In this document: positions 1-64,000 of the stretch, piece after piece
Numbering within the stretch: position 1 is the first letter of the stretch
Layout of the letters: each line of letters opens with the position of its first letter
Notes under the pieces: generated by a model
Database searches by the model: none
Told to the model about the DNA's origin: nothing
What the model saw: the letters and a program-made list of their open reading frames with translations, nothing else
Program-made: the position numbers and the translations under genes
From: Pedococcus dokdonensis
Lineage (GTDB): Bacteria; Actinomycetota; Actinomycetes; Actinomycetales; Dermatophilaceae
Direction: 5' to 3'
Assembly (NCBI RefSeq): GCF_900104525.1
Contig: NZ_LT629711.1
Coordinates: 744,001-808,000 of the forward strand
Length of the DNA: 64,000 nt

Positions 1-912
1 GGACCGCCGGTTGTAGCGCGGCTTGTGCTCGGCGATCAGCCGCAGCTCGCGCACCTCCGCCTCCAGCGTGGTGGCGCAGACGATCGGGGTGACCGACTCC
101 GCCAGCCGCACCATCTCGGCCATCCGGGTGCGCTGCTCCGACGCCGTGAAGTAGCTGCGGACCCTGGTGCGGATGTTCACCGAGGTGCCGACATAGAGCA
201 CCCGTCCGGCACCATCCTTGAACAGGTAGACCCCCGGCTGGTCGGGCAGGCCGTCGGCGAGCCAGCGCTTGCGACGCTGCGCGGGACTGACCCGCGAGGT
301 GTAGCTGGCGAGCTCCTCGAGCGTGTGCACCCCGAGGCTGCCGACCCGGCCGATCAGCGCGTGGAGGACGTCGACGGTCGCCTGGGCGTCGTGCAGGGCC
401 CGGTGGTCAGGGGTCACGGTCGCGCCGAACAGCGCGGCAAGGGTCGACAGCTTGTGGTTGCGCGCCTCGTCACGGGTGACCAGCTGGCGGGCCAGGTGCA
501 CCGTGTCGAGCACGGCGTGGCGCGGCCACTCGATGCCCTGGTCGCGCGCGGCCATCTTGAGGAAGCCGATGTCGAAGCCGGCGTTGTGGGCGACCAGCAC
601 GGCTCCGCGGGCGAAGTCGAGGAAGGCCGGCAGCGCGGCCTCGATCCGCGGGGCGTCCGCGACCATCGCGGTGGTGATGCCGGTGAGCGACTGGATGAAC
701 GGGGGGATCGGCAGGTGCGGGTTGACCAGGGTCTGGAACTCGCCGAGCACCTCGCCGGCCCGCACCTTGACGGCGCCGATCTCGGTGATGGCCGAGTCGG
801 CCGGGCTGCCACCGGTGGTCTCGAGGTCGACGACGACGAACGTGACATCGGCCAGTGCCGTGCCGAGGTCGTCGAAGGTGCCCTGCACCATCTGGTCGCC
901 GGCCGTCTGCAT
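1..912 (-). CDS. DEDDh exonuclease fused to GIY-YIG domain (partial, runs off left edge)
   Basis: The frame is open from an ATG at 912 to base 1, giving the first 304 codons; the C-terminus lies outside the window. Residues 25-180 form a DnaQ/epsilon-like exonuclease: VVVDLETTG gives the first acidic pair (D29, E31), HNAGFD supplies the second Asp (about D114), and DHRALHDA is the His/Asp third motif near residue 170. Residues 220-270 hold a UvrC-type GIY-YIG start (PGVYLFKD, then VLYVGTS). This pairing is known in actinobacteria (Rv2191 class, 'DEDD exonuclease domain-containing protein') and suggests a repair nuclease, but the substrate is not known. The start is supported by a TACCGT -10 box seven bases upstream, which would give a leaderless message. 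Confidence 0.9.
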
Positions 913-919
913 GGTCCTG

Positions 920-925
920 ACGGTA
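920..925 (-). promoter_or_regulatory. -10 box of leaderless exonuclease gene
   Basis: TACCGT on the minus strand lies 7 bases before the ATG at 912. This is the spacing seen at the other leaderless genes of the window, and no ribosome-binding site is needed. Confidence 0.5.
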
Positions 926-1083
926 GGCCGGTGGTGTGACAGCCCGTGGCAGGCGCGCCCGGTGACGGGCCGGGCCGGCACCGGTCGCGGTCGCCTCCGG
1001 AGCGCCACCGGTATGCGGTGTCGCGGGCGTTGTCGGTGGCGTCACCTAACGTCATCGGCAGGTCACAGAACCCGCGAGTCCGA

Positions 1084-1235
1084 CCGCACGACCCACCGCA
1101 CGACCCACCGCACGACCCACCGCACGACCGCCCCACGACCGCCCCAGACCTTCACCCCAGACCTTCACCCCAGACCTTCACCCCAGACCTTCACCCCAGA
1201 CCTTCACCCCAGACCTTCACCCCAGACCTTCGACC
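1084..1235. repeat. Two adjacent short tandem repeats in a gene-free leader
   Basis: The region 926-1255 has no convincing gene. It holds about 3.5 copies of a 12-bp unit (CGCACGACCCAC, 1084-1127), followed by six perfect copies and one degenerate copy of a 13-bp unit (AGACCTTCACCCC, about 1145-1235). A 13-bp unit is not a multiple of three, which argues against coding. The array ends about 20 bases before the start of the small Cys-rich gene, so copy number would change its leader or its distance from the promoter. Confidence 0.9.
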
Positions 1236-1255
1236 CAGAGAGCGAGGTGATCGCG

Positions 1256-1477
1256 ATGATCATCGACTGCCAGAGCTGCCCGGTGCGCGACCTGCACTGC
1301 GCCGACTGCATGGTGACGGCCCTGCTCGTGCCGCAGGGTGCCGAGCTGCCGCTCGACGCCGCCGAGCGGGCCGCCGTGACGCGGTTCGCCGAGACCGGGC
1401 TGGTGAGCGCGCACGAGGCCTCGTCGGTCAGCGCGCGCCGCGAGCCGTGGGCCGCCCACGTCCGCGCCGTCGGCTGA
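1256..1477 (+). CDS. Small Cys-rich conserved actinobacterial protein
   Basis: Codes for 73 residues. Cysteines fall in the N-terminal 18 residues as CQSC...C..C (C5, C8, C15, C18), a likely metal-binding knuckle; the rest is a short helical tail with no membrane segment. The ATG follows GAGCGAGGTGATCGCG, giving a GAGG-type ribosome-binding site. Short proteins of this kind are widespread in actinobacteria near cell-wall hydrolase or lipoprotein genes; I know of no function. The tandem repeats immediately upstream are unusual. Confidence 0.72.
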   Translation: MIIDCQSCPVRDLHCADCMVTALLVPQGAELPLDAAERAAVTRFAETGLVSAHEASSVSARREPWAAHVRAVG

Positions 1478-1485
1478 GCCGTCCC

Positions 1486-1491
1486 TACGAT
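1486..1491 (+). promoter_or_regulatory. -10 box of leaderless lipoprotein gene
   Basis: TACGAT ends 6 bases before the GTG at 1498. An ATG inside the box opens a frame that closes after three codons, so GTG 1498 is the preferred start. Confidence 0.55.
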
Positions 1492-1497
1492 GGCCGG

Positions 1498-2976
1498 GTG
1501 ACCCAGCCCGGCAGCCGACGCGAGGGACGGCGTCGTGTCGCGCGCGCCACGGCTGCCGTCACCGGCGTCCGCACCGTCGTGCGACCCGGGGTGCCACCCG
1601 AGGTGCGACCCGGGGTGTGGCCGGTCGTGCGGCTGGTCGTCGCGATGCTGGTGGCCGGGCTGGTCGGTGGCCTGCTCGGCGGGTGCTCGGATCGGGCCGA
1701 TCCGCGAACCAGCGCCTCGACGACCGTCCCGGCCACTGCGTCGGCCACCACCCCACCGGATGCCCCGGACCCCTCGACCGCCCGGGAGGACGCCCTCACC
1801 GACCTGCTGGCGGCCCGCGCCTCGGCCGTCCGCCGGCATGACCGCAGGGCGTTCGCGGCCACCCTGGACGACCCGGCCTCGGGGTTCGGGCTGCGCCAGC
1901 TCGCGCAGTACGACGCCTTGGCGAAGCTGCCTCTGGGCACTTTCAGCTACGGCACCCCGGAGCCGGCCCCCGAGCTCGGCGCCGAACGCCTGGCGCAGCT
2001 CGGCCCGGACGCCTGGGCCTCGCGGGTGGCGGGCCGGTACGCCCTGGCCGGCTTCGACACCTCGACCCGGGAGTTCGAGTCCTACTTCACGGTGGTGCGT
2101 CGTGGCGCCGACTGGCGGCTGGCCGACGACACCGACGGAGGCACGCAGGTGCAGCCGTGGGACCTGCCCGGCTTCACCGTGGTGCGCAGCCCCACGGCTC
2201 TGGTGATGGGCTCCGGTCCGGCGAGCCGGCTGCGTCCCTACCTCTCCCTGGCCACGCTGGCCGTCAAGCGGGTCGACGCGGTGTGGACGGCCCCGTGGAA
2301 CAGCCGGCTGGTCCTCGTCGTGCCGAAGACGACAGCGCAGATGGCCGAGCAGGTCGGCCAGGACAAGGACTCCGTGGCACAGGTCGCCGCCGTCACCGAC
2401 GGGCCGTTCGACACCAACGGCCGCGCCGGTGCCGACCGGGTCGTCGTCAACCCCGGCGCCTTCGCCACCCTGGAGCGCCGGGGCCAGCAGGTGGTCGTCA
2501 CGCACGAGGCCACCCATGTCGCCATCCGGGCGACCACCGACCGGCCGGTGCCGCTGTGGCTCTCGGAGGGGATGGCCGACTACGTGGGCTACCGCGACGT
2601 GGGCGCGACCCGCCGTCAGGTGGCCGCCGCGCTGCTGGTCAAGGTGCGCGCCGGCACCGGACCCAAGGCCCTGCCGACCGCCGCCGACTTCGACCCGTCC
2701 AGGACCACCATCGCCCCGAGCTACAACGCAGCCTGGCTCGCGGTCAACCGCATCGTCGACCGCTATGGCCGGGCGGCACTGGTGCGCTACTACCTCGCCG
2801 TCGCCACCAAACCGTCCGCCTCGCAGGGCACGTCGACCCCGGGCACGTCGACGCCGGGCACGACGCAGGACGCGGATGCGGCGGCCGCAGCGGCGTTCCG
2901 GTCCGTGCTGGGCACGACCGAGGCCCGCTTCACCAAGGAGTGGCTCGCCTACCTGCGTGCGCTCGCGCGCGGATGA
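1498..2976 (+). CDS. Lipoprotein with gluzincin-like metallopeptidase domain
   Basis: Codes for 492 residues from GTG 1498. A basic, repetitive N-terminus leads into a hydrophobic segment ending LVGGLLGGC, a lipobox, so the protein should be anchored outside the membrane. The middle resembles an NTF2-like module. The C-terminal half has THEATHVAIR (HExxH) followed by WLSEGMADYVGY, whose Glu is the expected third zinc ligand of a gluzincin; this matches the 'peptidase MA-like' group. The tail has a short GTST/PGT repeat around 2826-2870. Its stop overlaps the next ATG by four bases (ATGA), so it is probably co-translated with the NUDIX gene. Substrate unknown. Confidence 0.8.
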   Translation: MTQPGSRREGRRRVARATAAVTGVRTVVRPGVPPEVRPGVWPVVRLVVAMLVAGLVGGLLGGCSDRADPRTSASTTVPATASATTPPDAPDPSTAREDALTDLLAARASAVRRHDRRAFAATLDDPASGFGLRQLAQYDALAKLPLGTFSYGTPEPAPELGAERLAQLGPDAWASRVAGRYALAGFDTSTREFESYFTVVRRGADWRLADDTDGGTQVQPWDLPGFTVVRSPTALVMGSGPASRLRPYLSLATLAVKRVDAVWTAPWNSRLVLVVPKTTAQMAEQVGQDKDSVAQVAAVTDGPFDTNGRAGADRVVVNPGAFATLERRGQQVVVTHEATHVAIRATTDRPVPLWLSEGMADYVGYRDVGATRRQVAAALLVKVRAGTGPKALPTAADFDPSRTTIAPSYNAAWLAVNRIVDRYGRAALVRYYLAVATKPSASQGTSTPGTSTPGTTQDADAAAAAAFRSVLGTTEARFTKEWLAYLRALARG

Positions 2977-3479
2977 GTGACGAGGAGACGGTCGACGAGC
3001 GGACGCTCGACGAGCCGGTGCTGCATCGACGCGCAGCCCGCGTGGTCGTGGTCGACCCGGACGGCCTCGTGCTGATGATCGAGGGCTTCGACCCGCACCA
3101 CCCCGAGCAGCCCTACTGGTACACCGTCGGCGGCGGGCTGGAGGCGGGGGAGTCCGAGCGCGACGCCGCGGTGCGCGAGGTGTGGGAGGAGACCGGGCGC
3201 ACGATCTCGGTGGACGACCTGGTCGGGCCGGTGCACCACGACGAGGGCTCGTTCTCCTTCGAGGGACGCCGGATCGTGCAGCAGCAGGTGTTCTACGGCT
3301 TGGCCACCGAGCGTTTCGACGCCGAGCCCGGCGACCTCGCCGAGCTCGAGGTCCGCTCGACGCTCCGGATCGCGTGGGTCGACCCGGGGGCCCGGCGGGC
3401 TGCCGGAGAGGCGGTCTACCCCCTCACCCTCGAAGACCTCGTCCGGGCCGTCCAGGAGGCCGCGGCGACGCGGTCCTGA
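2973..3479 (+). CDS. NUDIX hydrolase
   Basis: Codes for 168 residues. The NUDIX box is complete: G-x5-E-x7-REVWEETG, seen as GGLEAGE followed by REVWEETGR around residues 52-73. Enzymes of this family cleave nucleoside diphosphate-linked substrates with a divalent metal. The order 'beta strand, box, C-terminal WVDP' is typical of short cytosolic members. It starts in an ATGA overlap with the lipoprotein gene, which fixes the start. The substrate cannot be read from the sequence. Confidence 0.9.
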   Translation: MSDEETVDERTLDEPVLHRRAARVVVVDPDGLVLMIEGFDPHHPEQPYWYTVGGGLEAGESERDAAVREVWEETGRTISVDDLVGPVHHDEGSFSFEGRRIVQQQVFYGLATERFDAEPGDLAELEVRSTLRIAWVDPGARRAAGEAVYPLTLEDLVRAVQEAAATRS

Positions 3480-3487
3480 CGTTCCTG

Positions 3488-3517
3488 AAGTCCCGCAAAC
3501 ACGACATACCGGGACTT
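3488..3517. terminator. Inverted repeat after the NUDIX gene
   Basis: AAGTCCCG at 3488-3495 pairs perfectly with CGGGACTT at 3510-3517 (8-bp stem, 14-base loop), just after the NUDIX stop and about 130 bases before the protease start. It could be a terminator or an operator of the protease promoter. Confidence 0.45.
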
Positions 3518-3647
3518 GTCGGGCCTTGGCCAAGCCTTGACCGCCACCCTGCGTCCCTCCGACCCCGGCCCGGTTAGGAAGGAAGGCAGTGCCGCCGCAC
3601 CCGCGCCGACACCCGACCTGACACCGACCATCCCAAGGGAGCAGGAC

Positions 3648-4337
3648 ATGTCGAAAGCCCGACTGACCTTCGTCGCCGCCACCGCGGCGCTCGCCACCGC
3701 GACCACCCTCGCCGCAGGCCCGGCGACCAGCAGCGCGGCCCCCGCGCGAGGCGACCAACCCGGGCAGGCAGGCAGCAGCAGCTACCTGCCGAACCAGCGT
3801 GAGAAGGCGCAGAACGCGCGCCTCCAGAAGACCCTGGACGCAGCGCTCGCCAAGGCCGCGGCCGACCAGCGGGCTGGCAAGAAGAGCAGCACCGTCGCCG
3901 CCGTGACGGTCTACTACGACGACGCGAGCGCCCCGTCGTTCGACTCGCTGATCGACCAGGGCGCCGCGATCTGGAACTCGCGCGTCTCCAACGTCCGGCT
4001 GGTGGAGGGGAACTCCTCCAACGCGAGCCTCACCTACTACGAGGGCACCGACCCGAGCGGGTCGTACTACTACGGCGACGGACACGGCAGCGGCTACATC
4101 TTCCTCGACTACGACCAGGCCAACACCTACGCGCCGCTGCGGATCGTGACCCACGAGACCGGCCACGCGCTCGGCCTGCCGGACCGCTACACCCAGCCCT
4201 GCTCCAAGCTGATGTCCGGCGGTGGGCCCGGCCCGTCGTGCACCAACCCGTACCCGGACTCGGTCGAGGCCTCCGAGGTCAACACCCTCTGGGCCAACGG
4301 GTTCGTCGCGCAGGGGAGCTTCGCCAAGGTCGGCTGA
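3648..4337 (+). CDS. snpA: Snapalysin-like secreted zinc metalloprotease (family M7)
   Basis: Codes for 229 residues. A signal peptide is evident: MSKAR, then a hydrophobic Ala/Thr stretch ending near SSAAPA (about residue 31). A pro-region precedes VAAVTVYYDD, the usual start of mature snapalysin. The zinc site THETGHALGLPD is the HExxHxxGxxD signature of family M7, and two Cys flank KLMSGG...SC as in the disulfide of the family. The length fits the small neutral proteases of Streptomyces. AAGGGAG lies 7-8 bases before the ATG. It probably acts in extracellular protein degradation. Confidence 0.9.
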   Translation: MSKARLTFVAATAALATATTLAAGPATSSAAPARGDQPGQAGSSSYLPNQREKAQNARLQKTLDAALAKAAADQRAGKKSSTVAAVTVYYDDASAPSFDSLIDQGAAIWNSRVSNVRLVEGNSSNASLTYYEGTDPSGSYYYGDGHGSGYIFLDYDQANTYAPLRIVTHETGHALGLPDRYTQPCSKLMSGGGPGPSCTNPYPDSVEASEVNTLWANGFVAQGSFAKVG

Positions 4338-4359
4338 CCCAGGGGCAGCCGGTCTGGGT
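4337..4359. terminator. Possible bidirectional terminator between convergent genes
   Basis: ACCCAG (4337-4342) pairs with CTGGGT (4354-4359) in the 25-base gap between the convergent protease and glycosyltransferase genes. The stem is only 6 bp and there is no T run. Confidence 0.35.
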
Positions 4360-4362
4360 TGC

Positions 4363-5760
4363 TCAGACCGTGACGGTGGTGCGCTCGTCCTCCGGGTCGG
4401 GCGCACCGCCGCGTCCGGGGACAGGCAGGGCCACCGCGAGGGAGGCCACGACGAGCGCGCCGACCAGCCAGAACTGGTTGTAGAAGGCCTGCTTGTTCAC
4501 GAGGTTGGCGACCAGCAGCACCAGCGCCAGCCAGCGCAGCACGGCGCCGAGGTCGGGCTGGCGCCGCCAGACCGTCCAGCACACGGCAGCCAGGGTGCCC
4601 AGCGCCGCGACACCCGTCACCGCGAACGGCAGCGTGACGCCAAAGGTGTTGAGCGCCAACAGGTACAGCGTGTTCGCGAACTTGATCGGGTGGAAGCCCA
4701 CCAGCAGGCTGATCGTGTCGTGGACGAAGTCAGGTGGGCTCGCGAGGAACCACGGCGCGATGAGCACCACGGTCAGGGCGCCCGTCGTGAGGGCCCGGCG
4801 CCAGCCGAACGGACGCCACAGCAGCAGCACGGGGAGCAACAGCGCCAGGTGCTGCTTGCTGGCGCAGGCCAGCGCCAGCGGCAGCACGGCCCACCACGCG
4901 TGGTCGCGCTGCACCAGCACAGCCCACCAGACCAGACCGGCGAACAGCAGCGGCTCGGTCCAGGCCTGGTCGAGCTGGGTGAGCGTGCCGGGGGCGAGGA
5001 CCAGCAGCGCGGTCACGGCGGCGGCGGTCCAGACCCAGCCGCCTCGGACAGCGGCACCGGTATGCCGCCTCGCCGCACCGCGCGCGAGCAGCCAGACCCC
5101 TGCGATGGCGACCAGCGTCCAGAAGGCGAGCGCCCACCGGACGTCACCGAACAACCACCGGCCGGGCGCCAGCAGCACCGCGGTCCACGGGAGGTAGGTG
5201 AAGGCGTCCTGGATGCCGGGCGAGCCGGACCAGTTCATCGCGTAGAAGTTCTCTCCCCGCCCCAACCCGTCGGCGGCCTGCTGCAGGGTGACCCAGACGT
5301 CGATCCGCGGCCGTGGGGACGAGATGATCGCGGTCGCCGCGCAGGCGGCATACCCGACCACGGCCACGACGGCAGCGGCCAGCGCCGCGCGGGACGCGCG
5401 GGACGAGCGGCGGCCGGCCCATAGGAGCACGGCGCAACCCAGCGGCACCACCACCAGGAGGGTGGTGGCGACGGCGAGACCGGTCGGGGCGAGGTAGTTG
5501 AAGAGCGGGACGGCCAGGGTGGCGAGCGCCGAGCCGGTCAGCATCACCACGACACCCGGGCGACGCAGGCGCACGCTCGACCCGGCCCACTGCCAGAGCG
5601 CGAGCGCGATGGTGGCCGCCGTGAGGGCGGCCACGATGGGGATGCGGTAGCGCACGACGCTCCACTGCAGCGCGGTGAAGTAGACGAGCCAGCCCAGCGG
5701 GAACGCGACCGGGGCCACCGAGGCCGCCGACCGGGCCAGGGGTCCGGGGGCGTCACGCAT
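4363..5760 (-). CDS. Polytopic GT87-like membrane glycosyltransferase
   Basis: Codes for 465 residues with about ten hydrophobic segments and short polar loops. A luminal loop near residues 150-185 carries an Asp-containing motif (RPRIDVW, then NFYAMNWSG), and ACASKQHLALLLP around residue 297 resembles the conserved K-Q...P stretch of GT87 polyprenol-phosphate-mannose-dependent mannosyltransferases such as Rv2181. It could add mannose to phosphatidylinositol mannosides or another cell-envelope glycan, but donor and acceptor are inference. Its position near fadD and plsC matches the mycobacterial neighbourhood. The last 20 residues are polar and probably cytosolic. Confidence 0.72.
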   Translation of the reverse strand: MRDAPGPLARSAASVAPVAFPLGWLVYFTALQWSVVRYRIPIVAALTAATIALALWQWAGSSVRLRRPGVVVMLTGSALATLAVPLFNYLAPTGLAVATTLLVVVPLGCAVLLWAGRRSSRASRAALAAAVVAVVGYAACAATAIISSPRPRIDVWVTLQQAADGLGRGENFYAMNWSGSPGIQDAFTYLPWTAVLLAPGRWLFGDVRWALAFWTLVAIAGVWLLARGAARRHTGAAVRGGWVWTAAAVTALLVLAPGTLTQLDQAWTEPLLFAGLVWWAVLVQRDHAWWAVLPLALACASKQHLALLLPVLLLWRPFGWRRALTTGALTVVLIAPWFLASPPDFVHDTISLLVGFHPIKFANTLYLLALNTFGVTLPFAVTGVAALGTLAAVCWTVWRRQPDLGAVLRWLALVLLVANLVNKQAFYNQFWLVGALVVASLAVALPVPGRGGAPDPEDERTTVTV

Positions 5761-5766
5761 GGTCAG

Positions 5767-5772
5767 ACCCTA
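5767..5772 (-). promoter_or_regulatory. -10 box of leaderless glycosyltransferase gene
   Basis: TAGGGT on the minus strand, exactly 6 bases before the ATG at 5760. Confidence 0.55.
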
Positions 5773-5820
5773 CGGGGCGGCACCGGACGCGACGCCCTGG
5801 GGAGGGCACGGGTCAGGACG

Positions 5821-7620
5821 TCACTCCTTGGCGCCGGAGTAGAGCGCCTCGACCTCGTCGTGGAAGTCCTTCATGACGATGTTGCGCTTGAGCTTGAGGC
5901 TCGGCGTGAGATAGCCGTTGTCCTCGGTGAAGTCACCGGGCAGCACCGCGAACTTGCGGATCGACTCGGCCTTCGACACCGACTTGTTGGCGTCGTCGAC
6001 CGCCTTCTGCAGCTCGGCCAGCACCGTCTCGTTGGTCCGCGCCTGCTCGAACGAGACACCATCGAGGCCGTTGTTCTTGGCCCAGCCGGGGTACATCTCG
6101 TCGTCGAGGGTCAGCAGGGCCGCGATGAACGGCTTCTGGTCGCCGACGACGATGCACTGCGAGATCAGCGGGTGGGCCCGGAGCCGGTCCTCGAGGGCAG
6201 CCGGTGCGACGTTCTTGCCACCTGCGGTGACGAGCAGCTCCTTCTTGCGACCGGTGATCTTGAGGTAGCCGTCCTCGTCGAGCTCGCCGATGTCGCCGGT
6301 GTGGAACCACCCGTCCTGGACGGCGCCCGAGGTGGCCTCGGCGTTGTTGTGGTAGGCCGCGAAGACGTTGTTGCCCTGGATCAGGATCTCGCCGTCGTCG
6401 GCGATGCGGATCCCGACGCCGGGCAGCGGGGCGCCGACGGTGCCGATCTTCACCCGGTCCGGGACGTTCACGGTCGCGGGGGCGGTGGTCTCGGTGAGGC
6501 CGTAGCCCTCGAGCACGGTCACGCCGATGCCGCGGAAGAAGTGGCCCAGCCGGGTGCCGAGCGGCGCACCACCGGACACGGCGTACATGACCTGGCCGCC
6601 CATCGCCGCCCGCAGCTTGGAGTAGACGAGCCGGTCGAAGAGGCCGTGGCGCACCTTCAGGCCCAGCCCGGCACCCCCGGCGTCCTGGGCGGTCGACCAC
6701 GCGATGGCGGTGTCGGCCGCAGTGGCGAAGATCTTGCCCTTGCCCTCGGCGGTCGCCTTGGCCTCGGCCGAGTTGTAGATCTTCTCGAAGACGCGGGGCA
6801 CCGAGAGGATGAAGGTCGGCTTGAACTCGGCGAAGTCGGCCAGCAGGTTCTTGATGTCGGCGCTGTGGCCCATCTTGGCCTCGCCCTCCACGCACAGGAC
6901 CTGGATGAACCGGGCGAACACGTGGGCCAGCGGCAGGAAGAGCAGCGTCGAGGCGCCGTCGGCCTTGACCACCGACTTCAGCTTGGTGATGGCGTTCTCG
7001 GACAGCGCCAGGAAGTTGTCGTGGGTCAGCTGGACGCCCTTGGGGCGCCCGGTCGTGCCGGACGTGTAGATGATCGTGGCGATGCTCGAGCGGTCGAGCG
7101 AGCCCTTGGCGGCCTCGAGGTCTGCATCGCTCACGGAGGCGCCGGCGGACTTGAGCTCGGCGATCGCTCCGGCGTCGACCTGCCAGACGTGGTGGAGCCC
7201 GGGCAGCTGGTCGCGGACCTCGCCCAGCGTGGCCTCGTGGGCTGCGGTCTCGAGCATGATGCCGCCGGCCCCCGAGTCGGTGAGGATCCAGGCGACCTGC
7301 TCGGCGGACGAGGTCTCGTAGATCGGCACGGTCACGGCGCCGGCCGTCCAGATCGCGAAGTCGGTCAGGGTCCACTCGTAGCGGGTCTTGCACATGATGG
7401 CCACGCAGTCCCCGGGGGCGATGCCCGCGGCGATGAGGCCCTTGGCCACCGCTCGCACGTCCTCGTCGAACTGGGCTGCGGTCACATCGACCCAGCCGCT
7501 GCCCTCCTTGCGGGAGAAGGCCACCCGTCTGGGGTCGGACGCGGCGTTGCGGCCCGGCAGGTCGGCCAGGCTCCCCTCGGTCGTCGGCTGGACGAGTGGG
7601 GGTGCGACGTGTTCCTGCAC
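5821..7620 (-). CDS. fadD: Long-chain acyl-CoA synthetase (AMP-binding enzyme)
   Basis: Codes for 599 residues. The enzyme activates fatty acids to acyl-CoA through an acyl-AMP intermediate. The P-loop-like motif IIYTSGTTGRPKG is complete (near residue 170), followed by GYGLTET, WFHTGDIGELDEDGYLKITGRKKE (A8 hinge) and the C-terminal SLKLKRNIV. This architecture fits the FadD15 class of bacterial long-chain ligases. I chose GTG 7620 because GGAG lies 5 bases upstream; the frame stays open further upstream but without family similarity. A palindrome overlapping a likely -10 box at 7699-7714 suggests repression by a TetR-type regulator that senses acyl-CoA (inference). Confidence 0.93.
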   Translation of the reverse strand: MQEHVAPPLVQPTTEGSLADLPGRNAASDPRRVAFSRKEGSGWVDVTAAQFDEDVRAVAKGLIAAGIAPGDCVAIMCKTRYEWTLTDFAIWTAGAVTVPIYETSSAEQVAWILTDSGAGGIMLETAAHEATLGEVRDQLPGLHHVWQVDAGAIAELKSAGASVSDADLEAAKGSLDRSSIATIIYTSGTTGRPKGVQLTHDNFLALSENAITKLKSVVKADGASTLLFLPLAHVFARFIQVLCVEGEAKMGHSADIKNLLADFAEFKPTFILSVPRVFEKIYNSAEAKATAEGKGKIFATAADTAIAWSTAQDAGGAGLGLKVRHGLFDRLVYSKLRAAMGGQVMYAVSGGAPLGTRLGHFFRGIGVTVLEGYGLTETTAPATVNVPDRVKIGTVGAPLPGVGIRIADDGEILIQGNNVFAAYHNNAEATSGAVQDGWFHTGDIGELDEDGYLKITGRKKELLVTAGGKNVAPAALEDRLRAHPLISQCIVVGDQKPFIAALLTLDDEMYPGWAKNNGLDGVSFEQARTNETVLAELQKAVDDANKSVSKAESIRKFAVLPGDFTEDNGYLTPSLKLKRNIVMKDFHDEVEALYSGAKE

Positions 7621-7649
7621 GGAGTCTCCTTCGACGGCGGCGTCGGTGC

Positions 7650-7675
7650 CTCTGTGACCGCTGTCGCTCTGTGAC
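7650..7675. repeat. Two CTCTGTGAC direct repeats upstream of fadD
   Basis: CTCTGTGAC occurs at 7650-7658 and again at 7667-7675, a 17-base period, inside the probable fadD leader. It may be a regulatory site, but nothing beyond the repetition supports this. Confidence 0.4.
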
Positions 7676-7696
7676 AGCTGTGCCTCAGTGCCACCC

Positions 7697-7714
7697 AGCC
7701 TACCGGTGGGTAGG
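7697..7714. promoter_or_regulatory. Palindromic operator overlapping the fadD -10 box
   Basis: CCTACC (7699-7704) and GGTAGG (7709-7714) form a perfect inverted repeat around GGTG. On the minus strand TAGGCT (7697-7702) reads as a -10 box, so a protein bound here would block fadD. Palindromes with this CCTACC/GGTAGG flavour are common targets of TetR-family regulators of fatty-acid genes; no such regulator is encoded next to it. Confidence 0.5.
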
Positions 7715-7783
7715 TGCATCGCGGGAGTGCGTCCGGTTGAAGGCTCCGTCACACCGTGCCGGGCCGTGCGGAACACTGGGCTG

Positions 7784-8233
7784 GTGCGTGACCGCCGCAT
7801 CGACATCGTCGACGAGACCTTCATCCGGGCCCGGCCCGAGGTGGTGCGGGCGACCTTCGACGACCGCACGTGGACGAGCCAGGTCTGGCCGCACCTGGCC
7901 GCGGCGGTGCAGCGCGACCGTGGGGTCAAGGGGGTGCGCTGGGCCGTCACCGGGCAGGTGATGGGCGAGATGGAGGTCTGGCTCGAGCCGTTCCGGGACG
8001 GGGTGGTGGTGCACCACTACGTCCGCGGCACCCGCGGGCCGCACGCGCCCCGCGACGTCGCCATCCGGCACACCCTCCGGTGGAAGAAGGCCGTGCACGC
8101 GCTCAAGGACCGCCTCGAGGGCGGCGCGGGTGGTCCGTCGCCGGACGGCGCGGGTGGTCCGTCGCCGGGCGACGCGGGTGGTCCGTCGCCGGGCGGCGCG
8201 GGTGGTCCGTCGCCGGGCGGCGCGGCGTTGTAG
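7784..8233 (+). CDS. SRPBCC-family protein with repeat-encoded tail
   Basis: Codes for 149 residues from GTG 7784. The first 110 resemble polyketide-cyclase/START-like SRPBCC folds (RIDIVDETFIRARPEVV at the start, then MEVWLEPF..GVVVHHYVRG, ending in a long helix). The last 37 residues come from four copies of a 24-bp tandem repeat and read as GGPSP-type repeats, so the C-terminus is probably disordered and may vary in length between strains. The family binds hydrophobic ligands; the ligand is unknown. AACACT six bases before the GTG may be a weak leaderless -10 box. The TAG stop is also the first half of the next gene's -10 box. Confidence 0.75.
   Translation: MRDRRIDIVDETFIRARPEVVRATFDDRTWTSQVWPHLAAAVQRDRGVKGVRWAVTGQVMGEMEVWLEPFRDGVVVHHYVRGTRGPHAPRDVAIRHTLRWKKAVHALKDRLEGGAGGPSPDGAGGPSPGDAGGPSPGGAGGPSPGGAAL
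8121..8224. repeat. 24-bp tandem repeat inside a coding tail
   Basis: Four near-identical 24-bp units containing GGTGGTCCGTCGCCGG, in frame, encode GAGGPSPG-like octapeptides. Only two or three bases differ between units, so the expansion looks recent. Confidence 0.9.
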
Positions 8234-8236
8234 CCT
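8231..8236 (+). promoter_or_regulatory. -10 box fused to the upstream stop codon
   Basis: TAGCCT lies 7 bases before ATG 8244; its first three bases are the TAG stop of the preceding gene. This places an independent leaderless promoter inside an apparent operon. Confidence 0.55.
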
Positions 8237-8243
8237 TCGGCGC

Positions 8244-8690
8244 ATGGCCGACCGCACCGAATCCAGCATCGACATCGACGCCAAGCCGGGTGAAGTCCTC
8301 GACGTCATCGCCGACTTCGAGAGCTATCCCGAGTGGGCGACCGAGGTCAAGGCGGTCAGCATCCTCACCGAGGAGGGGGACGGCTGGGCCGACCAGGTGC
8401 AGTTCACCCTCGACGCCGGCGCGATCAAGGACACCTACACGCTGGACTACGAGTGGGACGTCCAGCGCAACGGCACGGGGGTCGTGTCCTGGAGCCTGGT
8501 CGAGGCCACCGTGCTCAAGGCGATGAACGGCTCCTACACACTGGCCGCCAAGGGCAAGGACGCCACCACGGTGACCTACCGCCTCGCCGTTGACGTCAAG
8601 ATCCCGATGCTCGGCATGCTCAAGCGCAAGGCCGAGAAGGTCATCATCGACACGGCGCTGAAGTCCCTGAAGAAGCGGGTGGAGGGCTGA
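8244..8690 (+). CDS. SRPBCC-family protein (Rv2185c-like)
   Basis: Codes for 148 residues, the usual length for a single SRPBCC/'cyclase-dehydrase' domain. IDIDAKPGEVLDVIADFESYPEWATEVK is the family's opening strand-helix, and a long C-terminal helix (KAEKVIIDTALKSLKKRVEG) closes the ligand pocket. Second SRPBCC gene in tandem, followed by the ArsA-like ATPase, an order also known around Rv2185c/Rv2184c. It may act in lipid transfer or binding; no ligand can be assigned. Confidence 0.85.
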   Translation: MADRTESSIDIDAKPGEVLDVIADFESYPEWATEVKAVSILTEEGDGWADQVQFTLDAGAIKDTYTLDYEWDVQRNGTGVVSWSLVEATVLKAMNGSYTLAAKGKDATTVTYRLAVDVKIPMLGMLKRKAEKVIIDTALKSLKKRVEG

Positions 8691-8715
8691 GGCTCCTCGC
8701 GGGGACGAGGTAGCC

Positions 8716-9924
8716 ATGCGCGTCATCCTCTTCACCGGCAAGGGCGGGGTCGGCAAGACCACCACGGCCGCGGCCACCGCCGTCCGGGCCGCCCGGGCCG
8801 GGGTGAAGACCCTGGTCATGTCGACCGACCCGGCGCACTCCCTCGGTGACACCCTGGGGGTGCCCCTCGGGGCGGGGGGCGGCGGTGTCCCCGTCGACCT
8901 CGAGCCCGGCCTCTCCGCCCTCCAGATCAGCCCACCGCACCTGCTGGGGGAGTCGTGGCGGGTGGTCCAGGACTACCTTCTCGCGGTGCTCGACACCGTC
9001 GGGGTCGACGCCGTCGTGGCCGAGGAGCTCACCCGTCTGCCCGGTGCGGAGGAGGTCGCCGCGCTCCTCGAGCTCCGGGCCCAGGTCGAGTCGGGCCCGT
9101 GGGACCTCGTGGTCGTCGACTGCGCCCCGACCGCCGAGACCCTGCGGCTGCTCGCCCTGCCGGAGGCGCTCGCCTGGCACCTCGAGCGGCTGCTGCCCGC
9201 CCAGCGCGGGCTGATCCGCACCCTGCGTCCGGCGGCCGCCGCCGCGGCAGGGGTGCCGCTGCCCGACCAGGCCGTGCTCGAGGCGGTCACCGGCTGGCAC
9301 CGGCAGATGCGCCAGGTGCACCGGATCCTGACCGGTGACCAGACCTCGGTGCGGCTGGTGCTGACACCGGAGCGGGTCGTGATCGCCGAGTCCCGACGCA
9401 CCTGGACGTCCTTGTCGCTGTACGGCTTCGTCGTCGACGCGGTGGTCGTCAACCGGGTCTTCCCCGACGCCGCTGAGGGCGGCCGGGAGCCCGATGCCTG
9501 GCGCGCCTCGTGGAACGCCGCCCAGCAGGACGGACTCGTCGAGGTGCGGGAGTCGTTCGCCGGGCTGCCGCTGGTGGTCACCCCCTACCTGTCGACCGAG
9601 CCGATCGGCGCCGACGCGCTCGCCGACCTGGCGCAGGCGCAGGACGGCGGCACCGAGGTGCTGGCCCCCGTCGTCCACCGCGGACTGGCGGTGGAGCGCA
9701 CCGACGAGGGCTTCCTGCTGGTGCTGCCCCTGCCGCTGGCCCACGCCTCCGACCTGGGTCTGCAGCGGCGGGACGACGAGCTGGTCGTGACCGTCGGCGA
9801 GCACCGCCGGGTCCTCACCCTGCCGTCGGCTCTGCAACGATGCGTGGTCGAGGGTGCCTCCGTGCGCGACGGTCTGCTGCGGGTGCGCTTCGTCCCCGAC
9901 GAGGAGGTCTGGCCGCGTGGCTGA
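8716..9924 (+). CDS. ArsA/Get3-like ATPase
   Basis: Codes for 402 residues. The deviant Walker A GKGGVGKTT sits at residues 8-16, STDPAHSLGD is the switch I region, and VVVDCAPTAETLRLL is Walker B/switch II. The C-terminus (about 300-402) forms the beta-rich domain found in actinobacterial ArsA homologues. Unlike arsenite pumps there is no arsB or arsR nearby, and I see no clear metal-binding Cys triad, so arsenic export is unlikely. A GACGAGG ribosome-binding site lies about 7 bases before the ATG. The stop overlaps the next gene by 8 bases. Probably a dimeric ATPase acting on membrane or lipid-linked partners (inference). Confidence 0.85.
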   Translation: MRVILFTGKGGVGKTTTAAATAVRAARAGVKTLVMSTDPAHSLGDTLGVPLGAGGGGVPVDLEPGLSALQISPPHLLGESWRVVQDYLLAVLDTVGVDAVVAEELTRLPGAEEVAALLELRAQVESGPWDLVVVDCAPTAETLRLLALPEALAWHLERLLPAQRGLIRTLRPAAAAAAGVPLPDQAVLEAVTGWHRQMRQVHRILTGDQTSVRLVLTPERVVIAESRRTWTSLSLYGFVVDAVVVNRVFPDAAEGGREPDAWRASWNAAQQDGLVEVRESFAGLPLVVTPYLSTEPIGADALADLAQAQDGGTEVLAPVVHRGLAVERTDEGFLLVLPLPLAHASDLGLQRRDDELVVTVGEHRRVLTLPSALQRCVVEGASVRDGLLRVRFVPDEEVWPRG

Positions 9925-10477
9925 CGACGAACGCCCTGCCGTGGGCACCGTGGCCGAGGAGGCTGCCCGCCTCCTCGACGCCCTGGGCGGGTGGGCCGCG
10001 ACCGCGCGCTCCGGGTATGCCGCCGGGCCGGCCGACGAGTCGCCCCCACCGGACGCCGCCGCGGACGCCGACTCCGACGCCGCCGCCGCCGGGTCCCGGG
10101 GGACTGCGGGCGCCGCGGGCGCCGCGGGAAGCACGGCATCCGCGCAGGCGCCTGACACCTCGTCGGTTCCGGAGGGGGCGCGCTGCACGTCCTGCGGCGC
10201 CGAGAACGGTGTGGGACAGGCGGTTGCCTGCCAGCTCTGCCCGGTCTGCCAGGGCATCGGCCTGCTGCGTTCGGTGCGCCCGGAGACCGTCGACCGGCTG
10301 GCCGACCTGGCCGGGGCGCTCGCGGCGACCCTGCGCGACATCGCCGGCCAGCGGCGGGCCGACACCGGGACGACCGCACCCACCGGACCGCATGACCACG
10401 GGTCGCGCCGCCCCGGTGCGCGGGTCCAGGACATCGTCGTGGACGACGGCGACGCGCCGGGGAGCGCGACGTCGTGA
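9917..10477 (+). CDS. Zinc-ribbon-like protein of unknown function
   Basis: Codes for 186 residues from GTG 9917, overlapping the ATPase gene by 8 bases with GAGGAGG upstream. An N-terminal helix (AEEAARLLDALGGWAA) is followed by a low-complexity Ala/Asp/Gly linker (about residues 30-85), then CTSCGAEN and CQLCPVCQG, four or five cysteines in two knuckles that should bind zinc, then a helix (TVDRLADLAGALAATLRDIAG) and a polar tail. I do not recognise a named family; proteins of this shape recur beside ArsA-like and ROK genes in actinobacteria. It ends in a four-base overlap with the ROK gene, so the three are likely translated together. Confidence 0.7.
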   Translation: MADDERPAVGTVAEEAARLLDALGGWAATARSGYAAGPADESPPPDAAADADSDAAAAGSRGTAGAAGAAGSTASAQAPDTSSVPEGARCTSCGAENGVGQAVACQLCPVCQGIGLLRSVRPETVDRLADLAGALAATLRDIAGQRRADTGTTAPTGPHDHGSRRPGARVQDIVVDDGDAPGSATS

Positions 10478-11466
10478 GCGGCGGACTCTCGGTCGGCATC
10501 GACATCGGTGGCACCAAGGTCGCCGGTGGGGTCGTGGACCCCGACGGTCTGGTCGTGGCACGGGCTCGGCGCGACACCCCACACCGGTCCACCAGCCCCA
10601 GCGTCGTCGAGGACACCATCGTCGACGTCGTGGCCGAGCTCATCGACGAGGCGGGCGACGACGTCGTCGCGGTGGGCATCGGCGCCGCCGGCTTCGTGGC
10701 CGCAGACCGGGCGACCGTGGTCTTCGCGCCGCACCTGTCCTGGCGCGACGAGCCCCTCGAGGCCAACCTCCAGCGCCGCGTCCCCGTGCCGATCTCGGTC
10801 GACAACGACGCGAACGCCGCTGCCTGGGCCGAGTGGCGGTTCGGCGCCGCGCAGGGCCACTCGCACGTCGTCATGGTCAACCTCGGCACCGGCATCGGTG
10901 GCGCGATGATCCTCGACGGCCAGATCATGCGGGGCCGCTACGGCATCGCGGGCGAGTTCGGCCACATGCAGGTCGTCCCGGGTGGCCAACGCTGCGAGTG
11001 CGGCAACAAGGGCTGCTGGGAGCAGTACGCGTCGGGCAACGCCCTGGTGCGGGAGGCCCGGTCGATGATGACCGCGGGCAGCCCGATGGCCTCCGACCTG
11101 CTCGACCTCGTGGGGGGCGACCCCTCGAGCCTGACCGGCCCGATGATCACCGAGGCTGCTCGCGACGGGGACGCCACCGCCACCGAGCTGCTCGGTGAGA
11201 TCGGGCAGTGGCTGGGCATCGGGATCGCCAACCTGGCTGCCGCCTTCGACCCCGGGGTGTTCGTCATCGGCGGTGGGGTGAGCGCCGCCGGAGACCTGCT
11301 CCTGGAGCCGGCTCGGGCGACCTTCCGCCGGCACCTCACCGGTCGTGGCTACCGACCCGAGGCCCGCATCGTCGCCGCGGCGCTCGGCAACGAGGCCGGG
11401 CTGATCGGCGCGGCCGACCTGGCTCGCCGTGACGCCCTCGAACGGGCAGCCGCCGAGGGCGCATGA
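10474..11466 (+). CDS. ROK-family sugar kinase (probable glucokinase)
   Basis: Codes for 330 residues from a GTG in a GTGA overlap. The ATP-binding motif GIDIGGTKVAGG begins near residue 8; SVDNDANAAAWAEWRFG contains the catalytic Asp; GEFGHMQV and the ROK zinc motif (CECGNKGCWEQYASG, near residue 172) are intact. Length and motifs match actinobacterial ROK glucokinases, which phosphorylate glucose using ATP, sometimes with relaxed specificity. It is translationally coupled to genes on both sides. Confidence 0.9.
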   Translation: MSGGLSVGIDIGGTKVAGGVVDPDGLVVARARRDTPHRSTSPSVVEDTIVDVVAELIDEAGDDVVAVGIGAAGFVAADRATVVFAPHLSWRDEPLEANLQRRVPVPISVDNDANAAAWAEWRFGAAQGHSHVVMVNLGTGIGGAMILDGQIMRGRYGIAGEFGHMQVVPGGQRCECGNKGCWEQYASGNALVREARSMMTAGSPMASDLLDLVGGDPSSLTGPMITEAARDGDATATELLGEIGQWLGIGIANLAAAFDPGVFVIGGGVSAAGDLLLEPARATFRRHLTGRGYRPEARIVAAALGNEAGLIGAADLARRDALERAAAEGA

Positions 11467-12275
11467 GCACGATGCGGGTGGCGTCCTACAACCTCAAGGA
11501 CTTCACCCTCGACCGGCACGCGGCGGCGCGGGTGGTCCGCGCCATCGACCCCGACGTGCTGTGCCTCCAGGAGGTGCCGCGGCGGCTGCTGGCGACCTGG
11601 CGGGTCTCGGCCTTCGCCGCCGAGTGCGGCATGTTCTGGTCAGGGCGACACCGGGGCAGCGGCGGCACCACCGTCTTCACCTCGCTGCGGGTGCAGGTGA
11701 GCGAGTCGCGGCACCACCGGCTGCGCGTGGCCGCGCTCCAGCGCACCCGCGGGTATGCCGTGGCACGGGTCGGCCCGGCCGGCCACCAGCCGGTGGTGGT
11801 CGCCTCGGTGCACCTCAGCCTCGACGCCGACGAGCGCGAGCGGCACGCGGGCCAGATCCTGGAGTCGCTGGCCGGGGGCGGGCCCGTCCTGCTCGCCGGT
11901 GACCTCAACGAGGGGAAGACGGGTAAGGCGTGGCGGCTGTTCGCGTCGCCGCTGCGGCTGATCTCGCCCACGACGCCGACCTACCCGGCCAGGGCACCGC
12001 ACAAGGTGCTCGACGTCATCTTCGGCTCGCCCGACCTCGTGGTCGCGCCGCACCGCGCCGTTGACCTCGACGACGCGGACCTGGCGGCGGCGAGTGACCA
12101 CCGACCCACCTGGGTCGACGTCGAGCTCACCCCGCAGCCGGTGCCGACCGCCGAGACCGAGACCGGTCCTGCGGTGTCGGCCGCAACCGTCGAGGCTGCC
12201 GAGGAGAAGGCCGGTGAGGCCGTCGCGAACGACGTGGACGATGCGGTCACCCGACCCGAGCGGTCGTCCTCCTAG
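11463..12275 (+). CDS. Endonuclease/exonuclease/phosphatase-family hydrolase
   Basis: Codes for 270 residues starting in an ATGA overlap with the ROK gene. EEP landmarks are in order: ASYNLKDF, LCLQEV (metal Glu), SVHL, AGDLNEG, DVIF and ASDHRPTWVDVEL. The last 50 residues are acidic and low in complexity (TAETETGPAVSAATVEAAEEKAG region) and probably disordered. There is no signal peptide, so it should act in the cytosol on DNA, RNA or a phosphoester; the substrate is not predictable. It is the last gene of the operon. Confidence 0.85.
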   Translation: MSTMRVASYNLKDFTLDRHAAARVVRAIDPDVLCLQEVPRRLLATWRVSAFAAECGMFWSGRHRGSGGTTVFTSLRVQVSESRHHRLRVAALQRTRGYAVARVGPAGHQPVVVASVHLSLDADERERHAGQILESLAGGGPVLLAGDLNEGKTGKAWRLFASPLRLISPTTPTYPARAPHKVLDVIFGSPDLVVAPHRAVDLDDADLAAASDHRPTWVDVELTPQPVPTAETETGPAVSAATVEAAEEKAGEAVANDVDDAVTRPERSSS

Positions 12276-12359
12276 CCGTCCGAGGACGGGTCGCCGAGTG
12301 GTTTCGTCGGTGCCGACGGATCGACCTCGTCCTTCTCACGGAGGGACGGCTGAGGATGG

Positions 12360-12884
12360 CTAGACGCGGGCGCCGTTGTCGGGGTCGTCGGCGTCGCGGC
12401 TGTGCGGCTGGCGGAGCACCAGCAGCACGAAGCCCAGCACGATCAGCCCGAGCGCGCCCAGCGTCCACCACTTGCTGCCGGTGTGGAAGAGGACCTGCCA
12501 CAGGAGCAGGAGCGGACCGGCCACGAGGCCGACGACGATGCCCCAGAACTGCAGGTCCTCCTGCGGCGGCAGGGGAGCGGTCGGGCCCGGCTCGAAGTGC
12601 TCGTCGTCGAGCTCCGACAGGTCACGCAGCTCGACCGGGTCCGGGACCTCCTCCTCGGGCTGCGTCTCCGGGAGCTCGGCGCCGCGCCAGACCACGAACG
12701 GCCGGGTCGGCGGAGGGTTGGTGTTCGACCGCAGCGGCGGGTTGACCCCGGGAGGGGGCGTGGTCGGTGCGCCGGGGTCGATCGCAGCGTCCGCCGCGGC
12801 CGCCGGCTCGTCGGGCAGCGACTCGACCTCGTCCCAGCGCGCGACGATGTCGGCGAACTCGGCGTCGACGTCGCGGTCGCTCAT
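12360..12884 (-). CDS. Small two-helix membrane protein with acidic/Pro-rich N-terminus
   Basis: Codes for 174 residues from ATG 12884, with AAGGGG upstream. About 110 residues are acidic and proline-rich (PGAPTTPPPG, ETQPEEEVPDP), followed by two hydrophobic segments: FWGIVVGLVAGPLLLLWQVLF and WWTLGALGLIVLGFVLLVL, then a charged tail. No enzymatic motif is present. It is transcribed divergently from plsC, with only 180 bases between starts. Membrane proteins of this shape occur next to plsC in related actinobacteria; function unknown. Confidence 0.78.
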   Translation of the reverse strand: MSDRDVDAEFADIVARWDEVESLPDEPAAAADAAIDPGAPTTPPPGVNPPLRSNTNPPPTRPFVVWRGAELPETQPEEEVPDPVELRDLSELDDEHFEPGPTAPLPPQEDLQFWGIVVGLVAGPLLLLWQVLFHTGSKWWTLGALGLIVLGFVLLVLRQPHSRDADDPDNGARV

Positions 12885-13031
12885 GGGTGCCCCTTGGTCT
12901 GGTCGGGCACTGGCTCGCCCGGTGGGGTCAAAGATACGTGCAGCGACGGGCTGGACGGTAGCCACCGGTCGCCCAGGACGGTTGTCGGACGGCGGCTTTC
13001 GCGCACGGGCCGCGGTCCCGTGCTGGGTGCC

Positions 13032-13037
13032 GTAGAG
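13032..13037 (+). promoter_or_regulatory. plsC: -10 box for plsC
   Basis: TAGAGT at 13032-13037 would start transcription near 13044, leaving a short leader that contains the CGGAGG ribosome-binding site at 13052-13057. Confidence 0.45.
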
Positions 13038-13064
13038 TTCACGCGTCACTTCGGAGGTGTGCTG

Positions 13065-14552
13065 GTGTTCTACTGGGTGCTCAAGACGGTCGTTCTTGGC
13101 CCGATCCTCAAGTTGCTCTTTCGCCCGTGGGTCGAGGGTGAGGAGAACATTCCCGACGAGGGCGCCGCCATCTTCGCCAGCAACCACCTGTCGTTCTCCG
13201 ACTCGATCTTCCTGCCCCTGGTCGTCCCGCGCCGGATGACCTTCCTGGCGAAGTCCGACTACTTCACCGGCCGAGGCCTCAAGGGTCGCCTCACCGCCGC
13301 CTTCTTCCGGGGCGTGGGGCAGCTGCCCGTCGACCGGTCGGGCGGCCGCGCGGGCGAGGCGGCGCTGCGCTCGGGCCTGAAGGTGCTGCGTCGCGGCGAG
13401 CTCCTCGGCATCTACCCCGAGGGCACCCGCAGCCCCGACGGCCGTCTCTACCGCGGCCGCACCGGTGTCGCCCGGATGGCGCTCGAGGGTGGCGTCAAGG
13501 TCCTCCCCGTCGCGATGATCGGCACCGACAAGGCCCAGCCCACCGGTGCGAAGATCCCCAAGCTGATCCGCATCGGCGTCAAGATCGGCAAGCCGCTGGA
13601 CTTCTCGCGCTACGAGGGCATGGAGGACGACCGGTTCGTCCTGCGCTCCATCACGGACGAGATCATGTACGAGCTGATGCTCCTGTCCGACCAGGAGTAC
13701 GTCGACATGTACGCGACGTCGATGAAGGACCGGATCGTGGCTGCGGCCAAGACCAAGGCGCGCGAGATCCAGGAGGCCGCCCTCCCGGGCACGGCCGCCA
13801 AGGAGCTCGAGGAGGCGCTCGACGCCGGTGACGACCAGTCCGCGCGCCCGGTGCGGCCGACGGTCGACGACGCGGTCGGTGACATCGACGAGCTGACCCA
13901 GCGTGACGACGTGCGCGCCGAGGCCGGTGCCGACGTCCCGGTGGCCGAGGGCGCGGACGACGCCTCCGACGAGGTGCCCCGGGCGCCCGCGCGGCGAGCT
14001 GAGGACCCGAACCGACGTGGCGCGGCACCTGAGCCTGTCCGCGCGCCGTGCCACTGCCGCACCCGGTTCCCAGCCCGAGGTGGTCTCGGCGTTCTGGAAG
14101 GGCATCGACGTCTTCCGCCCGCTGGCCCTGGCCTACGCCGCATACTCGCTCTGGGACCGTCCGCACGACCTGGTGCGGCCGACGCTGGCGTGGGTGGTGC
14201 TCGCCGTCCTCGGCGTCTGGACGGTCTTCCTGGTCTTCTACCGCAGCCGGCGGCTGTGGCTGGTCGTCGTGGAGCTGGGGCTGGCCGCCGCCGCGATCCT
14301 CGCCACGCGGTTGGTCGACACGGCCGCCGCGATCGAGGCCGGGAGCCGCACGCTGCCGACGTTCTGGCCGGCGGCCGGGGTCGTGTCGGCGGCGGTGCTG
14401 CTCGGTCGCAAGGGCGGCCTGCCCGCGGCGGTGTTCATCGGTGTCGTCGACGTCATCGAGGTCGGCAAGGCGACCCCCAACACCATCAACAACATCGTCC
14501 TGCTGCTCCTGATCGGCGCCCTGATCGGCTACGCCTGCGACCTGGCCCGTGA
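13065..14552 (+). CDS. plsC: 1-acylglycerol-3-phosphate acyltransferase; C-terminal tail frameshifted
   Basis: The acyltransferase occupies the first ~230 residues: a hydrophobic start, NHLSFSD (the H-x4-D catalytic pair, near residues 41-46), the FFRGVGQLPVDR region, YPEGTRSPDG and VPVAMIG-like strands. It transfers an acyl chain to lysophosphatidic acid in phospholipid synthesis. GTG 13065 is preferred because CGGAGG lies 7 bases upstream. The acidic tail is coherent to about 13980, but the literal frame then runs on to 14552 through the out-of-frame histidine kinase gene, an overlap of over 500 bases. Adding one base in the C run near 13977-13980 would end the protein at the TGA 14000-14002, just before the kinase GTG at 14017. 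The true end is therefore probably 14002. Confidence 0.8.
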   Translation: MFYWVLKTVVLGPILKLLFRPWVEGEENIPDEGAAIFASNHLSFSDSIFLPLVVPRRMTFLAKSDYFTGRGLKGRLTAAFFRGVGQLPVDRSGGRAGEAALRSGLKVLRRGELLGIYPEGTRSPDGRLYRGRTGVARMALEGGVKVLPVAMIGTDKAQPTGAKIPKLIRIGVKIGKPLDFSRYEGMEDDRFVLRSITDEIMYELMLLSDQEYVDMYATSMKDRIVAAAKTKAREIQEAALPGTAAKELEEALDAGDDQSARPVRPTVDDAVGDIDELTQRDDVRAEAGADVPVAEGADDASDEVPRAPARRAEDPNRRGAAPEPVRAPCHCRTRFPARGGLGVLEGHRRLPPAGPGLRRILALGPSARPGAADAGVGGARRPRRLDGLPGLLPQPAAVAGRRGAGAGRRRDPRHAVGRHGRRDRGREPHAADVLAGGRGRVGGGAARSQGRPARGGVHRCRRRHRGRQGDPQHHQQHRPAAPDRRPDRLRLRPGP

Positions 14553-15204
14553 GGGGCACGCCAAGCTGCGCGAGGCCCTGGCCCTGGAGGCCCAGGTGCG
14601 CGAACGCGAGCGGCTGGCGCGGCAGGTGCACGACGGTGTGCTGCAGACGCTGGCCTTCATCAACCGCCGCGGCACCCAGCTCGGGGGTGAGTCCGCCCAG
14701 CTCGGCGGCATGGCGGCCGACCAGGAGCGCCTTCTGCGCGCGCTGGTCAGCGGAACGTCGCCGGCCGACACCGAGGCGACCGTGTCCGGTGACGTCGACC
14801 TGAGGCAGCTGCTGGGGCGCTACGCGGGCGGGCAGGTGCACCTCGTTGCCCCGGCCGACGCCGTGCTCGTGCCGCCCCGGGTGGCCGGCGAGCTGGCCGC
14901 CGCAGTCGGTGCCGCCCTCGACAACGTGCGCCTGCACGCGGGCGACGAGGCGCAGGCCTGGGTGCTGGTGGAGGACGACGGCGACGAGGTCGCCCTGACC
15001 GTCCGTGACAACGGCGTGGGTATGCCGGCGGGTCGCCTCGCCGAGGCGGCCGCGGCCGGGAGGATGGGGGCGTCGTCCAGCATCCGGGGGCGACTGGCCG
15101 ACCTGGGTGGCACGGCCGAGTACGCGGGACGCGAAGGGGCCGGGGTGACGGTGCGGATGCGCGCACCGAAGCACGGCGGACGGGACGACGGAGGAGCACG
15201 ATGA
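14017..15204 (+). CDS. NarL-type sensor histidine kinase
   Basis: Codes for 395 residues from GTG 14017. Five or six hydrophobic segments occupy residues 30-170 (for example LVRPTLAWVVLAVLGVWTVFLVFY). The dimerisation helix carries RERLARQVHDGVLQTLAFI, the HisKA_3 phospho-acceptor with H in QVHDG, and the ATPase domain is recognised by DNVRLHAG and DNGVGMP. It overlaps the response regulator by four bases. The membrane domain suggests sensing of an envelope or membrane signal rather than a soluble ligand. Start choice is coupled to the plsC tail problem: GAGGA lies 11 bases upstream. Confidence 0.88.
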   Translation: MARHLSLSARRATAAPGSQPEVVSAFWKGIDVFRPLALAYAAYSLWDRPHDLVRPTLAWVVLAVLGVWTVFLVFYRSRRLWLVVVELGLAAAAILATRLVDTAAAIEAGSRTLPTFWPAAGVVSAAVLLGRKGGLPAAVFIGVVDVIEVGKATPNTINNIVLLLLIGALIGYACDLAREGHAKLREALALEAQVRERERLARQVHDGVLQTLAFINRRGTQLGGESAQLGGMAADQERLLRALVSGTSPADTEATVSGDVDLRQLLGRYAGGQVHLVAPADAVLVPPRVAGELAAAVGAALDNVRLHAGDEAQAWVLVEDDGDEVALTVRDNGVGMPAGRLAEAAAAGRMGASSSIRGRLADLGGTAEYAGREGAGVTVRMRAPKHGGRDDGGAR

Positions 15205-15911
15205 GCACGAGTGACGGCGCCAGCGCCACCGATCCGCAGCCCGGGGAGCCGGCCACCCGTGAGCCGAGCGTGGTCGTCGCCGACGACCACCCGCTCTGGC
15301 GTGACGCCGTGGCGCGCGACCTCGCCGAGGCCGGCATGGCGGTGCTCGCCACGGCCGACGACGGACCCTCCGCGGTCAACCGCACCAAGGCGACCCGGCC
15401 GGACGTGCTGGTGCTCGACCTCAACCTGCCGGGGATGCGCGGCCACGAGGTGTGTGCCGCCCTCGGATCACTCCAGACCCGGGTCCTGGTGCTCTCGGCG
15501 TCGGGTGAGCAGCAGGACGTGCTCGAGGCAGTCAAGGCGGGCGCGACCGGATACCTGGTGAAGTCGGCCTCCCGGGAGGAGATCGTCGAGGCGGTCCGCG
15601 CGACGGCGCGCGGCGACGCGGTCTTCACCCCGGGCCTGGCCGGGCTGGTGCTGGGGGAGTTCCGCAAGCTGTCGACCCAGCCACAGACCGACCCCTCACG
15701 GCCGATCCCCGAGCTGACCGAGCGCGAGACCGAGGTGCTCAAGCTGGTCGCGACCGGCATGTCCTACAAGGAGATCGCGGCCGACCTCTTCATCTCGCAC
15801 CGGACCGTGCAGAACCACGTGCAGAACACCCTGGGCAAGCTCCAGCTGCACAACCGGATCGAGCTGGTGCGGTTCGCGATCGCGAAGGGGCTGGACACCC
15901 CCGAGGCCTGA
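15201..15911 (+). CDS. NarL/LuxR-family response regulator
   Basis: Codes for 236 residues, starting in an ATGA overlap with its kinase. The receiver has VVVADDHPLWRDAV (acidic pair), VLVLDLNLPGMRG (phospho-acceptor Asp), VLSASG and YLVKSAS (conserved Lys). The C-terminal HTH is typical LuxR: LTERETEVLKLVATGMSYKEIAADLFISHRTVQNHVQN. With the adjacent kinase it forms a complete two-component system of unknown stimulus. Confidence 0.94.
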   Translation: MSTSDGASATDPQPGEPATREPSVVVADDHPLWRDAVARDLAEAGMAVLATADDGPSAVNRTKATRPDVLVLDLNLPGMRGHEVCAALGSLQTRVLVLSASGEQQDVLEAVKAGATGYLVKSASREEIVEAVRATARGDAVFTPGLAGLVLGEFRKLSTQPQTDPSRPIPELTERETEVLKLVATGMSYKEIAADLFISHRTVQNHVQNTLGKLQLHNRIELVRFAIAKGLDTPEA

Positions 15912-15943
15912 CAGCGGGCCGGTGAGCCGTCGGCGGTCCTGCC

Positions 15944-16498
15944 TCAGTCGGCGGGTGCCTGCCGGTAGCGCTCGTAGACCACCTGCGCGAAGCGGCGGGT
16001 CTCGACGAGCTCGAACCGCTGCACCTGCGCGACCGCGGGCAGGTGGGGGGTGCCGCCGCCGGCGATGACCGGGCAGCGGTAGACCCGCAGCTCGTCGACC
16101 AGCCCGAGCTCGATGGCCTGGCCGGCCAGCTCGGCCCCGCCGATCGAGACGGCACGGTCGGTCGCCTCGAGTGCCCTGGTGACCTCCGCGGCCACCGAAC
16201 CACGGGCCAGCCGGGCGTTGCCCTGCACGGCGTCGAGGGTGCGGCTGAAGACGACCTTCGGCAGTGCGGTCCAGATGTCGGCGAACTCCGCGCCGTCGTC
16301 CGTCTCCCGGACGGTGGGGTCGTTCTCCCACACCAGCATCGTCTCGTAGAGTCGGCGCCCCAGCAGGTAGGCCCCGAGCGTGGCGACCTCGTCGTGGTGG
16401 AAGCGGAACAGCTCGTCGTCCGGCGCGGCCCAGTCGAACCCGCCCTCGCGGTCGGTGACGAAGCCGTCGATCGAAGTGCTCATCGAGAACATCAGCAT
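15944..16498 (-). CDS. Dihydrofolate reductase-like (RibD C-terminal) protein
   Basis: Codes for 184 residues. MLMFSMSTSIDGFVTD is the usual opening of RibD_C/DHFR-like reductases; YLLGRRLYETM and SIGGAELAGQAIELGLVDELRVYRCPVIAGGG follow the NADPH-binding pattern of the family. These proteins are NAD(P)H-dependent reductases of mostly unknown substrate. The ATG lies two bases after the VanS-like kinase stop, so it is probably the third gene of that operon, although its role there is unclear. Confidence 0.85.
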   Translation of the reverse strand: MLMFSMSTSIDGFVTDREGGFDWAAPDDELFRFHHDEVATLGAYLLGRRLYETMLVWENDPTVRETDDGAEFADIWTALPKVVFSRTLDAVQGNARLARGSVAAEVTRALEATDRAVSIGGAELAGQAIELGLVDELRVYRCPVIAGGGTPHLPAVAQVQRFELVETRRFAQVVYERYRQAPAD

Positions 16499-16500
16499 GG

Positions 16501-17607
16501 TCAGGGCCTCGTCCTGTCAGGGGTGGCACCCGCGCCTCGCGGGAGGTCCACCGTGGTGCGCAGACCACCGTCCTGTCGAGGGGTGAGGGTGAGGGTGCCG
16601 TCGTGCGCCCGGACGATCGTGTCGACGATGGCCAGGCCCAGCCCCACACCCGCGTGGTCGCTGCGCGTGCGGCCCACGCCGCGCTGGAACGGCTCGCGGA
16701 GCGTGGACACCAGGGCCTGGCTGAGGTGTCCGCCGGTGTTCTCGACGCTGAGCGTGACCGACCCCTGACGCGTCTCGGTGCTGACCCAGACCCGACCGTG
16801 CTCGGCCAGGTTGTGCACGATCGCGTTGTGCACGAGGTTCGTCGTCATCTGCTGCAGCAGCGTGGGCGAGCCGGCGGCCAGGGCCGGCGCCCCCGAGGTC
16901 TCGACGCTGACCCCGCGACGCTCGGCCATCGGCAGCAGCGTCTCGGCTGCGTCCTCCGCCAGCAGCGACAGGTCGACGTCCTCCCGCGCGAAGGACCGCT
17001 GGTCGGCCCGACTCAGGACGAGCAGCGCCTCGGTCAGGTCGATGGCCCGAGTGGTGACGACTTGGAGCCGGTCGACGAGCTCGCGCGGGTCGGCGCCGGG
17101 GTCCTTCCGGGCCACGTCGAGCAGGGTCTGGGTGACCGCCAGTGGAGTGCGCAGCTCGTGGGAGGCGTTGGCCGCGAAGCGCTGCTGCTCGGCCACCCGA
17201 GCCTCGACCCGGGCGAGCATCGTGTCGAACGCGTCGGCGAGCTCGCGGAACTCGTCGTTGCGCCCTTCGAGCCGGATCCGGTGCGAGAGCGTCCCGCTGG
17301 TGGCGAGGCGGGTCGCGTCGGTGATCCGGCTGAGGGGGGCGAGCATCCGACCCGCGAGGAACCACCCACCCACCAGCCCGAAGACGAGCAGGAACGCCAT
17401 CGCCCGCCCCGCCCAGGGCGAGAACGCGTCCTGCAGGTCCTGGCGGCTCGGGCTGAACGGGCCCGGACCGAAGGACGAGCTGGTGGGCACGTAGCGCAGC
17501 AGGAAGACCCAGACCGTCGCGAGCAGCACCCCGCCCGCGGCCATCAGGAACCCGGCATAGCTGAGGGTGAGCTTGAGGCGGACGCTCAGGCCGGGTGCCC
17601 TAGCCAC
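16501..17607 (-). CDS. VanS-like sensor histidine kinase
   Basis: Codes for 368 residues from GTG 17607, overlapping the regulator by 8 bases. Two membrane segments (about 14-38 and 70-90) flank a short external loop rich in Ser/Pro/Gly; a HAMP domain follows (LAPLSRITDATR...), then the H box FAANASHELRTPLAV, the N box NLVHNAIVHN and the G box GVGLGLAIVD. It belongs to the OmpR-partner class. The divergent vanY- and vanZ-like genes suggest it responds to cell-wall stress or glycopeptides, by analogy with VanS. Confidence 0.88.
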   Translation of the reverse strand: MARAPGLSVRLKLTLSYAGFLMAAGGVLLATVWVFLLRYVPTSSSFGPGPFSPSRQDLQDAFSPWAGRAMAFLLVFGLVGGWFLAGRMLAPLSRITDATRLATSGTLSHRIRLEGRNDEFRELADAFDTMLARVEARVAEQQRFAANASHELRTPLAVTQTLLDVARKDPGADPRELVDRLQVVTTRAIDLTEALLVLSRADQRSFAREDVDLSLLAEDAAETLLPMAERRGVSVETSGAPALAAGSPTLLQQMTTNLVHNAIVHNLAEHGRVWVSTETRQGSVTLSVENTGGHLSQALVSTLREPFQRGVGRTRSDHAGVGLGLAIVDTIVRAHDGTLTLTPRQDGGLRTTVDLPRGAGATPDRTRP

Positions 17608-18313
17608 GGTCGCCCGCGGCGGCCCGACCCGGCCCGGGGTCGGAGTCCACGGCCTCCGTCTCGATGCGGTACCCGACGCCCGGCACGGTGCGGATCACCC
17701 AGGGCTCGCCGAGTCGCTTGCGCAGTGCGGACACGGTGATCCGCACTGCGTTGGTGAAGGGGTCGGCGTTCTCGTCCCAGGCCCGTTCGAGCAGCTCCTC
17801 GGCGCTGACCACCCCACCGTCCGCGGCCACGAGGACCTCGAGCACGGCGAACTGCTTGCGGGTCAGCGCGACGTAGCGACCGTCGCGGTGGACCTCGCGC
17901 CGGAACGGGTCGACGCGGACGCCGGCGGCCTCGAGCACCGGCGGCCGGTTCTGCGACCGGCGCCGGTCGAGGGCCCGGAGCCGCAGCACCAGCTCGCGCA
18001 GCTCGAACGGCTTCGTCAGGTAGTCGTCGGCACCCAGCCCGAAGCCCGTGGCCAGGTCGTCGAGCCGGTCGGCGGCGGTGAGCATGAGGATGGGGGTGCC
18101 GGTCCCCGAGGCGACGATGCGGCTGGCCACCTCGTCGCCGGACGGGCCCGGGATGTCACGGTCGAGGATCGCGATGTCGTAGGCGTTGGTGGCCAACAGC
18201 TCCAGCGCGACGTGGCCGTCCCCGGCGAGGTCGGCGGCAATCGCCTCGAGGCGCAGGCCGTCGCGGATCGCCTCTGCCATCAACGGCTCGTCCTCGACCA
18301 CCAGCACCCGCAT
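17600..18313 (-). CDS. VanR-like OmpR-family response regulator
   Basis: Codes for 237 residues. Receiver: MRVLVVEDEPLM (acidic pair), DIAILDRDIPG (Asp acceptor), MLTAADR and DYLTKPFELREL. The DNA-binding winged helix spans about residues 128-222 (LTRKQFAVLEVLV, then RITVSALRKRLG and IRTVPGVGYRIE). It is first in the operon, followed by the kinase. TAGCAT lies six bases before the ATG, so the message is probably leaderless. The divergent promoter region holds two direct repeats 11 bp apart, the usual layout for OmpR-type dimers. Confidence 0.92.
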   Translation of the reverse strand: MRVLVVEDEPLMAEAIRDGLRLEAIAADLAGDGHVALELLATNAYDIAILDRDIPGPSGDEVASRIVASGTGTPILMLTAADRLDDLATGFGLGADDYLTKPFELRELVLRLRALDRRRSQNRPPVLEAAGVRVDPFRREVHRDGRYVALTRKQFAVLEVLVAADGGVVSAEELLERAWDENADPFTNAVRITVSALRKRLGEPWVIRTVPGVGYRIETEAVDSDPGPGRAAAGDRG

Positions 18314-18319
18314 GGGGCG

Positions 18320-18325
18320 ATGCTA
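18320..18325 (-). promoter_or_regulatory. -10 box of leaderless vanR-like gene
   Basis: TAGCAT on the minus strand ends 6 bases before the ATG at 18313. Confidence 0.55.
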
Positions 18326-18335
18326 ACGAGAACGC

Positions 18336-18353
18336 GTGTATCGCCGGTGTATC
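18336..18353. promoter_or_regulatory. Direct-repeat site for the VanR-like regulator
   Basis: GTGTATC at 18336-18342 and again at 18347-18353: two identical heptamers one helical turn (11 bp) apart, between the divergent vanR-like and vanY-like genes. OmpR-family dimers bind such tandem repeats, so it is a plausible target of the adjacent regulator, possibly controlling both directions. Confidence 0.55.
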
Positions 18354-18400
18354 CGAAACCTCATACGCCCCTGCAACGCGGCGGTGGCTTGGGTTGCGGC

Positions 18401-19123
18401 ATGAGTCCTGACCCACTGACCCACACGCCCCTGCGACCGACTCGCTCGACCGCGCTCGCCGTGGCACTCCTCGTCGCTGCGGCGGCCGTCGCCCTCGTCG
18501 CCCTGACACCGCTCGACCTCACGTCCCTGGGGCTCGGCTCCCGGACGGAGACCGGCACCGTGCACCCGGGTGGGAGCGCAGCGGGCTCGGCGATCCCGCC
18601 GAACCTCGAAGGCGCCCCCGTGACCCACGACGCACGACCCGCGCGCACGACCCCCACCGCCGCTCCTGGTGAGGGGGCACCGGCGGGCACGAGCGGTGGT
18701 GGGTCGGTGCTCGACGAGACGGATCCGACGGTGGCCAACCTCGACCCGGACCTGCTGGCCGCCCTGCGCACCGCAGCGGGCGCAGCCCGTGACGACGGGG
18801 TCGAGCTGGGCGTCAACAGCGGATGGCGCTCCGCCGCCGAGCAGGAGCGGCTGCTCGACCAGGCGATCACCCAGTACGGCTCCGAGCGGGAGGCCCGTCG
18901 CTGGGTGGCGACCCCGGAGACCTCCGAGCACGTCTCCGGCGACGCCGTCGACGTCGGCCCGACGCGGGCGGCCAGCTGGCTGGAGCGCAACGGTGCCGCC
19001 TACGGGCTCTGTCGGGTCTACCGCAACGAGCCGTGGCACTTCGAGCTGCGTCAGGGTGCCGCCCTCGACGGTTGCCCCCGGATGTATGCCGACCCCACCC
19101 AGGACCCCCGGATGTCGCGATGA
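18401..19123 (+). CDS. VanY-like D-alanyl-D-alanine carboxypeptidase (M15)
   Basis: Codes for 240 residues. An N-terminal hydrophobic anchor (LAVALLVAAAAVALVAL, about residues 19-36) is followed by a low-complexity linker to residue 105 and then the M15 domain: VNSGWRS, SEHVSGDAVDVG (zinc His and Asp) and EPWHFELR (catalytic and zinc residues). It should trim the terminal D-Ala of peptidoglycan stem peptides outside the membrane, removing the glycopeptide target. Its stop overlaps the VanZ-like start, and it faces the VanRS-like pair. Confidence 0.9.
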   Translation: MSPDPLTHTPLRPTRSTALAVALLVAAAAVALVALTPLDLTSLGLGSRTETGTVHPGGSAAGSAIPPNLEGAPVTHDARPARTTPTAAPGEGAPAGTSGGGSVLDETDPTVANLDPDLLAALRTAAGAARDDGVELGVNSGWRSAAEQERLLDQAITQYGSEREARRWVATPETSEHVSGDAVDVGPTRAASWLERNGAAYGLCRVYRNEPWHFELRQGAALDGCPRMYADPTQDPRMSR

Positions 19124-19743
19124 CCCTGCTCGGCTCACCCACCCTCCTCGGCACCGAGACCGGCGTCGTCCTCGCGACGACGGCGGCGCTGCCGCTGGTC
19201 GTGCTGTGCGCGATCGCCCTGGCGGGCCGACGGATCCACCTCGGTATGCCGCGTGGCCGGGCCTGGCGGACCTCGCTCACCGAGGTGGGCATGGTCTACG
19301 GGACGGTGCCGGGCGTGTGGATGACCATGCTCCCGGGGATGCGGGCCGGCGAGGTCGACGGAGCGGTGAGCCTGGTGCCCCTGCGCGACCTCCCCACGAT
19401 GTCGACCTTCCAGGTGGTGGGGAACCTGCTGATCTTCGCCGCGTTCGGGCTGCTCGCGCCGTGGCGATGGCCCGCCCTCGCGTCTGTGCCGCGTGTCGTC
19501 GCGGTGGCCGCGCTGGCCTCCGGGACGGTCGAGACGGCGCAGTACGTCTTCCGCCTCGACCGGGTCTCGTCCATCGACGACGTGCTGCTCAACGCCTCGG
19601 GCGCGGGCCTGGCCTGCGCCGTCTCGATCGTCGTCCTCGGCGTCGGCCGGCTCGCCGCTGCAGTGTCACGGCGGCACCGGCGCGGCGCGGTGACCGCAAT
19701 CCGAGCCACCTGCCCACCCGCTGGGACGCGCACCTATCCTTGA
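19120..19743 (+). CDS. VanZ-like membrane protein
   Basis: Codes for 207 residues starting in an ATGA overlap with the vanY-like gene. Four or five hydrophobic segments, with VVGNLLIFAAFGLLAPWR and ETAQYVFRLDRVSSIDDVLLNASGAGL matching the VanZ signature (N-x2-x-F-x-P, then S-x-D-D-x-x-x-N). VanZ proteins give low-level teicoplanin resistance or alter envelope properties by an unresolved mechanism. The tail after residue 185 is basic. Coupling to vanY makes a two-gene cell-wall module. Confidence 0.85.
   Translation: MTLLGSPTLLGTETGVVLATTAALPLVVLCAIALAGRRIHLGMPRGRAWRTSLTEVGMVYGTVPGVWMTMLPGMRAGEVDGAVSLVPLRDLPTMSTFQVVGNLLIFAAFGLLAPWRWPALASVPRVVAVAALASGTVETAQYVFRLDRVSSIDDVLLNASGAGLACAVSIVVLGVGRLAAAVSRRHRRGAVTAIRATCPPAGTRTYP
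19735..19740 (+). promoter_or_regulatory. aroG: -10 box of leaderless aroG
   Basis: TATCCT ends 6 bases before GTG 19747. It lies within the last codons of the vanZ-like gene. Confidence 0.6.
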
Positions 19744-19746
19744 CCG

Positions 19747-21098
19747 GTGAGCACCACGCAGCACCACGACGCCCTCGCCAGCCTCGCGGCCGGCGCCGAC
19801 CTCCCGGCTGCCCAGCAGCCGGACTGGCCGGACGCCGCCCGACTCTCCAGCGCTGTCGCCGAGCTCGCGTCGTATCCGCCGCTGGTGTTCGCGGGGAGTG
19901 CGACGTCCTCAAGTCCCGGATGGCTGCCGCGGCCCGCGGTGAGGCCTTCGTCCTGCAGGGCGGCGACTGCGCCGAGACCTTCGCCTCGGCGACGGCCGAC
20001 AACATCCGCGACCGGGTCAAGACCATCCTCCAGATGGCCGCGGTCCTGACCTACGGCGCCTCGGTCCCGGTGGTCAAGGTGGGCCGGATGGCCGGCCAGT
20101 ACGCCAAGCCGCGCAGCAGCGGTGCCGAGACGCGCGAGGGAGTCAGCCTCCCGGCCTACCGCGGCGACATGGTCAACGACTTCGACTTCACGCTCGAGGC
20201 GCGCACCCCCGACCCGCAGCGGCTCGTGCAGGCCTACCACGCGAGCACCGCGACCCTGAACCTCGTCCGGGCGTTCACGCAGGGTGGCTTTGCCGACCTG
20301 CGCCACGTGCACGACTGGAACCGCGGCTTCGTCGCCAACGCCGCCAACAGCCGCTACGAGCGGTTGGCCAAGGACATCGACAAGGCGATGAAGTTCATGC
20401 AGGCCTGTGGGGCCGACTTCGACGCCATGCGCACGACCGAGTTCTTCTCGTCGCACGAGGCCCTGCTGCTCGACTACGAGCGCCCGCTGACGCGGATCGA
20501 CAGCCGCACCGGTGAGCTCTACGACACCAGCGGCCACTTCATCTGGGTGGGCGAGCGCACCCGCGACATCGACGGCGCGCACGTCGACTTCGTCTCGAAG
20601 GTGCTCAACCCGATCGGGGTCAAGCTGTCGGCCAAGGCCGAGGTCGACGACGTCCTGCGGCTGATCGACAAGGTCGACCCCGACCGCGAGCCCGGGCGCC
20701 TCACCTTCATCACCCGCATGGGTGCCAAGACGGTGCGCGACGCGCTGCCCACGCTGGTCGACAAGATCACCGGCAGCGGCGCCCAGGTCACCTGGATCTG
20801 CGACCCCATGCACGGCAACACCTTCGAGTCGGCCAGTGGCTACAAGACCCGCGACTTCGAGGACGTGGTCGAGGAGGTGCGCGGCTTCTTCGAGGTGCAC
20901 CAGGGCCTCGGCACGGTGCCCGGTGGCATCCACGTCGAGCTCACCGGCAACGACGTCACCGAGTGCATCGGTGGCGCCGAGAAGATCCTCGACGCCGACC
21001 TCAACAAGCGTTACGAGACGGTCTGCGACCCGCGCCTGAACCACCAGCAGAGCCTCGAGCTCGCCTTCCTCGTCGCCGAGATGCTCGCCAAGGACTGA
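19747..21098 (+). pseudogene. aroG: Class II DAHP synthase, split by a one-base frameshift
   Basis: The enzyme condenses phosphoenolpyruvate and erythrose 4-phosphate, the first step of the shikimate pathway. The first ~50 residues (ending SYPPLVFAG) are read from GTG 19747; the rest, starting ECDVLKSR and including FVLQGGDCAETF, KVGRMAGQYAKPRS, THITRMGA-like and DPMHGNT motifs, is in the frame one base back. The break falls at GGGG 19893-19896; a fifth G restores one continuous protein of about 450 residues, the normal family length. As the only DAHP synthase seen here and essential for prototrophy, this is more likely an assembly error than a dead gene. Threonine aldolase follows after four bases. 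Confidence 0.88.
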
Positions 21099-21102
21099 CC
21101 GG

Positions 21103-22170
21103 ATGCCGCCCACCGCACCTCCCGTGCACGTCGACCTGCTCTCCGACACCCTCACCAAGCCCACCGACGCGATGCGTCGCGCCATGGCCGACGCGCCGGT
21201 CGGCGACGACGTCTTCGGCGAGGACCCCACGGTCCGCCGGCTCGAGGCGCGGGTGGCCGAGCTGCTCGGCCACGAGGACGCGCTCTTCGCCCCCACGGGC
21301 TCGATGGCCAACCAGCTCTGCCTGCGGCTGCACGTGGGTCACGGCGAGGAGCTCGTCGCCGACTCGCTCGCCCACGTGCTACGCGCCGAGATGGGCGCTG
21401 CCGCAGTGCTTTCCGGCATCTCGTCGCGGTCGTGGGTGGCCGAGCACGGACTCCTCGACGCCGCCCAGCCGTTGGCGCTGATGATCCCCGACGGCGGCAC
21501 CTACCAGGTCAACACGCGGCTCGTCGTCGTCGAGAACACGCACAACTTCGGCGGGGGCACGGTGCAGCCGCTCGACCAGATCGAGACGCTGCGGGCCGGC
21601 ACCAGGGACCGTGGCGTCGCCATGCACCTCGACGGGGCGCGCCTCTGGAACGCGCACGTCGCCACCGGGGTCCCGCTCGACACCTACGGCCGGCAGTTCG
21701 ACACCGTGAGCGTCTGCCTCTCCAAGGGGCTCGGGGCACCGGTGGGCTCGGTCATCGCAGGTTCGCGTGACCTGATGGCCAGCGCCCGGATCTGGCGCAA
21801 GCGGTTCGGTGGCGGGATGCGGCAGGTCGGCATCCTCGCGGCGGCCGGGCTGCACGCCCTCGACCACCACGTCGAGCGGCTCGCCGACGACCATGCCCGG
21901 GCGCGCCGGTTCGCCGACGCAGCAGCTGCCGGCCGGCCTGGCTCCGTCGACCCGCAGCGGGTGCAGACCAACATCGTCGTCCTGGACGTGTCGGGTGCCG
22001 GGTGGGCCCCGGCCGGCTTCGTCGAGGAGGCCGGCCGACGCGGCATCCGCCTCTATCCGGTCAGCGCCACGGCGGTGCGGCTGGTGTGGCACCTCGACGT
22101 CGACGACGCGGGCACCGACCTGGCCATCGAGACGCTCGTCCCGCTGCTGGAGTCGGGTCCGTCCAGCTGA
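21103..22170 (+). CDS. ltaE: Low-specificity L-threonine aldolase
   Basis: Codes for 355 residues. A PLP fold-type I enzyme that cleaves L-threonine to glycine and acetaldehyde. Visible landmarks: HVDLLSDTLTKPTDAMR, DDVFGEDPTV, PTGSMANQL (substrate/phosphate binding), VVENTHNFGGG, MHLDGARLWNA (PLP Asp) and VCLSKGLGAPVGS, whose Lys forms the Schiff base. The ATG is four bases after the aroG stop, suggesting co-transcription. Confidence 0.92.
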   Translation: MPPTAPPVHVDLLSDTLTKPTDAMRRAMADAPVGDDVFGEDPTVRRLEARVAELLGHEDALFAPTGSMANQLCLRLHVGHGEELVADSLAHVLRAEMGAAAVLSGISSRSWVAEHGLLDAAQPLALMIPDGGTYQVNTRLVVVENTHNFGGGTVQPLDQIETLRAGTRDRGVAMHLDGARLWNAHVATGVPLDTYGRQFDTVSVCLSKGLGAPVGSVIAGSRDLMASARIWRKRFGGGMRQVGILAAAGLHALDHHVERLADDHARARRFADAAAAGRPGSVDPQRVQTNIVVLDVSGAGWAPAGFVEEAGRRGIRLYPVSATAVRLVWHLDVDDAGTDLAIETLVPLLESGPSS

Positions 22171-22230
22171 GCCGTCGCCCGGCAGCCGCGGGGGCACCCG
22201 ACTGGGCGCGCGCGGGCAGACGGCCTGGAG

Positions 22231-23211
22231 TCAGACGTCGTGGTGCAGGAGCTCGGCCGGCCGGTCCTCGGCCGCCGAGGCGCCGTCGCGGGCGGGGCGC
22301 CTCCCGAGCACCTCGACGACGTACATCGCCGCCAGCACCATCGAGCCACCCACCACCATCCGGGCGGTCAGTGACTCGCCGCCGAAGAGCACCGCGAAGA
22401 ACGTCGCGAACACCGGCTCCATCGTCATGACGATGGCGGCCCGGGTGGCCGGCAGGTGTGACTGCGCCCAGGTCTGCGCCCACAGCGCCACCGCGCCGGC
22501 GACGAGCGCCATGTAGAGCAGTGCGGTCCACTGCCCACCGGTCGCAGGCAGGGTGATCCCGCCGGGCACGGCAGCGACCAGGGTGACCGCGGCGATGACG
22601 AAGGCCTGCACGGTCGCCAGCCCGGTGGCCGACTCGGCGGTCGAGTACCGGCCCAGGCCGACGATGTGCAATGCGTAGAGCGCGGCCGAGGCGAGCGTCA
22701 CCGCCTCGCCGTAACCGACCGACAGCCCCCGCAGGGACAGCACGGCCAGTCCCGCCGTCGCGAGCAACACGGCCGCCCAGGTGACCCGGTTGATGCGGTC
22801 GCGCAGCAACACGGCGCCGAGCACCGGAGTGAGGACGACGTAGGTGCCGGTCACGAAGCCCGACACCGATGCCGCGGTGTGCTCGAGGCCGATCGTCTGC
22901 AGCAGCTGGGCCAGCCCGTAGAGCACACCCAGGGCGACGCCGATCAGCACCTGGCGCCTGGTCAGCGCGAGCGTCTGGCGCCGGAACACCACGGCCATCA
23001 CGACCGCGGCGATCGCGAACCGCACCGTGAGGAAGTCGGCCGAGGGGACGTGCGCGACGAGGTCGCGGATCAGGAAGAAGGTCGAGCCCCAGACCGCCGT
23101 GACCGAGACGAGCAGCAGCGTCGCGAGCCGGCTCGCGGGGAAGCGCTCGGACCCCACGTCGGTCGACTCGCTGTTGGACAAGTCGCTGTTGGACAACTCG
23201 CTGTTCGACAA
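22231..23211 (-). CDS. EamA/DMT-family transporter
   Basis: Codes for up to 326 residues with ten hydrophobic segments in two homologous halves (VTAVWGSTFFLIRDL near the start; LLYMALVAGAVALWAQTWAQ and MEPVFATFFAVLFGGE in the second half). It is probably a metabolite or amino-acid exporter. The longest frame starts at TTG 23211, one base after the kinase stop, and begins with three copies of an SNSEL-like pentapeptide from a 15-bp DNA repeat; GTG 23157 is an alternative start that would leave the repeat untranslated. Confidence 0.82.
   Translation of the reverse strand: MSNSELSNSDLSNSESTDVGSERFPASRLATLLLVSVTAVWGSTFFLIRDLVAHVPSADFLTVRFAIAAVVMAVVFRRQTLALTRRQVLIGVALGVLYGLAQLLQTIGLEHTAASVSGFVTGTYVVLTPVLGAVLLRDRINRVTWAAVLLATAGLAVLSLRGLSVGYGEAVTLASAALYALHIVGLGRYSTAESATGLATVQAFVIAAVTLVAAVPGGITLPATGGQWTALLYMALVAGAVALWAQTWAQSHLPATRAAIVMTMEPVFATFFAVLFGGESLTARMVVGGSMVLAAMYVVEVLGRRPARDGASAAEDRPAELLHHDV
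23163..23211. repeat. 15-bp tandem repeat at the transporter start
   Basis: Three copies of a 15-bp unit (TCGCTGTTGGACAAC with one or two changes) at the junction between the kinase stop and the transporter. Confidence 0.8.
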
Positions 23212-23212
23212 C

Positions 23213-25186
23213 TCAGACGATGACGAGCTTGATGGTGCTGCCCTTGGGCTGCTCGCTGTTCGCGCCCGGCTCCTGGCTGCGGACCGTGCCGAAGATGCCG
23301 CCCATAAAGCGCTCGACGGTGACGTTGAACCCGGCGTCCTTGAGGATCTGGGTCGCCTCGCCCTCCTGCTTGCCCTGGACGTCGGGCACCTTCACCAGGA
23401 CCGGGCCCTTGGAGACGACCAGCTTCACGGGATCACCCTTGAAGAGCGTGCCGCCGGTCGGGCTCTGCGAGATCACGCTGCCCTTGGGGACGGTGTCGCT
23501 GTTCTGCTGCTCGGTGGCGTCGACCTCGAGCCCGGCCTTGGACAGCGCGTCCACCGCCTCGTTGGCGGGCTTGCCGGTGAAGTCGGTGACCTGGATCGGC
23601 TGGCGTCCCTTGGAGATGACGAGGTTGACCTTGGTGCCGCGCTTGAGCTGGGCGCCGACCTTGGGGTCGACGCTCACGACGAGGCCGGCGGCGACCTTCT
23701 CGTCGAAGGCCTCCTTGCTGCTGCCCACGGTGAGCTTGGTCGCGGTGATCTGGTCACGCGCCTCGGCGGCGGACTTGCCGACGACGTTCGGCACGGCATA
23801 CCGCTCCGGTCCCTTGGACACGGTGACCTTCACGTCGGTGCCGCGGCGGACCTCCTGGCCCGCGCCGGGGTCGGTCGACATGACGATGCCCTTGGGCACC
23901 GACTCGTCGAAGCTCTGCACCTCCTCGGCGCCGAGGTGGGCCTGGTCGAGGGCGGCCTGGGCCTGGGCGAAGGTGAGCGACGTGGTCGGGGGGACCACGG
24001 TGGGGGAGCCGGGACCGGCGAGGAACCACCAGCCGGCGAGACCGGCCACCAGGGCGACCCCGAGAGCGGCCCAGATCCAGCGCCACGGCCCGCGACCGTG
24101 CGGCTCGTCGTCGTAGGTGTCGACGACCCGGCCGTGCAGCACCGGAGGCGTGGTCGGGGTGCGGTCGATGGGCAGTGCCACCGGAGGCAGGGGGCGGGCA
24201 GCCTGGGAGGAGTGCCTTGGCTCGTGCTCGGCGTCGGAGTGCACAGGAAGTGCGCTGGTGCGCTCGACGGCCACCGTGCTCGCCCCGCCACCGACCGCGG
24301 CCGGACCCTCGGGGCGCCGGTCGAGCTCGGCCGGCGTGAGCATCGCCCGCGACTTGCGGACCTCGGCGAGGAAGTCCTCGGCGTCGTGGGGTCGCTGGTC
24401 GGGGTCGCGCGCGGTCGCGAGGGCGACGAGGGCGTCCAGCTCGCCGGGCACCGAGCTGACCCGCGACGACGCGGCCGGGATCGAGCCGTGCACGTGCTGG
24501 TAGGCGATGTGGATCGGGGTGTCACCGGTGAACGCCTTGGTGCCGGTGAGCATCTCGAACAGGATCAGCCCCGCGGCGTAGACGTCGCTGCGCGCATCGG
24601 CGATCCCGCGCTCGACCTGCTCGGGGGACAGGTAGGCGACCGTGCCGAGCAGCACCCCGGTCTGGGAGTGCGAGGTCTGGTTGGAGACCGCCCTGGCCAG
24701 CCCGAAGTCGGCGACCTTCACGGTGCCGTCGCCCTCGCGCAGGATGATGTTCTCGGGCTTGACGTCGCGGTGGATGATGCCGCCGCGGTGCGCGGCCCCG
24801 AGGGCCTGCAGCACCGGGGCGAGGATGTCGAGGGTGGCGCGCGGCGTGAGCGGGCCCTCGGCCTTCATCACCTCTCGCAGGGTCTGCCCGGGCACGTACT
24901 CCATGGCCAGGAACATGTGACCGTCGTCCTCGCCCTGGTCGAACACCGACACCACGTTGGGGTGTGACAGGCGGGCGGCCGAGCGGGCCTCCCGCTTGAA
25001 CCGGCTGACGAAGGCTTCGTCCTGGGCCAGGTCGTGGCGCAGCACCTTGAGGGCCACGTCACGGTCGAGACGGGTGTCGAGGGCGAGGTAGACCGACGCC
25101 ATCCCACCGTCGGCAATGTGCGACAGGACGCGGTAACGCCCGTCGAACACCCGACCGAGCAACGACTCGGTGACACCTGAAGACAC
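23213..25186 (-). CDS. pknL: PASTA-domain Ser/Thr protein kinase (PknL-like)
   Basis: Codes for 657 residues from GTG 25186. Kinase domain at about residues 15-275: GGMASVYLA glycine loop, VALKVL Lys, HRDVKPENI catalytic loop, VADFGLAR (DFG), SPEQ. A juxtamembrane linker leads to one membrane segment (WIWAALGVALVAGLAGWWFLA), then four PASTA repeats of about 67 residues (each ending VSKGP or similar) outside the cell, which in this family bind muropeptides or lipid II. Neighbours (LysM protein, Rv2175c-like protein, prenyl synthase, aroG) match the pknL locus of M. tuberculosis, where Rv2175c is a kinase substrate. TACACT six bases before GTG decides the start. Confidence 0.92.
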   Translation of the reverse strand: MSSGVTESLLGRVFDGRYRVLSHIADGGMASVYLALDTRLDRDVALKVLRHDLAQDEAFVSRFKREARSAARLSHPNVVSVFDQGEDDGHMFLAMEYVPGQTLREVMKAEGPLTPRATLDILAPVLQALGAAHRGGIIHRDVKPENIILREGDGTVKVADFGLARAVSNQTSHSQTGVLLGTVAYLSPEQVERGIADARSDVYAAGLILFEMLTGTKAFTGDTPIHIAYQHVHGSIPAASSRVSSVPGELDALVALATARDPDQRPHDAEDFLAEVRKSRAMLTPAELDRRPEGPAAVGGGASTVAVERTSALPVHSDAEHEPRHSSQAARPLPPVALPIDRTPTTPPVLHGRVVDTYDDEPHGRGPWRWIWAALGVALVAGLAGWWFLAGPGSPTVVPPTTSLTFAQAQAALDQAHLGAEEVQSFDESVPKGIVMSTDPGAGQEVRRGTDVKVTVSKGPERYAVPNVVGKSAAEARDQITATKLTVGSSKEAFDEKVAAGLVVSVDPKVGAQLKRGTKVNLVISKGRQPIQVTDFTGKPANEAVDALSKAGLEVDATEQQNSDTVPKGSVISQSPTGGTLFKGDPVKLVVSKGPVLVKVPDVQGKQEGEATQILKDAGFNVTVERFMGGIFGTVRSQEPGANSEQPKGSTIKLVIV

Positions 25187-25192
25187 CCGCAA

Positions 25193-25198
25193 AGTGTA
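25193..25198 (-). promoter_or_regulatory. pknL: -10 box of leaderless pknL
   Basis: TACACT on the minus strand, six bases before the GTG at 25186. A longer frame starting at ATG 25216 would have to read through this box. Confidence 0.55.
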
Positions 25199-25300
25199 GG
25201 AGGTCTGACCGGTCATCTCGTGCAGGCGGGTCCGTGGGTGGTGTCCCGGCTCACACGAGCACGGCGCCGAGCAGCCGCGCCACGGGTCGGGAAAGGCACG

Positions 25301-26626
25301 TCACATCCGGGCGCGATGGGCCTTGATGTTGGCGACGTAGACCTTGGTGTCGGCATACATCCCGTGCTGCTGCACCGAGTAGAGCCCCTGGTAGTAGCCC
25401 GCGATGGCCTGGTCGAGGTTCTTCGCCGACCGGGTCAGCGAGCGCAGGATGACCACGCCCGCGGTGATGTTGTCCTGGGTGCGCAGCAGGTTGAGCTTGC
25501 GCCCGGCCATCTCGGAGGCCCACTGCCCCGACGAGGGGATGACCTGCATGACGCCGATGGCGTTCGCGACCGAGACCTGGCGCTGGTTCCAGCCGGACTC
25601 CTGCCACCCGACGGCCAGGGCGAGCCTCGGGTCGACGCCGTGCCGACGGGCCGTCGCGACGATCATCGCCTTGGTCTGGCTGCGGCTGGGCACCGACGTG
25701 CGGGCCAGCGCCGACCGGTTGCGGTTCGCCGCATTGACCGTCGAGCTGGGGTAGGTGCGCCCGGCGAAGGTGTTGGCGCTGGTCGCGCTCTTGGCCGGCT
25801 TGGCCGGCACCCGCAGCCGCTGCCCGGGGTGGATGACCGAGCGCGCCGACAGGTGGTTGGTCTTGAGCAGGGCGGCGAGCCTCGTGCCGTGCTTCACCGC
25901 GATGCCGCTGAGGGTGTCACCCGAGCGCACCCGGTATGCCGCGGAGCCGGCCCGGCGGGTCGCCGCGGGCGTCGTGCCGCGCACCTTGACCAGCTGGCCG
26001 GGGTGGATGACGCTGCGCGCGCCCAGCCGGTTGAGCCGGTAGACGGTGGCCAGCGGGGTCTTGGTCCGGGCCGCGATGGCACTGAGGGTGTCGCCGTTGC
26101 GCACCCGGTAGGTCGTCGTCGAGATCGCCTTCGACGCGCCGGTGGCCCGGTGGGCGCTGGCGGCGCCGGACCCGGGGATGCGCACCTTCTGTCCGACCTG
26201 CAGGACCGAGCGGGTCGAGAGGTGGTTGGCCTTGAGCAGGGCGGCCAGCGAGACGCCCTTGCGGGCCGCGATGTGGCTCAGGGTGTCGCCGGGGCGCACG
26301 ACGTACGTGGCCCGCCGGATCGCCGCAGCGCGGGCGGCGGCGGCAGCCCGCGCCCGGGCTGCCTCGGCGCGCGCCTGGGCCGCGGTCTTGGGCACCGACA
26401 GGCGCTGCCCGATGGAGAGGTGGTTGCCGCCGTGCGCGAGGTGGTTGCGCGACGCGAGGACCCCGGTGGTGGTGCCGGTCCGGTCGGCGATCGCGGCCAG
26501 GGTGTCACCGGCGCGCACCGTGTAGGTGGTCCAGCCGTGGGGGGCGGGCTTGGCCTTCTGCACGACGGCGACCGGCGCCGCGAGCGGGGTCTGGGGGAGC
26601 GCTGCGGGAGCGATCACAGGTGACAT
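25301..26626 (-). CDS. Four-LysM protein with C-terminal lytic transglycosylase domain
   Basis: Codes for 441 residues. Four LysM modules (starting near residues 33, 107, 173 and 232; each with Y-V/R-x-GDTL and a closing VRIP-like strand) are separated by Ala/Arg-rich linkers. From about residue 310 follows an SLT domain: VGWQESGWNQRQVS carries the catalytic Glu, then AIGVMQVIPSSG. It should bind and cleave peptidoglycan. The N-terminus (MSPVIAPAALPQT...) lacks the basic start of a normal signal peptide; an in-frame TGA sits ten bases upstream with AAAGG overlapping it, so ATG 26626 is the only reasonable start. Export route is therefore uncertain. It lies upstream of pknL on the same strand. 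Confidence 0.85.
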   Translation of the reverse strand: MSPVIAPAALPQTPLAAPVAVVQKAKPAPHGWTTYTVRAGDTLAAIADRTGTTTGVLASRNHLAHGGNHLSIGQRLSVPKTAAQARAEAARARAAAAARAAAIRRATYVVRPGDTLSHIAARKGVSLAALLKANHLSTRSVLQVGQKVRIPGSGAASAHRATGASKAISTTTYRVRNGDTLSAIAARTKTPLATVYRLNRLGARSVIHPGQLVKVRGTTPAATRRAGSAAYRVRSGDTLSGIAVKHGTRLAALLKTNHLSARSVIHPGQRLRVPAKPAKSATSANTFAGRTYPSSTVNAANRNRSALARTSVPSRSQTKAMIVATARRHGVDPRLALAVGWQESGWNQRQVSVANAIGVMQVIPSSGQWASEMAGRKLNLLRTQDNITAGVVILRSLTRSAKNLDQAIAGYYQGLYSVQQHGMYADTKVYVANIKAHRARM

Positions 26627-26790
26627 CGGGGTGGCTGCCTTTCAGGTGGCACCCGGGAGTGCCGTGAGCGGCGTGCGGGCCGCCGGACTGGGACTGCGTC
26701 GGTCTGGGCCAGCCGTCGGTGCTGGAGTGGTGCATGTGACGACTGTGACGATTGTGAAAGGTACACCATCTGGACACCTTCACATCGAAC

Positions 26791-26802
26791 TACATCGATG
26801 TA
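26791..26802. promoter_or_regulatory. 12-bp perfect palindrome in the LysM/Rv2175c intergenic region
   Basis: TACATCGATGTA, a perfect palindrome in a locally AT-rich stretch between the divergent LysM and Rv2175c-like genes (26627-26854). It may be an operator; the adjacent DNA-binding protein is a candidate binder, by position only. Confidence 0.45.
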
Positions 26803-26854
26803 ATTACCTGCCTAGCCAATTTGCTTTGCCTCTGCGGGCTGGCAGAGTTGCCCC

Positions 26855-27247
26855 GTGACCGACCAGCCCGACCAGACCGACGGCTCTGCCGAACCCTCCC
26901 TCGAGACGCTCGTCGGCTCCTGGCTGACCGTGCCCGACGTGGCCGAGCGGCTCGGGATCGCCCTGTCCGCCGTGCGCCGGCTCATCGAGGACCGTGAGCT
27001 GCTGAGCGCCCGCATCGGGGAGCGCCGGATCGTGTCGGTGCCGGAGCAGTTTCTCGAGGAGGACGTCTTCCGGCACCTGCGCGGCACCTTCACCGTGCTC
27101 GCGGACGGTGGTCTGGGTGACGACGAGATCCTGCGCTGGCTGTTCACCCCCGACCCGACGCTGCGGGTCCCCGGTACGCCGGTCGACAACCTCGCGGCCG
27201 GGTTCAAGACCGAGGTGCGGCGCCGGGCCATGGAGCAGGCCTTCTAG
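26855..27247 (+). CDS. Rv2175c-family HTH DNA-binding protein
   Basis: Codes for 130 residues from GTG 26855. The core LTVPDVAERLGIALSAVRRLIEDRELLSARIGERRIVSVPEQF is a winged-helix/excisionase-like HTH (about residues 28-72), and the C-terminal part (FTPDPTLRVPGTPVDNLAAG) matches Rv2175c. In M. tuberculosis Rv2175c binds DNA and is phosphorylated on an N-terminal Thr by PknL, which abolishes binding. Here the N-terminus has several Thr/Ser (TDQPDQTDGSAEPS). CAGAGT six bases before the GTG is a weak leaderless -10 box. Confidence 0.88.
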   Translation: MTDQPDQTDGSAEPSLETLVGSWLTVPDVAERLGIALSAVRRLIEDRELLSARIGERRIVSVPEQFLEEDVFRHLRGTFTVLADGGLGDDEILRWLFTPDPTLRVPGTPVDNLAAGFKTEVRRRAMEQAF

Positions 27248-27252
27248 CCCCC

Positions 27253-27284
27253 TGCACGAACCTTTGCTAGCAAAGGTTCCTGCA
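27253..27284. terminator. Palindromic hairpin 1 between convergent genes
   Basis: A 32-bp inverted repeat with one mismatch pair, centred on CCTTTGCTAGCAAAGG. It directly follows the Rv2175c-like stop. It should fold as a strong hairpin in either transcript; there is no T run. Confidence 0.65.
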
Positions 27285-27310
27285 TGGAGGACATGATGCA
27301 ACCTGTCCGT

Positions 27311-27346
27311 CACCCAGTTTCCTTTGCTAGCAAAGGAAACTGGGTG
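27311..27346. terminator. Palindromic hairpin 2, perfect 36-bp inverted repeat
   Basis: A perfect 36-bp palindrome (left arm CACCCAGTTTCCTTTGCT) that shares the 16-bp core of hairpin 1 but has different outer arms. It lies 21 bases beyond the idsA stop on that gene's strand, so the pair probably ends transcription from both convergent genes. Confidence 0.7.
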
Positions 27347-27366
27347 TCAAGCGTCAGGGGTCGGCG

Positions 27367-28455
27367 TCAGTGCTCGCGGCTGGTGGCGCTGTCGATCAGC
27401 TGGTCGAGCACCCCGGTCGCCTCGGGGGACAGGTCGCGGGTCGACTTCAGGGCCATCCGGGCCGAGCCGGCCAACCGGGCGATGTCGGCCTCCACGGCGT
27501 CAACGGCCCCGGCCGCGGTGATCGCCTCGCGCAGCCGCTGCACGCTTGCGTCGTCGAGCCCAGGATCCCCGAGCCGCGACTCCACGAGCTCGCGTGCTGC
27601 GTCGTCGGCGCCGGCGAGGGCGTGCGCGATCAGCACCGTCCGCTTGCCCTCGCGCAGGTCGTCGCCCGCGGGCTTGCCGGTGGCGGCCGGGTCGCCGAAT
27701 ACCCCCAGCAGGTCGTCGCGCAGCTGGAACGCCTGACCGAGGTCGAGCCCGTAGCGGGACAGCGCCTCGAGGTCCTCTGGCCCCGCGCCGCCGGCGGTGG
27801 CGCCGATGAGGAGCGGGTGCTCGACGGTGTACTTGGCGCTCTTGAACCGGATGACGTGCTCGGCCCGGGCCACCCGCTCCTCGGTCGGCACGCCGTCCCA
27901 CGAGCGGGCCGACTCGACCACGTCGAGGAACTGGCCGCCCATCAGCTGGGTGCGCATCCGGTCGAACACCTCACGACCGCGGGCCAGGTGGGCGGGGTCG
28001 AGGCCCGAGGTCGCGTAGGTCTCCTCGGTCCAGTTGAGGCACAGGTTGCCGGCGAGGATCGCACCGGCCACGCCGAACCGGTCGGCGTCGCCGGCCCAGG
28101 CCTCGCGCGTGTGCCGCGCGGCCAGCGAGCGGTGCGCCGCCGGCATACCCCTGCGGGTGTCGCTGTCGTCCATGACGTCGTCATGGATCAGCGCGGCCGC
28201 CTGGAAGAACTCCATGGAGGTCGCGACCCTCACGAGGGCGGCGGAGTCGGGTTGCCCGGTGGCGCGGTAGCCCCAGTAGAGGAAGGCGGCGCGCAGCCGC
28301 TTGCCGCCGGTGAGGAGGCGGGCGACGGCGCCGAGCAGCTCCTGGGCGTCGGGGCCGACCTCGGCCAGCACGTCGGCCTGGTGGGCCAGCACGTCGTCGA
28401 CGGTCAGCTGGACGCGCTCACGCAGGGAGGCGGCGTCGAGCGGGCTGGTGTCCAC
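27367..28455 (-). CDS. idsA: Polyprenyl (geranylgeranyl-type) diphosphate synthase
   Basis: Codes for 362 residues from GTG 28455, with GGGAGGG seven bases upstream. The first Asp-rich motif is HDDVMDDSDTRRG (near residue 93) and the second is RDDLLGVFGD; GGKRLRAAF supplies the diphosphate-binding Lys/Arg. It makes isoprenoid diphosphates from isopentenyl diphosphate and an allylic primer. Aromatic residues (ATSMEFFQAAALIHDD) precede the first motif, which in this family sets a C15-C20 range. The same order, next to Rv2175c, is found for idsA2 (Rv2173). Confidence 0.92.
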   Translation of the reverse strand: MDTSPLDAASLRERVQLTVDDVLAHQADVLAEVGPDAQELLGAVARLLTGGKRLRAAFLYWGYRATGQPDSAALVRVATSMEFFQAAALIHDDVMDDSDTRRGMPAAHRSLAARHTREAWAGDADRFGVAGAILAGNLCLNWTEETYATSGLDPAHLARGREVFDRMRTQLMGGQFLDVVESARSWDGVPTEERVARAEHVIRFKSAKYTVEHPLLIGATAGGAGPEDLEALSRYGLDLGQAFQLRDDLLGVFGDPAATGKPAGDDLREGKRTVLIAHALAGADDAARELVESRLGDPGLDDASVQRLREAITAAGAVDAVEADIARLAGSARMALKSTRDLSPEATGVLDQLIDSATSREH

Positions 28456-28559
28456 GCGATCCCTCCCAGCGGGCTGTCGGTCCCAGGACGTCGGTTCGTG
28501 ACGCCGCAGCGTGACGTCTCATCCTGTGCTGCCATGAGCCTACGTCGTGGCCGCTCGAC

Positions 28560-28565
28560 TAGTCT
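28560..28565 (+). promoter_or_regulatory. metF: -10 box of leaderless metF
   Basis: TAGTCT, seven bases before ATG 28573. Confidence 0.55.
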
Positions 28566-28572
28566 CACCGCC

Positions 28573-29508
28573 ATGGTCCAGGGCCCCACCCCACGCGACG
28601 GACGACCGCGGCAGGAGCCGCCGTCGATCCCCGCCCTGCTGGCAGCCGACCACCCGTCGGTCAGCTTCGAGTTCTTCCCCCCGAAGGACGACGCGGGCGA
28701 GCTGGCCCTGTGGGACGCCATCCGCCGGCTCGAGTCCGTGCGGCCCGACTTCGTGTCGGTGACCTACGGCGCGGGCGGGTCGAACCAGGACCGCACCGTG
28801 CGGGTGACCGAGCGGATCGCCCGCGAGACCACCCTGACGCCGCTGGCCCACCTCACCTGCGTGGGCGCGTCGGTCGCCGCCCTGCGCCAGGTGGTTGGCC
28901 TGTATGCCGCCAGCGGGGTCCGCAACATCCTGGCCCTGCGGGGCGACCCGCCGGGCGACCCGGGCGGCGCGTGGACCGCGCACCCCGAGGGCCTCAACCA
29001 CGCCACCGACCTGGTCGAGCTGGTCCGCACCCTCGGCGACTTCACCATCGGCGTCGCGGCCTTCCCCGACGTGCATCCGGCCTCGCCCAGCTTCGAGCAC
29101 GACGTCGACGTCATGGTCCGCAAGGCCGACGCGGGGGCGACCTTCGCGATCACCCAGATGGTCTTCGACGCCGACACCTACCTGCGGCTGCGCGACGCGG
29201 TCGCCCAGCGGCGTGACCTGCCGATCACGCCCGGCCTGATGCCGGTGACGAACTTCAAGCAGGTCGCCCGGATGTCCGAGCTGATGGGCACGCCACTTCC
29301 CGAGGCCGTGGTGCGGCGGCTCGAAGCCGTCTCCGACGACCCGGCCGCGACCCGGGAGGTCGGCGTGACGATCGCCACCGAGCTCGCCGACCGGATGCTC
29401 TCCGAGGGCGCCCCGGGGCTGCACTTCATCACCATGAACCGCTCGACCGCGACGCTCGAGGTCTATCGCAACCTCGACCTCGGCGCCCGGGCGGCAAGCC
29501 GAGCCTGA
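28573..29508 (+). CDS. metF: Methylenetetrahydrofolate reductase
   Basis: Codes for 311 residues. SFEFFPPKDDAGE carries the family's catalytic Glu; FVSVTYGAGGS, LTCVGAS, NILALRGDPPG and GATFAITQMVFD are the FAD/folate-binding strands of the TIM barrel. It reduces 5,10-methylene-THF to 5-methyl-THF for methionine synthesis. The C-terminal GLHFITMNRSTAT is also conserved. Divergent from idsA, convergent with the MFS gene. Confidence 0.95.
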   Translation: MVQGPTPRDGRPRQEPPSIPALLAADHPSVSFEFFPPKDDAGELALWDAIRRLESVRPDFVSVTYGAGGSNQDRTVRVTERIARETTLTPLAHLTCVGASVAALRQVVGLYAASGVRNILALRGDPPGDPGGAWTAHPEGLNHATDLVELVRTLGDFTIGVAAFPDVHPASPSFEHDVDVMVRKADAGATFAITQMVFDADTYLRLRDAVAQRRDLPITPGLMPVTNFKQVARMSELMGTPLPEAVVRRLEAVSDDPAATREVGVTIATELADRMLSEGAPGLHFITMNRSTATLEVYRNLDLGARAASRA

Positions 29509-29540
29509 GCTCCGAGTCCGGCAGCGGCCACCGCACGCAG

Positions 29541-29598
29541 GCGGGACACGAGCCGGGCGCAGGCTCCCCTCATGGCTGCGTCTCGGCTCGTGTCCCGC
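29541..29598. terminator. Bidirectional terminator between metF and the MFS gene
   Basis: GCGGGACACGAGCCG (29541-29555) pairs perfectly with 29584-29598, a 15-bp stem with a 28-base loop, in the gap between two convergent genes. GCAGCGG and CCGCTGC extend it partly. Confidence 0.65.
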
Positions 29599-29694
29599 TG
29601 CCGCACTCCCCCGACTGCGACGGGGTCAACCATCCCGCTGGGGGCGTGGCTGCGGCATCCGTGCACGTACTCAGATGCGCTCGTCCGGGTGCCC

Positions 29695-30918
29695 TCAGTC
29701 GCGGGTCGTGAACGCGCGGGCGAGGGCAGCGGCGCCGGAGAGCACGACCACGGCCAGCCCGTAGATGATCGCGGTCCGCTCCAGCCCCAGGTGCGGGGCT
29801 GCGAACCCGGCCGCGACCGCGGGCAACCCGAACGCCAGGTAGCTCACAACGAAGACGCTGGAGAACAGCTCGCCGCGCTGCTCGGGCCCGACCGTGGGGG
29901 TGATCGACCGCATGATCCCGAGGAACGCCGTGCCGAAGCCGGACCCCGCGACCACCGCGGCCAGCAGGAACCCGACCAGCGACTCGGCGTGCAGCGCCCA
30001 CAGGGTCAGGAGCGTGCCGACGGCCAGGCTCGTGGTGCCGTAGAGCGTGATCTGCCGCGGGGTCCGGCGGCGGCCGAGGGCCGAGCTCAACCCGCCGACC
30101 GCAGTGAGGACGGTGACGACGGCGCCCTGCGCCAGGTGGGTGCGGCCGCCGAGGAGCTGCCCGACGATCGGTGCGCCGAGCGAGAGGTAGAGACCCCCGG
30201 TGGCCCAGCCCGCGAAGAGCGCGGGCGCGCTGCGCCGGAAGGCGGGACGAGCCGGAGCGGGTATGCCGATCCGTGGCCGCAGCGAGCGCCGCCACCCGTC
30301 GTGGCGCGGCGAGGTCTCCGGCAGGGCGAGGACGGCGACCGCGAGTGCCACGTAGAGGGCGGTGAGGGTCGCGAAGACGATGGTCAGCGCGTGGCTCGTG
30401 GTGTCGAGCACCAGCCCGGCAAGCAGGGCGCCGACCGCGAGGCCGGCCATCGGGGTGACGCTGTTGAGCGTGGCGGCCAGGCCGGGCCGGTCGGATGGCT
30501 CGAGGTCGACGACGGCGGCCGACATGGTCGACATCAGCAGTCCGGCCGCGACACCCTGCACGGCCCGCGAGGCCATCAGGGCGGCCACGCCGTCGGCGTG
30601 CCAGAAGCCGACCATGCTGACGGCCAGCACGAGGAACCCGCCCGCCAGCACGGGCCGGCGGCCGATGTGGTCGGACAGCGACCCGGTCACCAGCAGGGTG
30701 GCGAGCAGGGTGAGCGCGTAGACCCCGAAGATCGTGGTCATCGTGCCGGCCGAGAAGCCGATCTCGGCCTGCAGCACCGGGTAGAACGGCGAGGGGGCGC
30801 TGGCGCCGACCATTAGCGCGACCACCGACGCGAGGGCGAGGGTGAAGGCGGGGTGACGGGGGAGTCGGAGGGCGGCGCTGCGGGTGGTGCCGGTCGGGAT
30901 GCTGCTGGTCGCGCTCAT
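29695..30918 (-). CDS. MFS efflux transporter
   Basis: Codes for 407 residues from ATG 30918 with GAGAGG upstream. Twelve hydrophobic segments; the MFS loop motif GSLSDHIGRRPVLAGG lies between segments 2 and 3, and SRAVQGVAAGLL follows in segment 4. This is the drug/metabolite exporter type. The divergent ArsR-family gene and paired operators indicate substrate-induced control; the substrate is unknown. Confidence 0.9.
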   Translation of the reverse strand: MSATSSIPTGTTRSAALRLPRHPAFTLALASVVALMVGASAPSPFYPVLQAEIGFSAGTMTTIFGVYALTLLATLLVTGSLSDHIGRRPVLAGGFLVLAVSMVGFWHADGVAALMASRAVQGVAAGLLMSTMSAAVVDLEPSDRPGLAATLNSVTPMAGLAVGALLAGLVLDTTSHALTIVFATLTALYVALAVAVLALPETSPRHDGWRRSLRPRIGIPAPARPAFRRSAPALFAGWATGGLYLSLGAPIVGQLLGGRTHLAQGAVVTVLTAVGGLSSALGRRRTPRQITLYGTTSLAVGTLLTLWALHAESLVGFLLAAVVAGSGFGTAFLGIMRSITPTVGPEQRGELFSSVFVVSYLAFGLPAVAAGFAAPHLGLERTAIIYGLAVVVLSGAAALARAFTTRD

Positions 30919-30938
30919 GACGGGCCTCTCGGACGAAT

Positions 30939-30960
30939 CAATGGTTCGATATTTGTCGAA
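30939..30960. promoter_or_regulatory. ArsR-type operator, MFS side
   Basis: GTTCGA (30941-30946) and TCGAAC (30953-30958) form an inverted repeat with a 6-base spacer, in the leader or promoter of the MFS gene. It has the same arms and spacer length as the site at 31000-31019. Confidence 0.65.
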
Positions 30961-30999
30961 CTGTCGTGCTGACCTCCGCATTCCCGATTCCGCGGAATT

Positions 31000-31019
31000 G
31001 GTTCGAGTATTATCGAACC
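31000..31019. promoter_or_regulatory. ArsR-type operator, regulator side
   Basis: GGTTCGA (31000-31006) and TCGAACC (31013-31019) form a 7-bp-arm inverted repeat that abuts the ATG at 31020. A bound dimer would block its own gene. Confidence 0.65.
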
Positions 31020-31337
31020 ATGCCTGCCAACCAGGTGCTGCCCCACCCCGAGATCGCCGACGTCACCCTCACCGGCGTGCTCTTCGCGCTGAGCGACCCC
31101 GCGCGCTTGCAGATCGTCCGCGACCTCGCCGACGGGCCGCTCGAGATGGCCCAGTGCGGCGCCACCAACCCCGCCCTGCCGAAGTCCACCAAGTCCCACC
31201 TGATGAAGGTGCTGCGCGAGGCCGGGGTGATCCGCAACGAGCCCCGCGGCCGCGAGCGGTTGGTGTCGCTGCGTCGCGAAGAGCTCGACACGGCCTTCCC
31301 CGGACTGCTCGACAGCGTCCTCGCCAGCGCCCACTGA
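31020..31337 (+). CDS. ArsR-family transcriptional regulator
   Basis: Codes for 105 residues. The winged helix spans LTGVLFALSDPARLQIVRDLADG through STKSHLMKVLREAGVIRNEPRGRERLVSLR. One Cys (MAQCGATN) lies near the usual alpha-3 sensor region, but the CxCxxC metal motif of ArsR/SmtB sensors is absent, so a non-metal ligand is more likely. It almost certainly represses itself and the divergent MFS exporter through the two TTCGA-N6-TCGAA sites. Confidence 0.88.
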   Translation: MPANQVLPHPEIADVTLTGVLFALSDPARLQIVRDLADGPLEMAQCGATNPALPKSTKSHLMKVLREAGVIRNEPRGRERLVSLRREELDTAFPGLLDSVLASAH

Positions 31338-31481
31338 CCCGGGCCTGCGGCATACCTGCCCCGCCGTCCGGGGCTTCGGGGTGGTGATGGGCCGATTGTG
31401 CCGAGTTGGGCTGCGCGGTTTGGGGGAGCGCGGGTCCTCGGGCCGGGAGGACGCTGGAGGTGCCTGAAGGAGGTGCTCGTC

Positions 31482-31868
31482 ATGTCATTGGCCACGAGCG
31501 CAGTTGCGGCGCTGCTTCCTGTCGCGGACATCGATCGCGCCAAGGGTTTCTACGACCGGCTCGATCTGCCCTACCTCGGCACGAACGACGAGGGCAGTCT
31601 CATGTACCAGCTCAGCGGTGGTGCGATGCTGATGCTGCTCCCGCGCGAAGCAGGCACGCAGAATCCCAGCACCGCGTTGACCTGGGAGGTCGACGACGTC
31701 GCCACCGAGGTCGCGGACCTCGAGGGGCGGGGAGTCGTCTTCGAGGACTACGACCTGCCGGACCTCAAGACCGTCGACCACATCGCCGACCTCGGCGGCG
31801 AGAAGGCCGCGTGGTTCTGCGACCCCGACGGCAACGTCCTGTGCGTCCACCAGCGGGCCGGCGGCTGA
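31482..31868 (+). CDS. VOC (glyoxalase/bleomycin resistance)-family protein
   Basis: Codes for 128 residues from ATG 31482 with GAAGGAGG upstream. Two beta-alpha-beta-beta-beta modules: VAALLPVADIDRAKGFYDRLDLP at the start and AAWFCDPDGNVLCVHQ at the end, the standard VOC closing strand. Metal ligands are not obvious, so enzyme or binding role cannot be chosen. Confidence 0.85.
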   Translation: MSLATSAVAALLPVADIDRAKGFYDRLDLPYLGTNDEGSLMYQLSGGAMLMLLPREAGTQNPSTALTWEVDDVATEVADLEGRGVVFEDYDLPDLKTVDHIADLGGEKAAWFCDPDGNVLCVHQRAGG

Positions 31869-31908
31869 CCGCCACCCATCCGGGTATGCCGCCTGGTTGC
31901 GGCACCAT

Positions 31909-32016
31909 GCGGCCGAGGGAGTGCTCGCGGCGGCAGCGCGCCCAGGGCGTGTTCGCGGCGCACCGAGCCGAGGGAGTGCTCGCGGCGCACTGCGCCGAGG
32001 GCGTGCTCGGTCAGGC
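31909..32016. repeat. 27-bp degenerate tandem repeat between convergent genes
   Basis: Four units of 27 bp (consensus GCCGAGGG-GTGCTCGCGGCG) fill the gap between the VOC stop and the YbaK stop; the fourth runs into the end of the ybaK frame. Units differ at several positions, so it is older than the 24-bp repeat at 8121. Confidence 0.8.
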
Positions 32017-32547
32017 GACCTCGATGGCCTGGCCACCGGTCACCCGGAGCAGCTCCTCGTAGGTCGTCCTGAAGACGGTGTGGCTGTGTCCCGCCGCAGC
32101 CCACACGTGGCGGTAGCGGCTGAGCGAGACGTCGACGAGGGTGCGCACCGGCGCGGTGTGACCGACCGGGGCCACCCCGCCGATGGTGAAGCCGGTGGTC
32201 GCGAGGGCGAAGTCGGCGTCCGCGCGGTCGAGGTGGTCGAGGTCGTCGACCAGCTCGGCCACCTTGACCAGGTCGACCTTGTGCGCGCCCGAGGTGAGGA
32301 CGAGGACCGGGCTGACCGCTCCGTCGGGAGCATGCCCGCGGAAGATCAGCGAGTTCGCGATCTCGGCCGGGGTGATGCCCAGGGCGGCGGCGGCTGCGGC
32401 CGCGGTGCGGGCGGCGTCGGGGAGGGTGACCACCTGCGGCACCACGTGGTGCACGGCGAGCGTCTCGAGGACCCGGCGCACGGCCGGGTGGCCGGTCAGG
32501 TCCGGGGTCTGGCTCACCTCCTGCGTCGGCAGGTCGGGCGCGGTCAT
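32011..32547 (-). CDS. ybaK: YbaK/EbsC-family Cys-tRNA(Pro) deacylase
   Basis: Codes for 178 residues. ANSLIFRG, SGAHKVDLVKVA (conserved Lys) and TGFTIGGVAPVGH (the GG-x-x-P-x-G signature) mark the prolyl-tRNA editing fold; freestanding members hydrolyse mischarged Cys-tRNA(Pro). TAGTCT six bases before the ATG supports a leaderless start. Confidence 0.9.
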   Translation of the reverse strand: MTAPDLPTQEVSQTPDLTGHPAVRRVLETLAVHHVVPQVVTLPDAARTAAAAAAALGITPAEIANSLIFRGHAPDGAVSPVLVLTSGAHKVDLVKVAELVDDLDHLDRADADFALATTGFTIGGVAPVGHTAPVRTLVDVSLSRYRHVWAAAGHSHTVFRTTYEELLRVTGGQAIEVA

Positions 32548-32553
32548 GGCCGA

Positions 32554-32559
32554 AGACTA
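32554..32559 (-). promoter_or_regulatory. ybaK: -10 box of leaderless ybaK
   Basis: TAGTCT on the minus strand, exactly six bases before the ATG at 32547. Confidence 0.55.
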
Positions 32560-32623
32560 GGGGCGCCACGGTGTGCTGTCACCCGTCGTCCGGTGGGGGT
32601 TCGGGCGCGGGCTCGGGAAGGGG

Positions 32624-32677
32624 TTGACGGACTGTCCGTGGCCGGGTGTACGGTTCTTCTATCGAACACACGTTCGA
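32624..32677 (+). promoter_or_regulatory. SOS promoter with LexA box
   Basis: TTGACG (32624-32629) and TGTACG (32647-32652) are spaced 17 bases, and TCGAACACACGTTCGA (32662-32677) is a near-perfect actinobacterial SOS box just downstream of the -10. LexA bound here would block the DUF6504-HEPN-dnaE2 operon until DNA damage. Confidence 0.85.
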
Positions 32678-32723
32678 ACCCGTGATCCCTCCGGTGACCT
32701 CCAGTCGCCGGTGGGGCACTGCG

Positions 32724-32775
32724 GCTCCGGCCCTGTGACCAGGCGCCTCGACCCCGTCTCCCACAGGGCCGGAGC
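32724..32775 (+). other. Long hairpin in the SOS operon leader
   Basis: The gene-free stretch 32678-32932 is the leader of the SOS operon. GCTCCGGCCCTGTG (32724-32737) pairs perfectly with 32762-32775, a 14-bp stem with a 24-base loop. It is too stable to ignore and may end or slow transcription or control translation. Further on, 32824-32875 repeats ATTCCTGCCTGCCC-like units. Confidence 0.6.
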
Positions 32776-32932
32776 ACGCGATCCGAGTGCGCCGTCGCGC
32801 CTGTCCTCGACGGTGCTGCGTCATGCCCGATTCCTGCCTGCCCTATTCCTGCCTGCCCGATTACCGCCTGCGTGCTGTCTGCCCGCCTGAACCTGCCGTC
32901 CGCAACCCGACCCCCTGTGAAGGAGCAATTCC

Positions 32933-33289
32933 GTGGTTCGCCGCTACGAAGAGACCATCGAGGTCCGGGAGGGGCCCCGCGACGACCTGGGCGCCGCCCT
33001 CGACATCGACCCGGCCGGGACGGGCGGGCTCGACCGACGTCGGCCGGACGCCTTCGTCTGGCGCGGCCGGCTCTACGTCGTCCGGGCCGTGCTCGACCAC
33101 TGGCAGGAGCGTCGTCCGTGGTGGCGGGACGCCCGAGAGCGCGACGGTGGCAGCGATGTGCTCACCGACGCCCGGGAGCGACAGGTCTGGCGGGTCGAGG
33201 CGAGTGCCGGTCGACTGTGTGGCGTGGGGGTCTACGACCTGTGCGCCGACCACGGCGACCAGTGGCGGCTGCTGAGGGTCGCGGACTGA
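32933..33289 (+). CDS. DUF6504-family protein of the SOS cassette
   Basis: Codes for 118 residues from GTG 32933; AAGGAG lies seven bases upstream. RRYEETIEVREG opens the domain, FVWRGRLYVVRAVLDHWQE and WRVEASAG..GVGVYDLCAD..QWRLLRVAD complete a beta-rich fold with many Trp. Members are found upstream of SOS-controlled dnaE2 or Y-family polymerase genes in actinobacteria. No activity is known to me. First gene after the LexA box and coupled (ATGA) to the HEPN gene, so it is likely damage-induced and may bind the mutasome polymerase. Confidence 0.85.
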   Translation: MVRRYEETIEVREGPRDDLGAALDIDPAGTGGLDRRRPDAFVWRGRLYVVRAVLDHWQERRPWWRDARERDGGSDVLTDARERQVWRVEASAGRLCGVGVYDLCADHGDQWRLLRVAD

Positions 33290-33819
33290 TGACCGCCACG
33301 ACAGCCACCGGGGCGGCGGCCACGCTCGACCTGCTCGACCGGGCCCGGCACTCGCTGCTCGAGGCCTGCCAGAGCCAGGAGGTCGCCCGGCGCTACGACC
33401 AGGCCCAGCTCGGGGCGCTGCGGGCGGCCGCGGCCGTGGTCGCCACCCGCAGCACCTCCCGTCACCGGTCCACCGGTCAGTCGGGTCCGCGCAGCCTGTG
33501 GGAGCTGCTGCCCTCCGTCGCGCCCGAGCTCTCCGAGTGGGCGGGGTTCTTCGAGGTGGTCGGGGCGCGGCGCCACCAGGGGCACAGCACACGGGAGGCC
33601 GATGACGTGCTGCGTCAGTCCGAGCTCTTCCTCGACCTCGTCTGCCGCACCCTCGGGCTGCCGGTGACGGTGGCCCCGCACGACCACCTGCTGGTGCCGA
33701 CCACCCTGCCGACCACTGAGAGCCACGTGACCTCCCCGAACCACGCGACGGTCCCGAACCACGCGACGGTCCCGAACCACGCGACGGCCATCCCCGACGA
33801 GGCGAGGGCGGCGCCATGA
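33289..33819 (+). CDS. SAV_6107-family HEPN protein of the SOS cassette
   Basis: Codes for 176 residues. LLDRARHSLLEACQSQEVARRYDQAQLGALRAAAAVVA is a long helical segment typical of HEPN/SAV_6107 domains; the R-x4-6-H nuclease motif of toxin HEPN proteins is not clear, so a binding role is more likely than RNase activity. The C-terminal 35 residues include three PNHATV repeats from an 18-bp tandem repeat. It overlaps DUF6504 and dnaE2 by four bases on either side, so the three should be made together. Confidence 0.85.
   Translation: MTATTATGAAATLDLLDRARHSLLEACQSQEVARRYDQAQLGALRAAAAVVATRSTSRHRSTGQSGPRSLWELLPSVAPELSEWAGFFEVVGARRHQGHSTREADDVLRQSELFLDLVCRTLGLPVTVAPHDHLLVPTTLPTTESHVTSPNHATVPNHATVPNHATAIPDEARAAP
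33736..33789. repeat. 18-bp tandem repeat in the HEPN gene tail
   Basis: Three units of CCGAACCACGCGACGGTC, the first two identical, in frame (PNHATV). Confidence 0.9.
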
Positions 33820-36800
33820 GCACCGAGTTCGTCCATCTCCACGTCGCCTCCGGGTTCTCGATGCGCTACGGCACGTCGACACCAGAGGCCCTGGTCGAGC
33901 GGGCCGCCCAGCACCGCCAGCCGATCCTCGCCCTCACCGACCGCGACGGCCTCTACGGCGCGGTCCGGTTCGTCCAGGCAGCCACCGCGGCCGGGATCGC
34001 CCCGGTCCTCGGTGTCGACCTCGCGGTGGGGCCGGACGCCCCCCGTCCCGGCGAGGTGGGTGCGCCCCCCACCGCCGCGCGCACACCGGTCCGCGGTGGT
34101 GCCGAGCGCGACGCCCGCCATCCACGGGTCACAGTCCTCGCGCAGGGGCGCGCGGCCGGCGTGCCCGCCGGCGTGGGCTGGGCGGCGTTGTGCCGGCTGG
34201 TCACCCAGACCCACCTGCGGGGGGAGCGCGGGGTGCCGGTGAGCTCCATGGCGGTGCTCGCGGGCGCCTGCGGGGGAGTGCCGGGCGAGGGCGCACCGGG
34301 CGGGGGAGTGCCGGGCGAGGGCGCGCCGGGATCGGGCACACCGGGATCGGGCACACCGGGATCGGGAGCGCCCAGCCCCCTCGTGGTGCTGCTGGGGCCC
34401 GACTCCGACGTGGGTCGGGCGTTGCTGGCCCGACGCACCGACCGGGCCCGTGAGCTCCTGGCGGGCTGGCGACGCCGGCTGCCACCCGACGCCCTCGTCG
34501 TCGAAGTGGTCTGCCACGGGGGACCCGAGGGCACGCCCGCCTCGCGCAGCCACGCCCGGCGGCTGCTCGGGCTCGCCGACGAGCAAGGGGTCCCCGCGGT
34601 GCTCACCGCGGCGGTGCGCCACGTCGACCCGGGGGAGTCCGCGGTCGTGGACGTGCTCGACGCCGCGCGGCGACTGGTCGCCCTCGACACCCGGCACCTC
34701 GACCGGGTCACCGACGCAGCCCACCTCGCGAGCACCGACACGATGCACGCCGTCGCCCGGGAGGTCACCGGCGGCGACGCGGGCCGCGCCGATGCTCTGG
34801 TCGCCCGCACCCTGGCCCTCGGACTCGGGTGCGCCCAGAGCGCCCGCCACGACCTCGGCATCGGCTCGATCCACCTGCCCGAGCCGGACCGGCTGGGGGT
34901 GGAGCCGGGCATGAGCGCCCAGGTCATGCTCGAGCAGCGCTGCCGTGCGGCGGTGGCCTGGCGCTACCCGGGTGCCGGCGACGCCGAGCTGATGGCCATC
35001 GAGAGCCGGCTCAGCGACGAGCTCAAGGTGATCGCCGAGCTCGGCTACCCGACCTACTTCCTCACCGTCGCCCAGGTCGTCGACCTGATCCGCGAGATGG
35101 GGGTCCGGGTCGCCGCCCGCGGCTCGGGGGCGGGGTCGCTGGTCAACTACCTGCTCGGCATCAGCGGGGTCGACCCGGTCCGCTACCGCCTGCTGATGGA
35201 GCGGTTCTGCTCGCCGCTGCGGGCCGAGCTGCCCGACATCGACATCGACGTGGAGTCGGCCCGGCGCACCGAGGTCTACGAGCGGATCCTCGACCGGTTC
35301 GGCGGTGAGCGCGTCACCTGCGTCTCGATGATGGACACCTACAAGGTCCGGCACGCCATCCGTGACGTCGGGTCCGCCCTCGGGCTGCCGCCGGTGGAGA
35401 TCGACGAGATCGCCAAGGCCTTCCCGCACATCCGCGCCCGTGACGCGCGCAACGCCATCGCCGAGCTGCCCGAGCTGCGGGCACGGGGGCTGGACAGCCC
35501 ACGGCTGCGGGCGCTGTTCGACCTGGTCGAGCGGCTCGACGGCCTGCCCCGCCACATCGCGCTGCACCCGTGCGGGGTGATCCTGTCCGACGGCAGCCTG
35601 CTCGACCGCACCCCGGTCGAGGCGAGCTGGCTGGGGTTCCCGATGAGCCAGTTCGACAAGGACGACGTCGAGACCCTCGGGCTGCTCAAGCTCGACGTCC
35701 TCGGCATCCGCATGCAGTCCGCGATGGCGCACGCCGTGGCCGAGGTGGCCCGGGTCGACGGGGTCCAGGTCGACCTCGACGACCAGGCCCAGGTGCCGCT
35801 CGACGACGAGGCGACCTTCCGGCTGATCCGCACCAGCCACACCCTCGGCTGCTTCCAGATCGAGAGCCCGGGTCAGCGTGAGCTGATCGGCAAGTTCGGC
35901 CCGGAGCGCTTCGAGGACCTCGTCATCGACATCTCGCTGTTCCGCCCCGGTCCGGTGAAGTCCGACATGATCACGCCGTTCCTCGAGGCGCGGCACGGGT
36001 GGAAGGAGGTCAGCTACCTGCATCCGACGCTCATCGAGGCACTGCGCGAGACCGAGGGCGTCGTCGTCTTCCACGAGCAGGTGCTGATGATCGTCGCCGA
36101 GACCACCGGGGTGTCGCTGGCCCAGGCCGACGAGGTCCGCCGCACCCTCGGCACCCCCAAGGGCCAGCGCGAGATCGAGGCCTGGTGGCGACCCGCGGCA
36201 CGGGCCCGCGGCTACACCGCAGACGACCTCGACAAGATCTGGGAGGTGCTCAAGGCGTTCGCGTCGTTCGGGTTCTGCAAGGCGCACGCGGCGGCCTTCG
36301 CGCTGCCCACCTACCACTCGGCCTGGCTCAAGACGCACCACGCCGCCGCGTTCCTCTCCGGGGTGCTCACCCACGACCCGGGCATGTACCCCAAGCGGCT
36401 CATCCTCGACGACGCGCGCAGCCTGGGCATCGCGGTGCTCGGACTCGATGTGAACGCCTCCACCGGCAGCTACCGCATCGAGCGGCTGGACGCCCCTGCC
36501 GCCCCCACTGACCACACTGACCCTGCTGACCCTGCTGACCCTGCTGACCCCGGCCTCAGGGACGGTGACCTGTTCGACCACGTCGCCCCGTTCACGCCCC
36601 CGCACCCCGACCTGCCCGACGCCAGCCGCTACGGCATCCGGCTGTCGCTGGCCGACGTGCGCGGCATCAACGACGCCGAGGTGGCCCGGATCGTCGCGGG
36701 GCAGCCCTATGCCGGGCTGTCCGACTTCTGGCACCGTGCCCGCGTCTCGCGCCCGGTCGCCGAGCGACTCGTCCTGGCCGGCGGGTTCGACAGCCTCTAC

Positions 36801-37835
36801 GGCATGCGGGTCGAGTCCGCCGGGATCGGGGCCGGCGGGCTCGGGCGCCGGGGCCGCACCACCCGTCGCGACCTGTTGCTCCACGTCGCCGAGCTCGACC
36901 GCTACGGACGGGCGCTGGACCGCTCCGCCAAGCGGGCCGCGCCACGGCGGGGCAGGGGAGCCGCCACTGCGGCATCCGACCTGGCGCTCGGCGACGGGCA
37001 GGTGCGGGCCAGGGCGGCGGCGCAGTCCCAGGGCGCCCTGCCGGTGACCGCGGCCGAGCAGCAACCCACCCAGCTCGCGCTCGACCTCGGTGACCGGCCC
37101 GAGCTGACCAGCGGCACCGGTCTGCCCGAGCTGTCCGGCCCGGAGCGCGTCCGGGCCGAGCTCGACATCCTCGGCCTCGACGCCAGCGCCCACGTCGTCG
37201 CCTTCTACGCGCCGATGCTCGACGCCCTCGGGGTGACCCGCAGCCGCGACCTGCTGCGGGCGCGCAGCCGGTCGACCGTGTGGGCCTGCGGGGTCAAGGT
37301 CGCCACCCAGACCCCGCCGATCCGCACCGGGCGCCGGGTGGTCTTCCTCACCCTCGACGACTCCACCGGTCCGGTCGACGCGACCTTCTTCGAGGACGTC
37401 CAGGGGCCTTACGCCGCAACGGTCTTCCACTCGTGGATGCTGCTCGTGCGAGGAGTGGTGCGACGCACCGGGCCGCGCGGGGTCTCGTTGCGGGCGACGG
37501 GGGCGTGGGAGCTCACGCCGTTGTGGGAGGCGTGGCTGGCCGGTGGCCTCGAGGCGGTGTATGCCGCGATGGAGGCGACCGAGCAGGCCGCCACCGAGCA
37601 GGCGCAGGCCCTGGAGGCAGCCCATCAGGAGCAGGTGGGGGCGGGGCGACGGGTGCTGGTCCACGCCTCGGGGTTCCGCCAGTCGCCCTACGCCGACATC
37701 CGTCCGGCCGGCGAGGACGTGCGCGGCTCGCACCGGCTGGGTCAGGGCGTGGTCGTGCCCGATGGTCGCGAGGCGGAGCAGTTCAGTCCGCCGCGCAAGC
37801 TCTGGCACTCCAGTCCCGGCAGCAGCGGCCACTGA
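33816..37835 (+). CDS. dnaE2: Error-prone DNA polymerase III alpha subunit, DnaE2 type
   Basis: Codes for 1339 residues. PHP domain first (FVHLHVASGFSMRYG...LALTDRDGLYGAVRF), with a Gly/Pro/Ser-rich repeat insertion at about residues 150-187. The polymerase core follows: GSGAGSLVNYLLG, PDIDIDVESARR (two catalytic Asp), FDVLG-like LKLDVLGIRMQS (third Asp), FGFCKAHAAAFALPTYHSAWLKTH. A C-terminal OB fold (RRVVFLTLDDSTGPVDATFFED) closes the protein. DnaE2 enzymes bypass DNA lesions under SOS control. ATG 33816 overlaps the HEPN stop. A second low-complexity tract (TDPADPADP, near residue 905) comes from a 9-bp repeat. Confidence 0.95.
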   Translation: MSTEFVHLHVASGFSMRYGTSTPEALVERAAQHRQPILALTDRDGLYGAVRFVQAATAAGIAPVLGVDLAVGPDAPRPGEVGAPPTAARTPVRGGAERDARHPRVTVLAQGRAAGVPAGVGWAALCRLVTQTHLRGERGVPVSSMAVLAGACGGVPGEGAPGGGVPGEGAPGSGTPGSGTPGSGAPSPLVVLLGPDSDVGRALLARRTDRARELLAGWRRRLPPDALVVEVVCHGGPEGTPASRSHARRLLGLADEQGVPAVLTAAVRHVDPGESAVVDVLDAARRLVALDTRHLDRVTDAAHLASTDTMHAVAREVTGGDAGRADALVARTLALGLGCAQSARHDLGIGSIHLPEPDRLGVEPGMSAQVMLEQRCRAAVAWRYPGAGDAELMAIESRLSDELKVIAELGYPTYFLTVAQVVDLIREMGVRVAARGSGAGSLVNYLLGISGVDPVRYRLLMERFCSPLRAELPDIDIDVESARRTEVYERILDRFGGERVTCVSMMDTYKVRHAIRDVGSALGLPPVEIDEIAKAFPHIRARDARNAIAELPELRARGLDSPRLRALFDLVERLDGLPRHIALHPCGVILSDGSLLDRTPVEASWLGFPMSQFDKDDVETLGLLKLDVLGIRMQSAMAHAVAEVARVDGVQVDLDDQAQVPLDDEATFRLIRTSHTLGCFQIESPGQRELIGKFGPERFEDLVIDISLFRPGPVKSDMITPFLEARHGWKEVSYLHPTLIEALRETEGVVVFHEQVLMIVAETTGVSLAQADEVRRTLGTPKGQREIEAWWRPAARARGYTADDLDKIWEVLKAFASFGFCKAHAAAFALPTYHSAWLKTHHAAAFLSGVLTHDPGMYPKRLILDDARSLGIAVLGLDVNASTGSYRIERLDAPAAPTDHTDPADPADPADPGLRDGDLFDHVAPFTPPHPDLPDASRYGIRLSLADVRGINDAEVARIVAGQPYAGLSDFWHRARVSRPVAERLVLAGGFDSLYGMRVESAGIGAGGLGRRGRTTRRDLLLHVAELDRYGRALDRSAKRAAPRRGRGAATAASDLALGDGQVRARAAAQSQGALPVTAAEQQPTQLALDLGDRPELTSGTGLPELSGPERVRAELDILGLDASAHVVAFYAPMLDALGVTRSRDLLRARSRSTVWACGVKVATQTPPIRTGRRVVFLTLDDSTGPVDATFFEDVQGPYAATVFHSWMLLVRGVVRRTGPRGVSLRATGAWELTPLWEAWLAGGLEAVYAAMEATEQAATEQAQALEAAHQEQVGAGRRVLVHASGFRQSPYADIRPAGEDVRGSHRLGQGVVVPDGREAEQFSPPRKLWHSSPGSSGH
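34271..34372. repeat. dnaE2: Repeat insertion inside the DnaE2 PHP domain
   Basis: Two related 30-bp units (GVPGEGAPG coding) followed by three 15-bp units (GGATCGGGCACACCG) add an in-frame, flexible Gly/Pro/Ser loop between conserved PHP segments. Confidence 0.85.
36507..36550. repeat. dnaE2: 9-bp repeat in dnaE2
   Basis: Four copies of GCTGACCCT (DPA coding) lie in a linker between the polymerase core and the C-terminal part. Confidence 0.8.
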
Positions 37836-37867
37836 GCTTCGCACCGGCGCCACGACCGTCGCCGGCT

Positions 37868-38075
37868 CGACCCCTGCACCGACCGCACCGACACGCACCG
37901 ACTCGCACCGACCGCACCGACGCACCGACTCGCACCGACGCACCGACTCGCACCGACTCGCACCGACCGCAGCGACCGCACCGACGCACCGACTCCACCG
38001 ACTCCACCGACTCCACCGACCGCACCGACCGCACCGACTCGCACCGACGCACCGACTCGCACCGACCGCGCGGTC
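37868..38075. repeat. Dense ACCGAC repeat tract between dnaE2 and the methyltransferase
   Basis: About 200 bases built almost entirely of 9-11-bp units containing ACCGAC (for example GCACCGACTC and CCACCGACT). The gap 37836-38149 has no credible gene. A -10-like TAGGCT (38104-38109) after the tract would give the methyltransferase its own promoter. Confidence 0.9.
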
Positions 38076-38149
38076 GTGCCGGTGCCCCGACACCCCCGAC
38101 GACTAGGCTGGCCGGAGCACCAACAGACCCAGCACAGGAGGTGGCCGAC

Positions 38150-38923
38150 GTGGCCGAAGAGCAGTGGCGGCACCGGCGCGGAGGCGTCGAGACGGCCCTG
38201 CGGACCTCGGCGGTGTGGGCCTCGGTGCGCGGCCTCATCGAGCGCCGCGAGGCGGAGCTGGGCCGTCCGCTGCGGGTGCTCGACCTCGGCGGCGGCACCG
38301 GTGGGCTGGCCGTCCCGCTCGCCGAGCTGGGCCACCAGGTCACCGTCGTCGACCCCAGCCCGGACGCCCTGGCCTCGCTGTCCCGGCGCAGCAGCGAGCG
38401 TGGTGTCGCCGACCGGGTCACCGCGCTCCAGGGCGACGCCGACTCGCTCGCCGGCTTCGTCGGCGACGAGCAGCTCGACCTCGTCTGCTGCCACGGCACC
38501 CTCGAGGTCGTCGACGACCCCGCGGCCACCCTCGCCGCGCTCGCTGGGGTGCTCGCCCCCGGTGGTTACCTCAGCCTGGTCGCCGCAGGGCGGCTCGCCG
38601 TCGTGCTCGCCCGGGCGCTGGCCGGCCAGTTCGCCCAGGCCCACACCGCCCTCACCTCGGCGGACGGCCGCTGGGGCAGCGCCGACCCGTTGCCCCGCCG
38701 CTTCGACGCGACCGAGCTGCGGACCCTGGTCGAGCAGTCCGGCCTGACCGTCGAGGACGTCCACGGCGTGCGCGTGTTCAGCGACCTCGTCCCGTCCGCG
38801 CTGATCGACTCCGACGCCGACCGGGTCGCGCTGCTCGAGCTCGAGCAGGCGGCCACGGCACACCCGGACTTCGGCTTCCTCGGGCAGCTCGGCGCGGCCG
38901 TGCACGTCCTCGCCCGTCGCTGA
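38150..38923 (+). CDS. Class I SAM-dependent methyltransferase
   Basis: Codes for 257 residues from GTG 38150, with AGGAGG eight bases upstream. Motif I VLDLGGGTGG (near residue 43), VVDPSPDALASL (acidic residue binding SAM ribose), LVCCHGTLEVVDD (motif IV region) and APGGYLSLVAAG are intact. It resembles small-molecule or tRNA methyltransferases of the Methyltransf_11/25 type; no substrate can be given. It sits between dnaE2 and dinB, and is possibly transcribed from its own promoter. Confidence 0.88.
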   Translation: MAEEQWRHRRGGVETALRTSAVWASVRGLIERREAELGRPLRVLDLGGGTGGLAVPLAELGHQVTVVDPSPDALASLSRRSSERGVADRVTALQGDADSLAGFVGDEQLDLVCCHGTLEVVDDPAATLAALAGVLAPGGYLSLVAAGRLAVVLARALAGQFAQAHTALTSADGRWGSADPLPRRFDATELRTLVEQSGLTVEDVHGVRVFSDLVPSALIDSDADRVALLELEQAATAHPDFGFLGQLGAAVHVLARR

Positions 38924-38950
38924 CCGGGTGCGGACCACGGGACCACCGCG

Positions 38951-40252
38951 ATGAGCCGGCGTCAGTACGCGCTTCCGCAGCGCAACGACGAGCACCCCCC
39001 GGACGACACGGGGTGCACGGTGCTGCACGTCGACATGGATGCCTTCTACGCCTCGGCGTCCCTGCTCAGCCGCCCCGAGCTGGTCGGCACCCCGGTGATC
39101 ATCGGCGGGGGCGGCAACCGTGGGGTGGTGCTGTCCGCGACCTACGAGGCCCGCAGGTTCGGGGTCGCCTCCGCGATGCCGATGGCCCGAGCCCGGCGGC
39201 TGTGCCCCACGGCCACCGTCGTCGCCCCCGACTACGCGCTCTACAGCACCATCTCGGCTGCCGTGATGGCGACCTTCGAGACGATCACCCCGATCGTGGA
39301 GCCGCTGTCCCTCGACGAGGCGTTCCTCGACGTGGCCGGAGCGGTCCGCCGGCTCGGCACCCCGGCCGCCATCGGCCAGCTGATCCGCGACACCATCCAC
39401 GACGAGCAGGGCATCACCTGCTCGGTCGGGGTCGCGCCGACCAAGTTCGTGGCCAAGCTGGCCTCCGGGCTCGCCAAACCCGACGGCATGGTGGTGGTGC
39501 CCCGCGACGAGGTGGTCACCTTCGTCCAGCAGCTGCCGGTGGGCGCCCTCTGGGGTGTGGGCGACAAGACCGAGGAGGCGCTGCTGCGGCTCGGGCTGCA
39601 CACCGTCGCCGACATCGCGCACACTCCGCTCGACACCCTGCGCCGGGCCCTGGGCGAGAGCGCCGGCCCCCACCTGCACGACCTGGCCTGGGGCCGCGAT
39701 CCCCGGCACGTCGAGGTGCAGCGCCGCGAGCGCAGCATCGGCTCCGACGAGACCTTCGAGTTCGACGTCGACGACCCGGCCTACATCCACCGGCAGCTGC
39801 TCAAGCTCAGCGACCGGACCGCCGCCCGGGTCCGCTCGGCCCGGATGATGGGGCGCACGGTCACCATCCGGGTGCGCTTCTCCGACTTCACCACCATCAC
39901 CCGCAGCCGCACCCTGCGTGACCCCACCGACGTCAGCCGGGAGATCTTCGACACCGCCAAGAGCCTCTACGACGCCTTGGGGCTGCAGCGTGCCCGGATC
40001 CGGTTGGTCGGGGTGCGCATGGAGGGCCTGGTCGAGAGCGAGGGGGCGCCCATCCAGGGCACCCTCGACGAGCCCGACCACGGGTGGCGTGAGGCCGACC
40101 GCGCGGTCGACCGCGCCAGTGCCCGGTTCGGCGCCGGGAGTGTCCGCCCGGCCAGCCTGATCAGCGACCGTGAGCGCGAGCGCAGACGGGGCGAGCGGGG
40201 TGAGCGAGGTGTCGATCCGGGGACGCCGAGACCTCGACCGGCGAACGGGTAG
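38951..40252 (+). CDS. dinB: Y-family DNA polymerase IV
   Basis: Codes for 433 residues. VLHVDMDAFYASASLL (first catalytic Asp pair), SATYEARRFGVASAMP, SLDEAFLDVAG (catalytic Asp-Glu), SVGVAPTKFVAKLASG and GVGDKTEEALLRLG (helix-hairpin-helix) are all present, so this is an active Pol IV rather than the catalytically dead ImuB seen beside dnaE2 in mycobacteria. The little-finger domain ends near residue 375; the tail is highly charged (RERERRRGERGER). It is 27 bases after the methyltransferase stop. Confidence 0.94.
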   Translation: MSRRQYALPQRNDEHPPDDTGCTVLHVDMDAFYASASLLSRPELVGTPVIIGGGGNRGVVLSATYEARRFGVASAMPMARARRLCPTATVVAPDYALYSTISAAVMATFETITPIVEPLSLDEAFLDVAGAVRRLGTPAAIGQLIRDTIHDEQGITCSVGVAPTKFVAKLASGLAKPDGMVVVPRDEVVTFVQQLPVGALWGVGDKTEEALLRLGLHTVADIAHTPLDTLRRALGESAGPHLHDLAWGRDPRHVEVQRRERSIGSDETFEFDVDDPAYIHRQLLKLSDRTAARVRSARMMGRTVTIRVRFSDFTTITRSRTLRDPTDVSREIFDTAKSLYDALGLQRARIRLVGVRMEGLVESEGAPIQGTLDEPDHGWREADRAVDRASARFGAGSVRPASLISDRERERRRGERGERGVDPGTPRPRPANG

Positions 40253-40272
40253 TGCAACACCGCGTGGCGACA

Positions 40273-40278
40273 TATCCT
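40273..40278 (+). promoter_or_regulatory. -10 box for the DUF3040 gene
   Basis: TATCCT would start transcription near 40285, giving a leader of about 98 bases with an AGGAGG ribosome-binding site at its end. Confidence 0.45.
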
Positions 40279-40283
40279 GAAGA

Positions 40284-40305
40284 GGTCAGCGGAAGGCCAC
40301 TGACC
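40284..40305 (+). other. Hairpin in the DUF3040 leader
   Basis: GGTCAG (40284-40289) pairs with CTGACC (40300-40305), right at the predicted transcription start. I could not match the leader to a known riboswitch. Confidence 0.35.
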
Positions 40306-40382
40306 GGCGACGATGCCCCCGGCAACGAATCCGAGGCCTGACGCGTTGAAGTGGGTGCACGCCGAACGTCCAGGAGGTCACC

Positions 40383-40796
40383 GTGCCGCTCTCCGAGCAC
40401 GAACAGCAGCTGCTTGAGCAGATGGAGCAGGCGCTGTATGCCGAGGACCCCAAGTTCGCGTCGCAGATGCAGGGCGCCGGTGCCCGGCGCTCGGCCCGCC
40501 GGCGGATGGCTGTCGGGGTGGTGGGGGTCGTCCTCGGGCTCGCGCTCGTGCTGGTCGGCGTCAACACCACGATGTGGATCGGCGCCGTCGGGTTCGCCGT
40601 CATGGTCGGGGCGGTGGCGTTCGCGCTCACGCCGCCGCGTCGCAAGGCCGGTCTCGGCACCGTCCAGCCGGACGGCAGCGTCCGCCGCTCCACCCCCGGC
40701 AAGTCGGCCAGCCGGTCCAAGTCCACCAAGTCCGGCGGGTCCTTCATGGACCGCATGGAGGAGCGCTGGGACAAGCGCCGCGACGACGGCCTCTGA
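40383..40796 (+). CDS. DUF3040 membrane protein
   Basis: Codes for 137 residues from GTG 40383 (CAGGAGG upstream). MPLSEHEQQLLEQMEQALYAEDPKFA is the diagnostic DUF3040 start, followed by two hydrophobic segments (MAVGVVGVVLGLALVLVGV and WIGAVGFAVMVGAVAFAL) and a basic Ser/Lys-rich tail ending with FMDRMEERWDKRR. In many actinobacteria this gene precedes mraZ and the division cluster; mraZ is not present here. Function unknown. Confidence 0.9.
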   Translation: MPLSEHEQQLLEQMEQALYAEDPKFASQMQGAGARRSARRRMAVGVVGVVLGLALVLVGVNTTMWIGAVGFAVMVGAVAFALTPPRRKAGLGTVQPDGSVRRSTPGKSASRSKSTKSGGSFMDRMEERWDKRRDDGL

Positions 40797-40814
40797 CCGG
40801 TCCGGTAGTGGGCT

Positions 40815-41300
40815 TCAGGCCCGGCTGACCAACACCCCGGCCACCCACGTGACCGCGATGGCCAGGGCGGCGAGCAGCTCGATCCCCATCGACAGGAACA
40901 CCGCCTTGAGGGCGGCCTTGGTCGAGGTCCAGGCGGCCGCACGGTCCTTGGAGTGCCCCAGCTCGACCAGGTAGATCCCGCCCACGAAACCGATCGCCGC
41001 CCCGATCACCGGGATGACGAAGAACCCCACCACGGCCAACAGGACGGCCAGCACCAGCGTCGACCGGCGCACGCCGGCCTCACGCATCCGGCGACCCGGC
41101 ACCGCATACTGCAGCGCCACCCCGGCCAGGTAGAGCGCGGCACACACGCCGAAGACCCACCAGCCCAGCGTGCTCCCGGTGTCGAGCGCCCACACGAACA
41201 CGGCGGCCAGACACAGCAGGAGACCGGGGATGACCGGAATGACGATCCCCACCATCCCGATCACGATCAGGACGGCGGGGACCCAGAGAGTGGCCTCCAT
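40815..41300 (-). CDS. DUF456 membrane protein
   Basis: Codes for 161 residues with four or five hydrophobic segments. GMVGIVIPVIPGLLLCLAAVFVWA near the N-terminus and FFVIPVIGAAIGFVGGIYLVEL in the middle are the repeated glycine-rich signatures of DUF456. No known transport or enzymatic role. Convergent with DUF3040, 18 bases apart. Confidence 0.88.
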   Translation of the reverse strand: MEATLWVPAVLIVIGMVGIVIPVIPGLLLCLAAVFVWALDTGSTLGWWVFGVCAALYLAGVALQYAVPGRRMREAGVRRSTLVLAVLLAVVGFFVIPVIGAAIGFVGGIYLVELGHSKDRAAAWTSTKAALKAVFLSMGIELLAALAIAVTWVAGVLVSRA

Positions 41301-41321
41301 GAGGAGGGCCGGGCTCGCCTT

Positions 41322-41543
41322 CTACCGCTCCTCGAGCGGAGCGACGGCAGGGGTCTCGTTGAGGCGCTCGGTCTCGTCGACGATGTCGGCGTGCTCGCGC
41401 AGCTTCGGCAGGTGCTCGCGTCCGTGGTGGGCGCAGAACAACAGCTCGCCCCCAGCGTGAAGGCGCGCGCGCACGTAGGCCTGGGCGCCGCAGCGGTCGC
41501 AGCGGTCGGCCGCGGTCATAGAGGGTGCCAGTGCAGTGGTCAC
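41322..41543 (-). CDS. Small zinc-ribbon-like protein (DUF7455 type)
   Basis: Codes for 73 residues from GTG 41543, with AAAGGAAGG five bases upstream. CDRCGAQAYVRARL..GGELLFCAHHGREH has two Cys in one knuckle and C-x-H-H in the other, a likely zinc site. The tail is acidic. Small proteins of this type lie immediately upstream of, and divergent from, the parE gene in actinobacteria; role unknown. Confidence 0.85.
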   Translation of the reverse strand: MTTALAPSMTAADRCDRCGAQAYVRARLHAGGELLFCAHHGREHLPKLREHADIVDETERLNETPAVAPLEER

Positions 41544-41917
41544 GTCAGCCTTCCTTTCGTAGCGCCCGAAGGCGCGGTGTCCCTGATGAGACGAGTTGCC
41601 CCGGACTTCGGTTGATACATCCGGGAGTTTGTTTCCTGGATGGCCCGTCCGGTGCCGTGGTCAACAGTCAAGCACGCCACCTTCTTCCCCGTTGGTATTG
41701 GGTCATCATGTGGGTCATCTCATGTCGCATTGGGTGATTCGGAGATCGGGCGTCCGGTGGATGGGAAAACCGGCCGGGCGGTGGGTGACGCGACGCTGCC
41801 GCGTGCCTGCCGGGGCAGCGGGCGACGTCGGGATAGCGTGGGGTCGCCCTGTGTGAGCACGCAGGAGCCGGGCAGCACCCAGCCGTCGCCAGAAGACACC
41901 CCAGGAGCACAACACCC
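41544..41917. other. Gene-free divergent promoter region between the zinc-ribbon gene and parE
   Basis: 374 bases without a credible gene, with lower GC around 41590-41760. TAGCGT at 41834-41839 may be the parE -10 box. I found no strong inverted repeat. Confidence 0.5.
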
Positions 41918-44065
41918 TTGGCCACCGCCACCACCGCCAAGAAGGCCGCGACCACCAAGTCGACGTCCGACTACAGCGCGCACCACCTGCAGGTCCTCGA
42001 AGGGCTCGAGGCCGTGCGCAAGCGCCCCGGCATGTACATCGGGTCGACCGACGGCCGCGGGTTGATGCACTGCCTCTGGGAGATCATCGACAACGCGGTC
42101 GACGAGGCCCTGGCCGGTGTCTGCGACCGCATCGAGGTGGTCCTCTATCGCGACGGGTCGGTGGAGGTCCGCGACAACGGCCGCGGCATCCCGGTCGACA
42201 TCGAGCCGCGGACCGGTCTCACGGGTGTCGAGGTGGTCTTCACCAAGCTGCACGCGGGTGGCAAGTTCGGCGGCGGCTCCTACACGGCCTCCGGTGGACT
42301 GCACGGCGTGGGTGCCTCGGTCGTCAACGCGGTGTCGGCGCGGCTGGACGTCGAGGTCGACCGCGGGGGCAAGACCTATGCGATGAGCTTCCGGCGCGGC
42401 GAGCCCGGCTACTTCCCCGACGTCGCGACCGACGACAAGGCACCCGACCACGCCTTCACCCCCTACGAGCGCTCCAGCGAGCTGGCCGTGGTGGGCAAGA
42501 CCAAGCGAGGCGTCACCGGCAGCCGGATCCGCTACTGGGCCGACGACCAGATCTTCCTCAAGGACGCCGAGTTCGACTACGACGGGCTCGTGGCCCGGGC
42601 CCGCCAGACCTCGTTCCTCATCCCCGGCCTGACCCTGGTCATCCGCGACGAGCGCCGCAAGCCGGGCACGGCAGGCGAGTCCGCGACGCACGTCGAGACC
42701 CTCGTGCACGACGGGGGCATCTCCGAGTTCGCCGAGTTCCTCGCCCCCGACGCCCCGGTCACCGACGTCTGGCGTCTGCAGGGGAGCGGCACGTTCACCG
42801 AGACGGTCCCCGTGCTCGACGCGAACGGCCACATGACGCCGACCGCCGTCGACCGCGAGTGCGCCGTCGACGTGGCGGTGCGCTGGGGCACCGGCTACGA
42901 CGCCAAGGTCAGCTCCTTCGTCAACATCATCTCCACGCCCAAGGGCGGCACGCACCTGGCCGGGTTCGAGCAGGCGCTGTTGAAGGTGTTCCGCAAGCAG
43001 CTCGAGGTGAACAGCCGGCGGCTCAAGGTCGGCAGCGACAAGCCGGAGAAGGACGACGTCCTGGCCGGGCTGACCGCGGTCGTCACGGTGCGCCTGGCCG
43101 AGCCGCAGTTCGAGGGCCAGACCAAGGAGGTGCTGGGCACCAACGCCGTCCGCGCCATCGTGGCCAGGGTGGTCGAGCAGGAGCTGACCGCGCGGATCAC
43201 CTCGACCAAGCGCGGCGAGAAGGCCCAGGCCGCGCTGCTCCTGGAGAAGGTCGTCTCCGAGATGAAGTCGCGGATCAGCGCGCGGCTGCACAAGGAGACC
43301 CAGCGCCGCAAGAACGCGCTCGAGACGAGCAGCCTGCCGGCCAAGCTGGCCGACTGCCGGTCCACCGACGTCGAGAAGTCGGAGCTGTTCATCGTCGAGG
43401 GCGACAGCGCGCTGGGCACCGCAAAGCTCGCGCGCTCGAGTGACTACCAGGCGCTGCTGCCGATCCGCGGCAAGATCCTCAACGTCCAGAAGGCGTCGGT
43501 CTCCGACATGCTCAAGAACGCCGAGTGCGCCGCGATCATCCAGGTGATCGGGGCCGGCTCCGGGCGGTCCTTCGACCTCGATGTCGCCCGCTACGGCAAG
43601 GTCATCATCATGACCGACGCCGACGTCGACGGCGCCCACATCCGCACGCTGCTGCTCACCTTGTTCTTCCGCTACATGCGTCCGCTCGTCGAGGCCGGCC
43701 GGGTGTATGCCGCCGTGCCCCCGTTGCACCGCATCGAGGTCATCAACGCGGGTTCGAAGAAGAACGACCTGATCTACACCTACTCCGAGAAGGAGATGCG
43801 CACCACGGTCGCCTCGCTCGGCAAGCGGGGCAAGAACATCAAGCAGCCGCTGCAGCGCTACAAGGGCCTCGGTGAGATGGACGCCGACCAGCTGGCCGAG
43901 ACCACGATGGACCCGCGGCACCGCACGCTGCGCAAGGTCACCTTGCGCGACGCCGAGGCCGCCGAGCGCGTCTTCGAGCTCCTGATGGGCAACGACGTCG
44001 CTCCCCGCAAGGACTTCATCGTCGACTCCGCGGCCGGCCTGGACCGCGAGCGGATCGACGCCTGA
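41918..44065 (+). CDS. parE: Type IIA topoisomerase B subunit (topoisomerase IV-like)
   Basis: Codes for 715 residues from TTG 41918 with AGGAG upstream. GHKL ATPase: LEAVRKRPGMYIGS, EIIDNAVDEA (catalytic Glu), VRDNGRGIPVD and GLHGVGASVVNAVS. The TOPRIM domain has VEGDSALGTAK (EGDSA), then LPIRGKILNV and MTDADVDGAHI (DxD). Paired with the parC-like subunit encoded at 50.6 kb on the other strand. In Micrococcales this is the second GyrA/B-like pair, decatenating chromosomes; symbol parE is by context rather than a test of activity. Confidence 0.92.
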   Translation: MATATTAKKAATTKSTSDYSAHHLQVLEGLEAVRKRPGMYIGSTDGRGLMHCLWEIIDNAVDEALAGVCDRIEVVLYRDGSVEVRDNGRGIPVDIEPRTGLTGVEVVFTKLHAGGKFGGGSYTASGGLHGVGASVVNAVSARLDVEVDRGGKTYAMSFRRGEPGYFPDVATDDKAPDHAFTPYERSSELAVVGKTKRGVTGSRIRYWADDQIFLKDAEFDYDGLVARARQTSFLIPGLTLVIRDERRKPGTAGESATHVETLVHDGGISEFAEFLAPDAPVTDVWRLQGSGTFTETVPVLDANGHMTPTAVDRECAVDVAVRWGTGYDAKVSSFVNIISTPKGGTHLAGFEQALLKVFRKQLEVNSRRLKVGSDKPEKDDVLAGLTAVVTVRLAEPQFEGQTKEVLGTNAVRAIVARVVEQELTARITSTKRGEKAQAALLLEKVVSEMKSRISARLHKETQRRKNALETSSLPAKLADCRSTDVEKSELFIVEGDSALGTAKLARSSDYQALLPIRGKILNVQKASVSDMLKNAECAAIIQVIGAGSGRSFDLDVARYGKVIIMTDADVDGAHIRTLLLTLFFRYMRPLVEAGRVYAAVPPLHRIEVINAGSKKNDLIYTYSEKEMRTTVASLGKRGKNIKQPLQRYKGLGEMDADQLAETTMDPRHRTLRKVTLRDAEAAERVFELLMGNDVAPRKDFIVDSAAGLDRERIDA

Positions 44066-44182
44066 CCGCCCACGCACTGTGCGGCATACGCGGCGTTTGT
44101 CGTTGCCCTGCTGTGTGATCTAGGCCACTGTGGGGGTCTGCAGGGGCCGTGAAGGGCGGTCCCCGCGACCGAGAGGTGTGCC

Positions 44183-45622
44183 ATGAGCGCTGTCGCCGAA
44201 GCCGACACGGGGGAGACCGAGACCGAGCTCAAGCGGGTGATGGGACCCAAGCTCCTGCTGCTGTTCATCGTCGGCGACATCCTGGGAACGGGGGTGTACG
44301 CCCTGACCGGTGAGGTGGCCAGCGAGGTCGGGGGAGCGGCCTGGGCGCCGTTCATCGTGGCCTTCGGCATCGCCATGATCACGGCCTTCTCGTACCTCGA
44401 GCTGGTCACGAAGTACCCGCAGGCGGCCGGCGCGGCGCTCTACACGCACAAGGCGTTCGGGGTGCACTTCCTGACCTTCATCGTGTGCTTCACCGTGATG
44501 TGCTCCGGCATCACGAGCGCCTCGACCGCCTCCCGGGCCTTCGCGTCCAACCTCGCGACCGGGTTCGGGCTGGACAAGGGCAACACCAACCTCGTGATGT
44601 TCATCGCCCTCGGGTTCATGCTGCTCGTCGCGGCGGTCAACTTCCGGGGTGTCGGCGAGAGCGTCAAGGCCAACATCGTCCTGACCCTGGTCGAGCTGTC
44701 CGGTCTGCTCCTCGTGATCCTGGTCGGCTTCTTCGCGATCTTCGAGGGGAAGACCGACTTCTCCCGCACCATGGTCTTCGACAGCCCCAGCGACAAGAAC
44801 GCCTTCCTGGCCGTCACCGCAGCCACGTCACTGGCCTTCTTCGCGATGGTGGGCTTCGAGGACTCGGTCAACATGGCCGAGGAGACCAAGGACCCGGTCA
44901 AGATCTTCCCGAAGATGATGATCACCGGCATCAGCATCACCGGGGTCATCTACGTCCTGGTCGCCCTGTTCGCAGTCGCGATCGTGCCGGTGGGCGAGCT
45001 GGGTGAGAGCGAGACCCCGCTCGTGACGGTCGTCGAGAAGGCCGCGCCCTCGATCCCGATCGACGACCTGCTGCCGTTCATCTCGATGTTCGCGGTGGCC
45101 AACTCGGCGCTGATCAACATGCTGATGGCGAGTCGGCTGCTCTACGGCATGGCCAGGCAGGAGGTCCTGCCGCCGTTCCTCGGCCGGGTGCACCGAGGTC
45201 GCCGGACGCCCTGGGTCGCGATCCTGTTCACGACCGCCATCGCGTTCGGGCTGATCATCCTGGTGACCAAGCAGAGCGGCAGCAACGTCATCGGCGCCCT
45301 GGGTGGCACGACCGCCCTCTTGCTGCTCGGCGTCTTCACCATCGTCAACATCTGCGTCCTCGTGCTGCGCAAGGACACCATCGACCGACGACACTTCGTC
45401 ACGCCCACGGTGCTGCCGATCCTCGGAGCGGCGCTCTGCTTCTTCTTCGTCACGCCGCTCACCGGACGCGACACGATCCAGTACAAGATCGCCGGTTGGC
45501 TGCTCGCCCTCGGCGTGGTCCTGTGGGCCATCACCTGGTTCGCGAACCGCGCACTGCGGGCGAAGAAGACCTACCTGCGAGACCCCGAGGAGCTGGCCGA
45601 GCACGAGGGCGGGGTCAACTAG
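44183..45622 (+). CDS. APC-superfamily amino-acid permease
   Basis: Codes for 479 residues with twelve hydrophobic segments. LLLFIVGDILGTGVYALTGEVA is the glycine-rich first helix of APC transporters, and MVGFEDSVNMAEETKDPVKIFPK is the conserved loop after helix 6. It probably imports an amino acid or polyamine by proton symport. ATG 44183 follows GAGAGGTGTGCC. It stands alone between parE and the LacI-type gene. Confidence 0.9.
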   Translation: MSAVAEADTGETETELKRVMGPKLLLLFIVGDILGTGVYALTGEVASEVGGAAWAPFIVAFGIAMITAFSYLELVTKYPQAAGAALYTHKAFGVHFLTFIVCFTVMCSGITSASTASRAFASNLATGFGLDKGNTNLVMFIALGFMLLVAAVNFRGVGESVKANIVLTLVELSGLLLVILVGFFAIFEGKTDFSRTMVFDSPSDKNAFLAVTAATSLAFFAMVGFEDSVNMAEETKDPVKIFPKMMITGISITGVIYVLVALFAVAIVPVGELGESETPLVTVVEKAAPSIPIDDLLPFISMFAVANSALINMLMASRLLYGMARQEVLPPFLGRVHRGRRTPWVAILFTTAIAFGLIILVTKQSGSNVIGALGGTTALLLLGVFTIVNICVLVLRKDTIDRRHFVTPTVLPILGAALCFFFVTPLTGRDTIQYKIAGWLLALGVVLWAITWFANRALRAKKTYLRDPEELAEHEGGVN

Positions 45623-45640
45623 CCCGGACCAGGCCGTCGC

Positions 45641-46693
45641 TCAGGCGACGACGACGGACTCCTTCGTCCGTTGCCCCCCACCGGCCCGCCGCGGCGGGCC
45701 GGTGGACCCCCGCACGACGAGCTCGACGTCCAGCACGTCGTCCACGACGACGTCACCGGCGCGACTGCGCAGTGCGTCGAGCATGATCTGGCCGGCCCGG
45801 CGGCCCTGCGCCTCGACGTCCTGGCGCACCGTCGTGAGGTCGAAGATCTCCGCGTGGACGTGGTCGTCGATCCCGATGACCGAGACGTCCTCCGGGACCC
45901 GCAGCCCGTGCCGCCGGGCAGCGCTCATCACCCCGAAGGCCATCTCGTCGGAGGCCGCGACGACGCAGGTCGGGAAGTCACGCTGCGCGAACAGGCGGTC
46001 GGCGTGCTCCGCGGCCCCCGCCGCCGTCCAGTCGCACTCCAGGGTCCACTCGGGAGGACAGACCAGCCCGTGGTCGGACAGCACCTTCGTGAAGGCCTCA
46101 CGCCGGTCGTAGGGCGTCTGCAGGTGCGTGATCGAGGCCGGGACCGTGCCCGCGTAGCCGATGTCCCGGTGCCCCAGGTCGACGACGTACCGCGTGGCGA
46201 GGGCCATGGCGGCTCCGTCGTCGATCCGCACCGACGGCCAGCCGGGCTGGCGGTTGCCGACCGTCACCACCGGCAGGCCGAGGCGGTCGAGGACCGAGCG
46301 CTCGCTGGGCACCGGCGGCACGTTGAGGATGATCGCGCCGTCGGCCCGCTTCCAGAGCATGGTCTGGGTGATCGGCAGCCGCGTGTCGAAGGTGTGGCCC
46401 TCGAGGTCGCAGAGCAGGACGTGGTAGCCGTCCTCACGCAGGACCTTCTCGATGCCGCTCACGACCGTGGCGAAGAACCACCGGTTGAAGTAGGGGGTGA
46501 TCACCCCCACGCCGCGGGTGCGCCCGGACACCAGGCTGGTGGCGGCGGGGGAGGCGACATAGTGCAGCTCGCTCGCTGCGGCGAGCACCCGGTCACGGGT
46601 GTGGGGGCTGACCCGGTCGACGCCGCGCAGCGCCCGGGACACGGTCGCCACCGACACGCCCGCGGCCTTGGCCACGTCGCCGATGGTCGTCAT
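45641..46693 (-). CDS. LacI-family transcriptional repressor of the sugar operon
   Basis: Codes for 350 residues from ATG 46693 with GGAGG upstream. The HTH is canonical (TIGDVAKAAGVSVATVSRALRG) with hinge LVSGRTRGVGVI; the periplasmic-binding-like core ends VSVIGIDDHVHAEIFDLTTVRQD. It is the last gene of the sugar ABC operon and almost certainly binds the LacI-type operator at 50437-50450 in front of the binding-protein gene. Confidence 0.93.
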   Translation of the reverse strand: MTTIGDVAKAAGVSVATVSRALRGVDRVSPHTRDRVLAAASELHYVASPAATSLVSGRTRGVGVITPYFNRWFFATVVSGIEKVLREDGYHVLLCDLEGHTFDTRLPITQTMLWKRADGAIILNVPPVPSERSVLDRLGLPVVTVGNRQPGWPSVRIDDGAAMALATRYVVDLGHRDIGYAGTVPASITHLQTPYDRREAFTKVLSDHGLVCPPEWTLECDWTAAGAAEHADRLFAQRDFPTCVVAASDEMAFGVMSAARRHGLRVPEDVSVIGIDDHVHAEIFDLTTVRQDVEAQGRRAGQIMLDALRSRAGDVVVDDVLDVELVVRGSTGPPRRAGGGQRTKESVVVA

Positions 46694-46713
46694 CCCACAC
46701 CTCCACTCGAGGT

Positions 46714-46938
46714 CTAGGCGCCGGTGTTGCGCCTCAGCCGCCAGACGAACCAGAGGATCAGCACGAGGACCGCGAGGAGCGCGGCGGAGAAGCCCGCCGG
46801 CTCCCCGCGAACCTCCAACAGGACCGTCTGGACGACCGCCATGAATGCGAAGAACCCGATGATGCCGAGCAGCATGTCGAGTCGCTGCGCGCGTGCCTTC
46901 TGGCCGCCCGTGCCAGTGCCGGGGTTGAAGAGACCCAT
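46714..46938 (-). CDS. Small two-helix membrane protein of the sugar ABC operon
   Basis: Codes for 74 residues. A short polar N-terminus, two hydrophobic segments (LLGIIGFFAFMAVVQTVLLEV and FSAALLAVLVLILWFVWRL) and a basic tail. It lies between the permease and repressor genes on the same strand. I recognise no family; a helper of the permeases is only a guess. Confidence 0.72.
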   Translation of the reverse strand: MGLFNPGTGTGGQKARAQRLDMLLGIIGFFAFMAVVQTVLLEVRGEPAGFSAALLAVLVLILWFVWRLRRNTGA

Positions 46939-46965
46939 GATCGCCTGTCGCCTGTCGGCCGTCGC

Positions 46966-47874
46966 CTAGCCCTTCACGCCGCCGGCGGTCAGGCCGGAGA
47001 CGATCTTGCGCTGGAAGATCAGCACCATGATGATCAGCGGCACCGTCACGATCGTTCCGGCGGCCATGACCGCCGTGTAGGGCTCCTGACGGGGCTGGGC
47101 GCCGGTGAACTGGGCGATGGCCACCGTGACCGTCTGGGTCGCCGGCGTCGAGAACTGCGCCGCCAGGAGGAACTCGTTCCAGCTCGCGATGAAGGCCAGG
47201 ATCGCCGTGGTGAACAGGCCGGGTGCGGCCAGCGGGATCATGATCTTGCGGAACGCCTGCCCCGGCGTGCACCCGTCGATCCGCGCGGATTCCTCGAGCT
47301 CCCATGGCATCTCGGCCAGGAAGGCTGTGAGGGTGTAGATCGTGAGTGGTAGCGCGAAGGAGATGTTCGGGATGATCAGTGCCTGGTAGTTGGCGCCGGT
47401 GAGCCAGCCCCAGTCGGAGAACATCTGGAACAGCGGCGAGACCAGGGCGACGCCCGGGAACATCGACGAGCCCAGGATGATGCCGAGGACGATGTACTTG
47501 CCCGGGAAGTGCAGCCGGGCCAGCGCGTACGACGCGAACACCCCGACGACCATGGCCACGACGGTCGTCACGATGCCGATGATGACCGAGTGCCACAGCG
47601 CCGCACCGAAGTGGTTGCCGCGCTCCGTGGAGAAGGCCGTGCGGAAGTTGTCGAGCGTCACGTGGGTGGGCCACGGGCTGTTGTCGAAGGTGTAGCCGAC
47701 GTCGCGGAAGGCCGTGACGATCATCCAGTAGAACGGGGCCAGACCCCAGATGACGATCGCAGCGAGGCCGAGGTACATCCGGATCTTCGCGTTGCGGTCG
47801 CTCTTGAAGTGGATCTCCTGGGCCTCGGTGCGCCCCGAGGCCGGAGGAGCGGCCGTGGTGGTCGAGGTGCTCAT
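46966..47874 (-). CDS. Sugar ABC transporter permease, MalG type
   Basis: Codes for 302 residues with six hydrophobic segments. The cytoplasmic EAA loop (EESARIDGCTPGQAFRKIMIPLAAPG) that docks the ATPase is intact. Its ATG is one base from the stop of the upstream permease. No ATPase gene is present in the operon, so a shared MsiK-type ATPase is expected. Confidence 0.93.
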   Translation of the reverse strand: MSTSTTTAAPPASGRTEAQEIHFKSDRNAKIRMYLGLAAIVIWGLAPFYWMIVTAFRDVGYTFDNSPWPTHVTLDNFRTAFSTERGNHFGAALWHSVIIGIVTTVVAMVVGVFASYALARLHFPGKYIVLGIILGSSMFPGVALVSPLFQMFSDWGWLTGANYQALIIPNISFALPLTIYTLTAFLAEMPWELEESARIDGCTPGQAFRKIMIPLAAPGLFTTAILAFIASWNEFLLAAQFSTPATQTVTVAIAQFTGAQPRQEPYTAVMAAGTIVTVPLIIMVLIFQRKIVSGLTAGGVKG

Positions 47875-47875
47875 C

Positions 47876-48937
47876 TCAGGCTCCTGTCGAGGTGGCGTTG
47901 GCGGCGACCGGGTTGCCGGTCTGGGCGTCGGGGTCCTTCTTCGGCTTGGCCTTCTCCGGCGGCTTCTGGATCACGTCGGCCCCACCGAACTTGATGAACA
48001 GGAAGGCGGTGAAGGCGATCAGCAGGAACACGATCGTCGAGAGCGCGGAGGCGCTGTGGAAGCCGCTGCGGATCTGTTTGATGACCAGCATGGACAACGA
48101 GGTCGTGCCGCCGGCGCCTTGGGTGAGGATGGCTGGGAGGTCGTAGATGCGCAGCACGTCGAGGGTGCGGAACAGCACGGCGACCATCAACGGCACCTTG
48201 ACGAGCGGGAGGGTGATCCGCAGGAAGGTCTGGACCTTGCTGGCGCCATCGATCTCGGCTGCCTCGTAGACGTCCGAGGGGATCAGCTGGAGCCCGGCGA
48301 GGATCAGCAGGGCCATGAACGGGGTGGTCTTCCAGACGTCGGCGATGATGATCGCGAACTTGGCCGCCCACGGGTCGCTGGTCCACAGCTGGGGCGAGAC
48401 GCCCAGGAAACCCAGCAGGGTGTTGGCGATGCCGTCGTAGGCGAAGATGAAGAACCAGAGCTTGGCCGTCACGGCGGTCGGGATGGCCCAGGGGATGAGG
48501 ATGGCCGCGCGAACCAGGGCGCGACCCTTGAAGTCGCGGTTCATGATCATCGCGAACCACATGCCGAGCAGCACCTCGACGACGACGCTGACGACCGTGA
48601 AGAAGAGGGTCACCCAGAGGGCGTCGTAGAACTGTGCGCCGAGGGTGCCGGGGGGACAGTCGACCTCACCACACTTCTGGAGCAACCAGTGGGTGTAGTT
48701 CGACAGGCCCGCGTTGCCGCCCTCGACGAACAACCCGGTGGCCGGATCGAGGCCCTGGTCCTTGCCGAAGGACAGCTGGATCGCCTTGACCAGCGGGTAG
48801 ATGATGATCAGGGTCAGGAAGGCGATGGTGGGGGCCACCAGGAGGAGGCCCTGACGGCCTTGTCCCGCGTTGAGCCCCTTGCTCTTCTTCGGCTTCTTAC
48901 CGCTCGCTTGGGGTGCGGTTGTCGTGGCTGCGCTCAT
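47876..48937 (-). CDS. Sugar ABC transporter permease, MalF type
   Basis: Codes for 353 residues with six or more hydrophobic segments and a large external loop (about residues 70-130) carrying two Cys. The EAA loop reads YEAAEIDGASKVQTFLRITLPL. It forms the membrane channel with the next permease. The first gene after a strong intercistronic hairpin at 49032-49068. Confidence 0.93.
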   Translation of the reverse strand: MSAATTTAPQASGKKPKKSKGLNAGQGRQGLLLVAPTIAFLTLIIIYPLVKAIQLSFGKDQGLDPATGLFVEGGNAGLSNYTHWLLQKCGEVDCPPGTLGAQFYDALWVTLFFTVVSVVVEVLLGMWFAMIMNRDFKGRALVRAAILIPWAIPTAVTAKLWFFIFAYDGIANTLLGFLGVSPQLWTSDPWAAKFAIIIADVWKTTPFMALLILAGLQLIPSDVYEAAEIDGASKVQTFLRITLPLVKVPLMVAVLFRTLDVLRIYDLPAILTQGAGGTTSLSMLVIKQIRSGFHSASALSTIVFLLIAFTAFLFIKFGGADVIQKPPEKAKPKKDPDAQTGNPVAANATSTGA

Positions 48938-49031
48938 GCCTGCTCCTAGCCCGGGAGGTGCGTCTCAGGGTGGTCGAGATGGGGGTCGCGTCGGAGCGTC
49001 GACCCAGAAGTGCGAAGGCAGGGGTCCTGCA

Positions 49032-49068
49032 GGTGTGGGGGTGGCCCCGTGGGGGCCACCCCCACACC
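49032..49068 (-). terminator. 17-bp intercistronic hairpin between binding protein and permeases
   Basis: GGTGTGGGGGTGGCCCC (49032-49048) pairs perfectly with 49052-49068 around a 3-base loop. It follows the binding-protein stop by only 23 bases and precedes the permease by about 95. It may act as a partial terminator or 3' end stabiliser that keeps binding protein in excess of permease. Confidence 0.75.
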
Positions 49069-49091
49069 GTTGGGATGTTGCGTCGGACTGG

Positions 49092-50369
49092 TTAGCCGCC
49101 GGCTGCCTGCATGGCGGCCTGCATGTCCTTGACCGCGGCCTCAGGAGTCTTCTGGCCCTGGATGGCCGCGTAGAAGTTGTCCTGGATGGCCTGGGTCACT
49201 GCGGGGTAGAACGGGGTGACCGGACGGGCCACGGCGTTCGCGATCGACTCCTTGAGCACCGGCAGGTACGGGTACTTGGCGACCAGTGCGGGGTCGTCGT
49301 AGAGGTCCGCCCGGACCGGGGCCAGCGAGCCCTTCTCCATGTTGGTCTTCTGCTCCTCGGGGCTGGTGAGGAACTTCAGGAAGTCCAGCGCCGTCGCCTT
49401 GTTCTTGGAGTAGGCGCTGATCGCGGCCTGGTGTCCACCGAGGGTCGACGTGCCGGGGCCGTCGACGCCGGGGAGCGGGGCGACCTTGAACTTGCCCTTG
49501 ACCTTCGACGAGGCGTCGGTGCTGGCCAGGTTGTAGACGTACGGCCAGTTGCGCAGGAACAGCAGCTTGCCGGCCTGGAACGACGCGCGGCTCTGCTCCT
49601 CCTGGTAGGTGATGGCCTGCTTGGGGATGTCGCCGTTCTTGTAGTGGTCGGCGAGCTCCTTCAGGCCCTTGGCGGCCTCGGGCGAGTCGACGGTGGGCTT
49701 GCCCGCGTCGTCGACGACCTTGGCGCCGTAGGCGTTCATCCACTCGGTGGCGTTACACGTGCCACCCTCGTACTTGGCGAACTGGCCCGCAAAGCAGTCC
49801 ATGCCGTTCTGCTTGGCGATGGAGCACATCGACCACATCTCGTCGATGGTCTTCGGCGGGGTCTTCACCAGGTCGGACCGGTAGTAGAGCATCGCGCCGT
49901 CCGAGGAGGTCGGGGCGGCGAAGAGGGTCTTGTTGTAGGTCGACGCCTTGACGGGGGGCTCGATGAAGCCGGTGGTGTCGAGCTTGAAGTTGTCCTTGAG
50001 CGGCGTCAGCCAGCCCTTGGCGGCGAACTCGGCCACCCACACCACGTCGACGGAGACGACGTCGTAGCTCGGGTCCTTGGCCTGGAAGTGCTGGACGAGG
50101 TCGTCGTGCTGCTGGTCGGCCTGGTCGGACTGCTCCTTGATCGTCACCTTCTCGTTCGGGTGGGCGGCGTTCCAGCGCTCGGCCTGGGGCGCGAGGAGAC
50201 CGCTGTTGTCCTTGCCCTGGACGTAGGTGATCGGTCCGCGGCCGGTCGCCCCGGAGGCCGCAGGATCGTTGCCGCCGTCATCGCCGCCACAGGCCGAGGC
50301 GACGAGCGCCACGGCCACAGCTCCGGCCATCACCGTGAGGGTGCGCCGCTTGTGCATTCGGAGGGCCAT
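49092..50369 (-). CDS. Sugar-binding lipoprotein of the ABC transporter
   Basis: Codes for 425 residues. A lipoprotein signal peptide: MHKRRTLTVMAGAVAVALVASAC, with the lipobox Cys near residue 27 and a flexible GGDDGG linker. The body follows SBP family 1 (maltose/oligosaccharide type), e.g. VVSVDVVWVAEFAAKGWL and AAPTSSDGAMLYYRSDL. It captures the sugar outside the cell. GGAGG lies seven bases before the ATG. The promoter carries a LacI-type operator. Confidence 0.93.
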   Translation of the reverse strand: MALRMHKRRTLTVMAGAVAVALVASACGGDDGGNDPAASGATGRGPITYVQGKDNSGLLAPQAERWNAAHPNEKVTIKEQSDQADQQHDDLVQHFQAKDPSYDVVSVDVVWVAEFAAKGWLTPLKDNFKLDTTGFIEPPVKASTYNKTLFAAPTSSDGAMLYYRSDLVKTPPKTIDEMWSMCSIAKQNGMDCFAGQFAKYEGGTCNATEWMNAYGAKVVDDAGKPTVDSPEAAKGLKELADHYKNGDIPKQAITYQEEQSRASFQAGKLLFLRNWPYVYNLASTDASSKVKGKFKVAPLPGVDGPGTSTLGGHQAAISAYSKNKATALDFLKFLTSPEEQKTNMEKGSLAPVRADLYDDPALVAKYPYLPVLKESIANAVARPVTPFYPAVTQAIQDNFYAAIQGQKTPEAAVKDMQAAMQAAGG

Positions 50370-50436
50370 ACGCCCGCCTCCATTTCTCGCGTGAGCTGAG
50401 GCGGACGTGCCTCAGCGGTGAGGTGAACCGTCCTCA

Positions 50437-50450
50437 TGTAAACGTTTGCG
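50437..50450. promoter_or_regulatory. LacI-type operator of the sugar operon
   Basis: TGTAAACGTTTGCG, a close match to the LacI/GalR consensus with a central CG. On the minus strand it overlaps the interval between a possible TTGCGG -35 and TTACAT -10 of the binding-protein gene. Target of the operon's own repressor (inference). Confidence 0.75.
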
Positions 50451-50476
50451 CTCCGTCACCGCAATCCAAAGATGCG

Positions 50477-50493
50477 ATCGTTCCGGTAACGAT
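50477..50493. promoter_or_regulatory. Secondary inverted repeat upstream of the sugar operon
   Basis: ATCGTT and AACGAT separated by CCGGT, about 30 bases upstream of the operator. Possible auxiliary site. The rest of the gap to parC (50494-50618) shows nothing clear. Confidence 0.35.
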
Positions 50494-50618
50494 TGGGTAA
50501 CTGCGGGCAGGCGCCTGCGTGAGGCGTCGGAGTTGTCCGGATCCGGCACTCCGCGGCCGACGCGGGGGGGTCCGCGCGGACGACCCGGTGGCCGGTGGCG
50601 GGTGGGCCGACGCGGCGC

Positions 50619-53069
50619 TCAGGCGGGCGGTGGGCCGGCGATCCGGGCGATCGCGGTGGCCGCGGGGACCCCGGATCCGTCCCGGCGGCCGGTCGCCTCG
50701 GGCAGCTCGAGGGCGACGCCGTTCGCCGCCGCGGCGCGCGCCGGCAGCGCCCCGGCCCAGGCCAGGACGAGGGTGTCCTCACCCTTGAGGAACCGGTGGC
50801 AGCGCACGCCTCCGGTGGCCCGTCCCTTGGGCGGGTACTCGGCGTAGGGCGTGACCTTGAGCGACCCGGGCTCGGTGCCCGGCAGCGCGCCGGACGAGCC
50901 CGAGGACGTCACGACGACGGCGTCGGCGTCCGCGGGCACCGCACCGAAGAAGGCGACTCGTTGGCCGGCCCCGAGCTTGATCCCCGCCATGCCGCCGGCC
51001 GGGCGACCCTGCGGTCGGACCGCACCCGCCCCGAACCGCAGGAGCTGGGCGTCCGTGGTGATGAAGACGAGGTCCTCGGTGCCGGTGGACAGCTCGACGG
51101 CACCCACGACCTCGTCGCCGTCCTTGAGGGAGATGACCTCGAAGTCCGGCCGGGCCGGGTAGTCGGTCGTCGTCACGCGTTTGACGACACCCTGCGCGGT
51201 GCCGAGGGCGATGCCGGGGGAGTCGGGTGCCAGGGACACCAGGGTCAGCGGCTCCTCGCCGGCGGGCAGGTCGACGTAGGCCGCGAGCGGCGCACCGCCG
51301 GACAGGCTCGGGGAGCCGTTGGTCGGGGGGAGGGTCGGGAGCTCGAGCGCGGACAGGCGGACCAGCCGGCCGCGCGAGGTCACCAGGCCGACCTCACCCC
51401 GGGCCGTGGTGCGGACCGCGCCGACCAGGGCGTCGTGCTTGCTGCGCGACCCGTCCAGCGGCAGCGGCTCGGCGGAGCCGGTCCGCGCCATCAGCCCGGT
51501 CGACGAGAGCAGCACCCAGCAGGGGTCGTCGGCGACCTCGAGGGGGGTGGTGGTCGTCGCGGGGACGCCGGCCGACTCCAGCAGCACGGTGCGGCGCGGG
51601 GTGCCGTGAGCCTTCGCGACGTCGGCGAGCTCGGTGGAGACCGTCTTCATCAGCAGCTTCTCGTCGCCGAGGATCGCCTCGAGCTCCTCGATGAGGCGCT
51701 CCAGCTCGCTCTTCTCCTTGTCGAGCTCGAGCCGGCTGAACTTCGTGAGCCGGCGCAGCTGGAGCTCGAGGATGTAGTTGGCCTGGGCCTCGGAGAGGTC
51801 GAAGACGTCCATCAACCGGCTGCGAGCGGCCGCGGCGTCGTCCGAGGACCGGATCACCTGGATGACCTCGTCGATGTCGAGGATCGCGATCAGCAGGCCC
51901 TCGACCAGGTGCAGCCGGTCCTTGTACTTGGTGAGCCGGAACTCGGTGCGTCTGCGCACCACCTCGGTGCGGAAGTCGACGTAGACCCGCAGCAGGTCCT
52001 TGAGCCCCAACGTCTTCGGCTGACCGTCGACGAGGGCGACGTTGTTGATGGAGAACGAGTCCTCCATCGGCGTGAGCTTGTAGAGCTGCTCGAGGACGGC
52101 GTCGGGGTTGAAGCCGTTCTTGACCTCGATCACGAGACGCAGGCCGTGCTTGCGGTCGGTGAGGTCCTTGACGTCCGAGATGCCCTGGAGCTTCTTGGAC
52201 TGGACGGCGTCCTTGATCTTCTCGATGACCTTCTCGGGGCCGACCAGATAGGGCAGCTCGGTGACGACGATGCCCATGCGACGCGGCGAGGTCTTCTCGA
52301 TCCGCGTGGTCGCCCTGGTGCGGAAGCTGCCGCGGCCGCCCAGGTAGGCGTCGCGGATGCCGTCGAGGCCGATGATCCGGCCACCCTGGGGCAGGTCCGG
52401 ACCGGGCACGAACCGCATCAGGTCGTCGAGCGAGCAGCTCGGGTTGGCGATCAGGTGGCGGGCCGCGCCGATCACCTCGACGAGGTTGTGCGGGGCCATG
52501 TTGGTGGCCATGCCGACCGCGATCCCGCTGGCGCCGTTGACCAGGAGGTTGGGGAACGCCGCCGGCAGGACACCGGGCTGGAGCAGCTGGTCGTCGTAGT
52601 TGGGGATGAAGTCGACGGTCTCCTCGTCGAGCCCGGTGACCATGAGCATGGCGGCCGGGGCCAGCCGGGCCTCGGTGTAGCGCGAGGCGGCCGGGCCGTC
52701 GTCGAGGGACCCGAAGTTGCCGTGCCCGTCGACGAGCGGCAGGCGCATCGTGAACGGCTGGGCCATCCGGACCAGCGCGTCGTAGATCGCCGTGTCGCCG
52801 TGCGGGTGGTACTTGCCCATCACGTCGCCGACGACGCGGGACGACTTCACGTGGCCGCGGTCGGGGCGCAGCCCCATCTCGGCCATCGAGTAGAGGATCC
52901 GGCGCTGCACCGGCTTGAGACCGTCCCGAGCGTCGGGCAGGGCGCGGGAGTAGATGACGGAGTAGGCGTACTCGAGGAACGCCCCCTGCATCTCCTCCTC
53001 GACGTCGATGTCGACGATCCGCTCGACGTAGCTCTCGTCGGACGGTGCGGCTGGGGTCTTGCGGGCCAT
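50619..53069 (-). CDS. parC: Type IIA topoisomerase A subunit (topoisomerase IV-like)
   Basis: Codes for 816 residues from ATG 53069 (an upstream TTG at 53081 is less likely because AGGAG would touch it). The winged-helix part holds [28 protein letters not shown]; the active-site Tyr is in [10 protein letters not shown]; the quinolone region [22 protein letters not shown] is normal. The C-terminal domain (from about 500) has beta-pinwheel blades. It cuts and rejoins DNA with the ParE-like subunit. Confidence 0.92.
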
Positions 53070-53135
53070 GCGTGCGTGCAACTCCTCGCGGTCGTCCCCG
53101 CACGGCGCGGGGAACCCCCCAATCTTGTCCCACGC

Positions 53136-53843
53136 CTAGACGGCGGCCGCCCCCGACTCGCCGCTGGACCCCGGCTCGGCTCCACCGCTGTGCCCGATGT
53201 CGGCTCCTCCGCCGTGCCCGATGTCGGTTCCACCGAAGGTCCCCCAGTGCACGACCTCGGTGGCCGGCCGCCGGGAGCGGGTGCGGCTGGAGCCTTCCGT
53301 GCGGGTCAGCTCGTGGCCCAGGGCGACGACCCCCACGATCCGCCGGTTCCCGGGTATGCCGTGCGCCCGCCGGACCTCCTCGTGCCGCGCCGGGGGCACC
53401 CCGAAGAAGAGGGCGGCGAGTCCCTGGTCGACGGCCGCGAGCAGCATCAGCATCGCGGCCATGCCGGTGTCGACGTCCCAGTAGGGGACCGGCCACCGCG
53501 CCGGGTCACGGTCCTCCCAGCCCTTGTCGGGCTCGGCGTAGCGGTCGAGGTACGTGTCGGGGTCGGACAGGCACAGCACCAGCACGGGAGCGGCGGCGAC
53601 CCCGACCAGCCAGGGGTCCGGCGGCGCGTCCACAGCCGGGTCGGGGTCGCGGGTCGCCGTCCAGAACCGCGAGCGGTCGTCGTCCTCGGCGAGGACGACG
53701 AAGTCCCACCCCTGGCTGAAACCGGCGCTGGGTGCCCGCTGGGCGGCATACAGGACCGCGTCCAGGGCCGGGCGCGGCACCGGGCGGTGCGGGTCGAAGC
53801 GGCGCACCATGCGGCGCCGGCGGACCACCTCTGCGAACTCCAT
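53136..53843 (-). CDS. Nitroreductase-family protein with repeat-encoded tail
   Basis: Codes for 235 residues. MEFAEVVRRRRMVRRFDPHRPVP is the typical FMN-binding start, APSAGFSQGWDFVVL and the C-terminal RRIVGVVALGHE complete the fold. NAD(P)H-dependent reductase; substrate unknown. The final 30 residues are Gly/Ser-rich and come partly from a 24-bp DNA repeat. CAGGAT lies six bases before the ATG, a near-consensus leaderless -10. Confidence 0.85.
   Translation of the reverse strand: MEFAEVVRRRRMVRRFDPHRPVPRPALDAVLYAAQRAPSAGFSQGWDFVVLAEDDDRSRFWTATRDPDPAVDAPPDPWLVGVAAAPVLVLCLSDPDTYLDRYAEPDKGWEDRDPARWPVPYWDVDTGMAAMLMLLAAVDQGLAALFFGVPPARHEEVRRAHGIPGNRRIVGVVALGHELTRTEGSSRTRSRRPATEVVHWGTFGGTDIGHGGGADIGHSGGAEPGSSGESGAAAV
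53182..53229. repeat. 24-bp repeat in the nitroreductase tail
   Basis: Two adjacent 24-bp units containing GTGCCCGATGTCGG, with a degenerate third upstream. Confidence 0.7.
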
Positions 53844-53956
53844 GGGGCCATCCTGTCGTGGCCCCGGCGAAGAGTCGCACGGCGCCTGCAAGACTGGCCG
53901 CGAACCCACCGGGCCCCACCAGCCAACCCGGAGCCGCCCAGCGGCGTCCACGAGGC

Positions 53957-54508
53957 ATGACGACCATGGCCGCGGTGGCACTCGTGAGAGGGGTGTCGGG
54001 AGGGGTGGCAGTGCCGTCGGGCGACCGCGTGGACGTGGAAGCGTCCGTCCGTGAGCTCTACGACGTGCACTACGCCCGTCTGGCGGGGTGGACGGCCAAG
54101 CTCGTGGGCGACACCGACCTGGCCCACGACCTGGCCACCGAGGCCTTCCTCAAGCTGTTCCGCGAGTTCGGCCGGGTCGACGAGCCGCGCCCGTGGCTCT
54201 ACACCGTGACGGCCAACCTGGTCCGCGACCACTGGCGCAAGCGGGGCCGCGAAGCGGCCGCCTACCAGCGCCACGAGGCCGGCCGTGACGACTTCACGAC
54301 CGATGCCGACCACGCCACCACCCTCACCGTCCGGGACGCCGTCGAGGCGCTGCCCGACCGGCTCAGGGTGGCGGTCCTCCTGCACTACTTCGCCGACCTG
54401 CCGGTGGCCACGGTGGCCCGACAGCTCGAGAAGTCCGAGGGAACCATCAAGCGAGACCTGTTCGACGCGCGCCAGAGGATGGCGACGATGCTGGGAGAGA
54501 CCCGATGA
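53957..54508 (+). CDS. ECF-type RNA polymerase sigma factor
   Basis: Codes for 183 residues from ATG 53957 (ATG 53966 has better spacing from GAGG and is an alternative). Region 2: ELYDVHYARLAGWTAKLVGDTDLAHDLATEAFLKLFREF then RPWLYTVTANLVRDHWRKRGR; region 4: DAVEALPDRLRVAVLLHYFADLPVATVARQLEKSEGTIKRDLFDARQRM. It is coupled by an ATGA overlap to a membrane protein that is a likely partner. Confidence 0.92.
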   Translation: MTTMAAVALVRGVSGGVAVPSGDRVDVEASVRELYDVHYARLAGWTAKLVGDTDLAHDLATEAFLKLFREFGRVDEPRPWLYTVTANLVRDHWRKRGREAAAYQRHEAGRDDFTTDADHATTLTVRDAVEALPDRLRVAVLLHYFADLPVATVARQLEKSEGTIKRDLFDARQRMATMLGETR

Positions 54509-55950
54509 ACCGCGACCTGTCCGACCTGCCCGGCGAGGGGGAGCAGCGCGACCCCGTCGCGGACTTCTTCGCTCGTGAGCGAGCCGACATCCGCGACCTG
54601 CCGGCCGGGACCGACCGGTGGGAGTCGATCGTGACGGAGGCGCAGCGGCCCGTGCGTCACCACTGGTTCCCCTACCTCGCCGGCGCGGCGGCCGTCGTGG
54701 TCGTCGGCGGCGTCATCTGGGGCACCGGCCACGGTCCGGGCACCGACCAGGCGGCCGATCCCGCCAGCAGCACGGCGTCGGTCGCGACCGTCACGACCAC
54801 CGCCACGGGCACCCCGTCGGCCCAGCCGACCGCCACCGACAGCCCGTCGTCCGCGCCCAGCACCGTCGCGACGACCGGTCCCTTCCTCACGCCCACCAGC
54901 TTCGACCTCGTGTCGATGACCAACGCCGGGGGCAAGCACGTCTACGCGCTCGGCTCCGCCAGCTGCCCCAAGGGCGAGTGCACCGTGGTCATCGGGTCCG
55001 ACGACGACGGCGCCTCCTGGACCACCCACGCGTCGTTGACCTCACTGACCAGTCCCGGGCCACGGGCCACGCCAGCCGGCCCCGACCAGGTGGTCGGCAT
55101 CCGCTTCGCGAACCCCGAGGTCGGTTTCGTCTACGGCAGCACGACGATGCGCACCGTCGACGGTGGGCGCAGCTGGAGGCCGATGGACGTCGGAGGCCGG
55201 ACCGTGCTGTCGGTCGAGACCGACGGGTCGACGGTGTGGATGGTCACGGCAGCCAAGTGCCAGCGCGCCGACGCGGCCGGGGCACGCGGCTGCTCGGGTC
55301 TCGACGTCAGGTCGCTCGACGTGACCTCCAGCGCCCCGCAGCAGACCGAGGCACTCGACCTGCCCGAGCCGGTGGAGTCCGCGTGGCTGAGCATGGACGG
55401 TGCCGACGCCTACGTCAGCGTGTCCTACCTCGACCCGTCGACCCACACCCCACCACGCCGCGTGTCCGGCAAGCCGGTGACGCTGGCCCGGCCCGGGGGG
55501 TGCCAGGAGCTGGGTGGGCTCTGGGTCTGGGGGACCGCCAACCGCAAGGGCGGGCTGGTGGCGGTCTGCCAGATCGGCGACGCGAACGGGTCGTACGGTG
55601 TGGCGACCTCCTCCGACCGGGGGGCCACGTGGTCGGAGGCCAGGATCGCGCGGGGCCTCGGCCCCACGCAGCCGACCGGCGTCTGGCTGACCGCCGTCGA
55701 CCTCGACCGCCTGGTCGCGGTGTCCCAGGGCCTGCCGACCAGCGCGCTGAAGTCGACGGCTGTGCCGACCCTGGTGACCAGCGGCGACGGCGGCGCGACC
55801 TGGACCCGGCCGAAGGCCGCACCCAGCGGTGTCCCCGACTGGGTGGGCGCGGCCGGCGGCGGCCTCGTCTACGCCGTGAGCGGGGGCCGCTCCTACTGGG
55901 TCAGCCACGACTCGGGGACGACGTTCGAGGAGGTCCCGCTCCGGCGCTAG
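54505..55950 (+). CDS. Membrane-anchored beta-propeller protein, probable sigma-factor partner
   Basis: Codes for 481 residues. About 55 cytosolic residues (RDLSDLPGEGEQRDPVADFFARERADIRD) precede one membrane helix (FPYLAGAAAVVVVGGVIWG), a Thr/Ser/Pro-rich stalk to residue 130, and an external domain with five Asp-box/BNR-like motifs (SDDDGASW, TVDGGRSW, SSDRGATW, SGDGGATW, SHDSGTTF), spaced as in a six- or seven-bladed propeller. There is no HxxxCxxC zinc motif of classical anti-sigma factors. Translational coupling to the sigma gene suggests that its short cytosolic part holds the sigma factor while the propeller senses something outside. Confidence 0.8.
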   Translation: MNRDLSDLPGEGEQRDPVADFFARERADIRDLPAGTDRWESIVTEAQRPVRHHWFPYLAGAAAVVVVGGVIWGTGHGPGTDQAADPASSTASVATVTTTATGTPSAQPTATDSPSSAPSTVATTGPFLTPTSFDLVSMTNAGGKHVYALGSASCPKGECTVVIGSDDDGASWTTHASLTSLTSPGPRATPAGPDQVVGIRFANPEVGFVYGSTTMRTVDGGRSWRPMDVGGRTVLSVETDGSTVWMVTAAKCQRADAAGARGCSGLDVRSLDVTSSAPQQTEALDLPEPVESAWLSMDGADAYVSVSYLDPSTHTPPRRVSGKPVTLARPGGCQELGGLWVWGTANRKGGLVAVCQIGDANGSYGVATSSDRGATWSEARIARGLGPTQPTGVWLTAVDLDRLVAVSQGLPTSALKSTAVPTLVTSGDGGATWTRPKAAPSGVPDWVGAAGGGLVYAVSGGRSYWVSHDSGTTFEEVPLRR

Positions 55951-56025
55951 CCGCGCGCGGGCAGCTGGCGCCACCGGGCGGTTCGCAGGACCACCCGAGA
56001 GCCCCGACGTGACATGCTTTCGGCC

Positions 56026-58692
56026 ATGAGTGAGGCCCCGGCGCCCCCCGCCGGCTACCCGGCCCAGTGGGAGGCCGACGTCGTCCTGCGCGACGGCTCG
56101 GTGGCCCACCTGCGACCGATCACCCCCGGCGACGTGGACGCAGTGCACCGGTTCCACGCGGGCCAGTCCGCCGAGTCGATCTACATGCGGTTCTTCGCGC
56201 CGCTGCGCCAGCTCAGCGACCGCGACGTCACGCGGTTCACGAACGTCGACTACCACGACCGGGTGGCGCTGGTGGCGACGGTGCGCGGCGACATCATCGG
56301 GATCGGCCGCTACGACCGCGTCACCCCGACCAGCGCTGAGGTGGCGTTCAACATCTCCGACAGCTACCAGGGCCGCGGCATCGGCTCCGTGCTGCTCGAG
56401 CACCTCGCGGTCATCGCCTGGGAGTCCGGTGTCGAGGAGTTCACCGCGGAGGTGCTGCCGCAGAACCGCAAGATGATCTCGGTCTTCTCCGACGCCGGCT
56501 ACGAGGTGAGCCGGCGGTTCGAGGACGGCGTGGTGTCGCTGACCTTCCAGATCCGGCCCACCGAGCGTTCCGAGGCGGTGCGGCTGTCGCGCGAGCACCG
56601 GGCCGAGTCGGTCAGCATGCACTCGGTGCTCTTCCCGGACTCGATCGCCGTCGTGGGGGCCAGCCGCCGGTCTGACTCGATCGGCCACCACATCCTGTCC
56701 AACATCCTGGCCGCCGACTTCAACGGCGCCGTGCACGCCGTCAACCGGGAGGCCATGGAGGTGCTGGGACTCCCGGCGCACGCACGGGTCTCGGAGATCC
56801 CCGACGACGTCGACCTGGCCGTGGTGGCGGTGCCGGCCGAAGAGGTCCTCGAGGTAGTGGCCGACTGTGCCGAGGCGGGGGTCAGGACCCTCCTCGTGGT
56901 CAGTGCGGGGTTCGCCGAGTCGGGGCCCGAGGGTGAGGAGCTGCAGTCCAGGCTGCTGGCCGCCGCCCGCGAGTCGGGCATGCGGGTCCTCGGGCCCAAC
57001 TCGTTCGGCGTCATCAACAACGACCCTGCGGTGCGCCTCAACGCCTCCCTCGCGCCCGAGCTGCCCCCGCCGGGACGGCTCGGCCTGTTCGCCCAGAGTG
57101 GCGCCCTCGGGATCGCCGTGCTCGCCTCGGCCGCGCGACGGGGCCTTGGCATCTCGGTGTTCGCGTCGGCCGGCAACCGGGTCGACGTCTCGGGCAACGA
57201 CTTCATGCAGTACTGGATCGACGACGACGGCACCGACGCGGTCGGCCTCTACCTCGAGTCGATGGGCAACCCGCGCAAGTTCTCCCGCATCGCCCGCCGC
57301 CTGGCGTCGACCAAGCCGGTCATCGTCGTGAAGTCAGGGGTGTCGTCCTACGGCGTCCCGCCGGGGCACCGCGCCCGCCCGACGAGGGTGCGGCCCGAGG
57401 CGTTCGACGCGATGCTTCGGCAGGCGGGTGTGATCCGCGTCGAGAACGTCCACCAGATGTTCGACGTGGCGCAGCTCGTGGCCCACCAGCCGCTGCCGCA
57501 GGGCAACCGGGTGGCGATCGTCGGCAACTCCGACGCCCTCGGCGCGTTGAGCGCGGAGGCCTGTGTCAGCTGGGGACTGCAGGTCGCGCACGGTCCGGTG
57601 TCGCTGCCGAGCGACGCCACGGGCGAGCGGTTCGCCGAAGCCTTGGCCGACGCGTTCGCCGACCCCGACGTCGACAGCGTCCTCACCTGCTTCATCCCTC
57701 CTCTGGTCACGCTCGACGAGGACGTCGCCACCGCGGTCCGCGACGCCGCGATGAAGCACGAAAAGCCCTGTCTGACAACGTTTCTCGGCATGCGGGGAGT
57801 CCTGGAGCGGCTGTCCGGCACCACGGACGACGGGCGCACCGTGGTGGTCCCCGCCTATGCCATGCCCGAGGACGCCGTCCGCGCCCTGGCCGCCGCGACG
57901 AGGTATGCCGAGTGGCGGGCTCGCGACCGCGGCATACCGGTGCTCCCGGCCGGCATCGACCGGGAGGCGGCCGAGACCCTCGTCGAGCGGATCCTGGAGG
58001 AGTCGCCCGAAGGGCGCCGGCTCACCCTCCAGGAGGTCACCGAGCTGCTCGGCAGCTACGGCATCGAGGTGTGGGGCAGCGTCCCCGTGCGGACCGCCGA
58101 TGAGGCGGTCGCCGCAGCGCAGGCGATCGGCTACCCGGTGGTCATCAAGTCGGTGGCGCCGCTGATGCGGCACTCACCCGGTCTGAGCGGGATCCGTGTG
58201 GACCTGCGCTCCGAGGCCCAGCTGCGAGAGGCCTTCGAGGGGCTGAACGAGCGGCTGGCGCCGATGTCGGCCAACTCGTTCGTCATCCAGCGGATGGCCA
58301 CGCCCGGGGTGGCCTGCGTCGTGCGCTCCGACGAGGACCCCTTGTTCGGTCCGGTGGTCTCGTTCAGCATCGCCGGGCCGCCGACCGAGCTGCTCGGCGA
58401 CATCGGCCACCGGATCCCGCCGCTGACCGATGTGGACGTCTCCGACCTGATCTCGTCGGTGAAGGCCTCGCCCATGCTGCACGGGCACCGTGGAGCGGCG
58501 CCGGTGCACCGGGCCGCGCTCGCCGACCTCATCGCCCGCGTCTCGGTGCTGGCAGACAACCTGCCCGAGGTCGCGAGCCTCGTGCTCAACCCGGTGAACG
58601 CGCACGTCGGGGGTGTCGACGTGCTCGGTGCCGAGGTCACGCTGGCCCCGACCCCGCGTCGCACCGACCCCGGTCGCCGCACGCTGACCTAG
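56026..58692 (+). CDS. GNAT acetyltransferase fused to a degenerate NDP-forming acyl-CoA synthetase
   Basis: Codes for 888 residues from ATG 56026. GNAT domain at about 20-170 (RPITPGDVDAVHRFH, then YQGRGIGSVLLEHL, the acetyl-CoA loop). From about 205 come a CoA-binding domain (SIAVVGASRRSDSIGHHIL), a succinyl-CoA synthetase-like domain and an ATP-grasp domain (YGIEVWGSVPVRTADEAV). The SHTG phospho-His motif and the usual HK of the ATP-grasp are replaced (PPGHRARPTR; APLMRHSPGLSG), so the synthetase part is probably a sensor. Such proteins acetylate and silence acetyl-CoA synthetase (Pat class). CATGCT seven bases upstream may be a leaderless -10. Confidence 0.85.
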   Translation: MSEAPAPPAGYPAQWEADVVLRDGSVAHLRPITPGDVDAVHRFHAGQSAESIYMRFFAPLRQLSDRDVTRFTNVDYHDRVALVATVRGDIIGIGRYDRVTPTSAEVAFNISDSYQGRGIGSVLLEHLAVIAWESGVEEFTAEVLPQNRKMISVFSDAGYEVSRRFEDGVVSLTFQIRPTERSEAVRLSREHRAESVSMHSVLFPDSIAVVGASRRSDSIGHHILSNILAADFNGAVHAVNREAMEVLGLPAHARVSEIPDDVDLAVVAVPAEEVLEVVADCAEAGVRTLLVVSAGFAESGPEGEELQSRLLAAARESGMRVLGPNSFGVINNDPAVRLNASLAPELPPPGRLGLFAQSGALGIAVLASAARRGLGISVFASAGNRVDVSGNDFMQYWIDDDGTDAVGLYLESMGNPRKFSRIARRLASTKPVIVVKSGVSSYGVPPGHRARPTRVRPEAFDAMLRQAGVIRVENVHQMFDVAQLVAHQPLPQGNRVAIVGNSDALGALSAEACVSWGLQVAHGPVSLPSDATGERFAEALADAFADPDVDSVLTCFIPPLVTLDEDVATAVRDAAMKHEKPCLTTFLGMRGVLERLSGTTDDGRTVVVPAYAMPEDAVRALAAATRYAEWRARDRGIPVLPAGIDREAAETLVERILEESPEGRRLTLQEVTELLGSYGIEVWGSVPVRTADEAVAAAQAIGYPVVIKSVAPLMRHSPGLSGIRVDLRSEAQLREAFEGLNERLAPMSANSFVIQRMATPGVACVVRSDEDPLFGPVVSFSIAGPPTELLGDIGHRIPPLTDVDVSDLISSVKASPMLHGHRGAAPVHRAALADLIARVSVLADNLPEVASLVLNPVNAHVGGVDVLGAEVTLAPTPRRTDPGRRTLT

Positions 58693-58730
58693 CCGGAGCG
58701 GACGCGGCCGGGCTAGGGCAAGATGGACAC

Positions 58731-59348
58731 ATGGGCTCCACCTCCTCGCACAGCACACCGCGGAGTGCTGCCGCCCCCCTCAGCCAGCTGCCGGTCGACC
58801 TGACCAAGGCGATCGAGCGAGCCGGCTACTACCCGGCCCTGGTCGCCGACGTCGTGCGGGCCGCCCTCGGCACCGAGGAGGTCGTCTCGCACCTGGTGCA
58901 CCAGGAGACCACCTTCGACCACGACGTCGTGCGTCGTCACATCACCGTGCTGGCCCTCACCGGGTCACGCCTGGTCATCGCGCACGCCGACGACCACACC
59001 GACGAGCGGCCCGGTCACGAGGACGTCGCCACGGCCACGACCGAGAGCGTCCCGCTGTCGGCGGTGCGCGGGGTGATGATCACCCACGTGGTGGCCCGTC
59101 CCGAGGAGTACGAGCCGGGGTCGCTGGGGCGCGAGATCACCCTCACCCTGGGCTGGGGTGCGGTCAGCCGGATCGACCTGATGCCGGCGTCGTGTGCGGA
59201 CCCCGACTGCGACGCCGACCACGGCTACGAGGGCAGCGTCGCGTCCGACGACATCTCGTTGCGCATCAGTGCCGACGCCGAGGGCGAGGCCGCGCTGCAG
59301 CACGCCCTGGCGTTCGCGCGGGAGCTCTCGGCGAGCATCGGCAGCTGA
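58731..59348 (+). CDS. DUF5998-family protein
   Basis: Codes for 205 residues. After a Ser/Ala-rich start, DLTKAIERAGYYPALVADVVRAALG and SHLVHQETTFDHDVVRRHITVLALTGSRLVIAHADDH are the recognisable DUF5998 core; CADPDCDADHGY near residue 157 may bind a metal. No known activity. CAAGAT six bases before the ATG is a possible leaderless -10 box. Followed by the phosphodiesterase gene in the same direction. Confidence 0.82.
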   Translation: MGSTSSHSTPRSAAAPLSQLPVDLTKAIERAGYYPALVADVVRAALGTEEVVSHLVHQETTFDHDVVRRHITVLALTGSRLVIAHADDHTDERPGHEDVATATTESVPLSAVRGVMITHVVARPEEYEPGSLGREITLTLGWGAVSRIDLMPASCADPDCDADHGYEGSVASDDISLRISADAEGEAALQHALAFARELSASIGS

Positions 59349-59433
59349 GGTGCGGCCCACGCAGGGACTGCCCCACCTCGACCCGACGGCTCCGACCGTC
59401 GCGGTCGACTGCACCGAGGCGATGCCCTAACCG

Positions 59434-60582
59434 ATGCCGCACGAGGGACTGCTCCCGCCTCGCTACGACGACTCCGGCCTTGCCGGGGTGCTGCCGGCCG
59501 TCGCCGCCAGCCTGGGGGTGACGAGGTATGCCGGCACCGGCCACCTCCCGCTGCCCGAGGCCAGGCGCGCCGTGGTCGTGCTCGTCGACGGGCTGGGTTA
59601 CGAGCTGATCCGGCGCCGGGGTGGCCACGCGCCCTTCCTGCGCTCGCTGTTGCCGGCCGCCCGCAGGATCACCGCCGGGTTCCCCGCCACGACGGCCACC
59701 TCGATGGGTACCTTCGGCACCGGGCTGCCGCCCGGCTCGCACGGCCTCCTGGGGTATGAGGTGCTGGTGCCCGGCGAGGACCGACTGGTCAACGAGCTCT
59801 CCTGGGAGGACGGGCCCGACCCGCTCGCGTGGCAGCCGCAGCAGACCGTGTTCGAGGCGGCCGAGGCGGCCGGAGTCTCCGTCACCCGCGTCGGCCCGGG
59901 GTTCTTCGACGGGTCCGGCCTGACCCGGGCGGCCCTGCGGGGCGGGCGGTTTCGAGCGGCGGACACCCTCGCCGACCGCGTCGATGCCGCCCTGGCGGCG
60001 GTGCGGGCAGGAGCCCGCTCGCTGGTCTACCTCTATTGGGGCGACCTCGACAAGGTCGGCCACGTGCACGGCTGCCAGTCATGGGAATGGGGTGACGAGC
60101 TCGAGGCGATCGACGCCGAGCTCGCCCGGCTGGTCCGCTCGGTGCCGGGTGACACCGCGGTGCACGTGACCGCAGACCACGGCATGGTGGACGCGCCGCA
60201 CGCCCTGCGGATCGACCTCGCCCACGACGCCGAGCTGGCGGCGGGGGTCCGCCATGTCGGCGGCGAACCCCGCGCCCTGCAGCTGTACTGCGAGGACGGC
60301 GCGGCCTCCGACGTCGTCCAGACCTGGACCGAGCGGGTGGGGGAGCGGGCCTGGATCCGCACCCGGGACCAGGCCACCCGGGAGGGCTGGTTCGGGCCGG
60401 TGAGCGAGGTCAACCGGCCGCGGATCGGCGACCTCGTCGTGGCCATGCGCGAGAACTTCGCCATCGTCGACTCGCGGCGCGCGCGTCCACAGCTGCTGGC
60501 GCTGCTGGGGCTGCACGGTTCGTTGACGCCCGAGGAGTCCGCCGTGCCGTGGTTCCACGTCCCGGCCCGGGAGAACGCCTAG
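59434..60582 (+). CDS. Alkaline phosphatase/nucleotide pyrophosphatase-family hydrolase
   Basis: Codes for 382 residues. VVVLVDGLGYELIRR supplies the first metal Asp; FPATTATSMGTFGTGLPPGSHG has the nucleophilic Thr (PATTATS) of the type I phosphodiesterase group; WGDLDKVGHVHG and VTADHGMVD give the remaining metal Asp/His residues. It hydrolyses phosphodiester or pyrophosphate bonds; no signal peptide, so a cytosolic role. GAGG lies about 14 bases upstream of ATG 59434, rather far. Confidence 0.88.
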   Translation: MPHEGLLPPRYDDSGLAGVLPAVAASLGVTRYAGTGHLPLPEARRAVVVLVDGLGYELIRRRGGHAPFLRSLLPAARRITAGFPATTATSMGTFGTGLPPGSHGLLGYEVLVPGEDRLVNELSWEDGPDPLAWQPQQTVFEAAEAAGVSVTRVGPGFFDGSGLTRAALRGGRFRAADTLADRVDAALAAVRAGARSLVYLYWGDLDKVGHVHGCQSWEWGDELEAIDAELARLVRSVPGDTAVHVTADHGMVDAPHALRIDLAHDAELAAGVRHVGGEPRALQLYCEDGAASDVVQTWTERVGERAWIRTRDQATREGWFGPVSEVNRPRIGDLVVAMRENFAIVDSRRARPQLLALLGLHGSLTPEESAVPWFHVPARENA

Positions 60583-60585
60583 GGT
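60580..60585 (+). promoter_or_regulatory. tdk: -10 box fused to a stop codon, tdk promoter
   Basis: TAGGGT, whose TAG is the stop of the phosphodiesterase gene, lies eight bases before GTG 60594. Confidence 0.45.
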
Positions 60586-60593
60586 GTCATCTC

Positions 60594-61268
60594 GTGGCTG
60601 AGCTCGTCTTCTTCTCCGGGACCATGGACTGCGGCAAGTCGACCCTTGCGCTCCAGATGGACCACAACCACCGGGCGCGCGGGCGGTCCGGACTGATCTA
60701 CACCAAGCTCGACCGCGCGGGCAGCGACGTCCTCTCGTCCCGGCTCGGGCTGTCCACCGCGGCCCACGAGGTCAGTGACGACCTCGACTTCTGGGACGCC
60801 GTGGTGGAACACGCCACCAACGGGCTGCGGGTCGACTTCCTGATCTGCGACGAGGTGCAGTTCTACACTCCCGCACAGGTCGAGCAGCTCGCCAAGCTCG
60901 TCGACGAGGTCGGCATCGACGTGTTCGCCTTCGGGATCACCGCGGACTTCCGCACCCAGCTGTTCCCCGGGTCGCGCCGGATGATCGAGCTCGCCGACCG
61001 GGTGCAGGTGCTCCAGGTCGAGGCGCTGTGCTGGTGCGGGCGCCGCGCCACCCACAACGCCCGCGTCGTCGACGGGGTCATGGTGGTCGAGGGCGAGCAG
61101 GTGGTCGTCGGCGACACCAAGCCGGGGACCGAGACCCTGGTCGAGTACGAGGTGCTGTGCCGCCGGCACTTCATGCGCCGGATGAACTCGGCCGCGGCGC
61201 GGGCCGCGGCCACCTCACCCGACGTGCTGCCCTTCGACCTCGACGTGTGTCCCGTCCCGCAGGCCTAG
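60594..61268 (+). CDS. tdk: Thymidine kinase (type II)
   Basis: Codes for 224 residues from GTG 60594. P-loop FFSGTMDCGKSTLALQMDHN, then LICDEVQFYTPAQVEQLA (Walker B) and AFGITADFR. The zinc lasso is present (CWCGRRATHNARVV, then CRRHF: Cys, Cys, Cys, His). It phosphorylates thymidine for salvage. AELVFFSG opens the family's first strand, which fixes the start. Confidence 0.94.
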   Translation: MAELVFFSGTMDCGKSTLALQMDHNHRARGRSGLIYTKLDRAGSDVLSSRLGLSTAAHEVSDDLDFWDAVVEHATNGLRVDFLICDEVQFYTPAQVEQLAKLVDEVGIDVFAFGITADFRTQLFPGSRRMIELADRVQVLQVEALCWCGRRATHNARVVDGVMVVEGEQVVVGDTKPGTETLVEYEVLCRRHFMRRMNSAAARAAATSPDVLPFDLDVCPVPQA

Positions 61269-61295
61269 GCCAGCGGGCCGGTCGCCGGCCGCGGC

Positions 61296-62600
61296 TCAGT
61301 CGCGGGGCCGGGCCCCGAACATGACGTCGTCCCAGCTGGGGACGCTGCGTCGGCCGGACTTCTTGGCGGCAGGACGGGCCGCCGTCGGCTCGCGCTCCCC
61401 GTCGGGTCGGTCGGACGCGTCGTCGGCGTCCTCCGGTGCCCGCCGCGCCTCGGCCAGGTCGTCCGCGGACGCAGGAGCCGCCGGGAGCACGTCGTGGTGG
61501 TCGTCGTTCTGGTCGTCGTGGTGGTCGTCGTGGGGGTCGTCGTCGTGCCGGTCGTCGTCGTGCTGGTCGTCGTCGTGCTGGTCGTCGTCGTGCTGGTCCT
61601 GCGGGTGGTCGGTCGGGGGCTCGGTGTTGCTGCCCCGGTCGTCGGGTCGGTCGACGTCCAGGTCGTCGTCCAGGCCGTCGTCCAGCGGGTGCTGGCCGCG
61701 CGCGGCCGGGGGCGGCGGCATCGACTCGGGGTCGTAGGCCAGGCGCTCCAGCGGCAGCGCGTCCTCGCGCGGCGCCTCGTCACCGGGGGTCTGGGTGGGC
61801 GGGCTCTTGCGGCGGCGGGGACGCCCGCGGTGGGAGGCCCGCTCACGCATGGCCGACATGAGGTCGAGCGGTTCCTCACCGGAGCCGCTCGAGGCGCCGG
61901 TGGCACGGGGGGCGGCGCGGCGCGCGGAGCCGACCCCACCCTCGGCCTCCACGTCGTAGACGGTGGTCGACCGCACCGGGGCGGAGACCAGGTGCGGCGC
62001 GGGCAGCGGCGAGCTCGTGCCGACGGCGTCCTCCTCGCTGAGCCAGCGGGCCTCGTCGTCGGCGGCGGCGACGGTGCGCGCCTGCACGTCGAAGGACCAG
62101 CGAGCCTGGCGCTCCCGACCGCCGGCCGCGAAGGTGACGATGACGGTCCAGTCACCCTCCGTGCCGCGGGCCGAGTCCCACTCGGCGGTCGCGGGGTCCA
62201 CCCCGCGACCGGAGAGCCGCTGGCTGACGCGCGCCGACAGGGTCGGCGTGCTGGCGCCGCCCGCCGACCGCCCGCGCAACCGCACCGCGCGGGCCAGCCC
62301 GGCGACATACTCACGCTCGGCGAGGATCGGACCCTCGTAGCGGCGCACCTTCTCGACCGGCCACCCGGACCGCTCGGCGACCTCCTCGGCGGAGAGGCCA
62401 CCGCGGATCAGCGCCTGCACCTCGCGAGGTCGCATGCCACCGTCGATCTCGATCTGCAGCTGCCCCAGCCTGGGCCGGTCACGGCGGGCAGCCGCGCGCA
62501 GCGGCTCGTCGAGCTGGACCCGGAACCGCTCCCCGTCGGCATCGGACAGGAGCAGGTGCTGGCCGTCCTCCTGGACCCCGATCAGCCGCAAATCCCGCAT
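61296..62600 (-). CDS. sepH: Septation protein SepH, with a His/Asp-rich repeat
   Basis: Codes for 434 residues from ATG 62600 (GGAG nine bases upstream; ATG 62606 is too close). The N-terminal DUF3071 domain is clear: MRDLRLIGVQEDG, LRAAARRDRPRLGQLQIEI and the HTH LSAEEVAERSGWPVEKVRRYEGPILAEREYV. The C-terminal motif RSVPSWDDVMFG, the conserved SepH tail, is intact. SepH binds and promotes assembly of FtsZ in Streptomyces and mycobacteria. Between them lies a run of DDDQH-like repeats (about residues 335-370) from a 15-bp DNA repeat; such a His/Asp-rich tract is not a usual part of SepH and could bind metal. Confidence 0.92.
   Translation of the reverse strand: MRDLRLIGVQEDGQHLLLSDADGERFRVQLDEPLRAAARRDRPRLGQLQIEIDGGMRPREVQALIRGGLSAEEVAERSGWPVEKVRRYEGPILAEREYVAGLARAVRLRGRSAGGASTPTLSARVSQRLSGRGVDPATAEWDSARGTEGDWTVIVTFAAGGRERQARWSFDVQARTVAAADDEARWLSEEDAVGTSSPLPAPHLVSAPVRSTTVYDVEAEGGVGSARRAAPRATGASSGSGEEPLDLMSAMRERASHRGRPRRRKSPPTQTPGDEAPREDALPLERLAYDPESMPPPPAARGQHPLDDGLDDDLDVDRPDDRGSNTEPPTDHPQDQHDDDQHDDDQHDDDRHDDDPHDDHHDDQNDDHHDVLPAAPASADDLAEARRAPEDADDASDRPDGEREPTAARPAAKKSGRRSVPSWDDVMFGARPRD
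61494..61598. repeat. sepH: 15-bp tandem repeat coding a His/Asp tract in SepH
   Basis: Several units of GTCGTCGTCGTGCTG and variants over about 105 bases, in frame with sepH on the minus strand. Confidence 0.9.
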
Positions 62601-62778
62601 CGCCATCGTCTCCGCAGTCGTGTCCAGGACCGACGTGGTCTCGCCTGTCGTCCGTGCTGGTCATGCTCGTCGTCGTGCTCGTGAACGGGCTCGTGGACCG
62701 GGCCCCGTGCTGCTGACTCTGCCATCCCCGAGGTCGAGGCGAAAGCGACCACGCCGCAACGGTAGTTTTGACCTCGCG

Positions 62779-63414
62779 ATGCTCACCTTCGACGCCCACC
62801 TGCAGCTGGCACTCGACCTCGTCGGCGTGTTCGCCTTCGCGTTGTCGGGTGGGCTGGTCGCCGTGAAGAAGCGGCTGGACCTGTTCGGGGTGCTCGTCCT
62901 GTCCGGCGCCGCGGCGCTCGGCGGAGGCGTGATCCGCGACGTGCTGATCGGCGCGCTCCCTCCGGTCGGCATCTCCGACTGGCGGCTCCTGACCTGTGCC
63001 CTCGTCGCCGGGCTGGTGACCTTCCTCTACCACCCCGGCGTCGAGCGGATCTCGCGCTTCGTGCGGGTGCTCGACGCAGCCGGGCTCGCGGTCTTCGCGG
63101 TCGGCGGGTCGCTCAAGGCGCTCGGCGCCGGCATGGACCCCCTCACGTCGGTCTTCGTCGGAGGGATCACCGCGGTCGGCGGAGGGATCATCCGCGACGT
63201 GCTCGCCGGCCAGGTGCCCGAGGTGCTGCGTCGCGAGATGTATGCCCTGCCGGCGCTGCTCGGAGCCATCCTCATCGTCACCGCCCACCACTACGACCAG
63301 GTCAACCCCTTCACCATCTGGGGCTGCGTCGGGCTCGTCTTCGCCATGCGCATGGTGGCGGTCGTCCTCGATGTCCACGCACCCAAGCCGCTGCGCACCG
63401 GAGACCTCACATGA
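62779..63414 (+). CDS. TRIC-type (UPF0126) cation channel family protein
   Basis: Codes for 211 residues with seven hydrophobic segments in an inverted repeat: LDLVGVFAFALSGGLVAVKKRLDLFGV then GGGVIRDVLIG in the first half, and VLDAAGLAVFAVGGSLKAL then GGGIIRDVLAG in the second. The paired G-G-G-x-x-RDV motifs are the TRIC hallmark. Prokaryotic members conduct monovalent cations. TAGTTT ten bases upstream is a possible -10 box. Confidence 0.92.
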   Translation: MLTFDAHLQLALDLVGVFAFALSGGLVAVKKRLDLFGVLVLSGAAALGGGVIRDVLIGALPPVGISDWRLLTCALVAGLVTFLYHPGVERISRFVRVLDAAGLAVFAVGGSLKALGAGMDPLTSVFVGGITAVGGGIIRDVLAGQVPEVLRREMYALPALLGAILIVTAHHYDQVNPFTIWGCVGLVFAMRMVAVVLDVHAPKPLRTGDLT

Positions 63415-63427
63415 ACGGACCCCACGC

Positions 63428-64000
63428 ATGAGCACCGACGAGCAACCGCTCGCCCCCTACGACGGCATCCTCCTGCTCTCCTTCGGCGGGCCGGAGAAAC
63501 CCGAGGACGTGCTGCCGTTCCTGCGGACCGTCACGGCCGGGAAGAACATCCCGGACGAGCGCCTGGAGCAGGTGGGGGAGCACTACTACGGGTTCGGCGG
63601 CCGCAGCCCGATCAACGACCAGAACCGCGCCCTCATCGCCGCCCTGCGTGCCGAGCTCGACCGCCGCGAGATCGACACCCCGGTGATCTGGGGCAACCGC
63701 AACTTCACCCCCTTCACCGCCGAGGCGCTCGCCGAGGCCGGACAGCGCGGGATGCGTCGCCTGGTCACCGTGGTGACCAGCGCCTACTCGTCCTACTCGT
63801 CGTGCCGCCAGTACCGCGAGGACCTGGCCGCCGCGAGCGAGTCGGTGGCGGCCGGTGGCACCGTCATCGAGATCGACAAGGTGCGCCCCTACTCCAACCA
63901 CCCGGGGTTCGCCCGCACCAACACCCGCCTGGTCACCGAGGCCGTGCGCGGGGTGCTGCGTGAAGGCGTCGACCCCGGCGCCGTCCGCCTGCTGTTCGTG
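63428..64000 (+). CDS. hemH: Ferrochelatase, N-terminal part (cut by right edge)
   Basis: The first 191 codons are in the window. YDGILLLSFGGPEKPEDVLPFLR is the family start, YYGFGGRSPINDQNRALIAAL and VIWGNRNFTPFTAEAL follow, and VTSAYSSYSSCRQYREDL includes the region that precedes the metal-binding core. Actinobacterial enzymes usually insert iron into coproporphyrin III (CpfC). The metal-binding His/Glu region falls partly outside the window. The ATG is 13 bases after the TRIC stop. Confidence 0.93.
   Translation, partial: MSTDEQPLAPYDGILLLSFGGPEKPEDVLPFLRTVTAGKNIPDERLEQVGEHYYGFGGRSPINDQNRALIAALRAELDRREIDTPVIWGNRNFTPFTAEALAEAGQRGMRRLVTVVTSAYSSYSSCRQYREDLAAASESVAAGGTVIEIDKVRPYSNHPGFARTNTRLVTEAVRGVLREGVDPGAVRLLFV

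Follow-up and report, generated by a model that had tools for sequence, protein, structure and literature searches.

A mutagenesis operon of Pedococcus dokdonensis, predicted to be repressed by LexA, probably combines two SOS units that can exist apart but are coupled in this genome, one formed by DUF6504 and DnaE2 and the other by a HEPN protein of the SAV_6107 type. The operon lies within a window (the whole stretch of DNA that was analysed) of 64,000 nucleotides, whose annotation gives the order LexA box, DUF6504, SAV_6107-type HEPN, dnaE2, methyltransferase, and dinB, with all genes on the forward strand. The consensus LexA (SOS) box (CGAACACACGTTCG, positions 32663..32676) is situated ~257 nt 5' of the start codon of the first gene. 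The genes that follow encode a DUF6504 protein of 118 aa with a GTG start (32933..33289; Pfam PF20114, 82.3 bits), a HEPN protein of 176 aa whose score places it in the family HEPN_SAV_6107 (33289..33819; PF18726, 78.4 bits versus a cut-off of 27.2), a DnaE2 of 1339 aa recognized from its domain matches and its place in a tree (33816..37835), a SAM-dependent methyltransferase recognized from profile matches (38151..38923; start codon uncertain), and DinB (PolY; 38951..40252). The box and all of the genes that the original prediction assigned to a LexA-controlled cassette were found, but its description of the genes as all overlapping by four bases applies only to HEPN and dnaE2 (ATGA). DUF6504 and HEPN share a single base (TGATG), dnaE2 and the methyltransferase are separated by ~315 nt (given the uncertain start) containing a 9-bp tandem repeat (37876..38069), and the gap between the methyltransferase and dinB is 27 nt. 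Downstream of dinB is a SCO2097-family/DUF3040 protein (40383..40796, forward strand), which is often the right-hand neighbour of HEPN/dinB loci. The methyltransferase, which scores 101.5 bits against the CmoM model (far under the cut-off of 366), is regarded as a positional neighbour; it was rejected as a part of the mutasome since 6 of 7 polymerase-free Streptomyces-like loci (a label inferred in part from gene order) also have a match to it in the interval from HEPN to SCO2097.

The window contains one GAACN4GTTC site versus 0.42 expected, and at least one such site occurs in 37 of 100 shuffles; taken by itself, a single site in a stretch of this length is to be expected fairly often. The box is significant because its position is conserved across loci of the same architecture, with an exact box in 36 of 37 such loci and no occurrence of a control motif (search range -600 to +50 relative to the first gene, with a background of 0.012 sites in 650 nt), in agreement with the consensus SOS box that had been proposed ahead of DUF6504. 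Across the whole genome there are 27 GAACN4GTTC sites versus 10 for the reversed pattern, and recA has a box upstream too. The operon is thus predicted to be under LexA control and would be induced by DNA damage.

The two polymerases differ from those of the mycobacterial cassette. In a DnaE2 tree generated with a quick method, from which rows with an internal stop or fewer than 750 residues had been dropped, a 100% branch lies between 39 DUF6504-linked rows, including the window DnaE2, and 21 ImuB-linked rows; one of the latter (L105) has no ImuB-like match, one of the former (L050) is a contig end, and L094 carries a long-branch warning. The window DnaE2 contains a putative beta-clamp-binding hexamer (QLALDL, residues 1086-1091, 37071..37088) and ends in a tail (LWHSSPGSSGH, 37800..37832) that recurs among its relatives; a QLPLxL motif is described for some actinobacterial DnaE2s in the excerpted text of PMC3919608. 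DinB retains both acidic catalytic motifs (VDMDAFYAS and SLDEAF), as originally noted, and inspection of its sequence suggests an active enzyme with a possible degenerate clamp-binding motif (QGTLD, 40055..40069) and, at its C-terminus, a stretch that by eye resembles the N-terminus of RecA from the same genome (40088..40162). This RecA-NT-like stretch is also seen in the DinBs of loci without dnaE2. The RecA model, which bears on ImuA because ImuA is a RecA homologue, identifies one RecA in the genome (476 bits) in addition to two sub-threshold matches. A genome-wide search with the IMS model yielded two Y-family genes, both of which keep the acidic residues by eye, so that no catalytically inactive PolY (ImuB) was found by this search and inspection, consistent with the earlier claim that ImuB is absent.

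The HEPN protein is encountered in many settings. All 42 aligned HEPN sequences, the window protein included, match PF18726 at E 0.001. HEPN genes are located before dnaE2, before dinB alone, before an ImuB-like/DnaE2A cassette, or with no polymerase nearby (at class level, contexts come from 40 of the 98 genomes with HEPN that lie beyond the host's order, with 4 short ones counted apart). An exact box is present at 36/37 full operons, 21/28 HEPN+dinB loci, 11/13 orphan HEPN loci, and 2/20 dinB loci without HEPN, the last picked at dinB from 60 genomes of the host's order with no HEPN match. The seven misses among the HEPN+dinB loci all fall in a single family (f57, box at 1/8; 20/20 elsewhere). 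No exact box was found at the Streptomyces-like HEPN loci (0/7), where HEPN stands without a polymerase, or at 3 of 4 HEPN loci of family f5. Where the two units are apart, as in family f79, a box accompanies 3/4 HEPN loci and 4/4 DUF6504 loci, and in Nonomuraea gerenzanensis the HEPN and DUF6504 genes lie 5.7 Mb from each other, both with a box. In all four loci with 2.4-4.3 kb between HEPN and dnaE2, a second box is found 90-99 nt before the start of the dnaE2 domain. DUF6504 adjoins HEPN in 34/34 genomes of the host's order holding both, and in 41/45 in the class. Given this pattern of boxes across contexts, many Actinomycetes probably have HEPN_SAV_6107 as an independent SOS gene.

Under a different and unlikely reading of these contexts, HEPN_SAV_6107 would be DinB's partner, an SOS-coupled accessory of Pol IV, and an older operon of HEPN and dinB would have gained the DUF6504-dnaE2 module. 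HEPN precedes dinB by at most 1.3 kb with no dnaE2 between them in 28 loci, in 8 of which the DinB match starts where a four-base overlap would place the start, and the RecA-NT-like and clamp-like stretches of DinB would also suit such a role. However, the boxed orphans have no dinB nearby, the seven Streptomyces-like loci have HEPN near SCO2097 without dinB, and dinB stands beside SCO2097 without HEPN in 16/20 loci from the HEPN-less genomes.

DUF6504, the first unit's small protein, keeps company with dnaE2. Among the best-scoring 26 of 54 matching genomes outside the host's class, examined as pieces of at most ~3.3 kb, a LexA box is located upstream of DUF6504 in 25/26 loci and dnaE2 lies in the short flank in 20/26. 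DUF6504 and dnaE2 also occur with no HEPN nearby at L094, where no exact LexA box was found, and at L254-L256 and L259. The DUF6504 flank does not contain dnaE2 at the other 6 of the 26 distant loci or at L257, L039, and L183. The loci L221-L231 were retrieved through their likeness to DUF6504 of the window and do not form an independent sample. Gene neighbourhoods of this kind suggest that DUF6504 likely goes with DnaE2, as its probable partner. A tblastn search against plasmid records returned one 11.85-Mb Nonomuraea record and DUF6504 on a Thermaerobacter plasmid.

Profile and fold comparisons suggest that DUF6504 is probably a standalone ImuB-C, with a likeness that is suggestive but not significant. 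The two have a W-x5-WW element in common, their last five strands come in a similar order (the AF2 model of DUF6504 has a pLDDT of 81), and DUF6504 shares its gene partner with the published ImuB-C. Alternatively, and with rather low probability, DUF6504 has no relation to ImuB-C and is some other small protein acting together with DnaE2. In line with this alternative, the profile match is weak (probability 1.9%; with larger sets, 5.8% and a score of 20.4, where the highest of 150 shuffles reached 19.7), PF20114 is matched by 0/19 ImuB-C sequences, and a protein search with an ImuB C-terminus gave 37 proteins, none listed with PF20114. Fold searches of the PDB with models of DUF6504 and ImuB-C produced no convincing match for either, a PDB sequence search with the DUF6504 family led nowhere, and NCBIfam contained no family at E 0.1 for DUF6504 or the HEPN protein; the shared element, strand order, and gene partner argue the other way.

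The original prediction treated both small proteins as accessory factors of DnaE2 in the place of ImuA', and improbable as it now appears, a pair of dedicated accessories together replacing ImuA' and ImuB would account for the order DUF6504-HEPN-dnaE2 in 37 loci and for the overlaps in the window. It would also fit the finding that, in the host's order and among the matches listed, at least two DNA_pol3_alpha matches occur in 57/58 genomes with HEPN over the cut-off versus 49/61 others, a comparison confounded by kinship. Against it, no HEPN was found in the short pieces of 26/26 DUF6504 loci outside the class, nor at L094, and some HEPN genes stand beside dinB only, others beside an ImuB-like gene plus DnaE2A, and others are orphans. 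The part of that proposal concerning DUF6504 stands as likely, and its co-occurrence with dnaE2 is not random (20/26 distant loci), while the linkage of HEPN to dnaE2 is loose and HEPN was rejected as a replacement for ImuA'. To say that the accessory factors have no assigned function goes too far in the case of DUF6504, provided that it is ImuB-C, as ImuB-C has been published as a standalone partner of DnaE2 (excerpts of PMC12926913, PMC6511836, and PMC3765255). It is very unlikely that HEPN is a bystander held in place by chromosomal synteny, with the box serving only the downstream polymerases, because even though HEPN is found near SCO2097 without polymerases, 11/13 orphans that have neither SCO2097 nor a polymerase nearby still carry an exact box, against an expectation of 0.012 in 650 nt, and the Nonomuraea HEPN is boxed as well.

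The RX4-6H active-site motif of catalytic HEPN ribonucleases is not conserved after residue 60 of the HEPN protein (any match in 9/42), and an early R-x4-H, with H in 88% of the 42 aligned sequences and Q in the window protein, is in the author's reading probably not the catalytic position. A PDB sequence search with the HEPN family gave a best E of 0.16, to a UPF0332 protein, and no repair polymerase or nuclease was among 10 genes that were scanned with Pfam around HEPNs which are orphans or lack a polymerase (six loci). Judged by its position, cg2381 of C. glutamicum is probably the HEPN orthologue; the LexA-regulon study behind cg2381 is reportedly that of Jochmann (2009). In the excerpted text of PMC5055667, cg2381 is in the LexA regulon and is induced by ciprofloxacin. 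Beyond this LexA-regulated 'conserved hypothetical protein', no printed link between HEPN and SOS was found in open-licence PMC papers (main articles). The table entry for HEPN-M (SAV_6107) in PMC3710099, the same Pfam family within the HEPN superfamily, lists the RX4-6H motif as absent and gives no gene neighbourhood and no SOS link. A damage adaptor would be a guess. A more ambitious and tentative proposal, somewhat less probable than its opposite, is that HEPN_SAV_6107 is an unrecognised core effector of the SOS response in actinobacteria. This non-nuclease, which LexA would control in much of the class, would act in trans, with stalled forks, mutagenic polymerases, or the arrest of the cell cycle as its targets, and would repeatedly have been coupled to whichever TLS cassette was available (DnaE2B, ImuB/DnaE2A, or DinB).

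Under the preferred reading of two coupled units, DUF6504 would be a standalone ImuB-C barrel docking on DnaE2, as ImuB-C docks onto the PHP domain in the published ImuA-ImuB-DnaE2 model, and would join DnaE2 to an active, RecA-binding DinB; these contacts within the complex are predicted ones. DnaE2, and perhaps DinB, would reach the sliding clamp through motifs of their own. The HEPN protein, which may act in the damage response as a helical adaptor or regulator without nuclease activity, would have its own SOS gene in a large part of the Actinomycetes; that gene would be expressed together with an adjoining mutagenic polymerase in some genomes and alone in others.

Several known systems resemble parts of this operon. 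In the excerpted text of PMC12926913, DnaE2B with ImuB-C and an active PolY is predicted in genomes without ImuA/ImuB, and the ImuB-C of that paper may correspond to DUF6504. Its Tessaracoccus lapidicaptus type (DnaE2B, active PolY, standalone ImuB-C, and RecA) shares an ImuB-less DnaE2, an active-looking PolY with a RecA-NT-like stretch, and a small beta protein with dnaE2, but HEPN is present here and the word does not occur in the main text of that paper. The Arthrobacter alpinus type (DnaE2B and ImuB-C only, same excerpts) has DUF6504 beside dnaE2, as do L094 and 20/26 loci outside the class, and unlike the window operon is without HEPN or dinB. With the ImuA'-ImuB-DnaE2 mutasome of Mycobacterium the window operon shares a LexA box ahead of a DnaE2 cassette, and one of its components resembles the ImuB C-terminal domain, but no inactive PolY was found and its DnaE2 belongs to a different clade with a different C-terminal tail. 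In the dnaE2-dinP operon of Streptomyces (excerpts of PMC9380542 and PMC6511836), a Y-family gene likewise adjoins a dnaE2 controlled by LexA, but the DinB2 there is inactive and the operon has no ImuB-C. The DUF6504-DnaE2 part would be a variant of a mutasome already predicted in print, and the link between HEPN and SOS is the interesting part. Two small proteins that look like a pair are hereby separated: DUF6504 probably completes the predicted class of mutasomes without ImuA and ImuB, and the HEPN protein would mark a widespread damage-response gene. Knowing which small protein belongs to DnaE2 would make induced mutagenesis in these bacteria testable.

The operon lies on a single 3.94-Mb contig behind an exact LexA-type palindrome (32663-32676), upstream of DUF6504 (32933-33289), so the consensus SOS box proposed ahead of DUF6504, HEPN and DnaE2 is present. 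The SAV_6107 HEPN gene (33289-33819) and dnaE2 (33816-37835) follow; of the four-base overlap originally described throughout, that between HEPN and dnaE2 stands (4 bases), while DUF6504 and HEPN share 1 base. Downstream of dnaE2 come a repeat-bearing spacer (9-bp unit), the methyltransferase gene, dinB (38951-40252) and a SCO2097-family gene. The GC-rich tandem 9-bp repeat (~21 copies, 37876-38069) occupies much of the dnaE2-methyltransferase gap, and intragenic tandem repeats occur at the HEPN C-terminus (18-bp unit, 33735-33787) and in the N-terminal part of dnaE2 (15/30-bp units, 34270-34367). An aminoacyl-tRNA editing gene (YbaK-type, PF04073; 32011-32547, minus strand) lies divergently upstream of the operon, and the same type of gene is divergently upstream of an orphan HEPN in locus L220 (8861-9727, minus strand).

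Of the 119 genomes of the order, 59 have a HEPN match (above the cut-off in 58) and 39 a DUF6504 match; the two genes adjoin in all 34 genomes containing both. Across the class, the corresponding numbers are 103 and 63 (62 over the cut-off) of 138 genomes, with adjacency in 41 of 45, and the 4 exceptions all belong to one family, f79. The annotated fetched loci display several gene arrangements: DUF6504-HEPN-dnaE2-(methyltransferase)-dinB-SCO2097; HEPN-dinB-SCO2097; HEPN with an ImuB-like gene, a distant dnaE2 and dinB (L205, L207 and L208; SCO2097 is visible in L205 only, the other two pieces stopping around there); HEPN near SCO2097 without a polymerase; and HEPN alone. In L205, L207 and L208, the ImuB-like gene and DnaE2A occupy the HEPN-dinB site where other families have a DUF6504-linked-type dnaE2. 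Locus L039 (genome G210), where DUF6504 and HEPN have a LexA box and the HEPN-dinB interval shows no dnaE2, has probably lost dnaE2.

A LexA box was counted where an exact GAACN4GTTC fell within -600 to +50 relative to the start of the domain in the first gene, with a background of 0.012 per 650 nt; the reversed control motif occurred in none of the tabulated loci, and genome-wide there are 27 sites versus 10 for the backward pattern. A single box per 64 kb is not beyond chance expectation, and the box in the window is meaningful because the same position recurs in relatives. Boxes precede 36/37 full operons, 4/4 DUF6504-HEPN loci without dnaE2 in the piece, 1/1 DUF6504 locus with HEPN truncated by the contig end, 3/3 loci with HEPN, an ImuB-like gene and DnaE2A, 11/13 orphan HEPNs, and 21/28 HEPN-dinB loci, where all 7 misses fall in family f57 (1/8 there, 20/20 elsewhere). 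Boxes are rarer at HEPN near SCO2097 without a nearby dinB (4/12; Streptomyces-like 0/7) and at dinB without HEPN (2/20, loci picked at dinB in HEPN-less genomes of the order), and are absent from one HEPN-dnaE2 locus at a contig end (0/1) and from DUF6504-dnaE2 without HEPN (L094, 0/1). Counted separately were family f5 (1/4) and L221-L231, chosen by similarity to the window's DUF6504 (11/11). In four loci of one genus (L045, L079, L084 and L090), HEPN and dnaE2 are 2.4-4.3 kb apart and dnaE2 has a second box of its own 90-99 nt ahead of its domain start. In f79 the units are apart, with boxes at 4/4 DUF6504 loci (dnaE2 in the piece in 3/4) and 3/4 HEPN loci, and in Nonomuraea gerenzanensis HEPN (~4.34 Mb) and DUF6504-dnaE2 (~10.03 Mb) each have a box. 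The economical reading is that DUF6504-dnaE2 and HEPN are two independent, frequently coupled SOS units. Three distant DUF6504 loci (L020, L024 and L027) have a LexA box ahead of DUF6504 and a second immediately ahead of dnaE2.

The window's DUF6504 has its closest named relatives in Phycicoccus and Pedococcus, and the DUF6504 family model matched 1 of 14 control genomes (Caulobacter). Outside the class, the short pieces from the best-scoring 26 of 54 matching genomes show an upstream box in 25 (the 26th ends 149 nt upstream) and HEPN in the short flanks of none. The expected linkage of both small proteins with dnaE2 survives for DUF6504 (dnaE2 in 20 of these 26 short flanks) and is loose for HEPN, which also occurs with dinB, with ImuB-like/DnaE2A, or with no polymerase; the DUF6504 genes without dnaE2 in the piece (6/26, and also L257, L039 and L183) are counter-evidence to a DnaE2 partnership. 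None of the annotated neighbours shown for a DUF6504 gene on a plasmid of Thermaerobacter sp. FW80 (Bacillota; L260, NZ_CP037896.1) is a polymerase.

DnaE2B groups whose genomes lack ImuA and ImuB have been described (PMC12926913). One such group combines an active PolY with standalone ImuB-C and RecA, and another has ImuB-C alone; DUF6504 would correspond to this standalone ImuB-C. The strands of the DUF6504 AF2 model (E2-13, E38-43, E46-60, E82-91, E98-105 and E111-117, with a short helix at 63-67) can be set beside the last five of actinobacterial ImuB-C (E65-68, E71-80, E88-96, E102-107 and E110-117), and most members of both have W, five residues, WW. The likeness of the profiles is only suggestive (probability 1.9%, or 5.8% with larger sets, where the score is 20.4, the highest of 150 column shuffles being 19.7 and the reversed profile scoring 11.9), and PF20114 matched 0/19 ImuB-C sequences. 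In a quick-method DnaE2 tree excluding rows under 750 residues or with an internal stop, a single branch with 100% support parts 39 DUF6504-linked rows (including L050, a contig end) from 21 ImuB-linked rows (including L105, without an ImuB-like match), with a long-branch warning for L094. A Q-L-x-L type motif lies somewhere beyond residue 900 in 33/38 DUF6504-linked-type DnaE2s (of the other five, 4 seem to come from the wrong choice among overlapping frames and 1 is a contig end), and LWHxSPG lies near the C-terminus in 21/38, with a near variant in several others. Whereas other DnaE2s have an SRDF tail (PMC3919608), this clade frequently ends in an LWHSSPGSSG-like tail (window copy 37800-37832), possibly a docking peptide. 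By eye, the DinB C-terminal stretch resembles the N-terminus of the same genome's RecA, a kind of motif described for Y-family enzymes (PMC6511836); it also occurs in DinBs of loci without dnaE2 and is therefore not specific. The genome's second Y-family polymerase (G000:C1:2246135) keeps its acidic catalytic residues and is taken as a DinB3-like candidate.

PF18726 matches 42/42 aligned HEPN sequences, which show no conservation of RX4-6H at the late position, in agreement with the table of PMC3710099, where HEPN (SAV_6107) lacks a conserved RX4-6H; a helical adaptor is the preferred guess for its role. The main rival is a DinB-specific role, as the HEPN-dinB loci might suggest, but HEPN also occurs alone, with a box at most such genes, or near SCO2097 without a polymerase. 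Among 10 genes near orphan or polymerase-free HEPNs (six loci), no repair polymerase or nuclease was found. In both f81 loci scanned (L216 and L220), a PAC2-family gene lies directly 3' of the orphan HEPN. In Corynebacterium glutamicum, the LexA-regulon gene cg2381 has an M-value on ciprofloxacin of 3.86, equal to recA (PMC5055667). This gene is probably the SAV_6107-type HEPN, since cg2380 is described as a putative membrane protein (PMC5711897) and would be a SCO2097-type gene, HEPN adjoins SCO2097 in 4/4 f5 loci, and the C. glutamicum genome gives a PF18726 match. The passages and Table 1 of the S. venezuelae LexA study (PMC9380542) list dnaE2-dinP and no HEPN gene, with 0 matches in a word search, which fits the box absence in Streptomyces-like loci. 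The mutasome part (DUF6504, DnaE2 and DinB) seems to be a member of a class that published work has already predicted. The new element is HEPN, probably an SOS gene with a wide distribution, for which the link to DnaE2 in this operon is one coupling among several.
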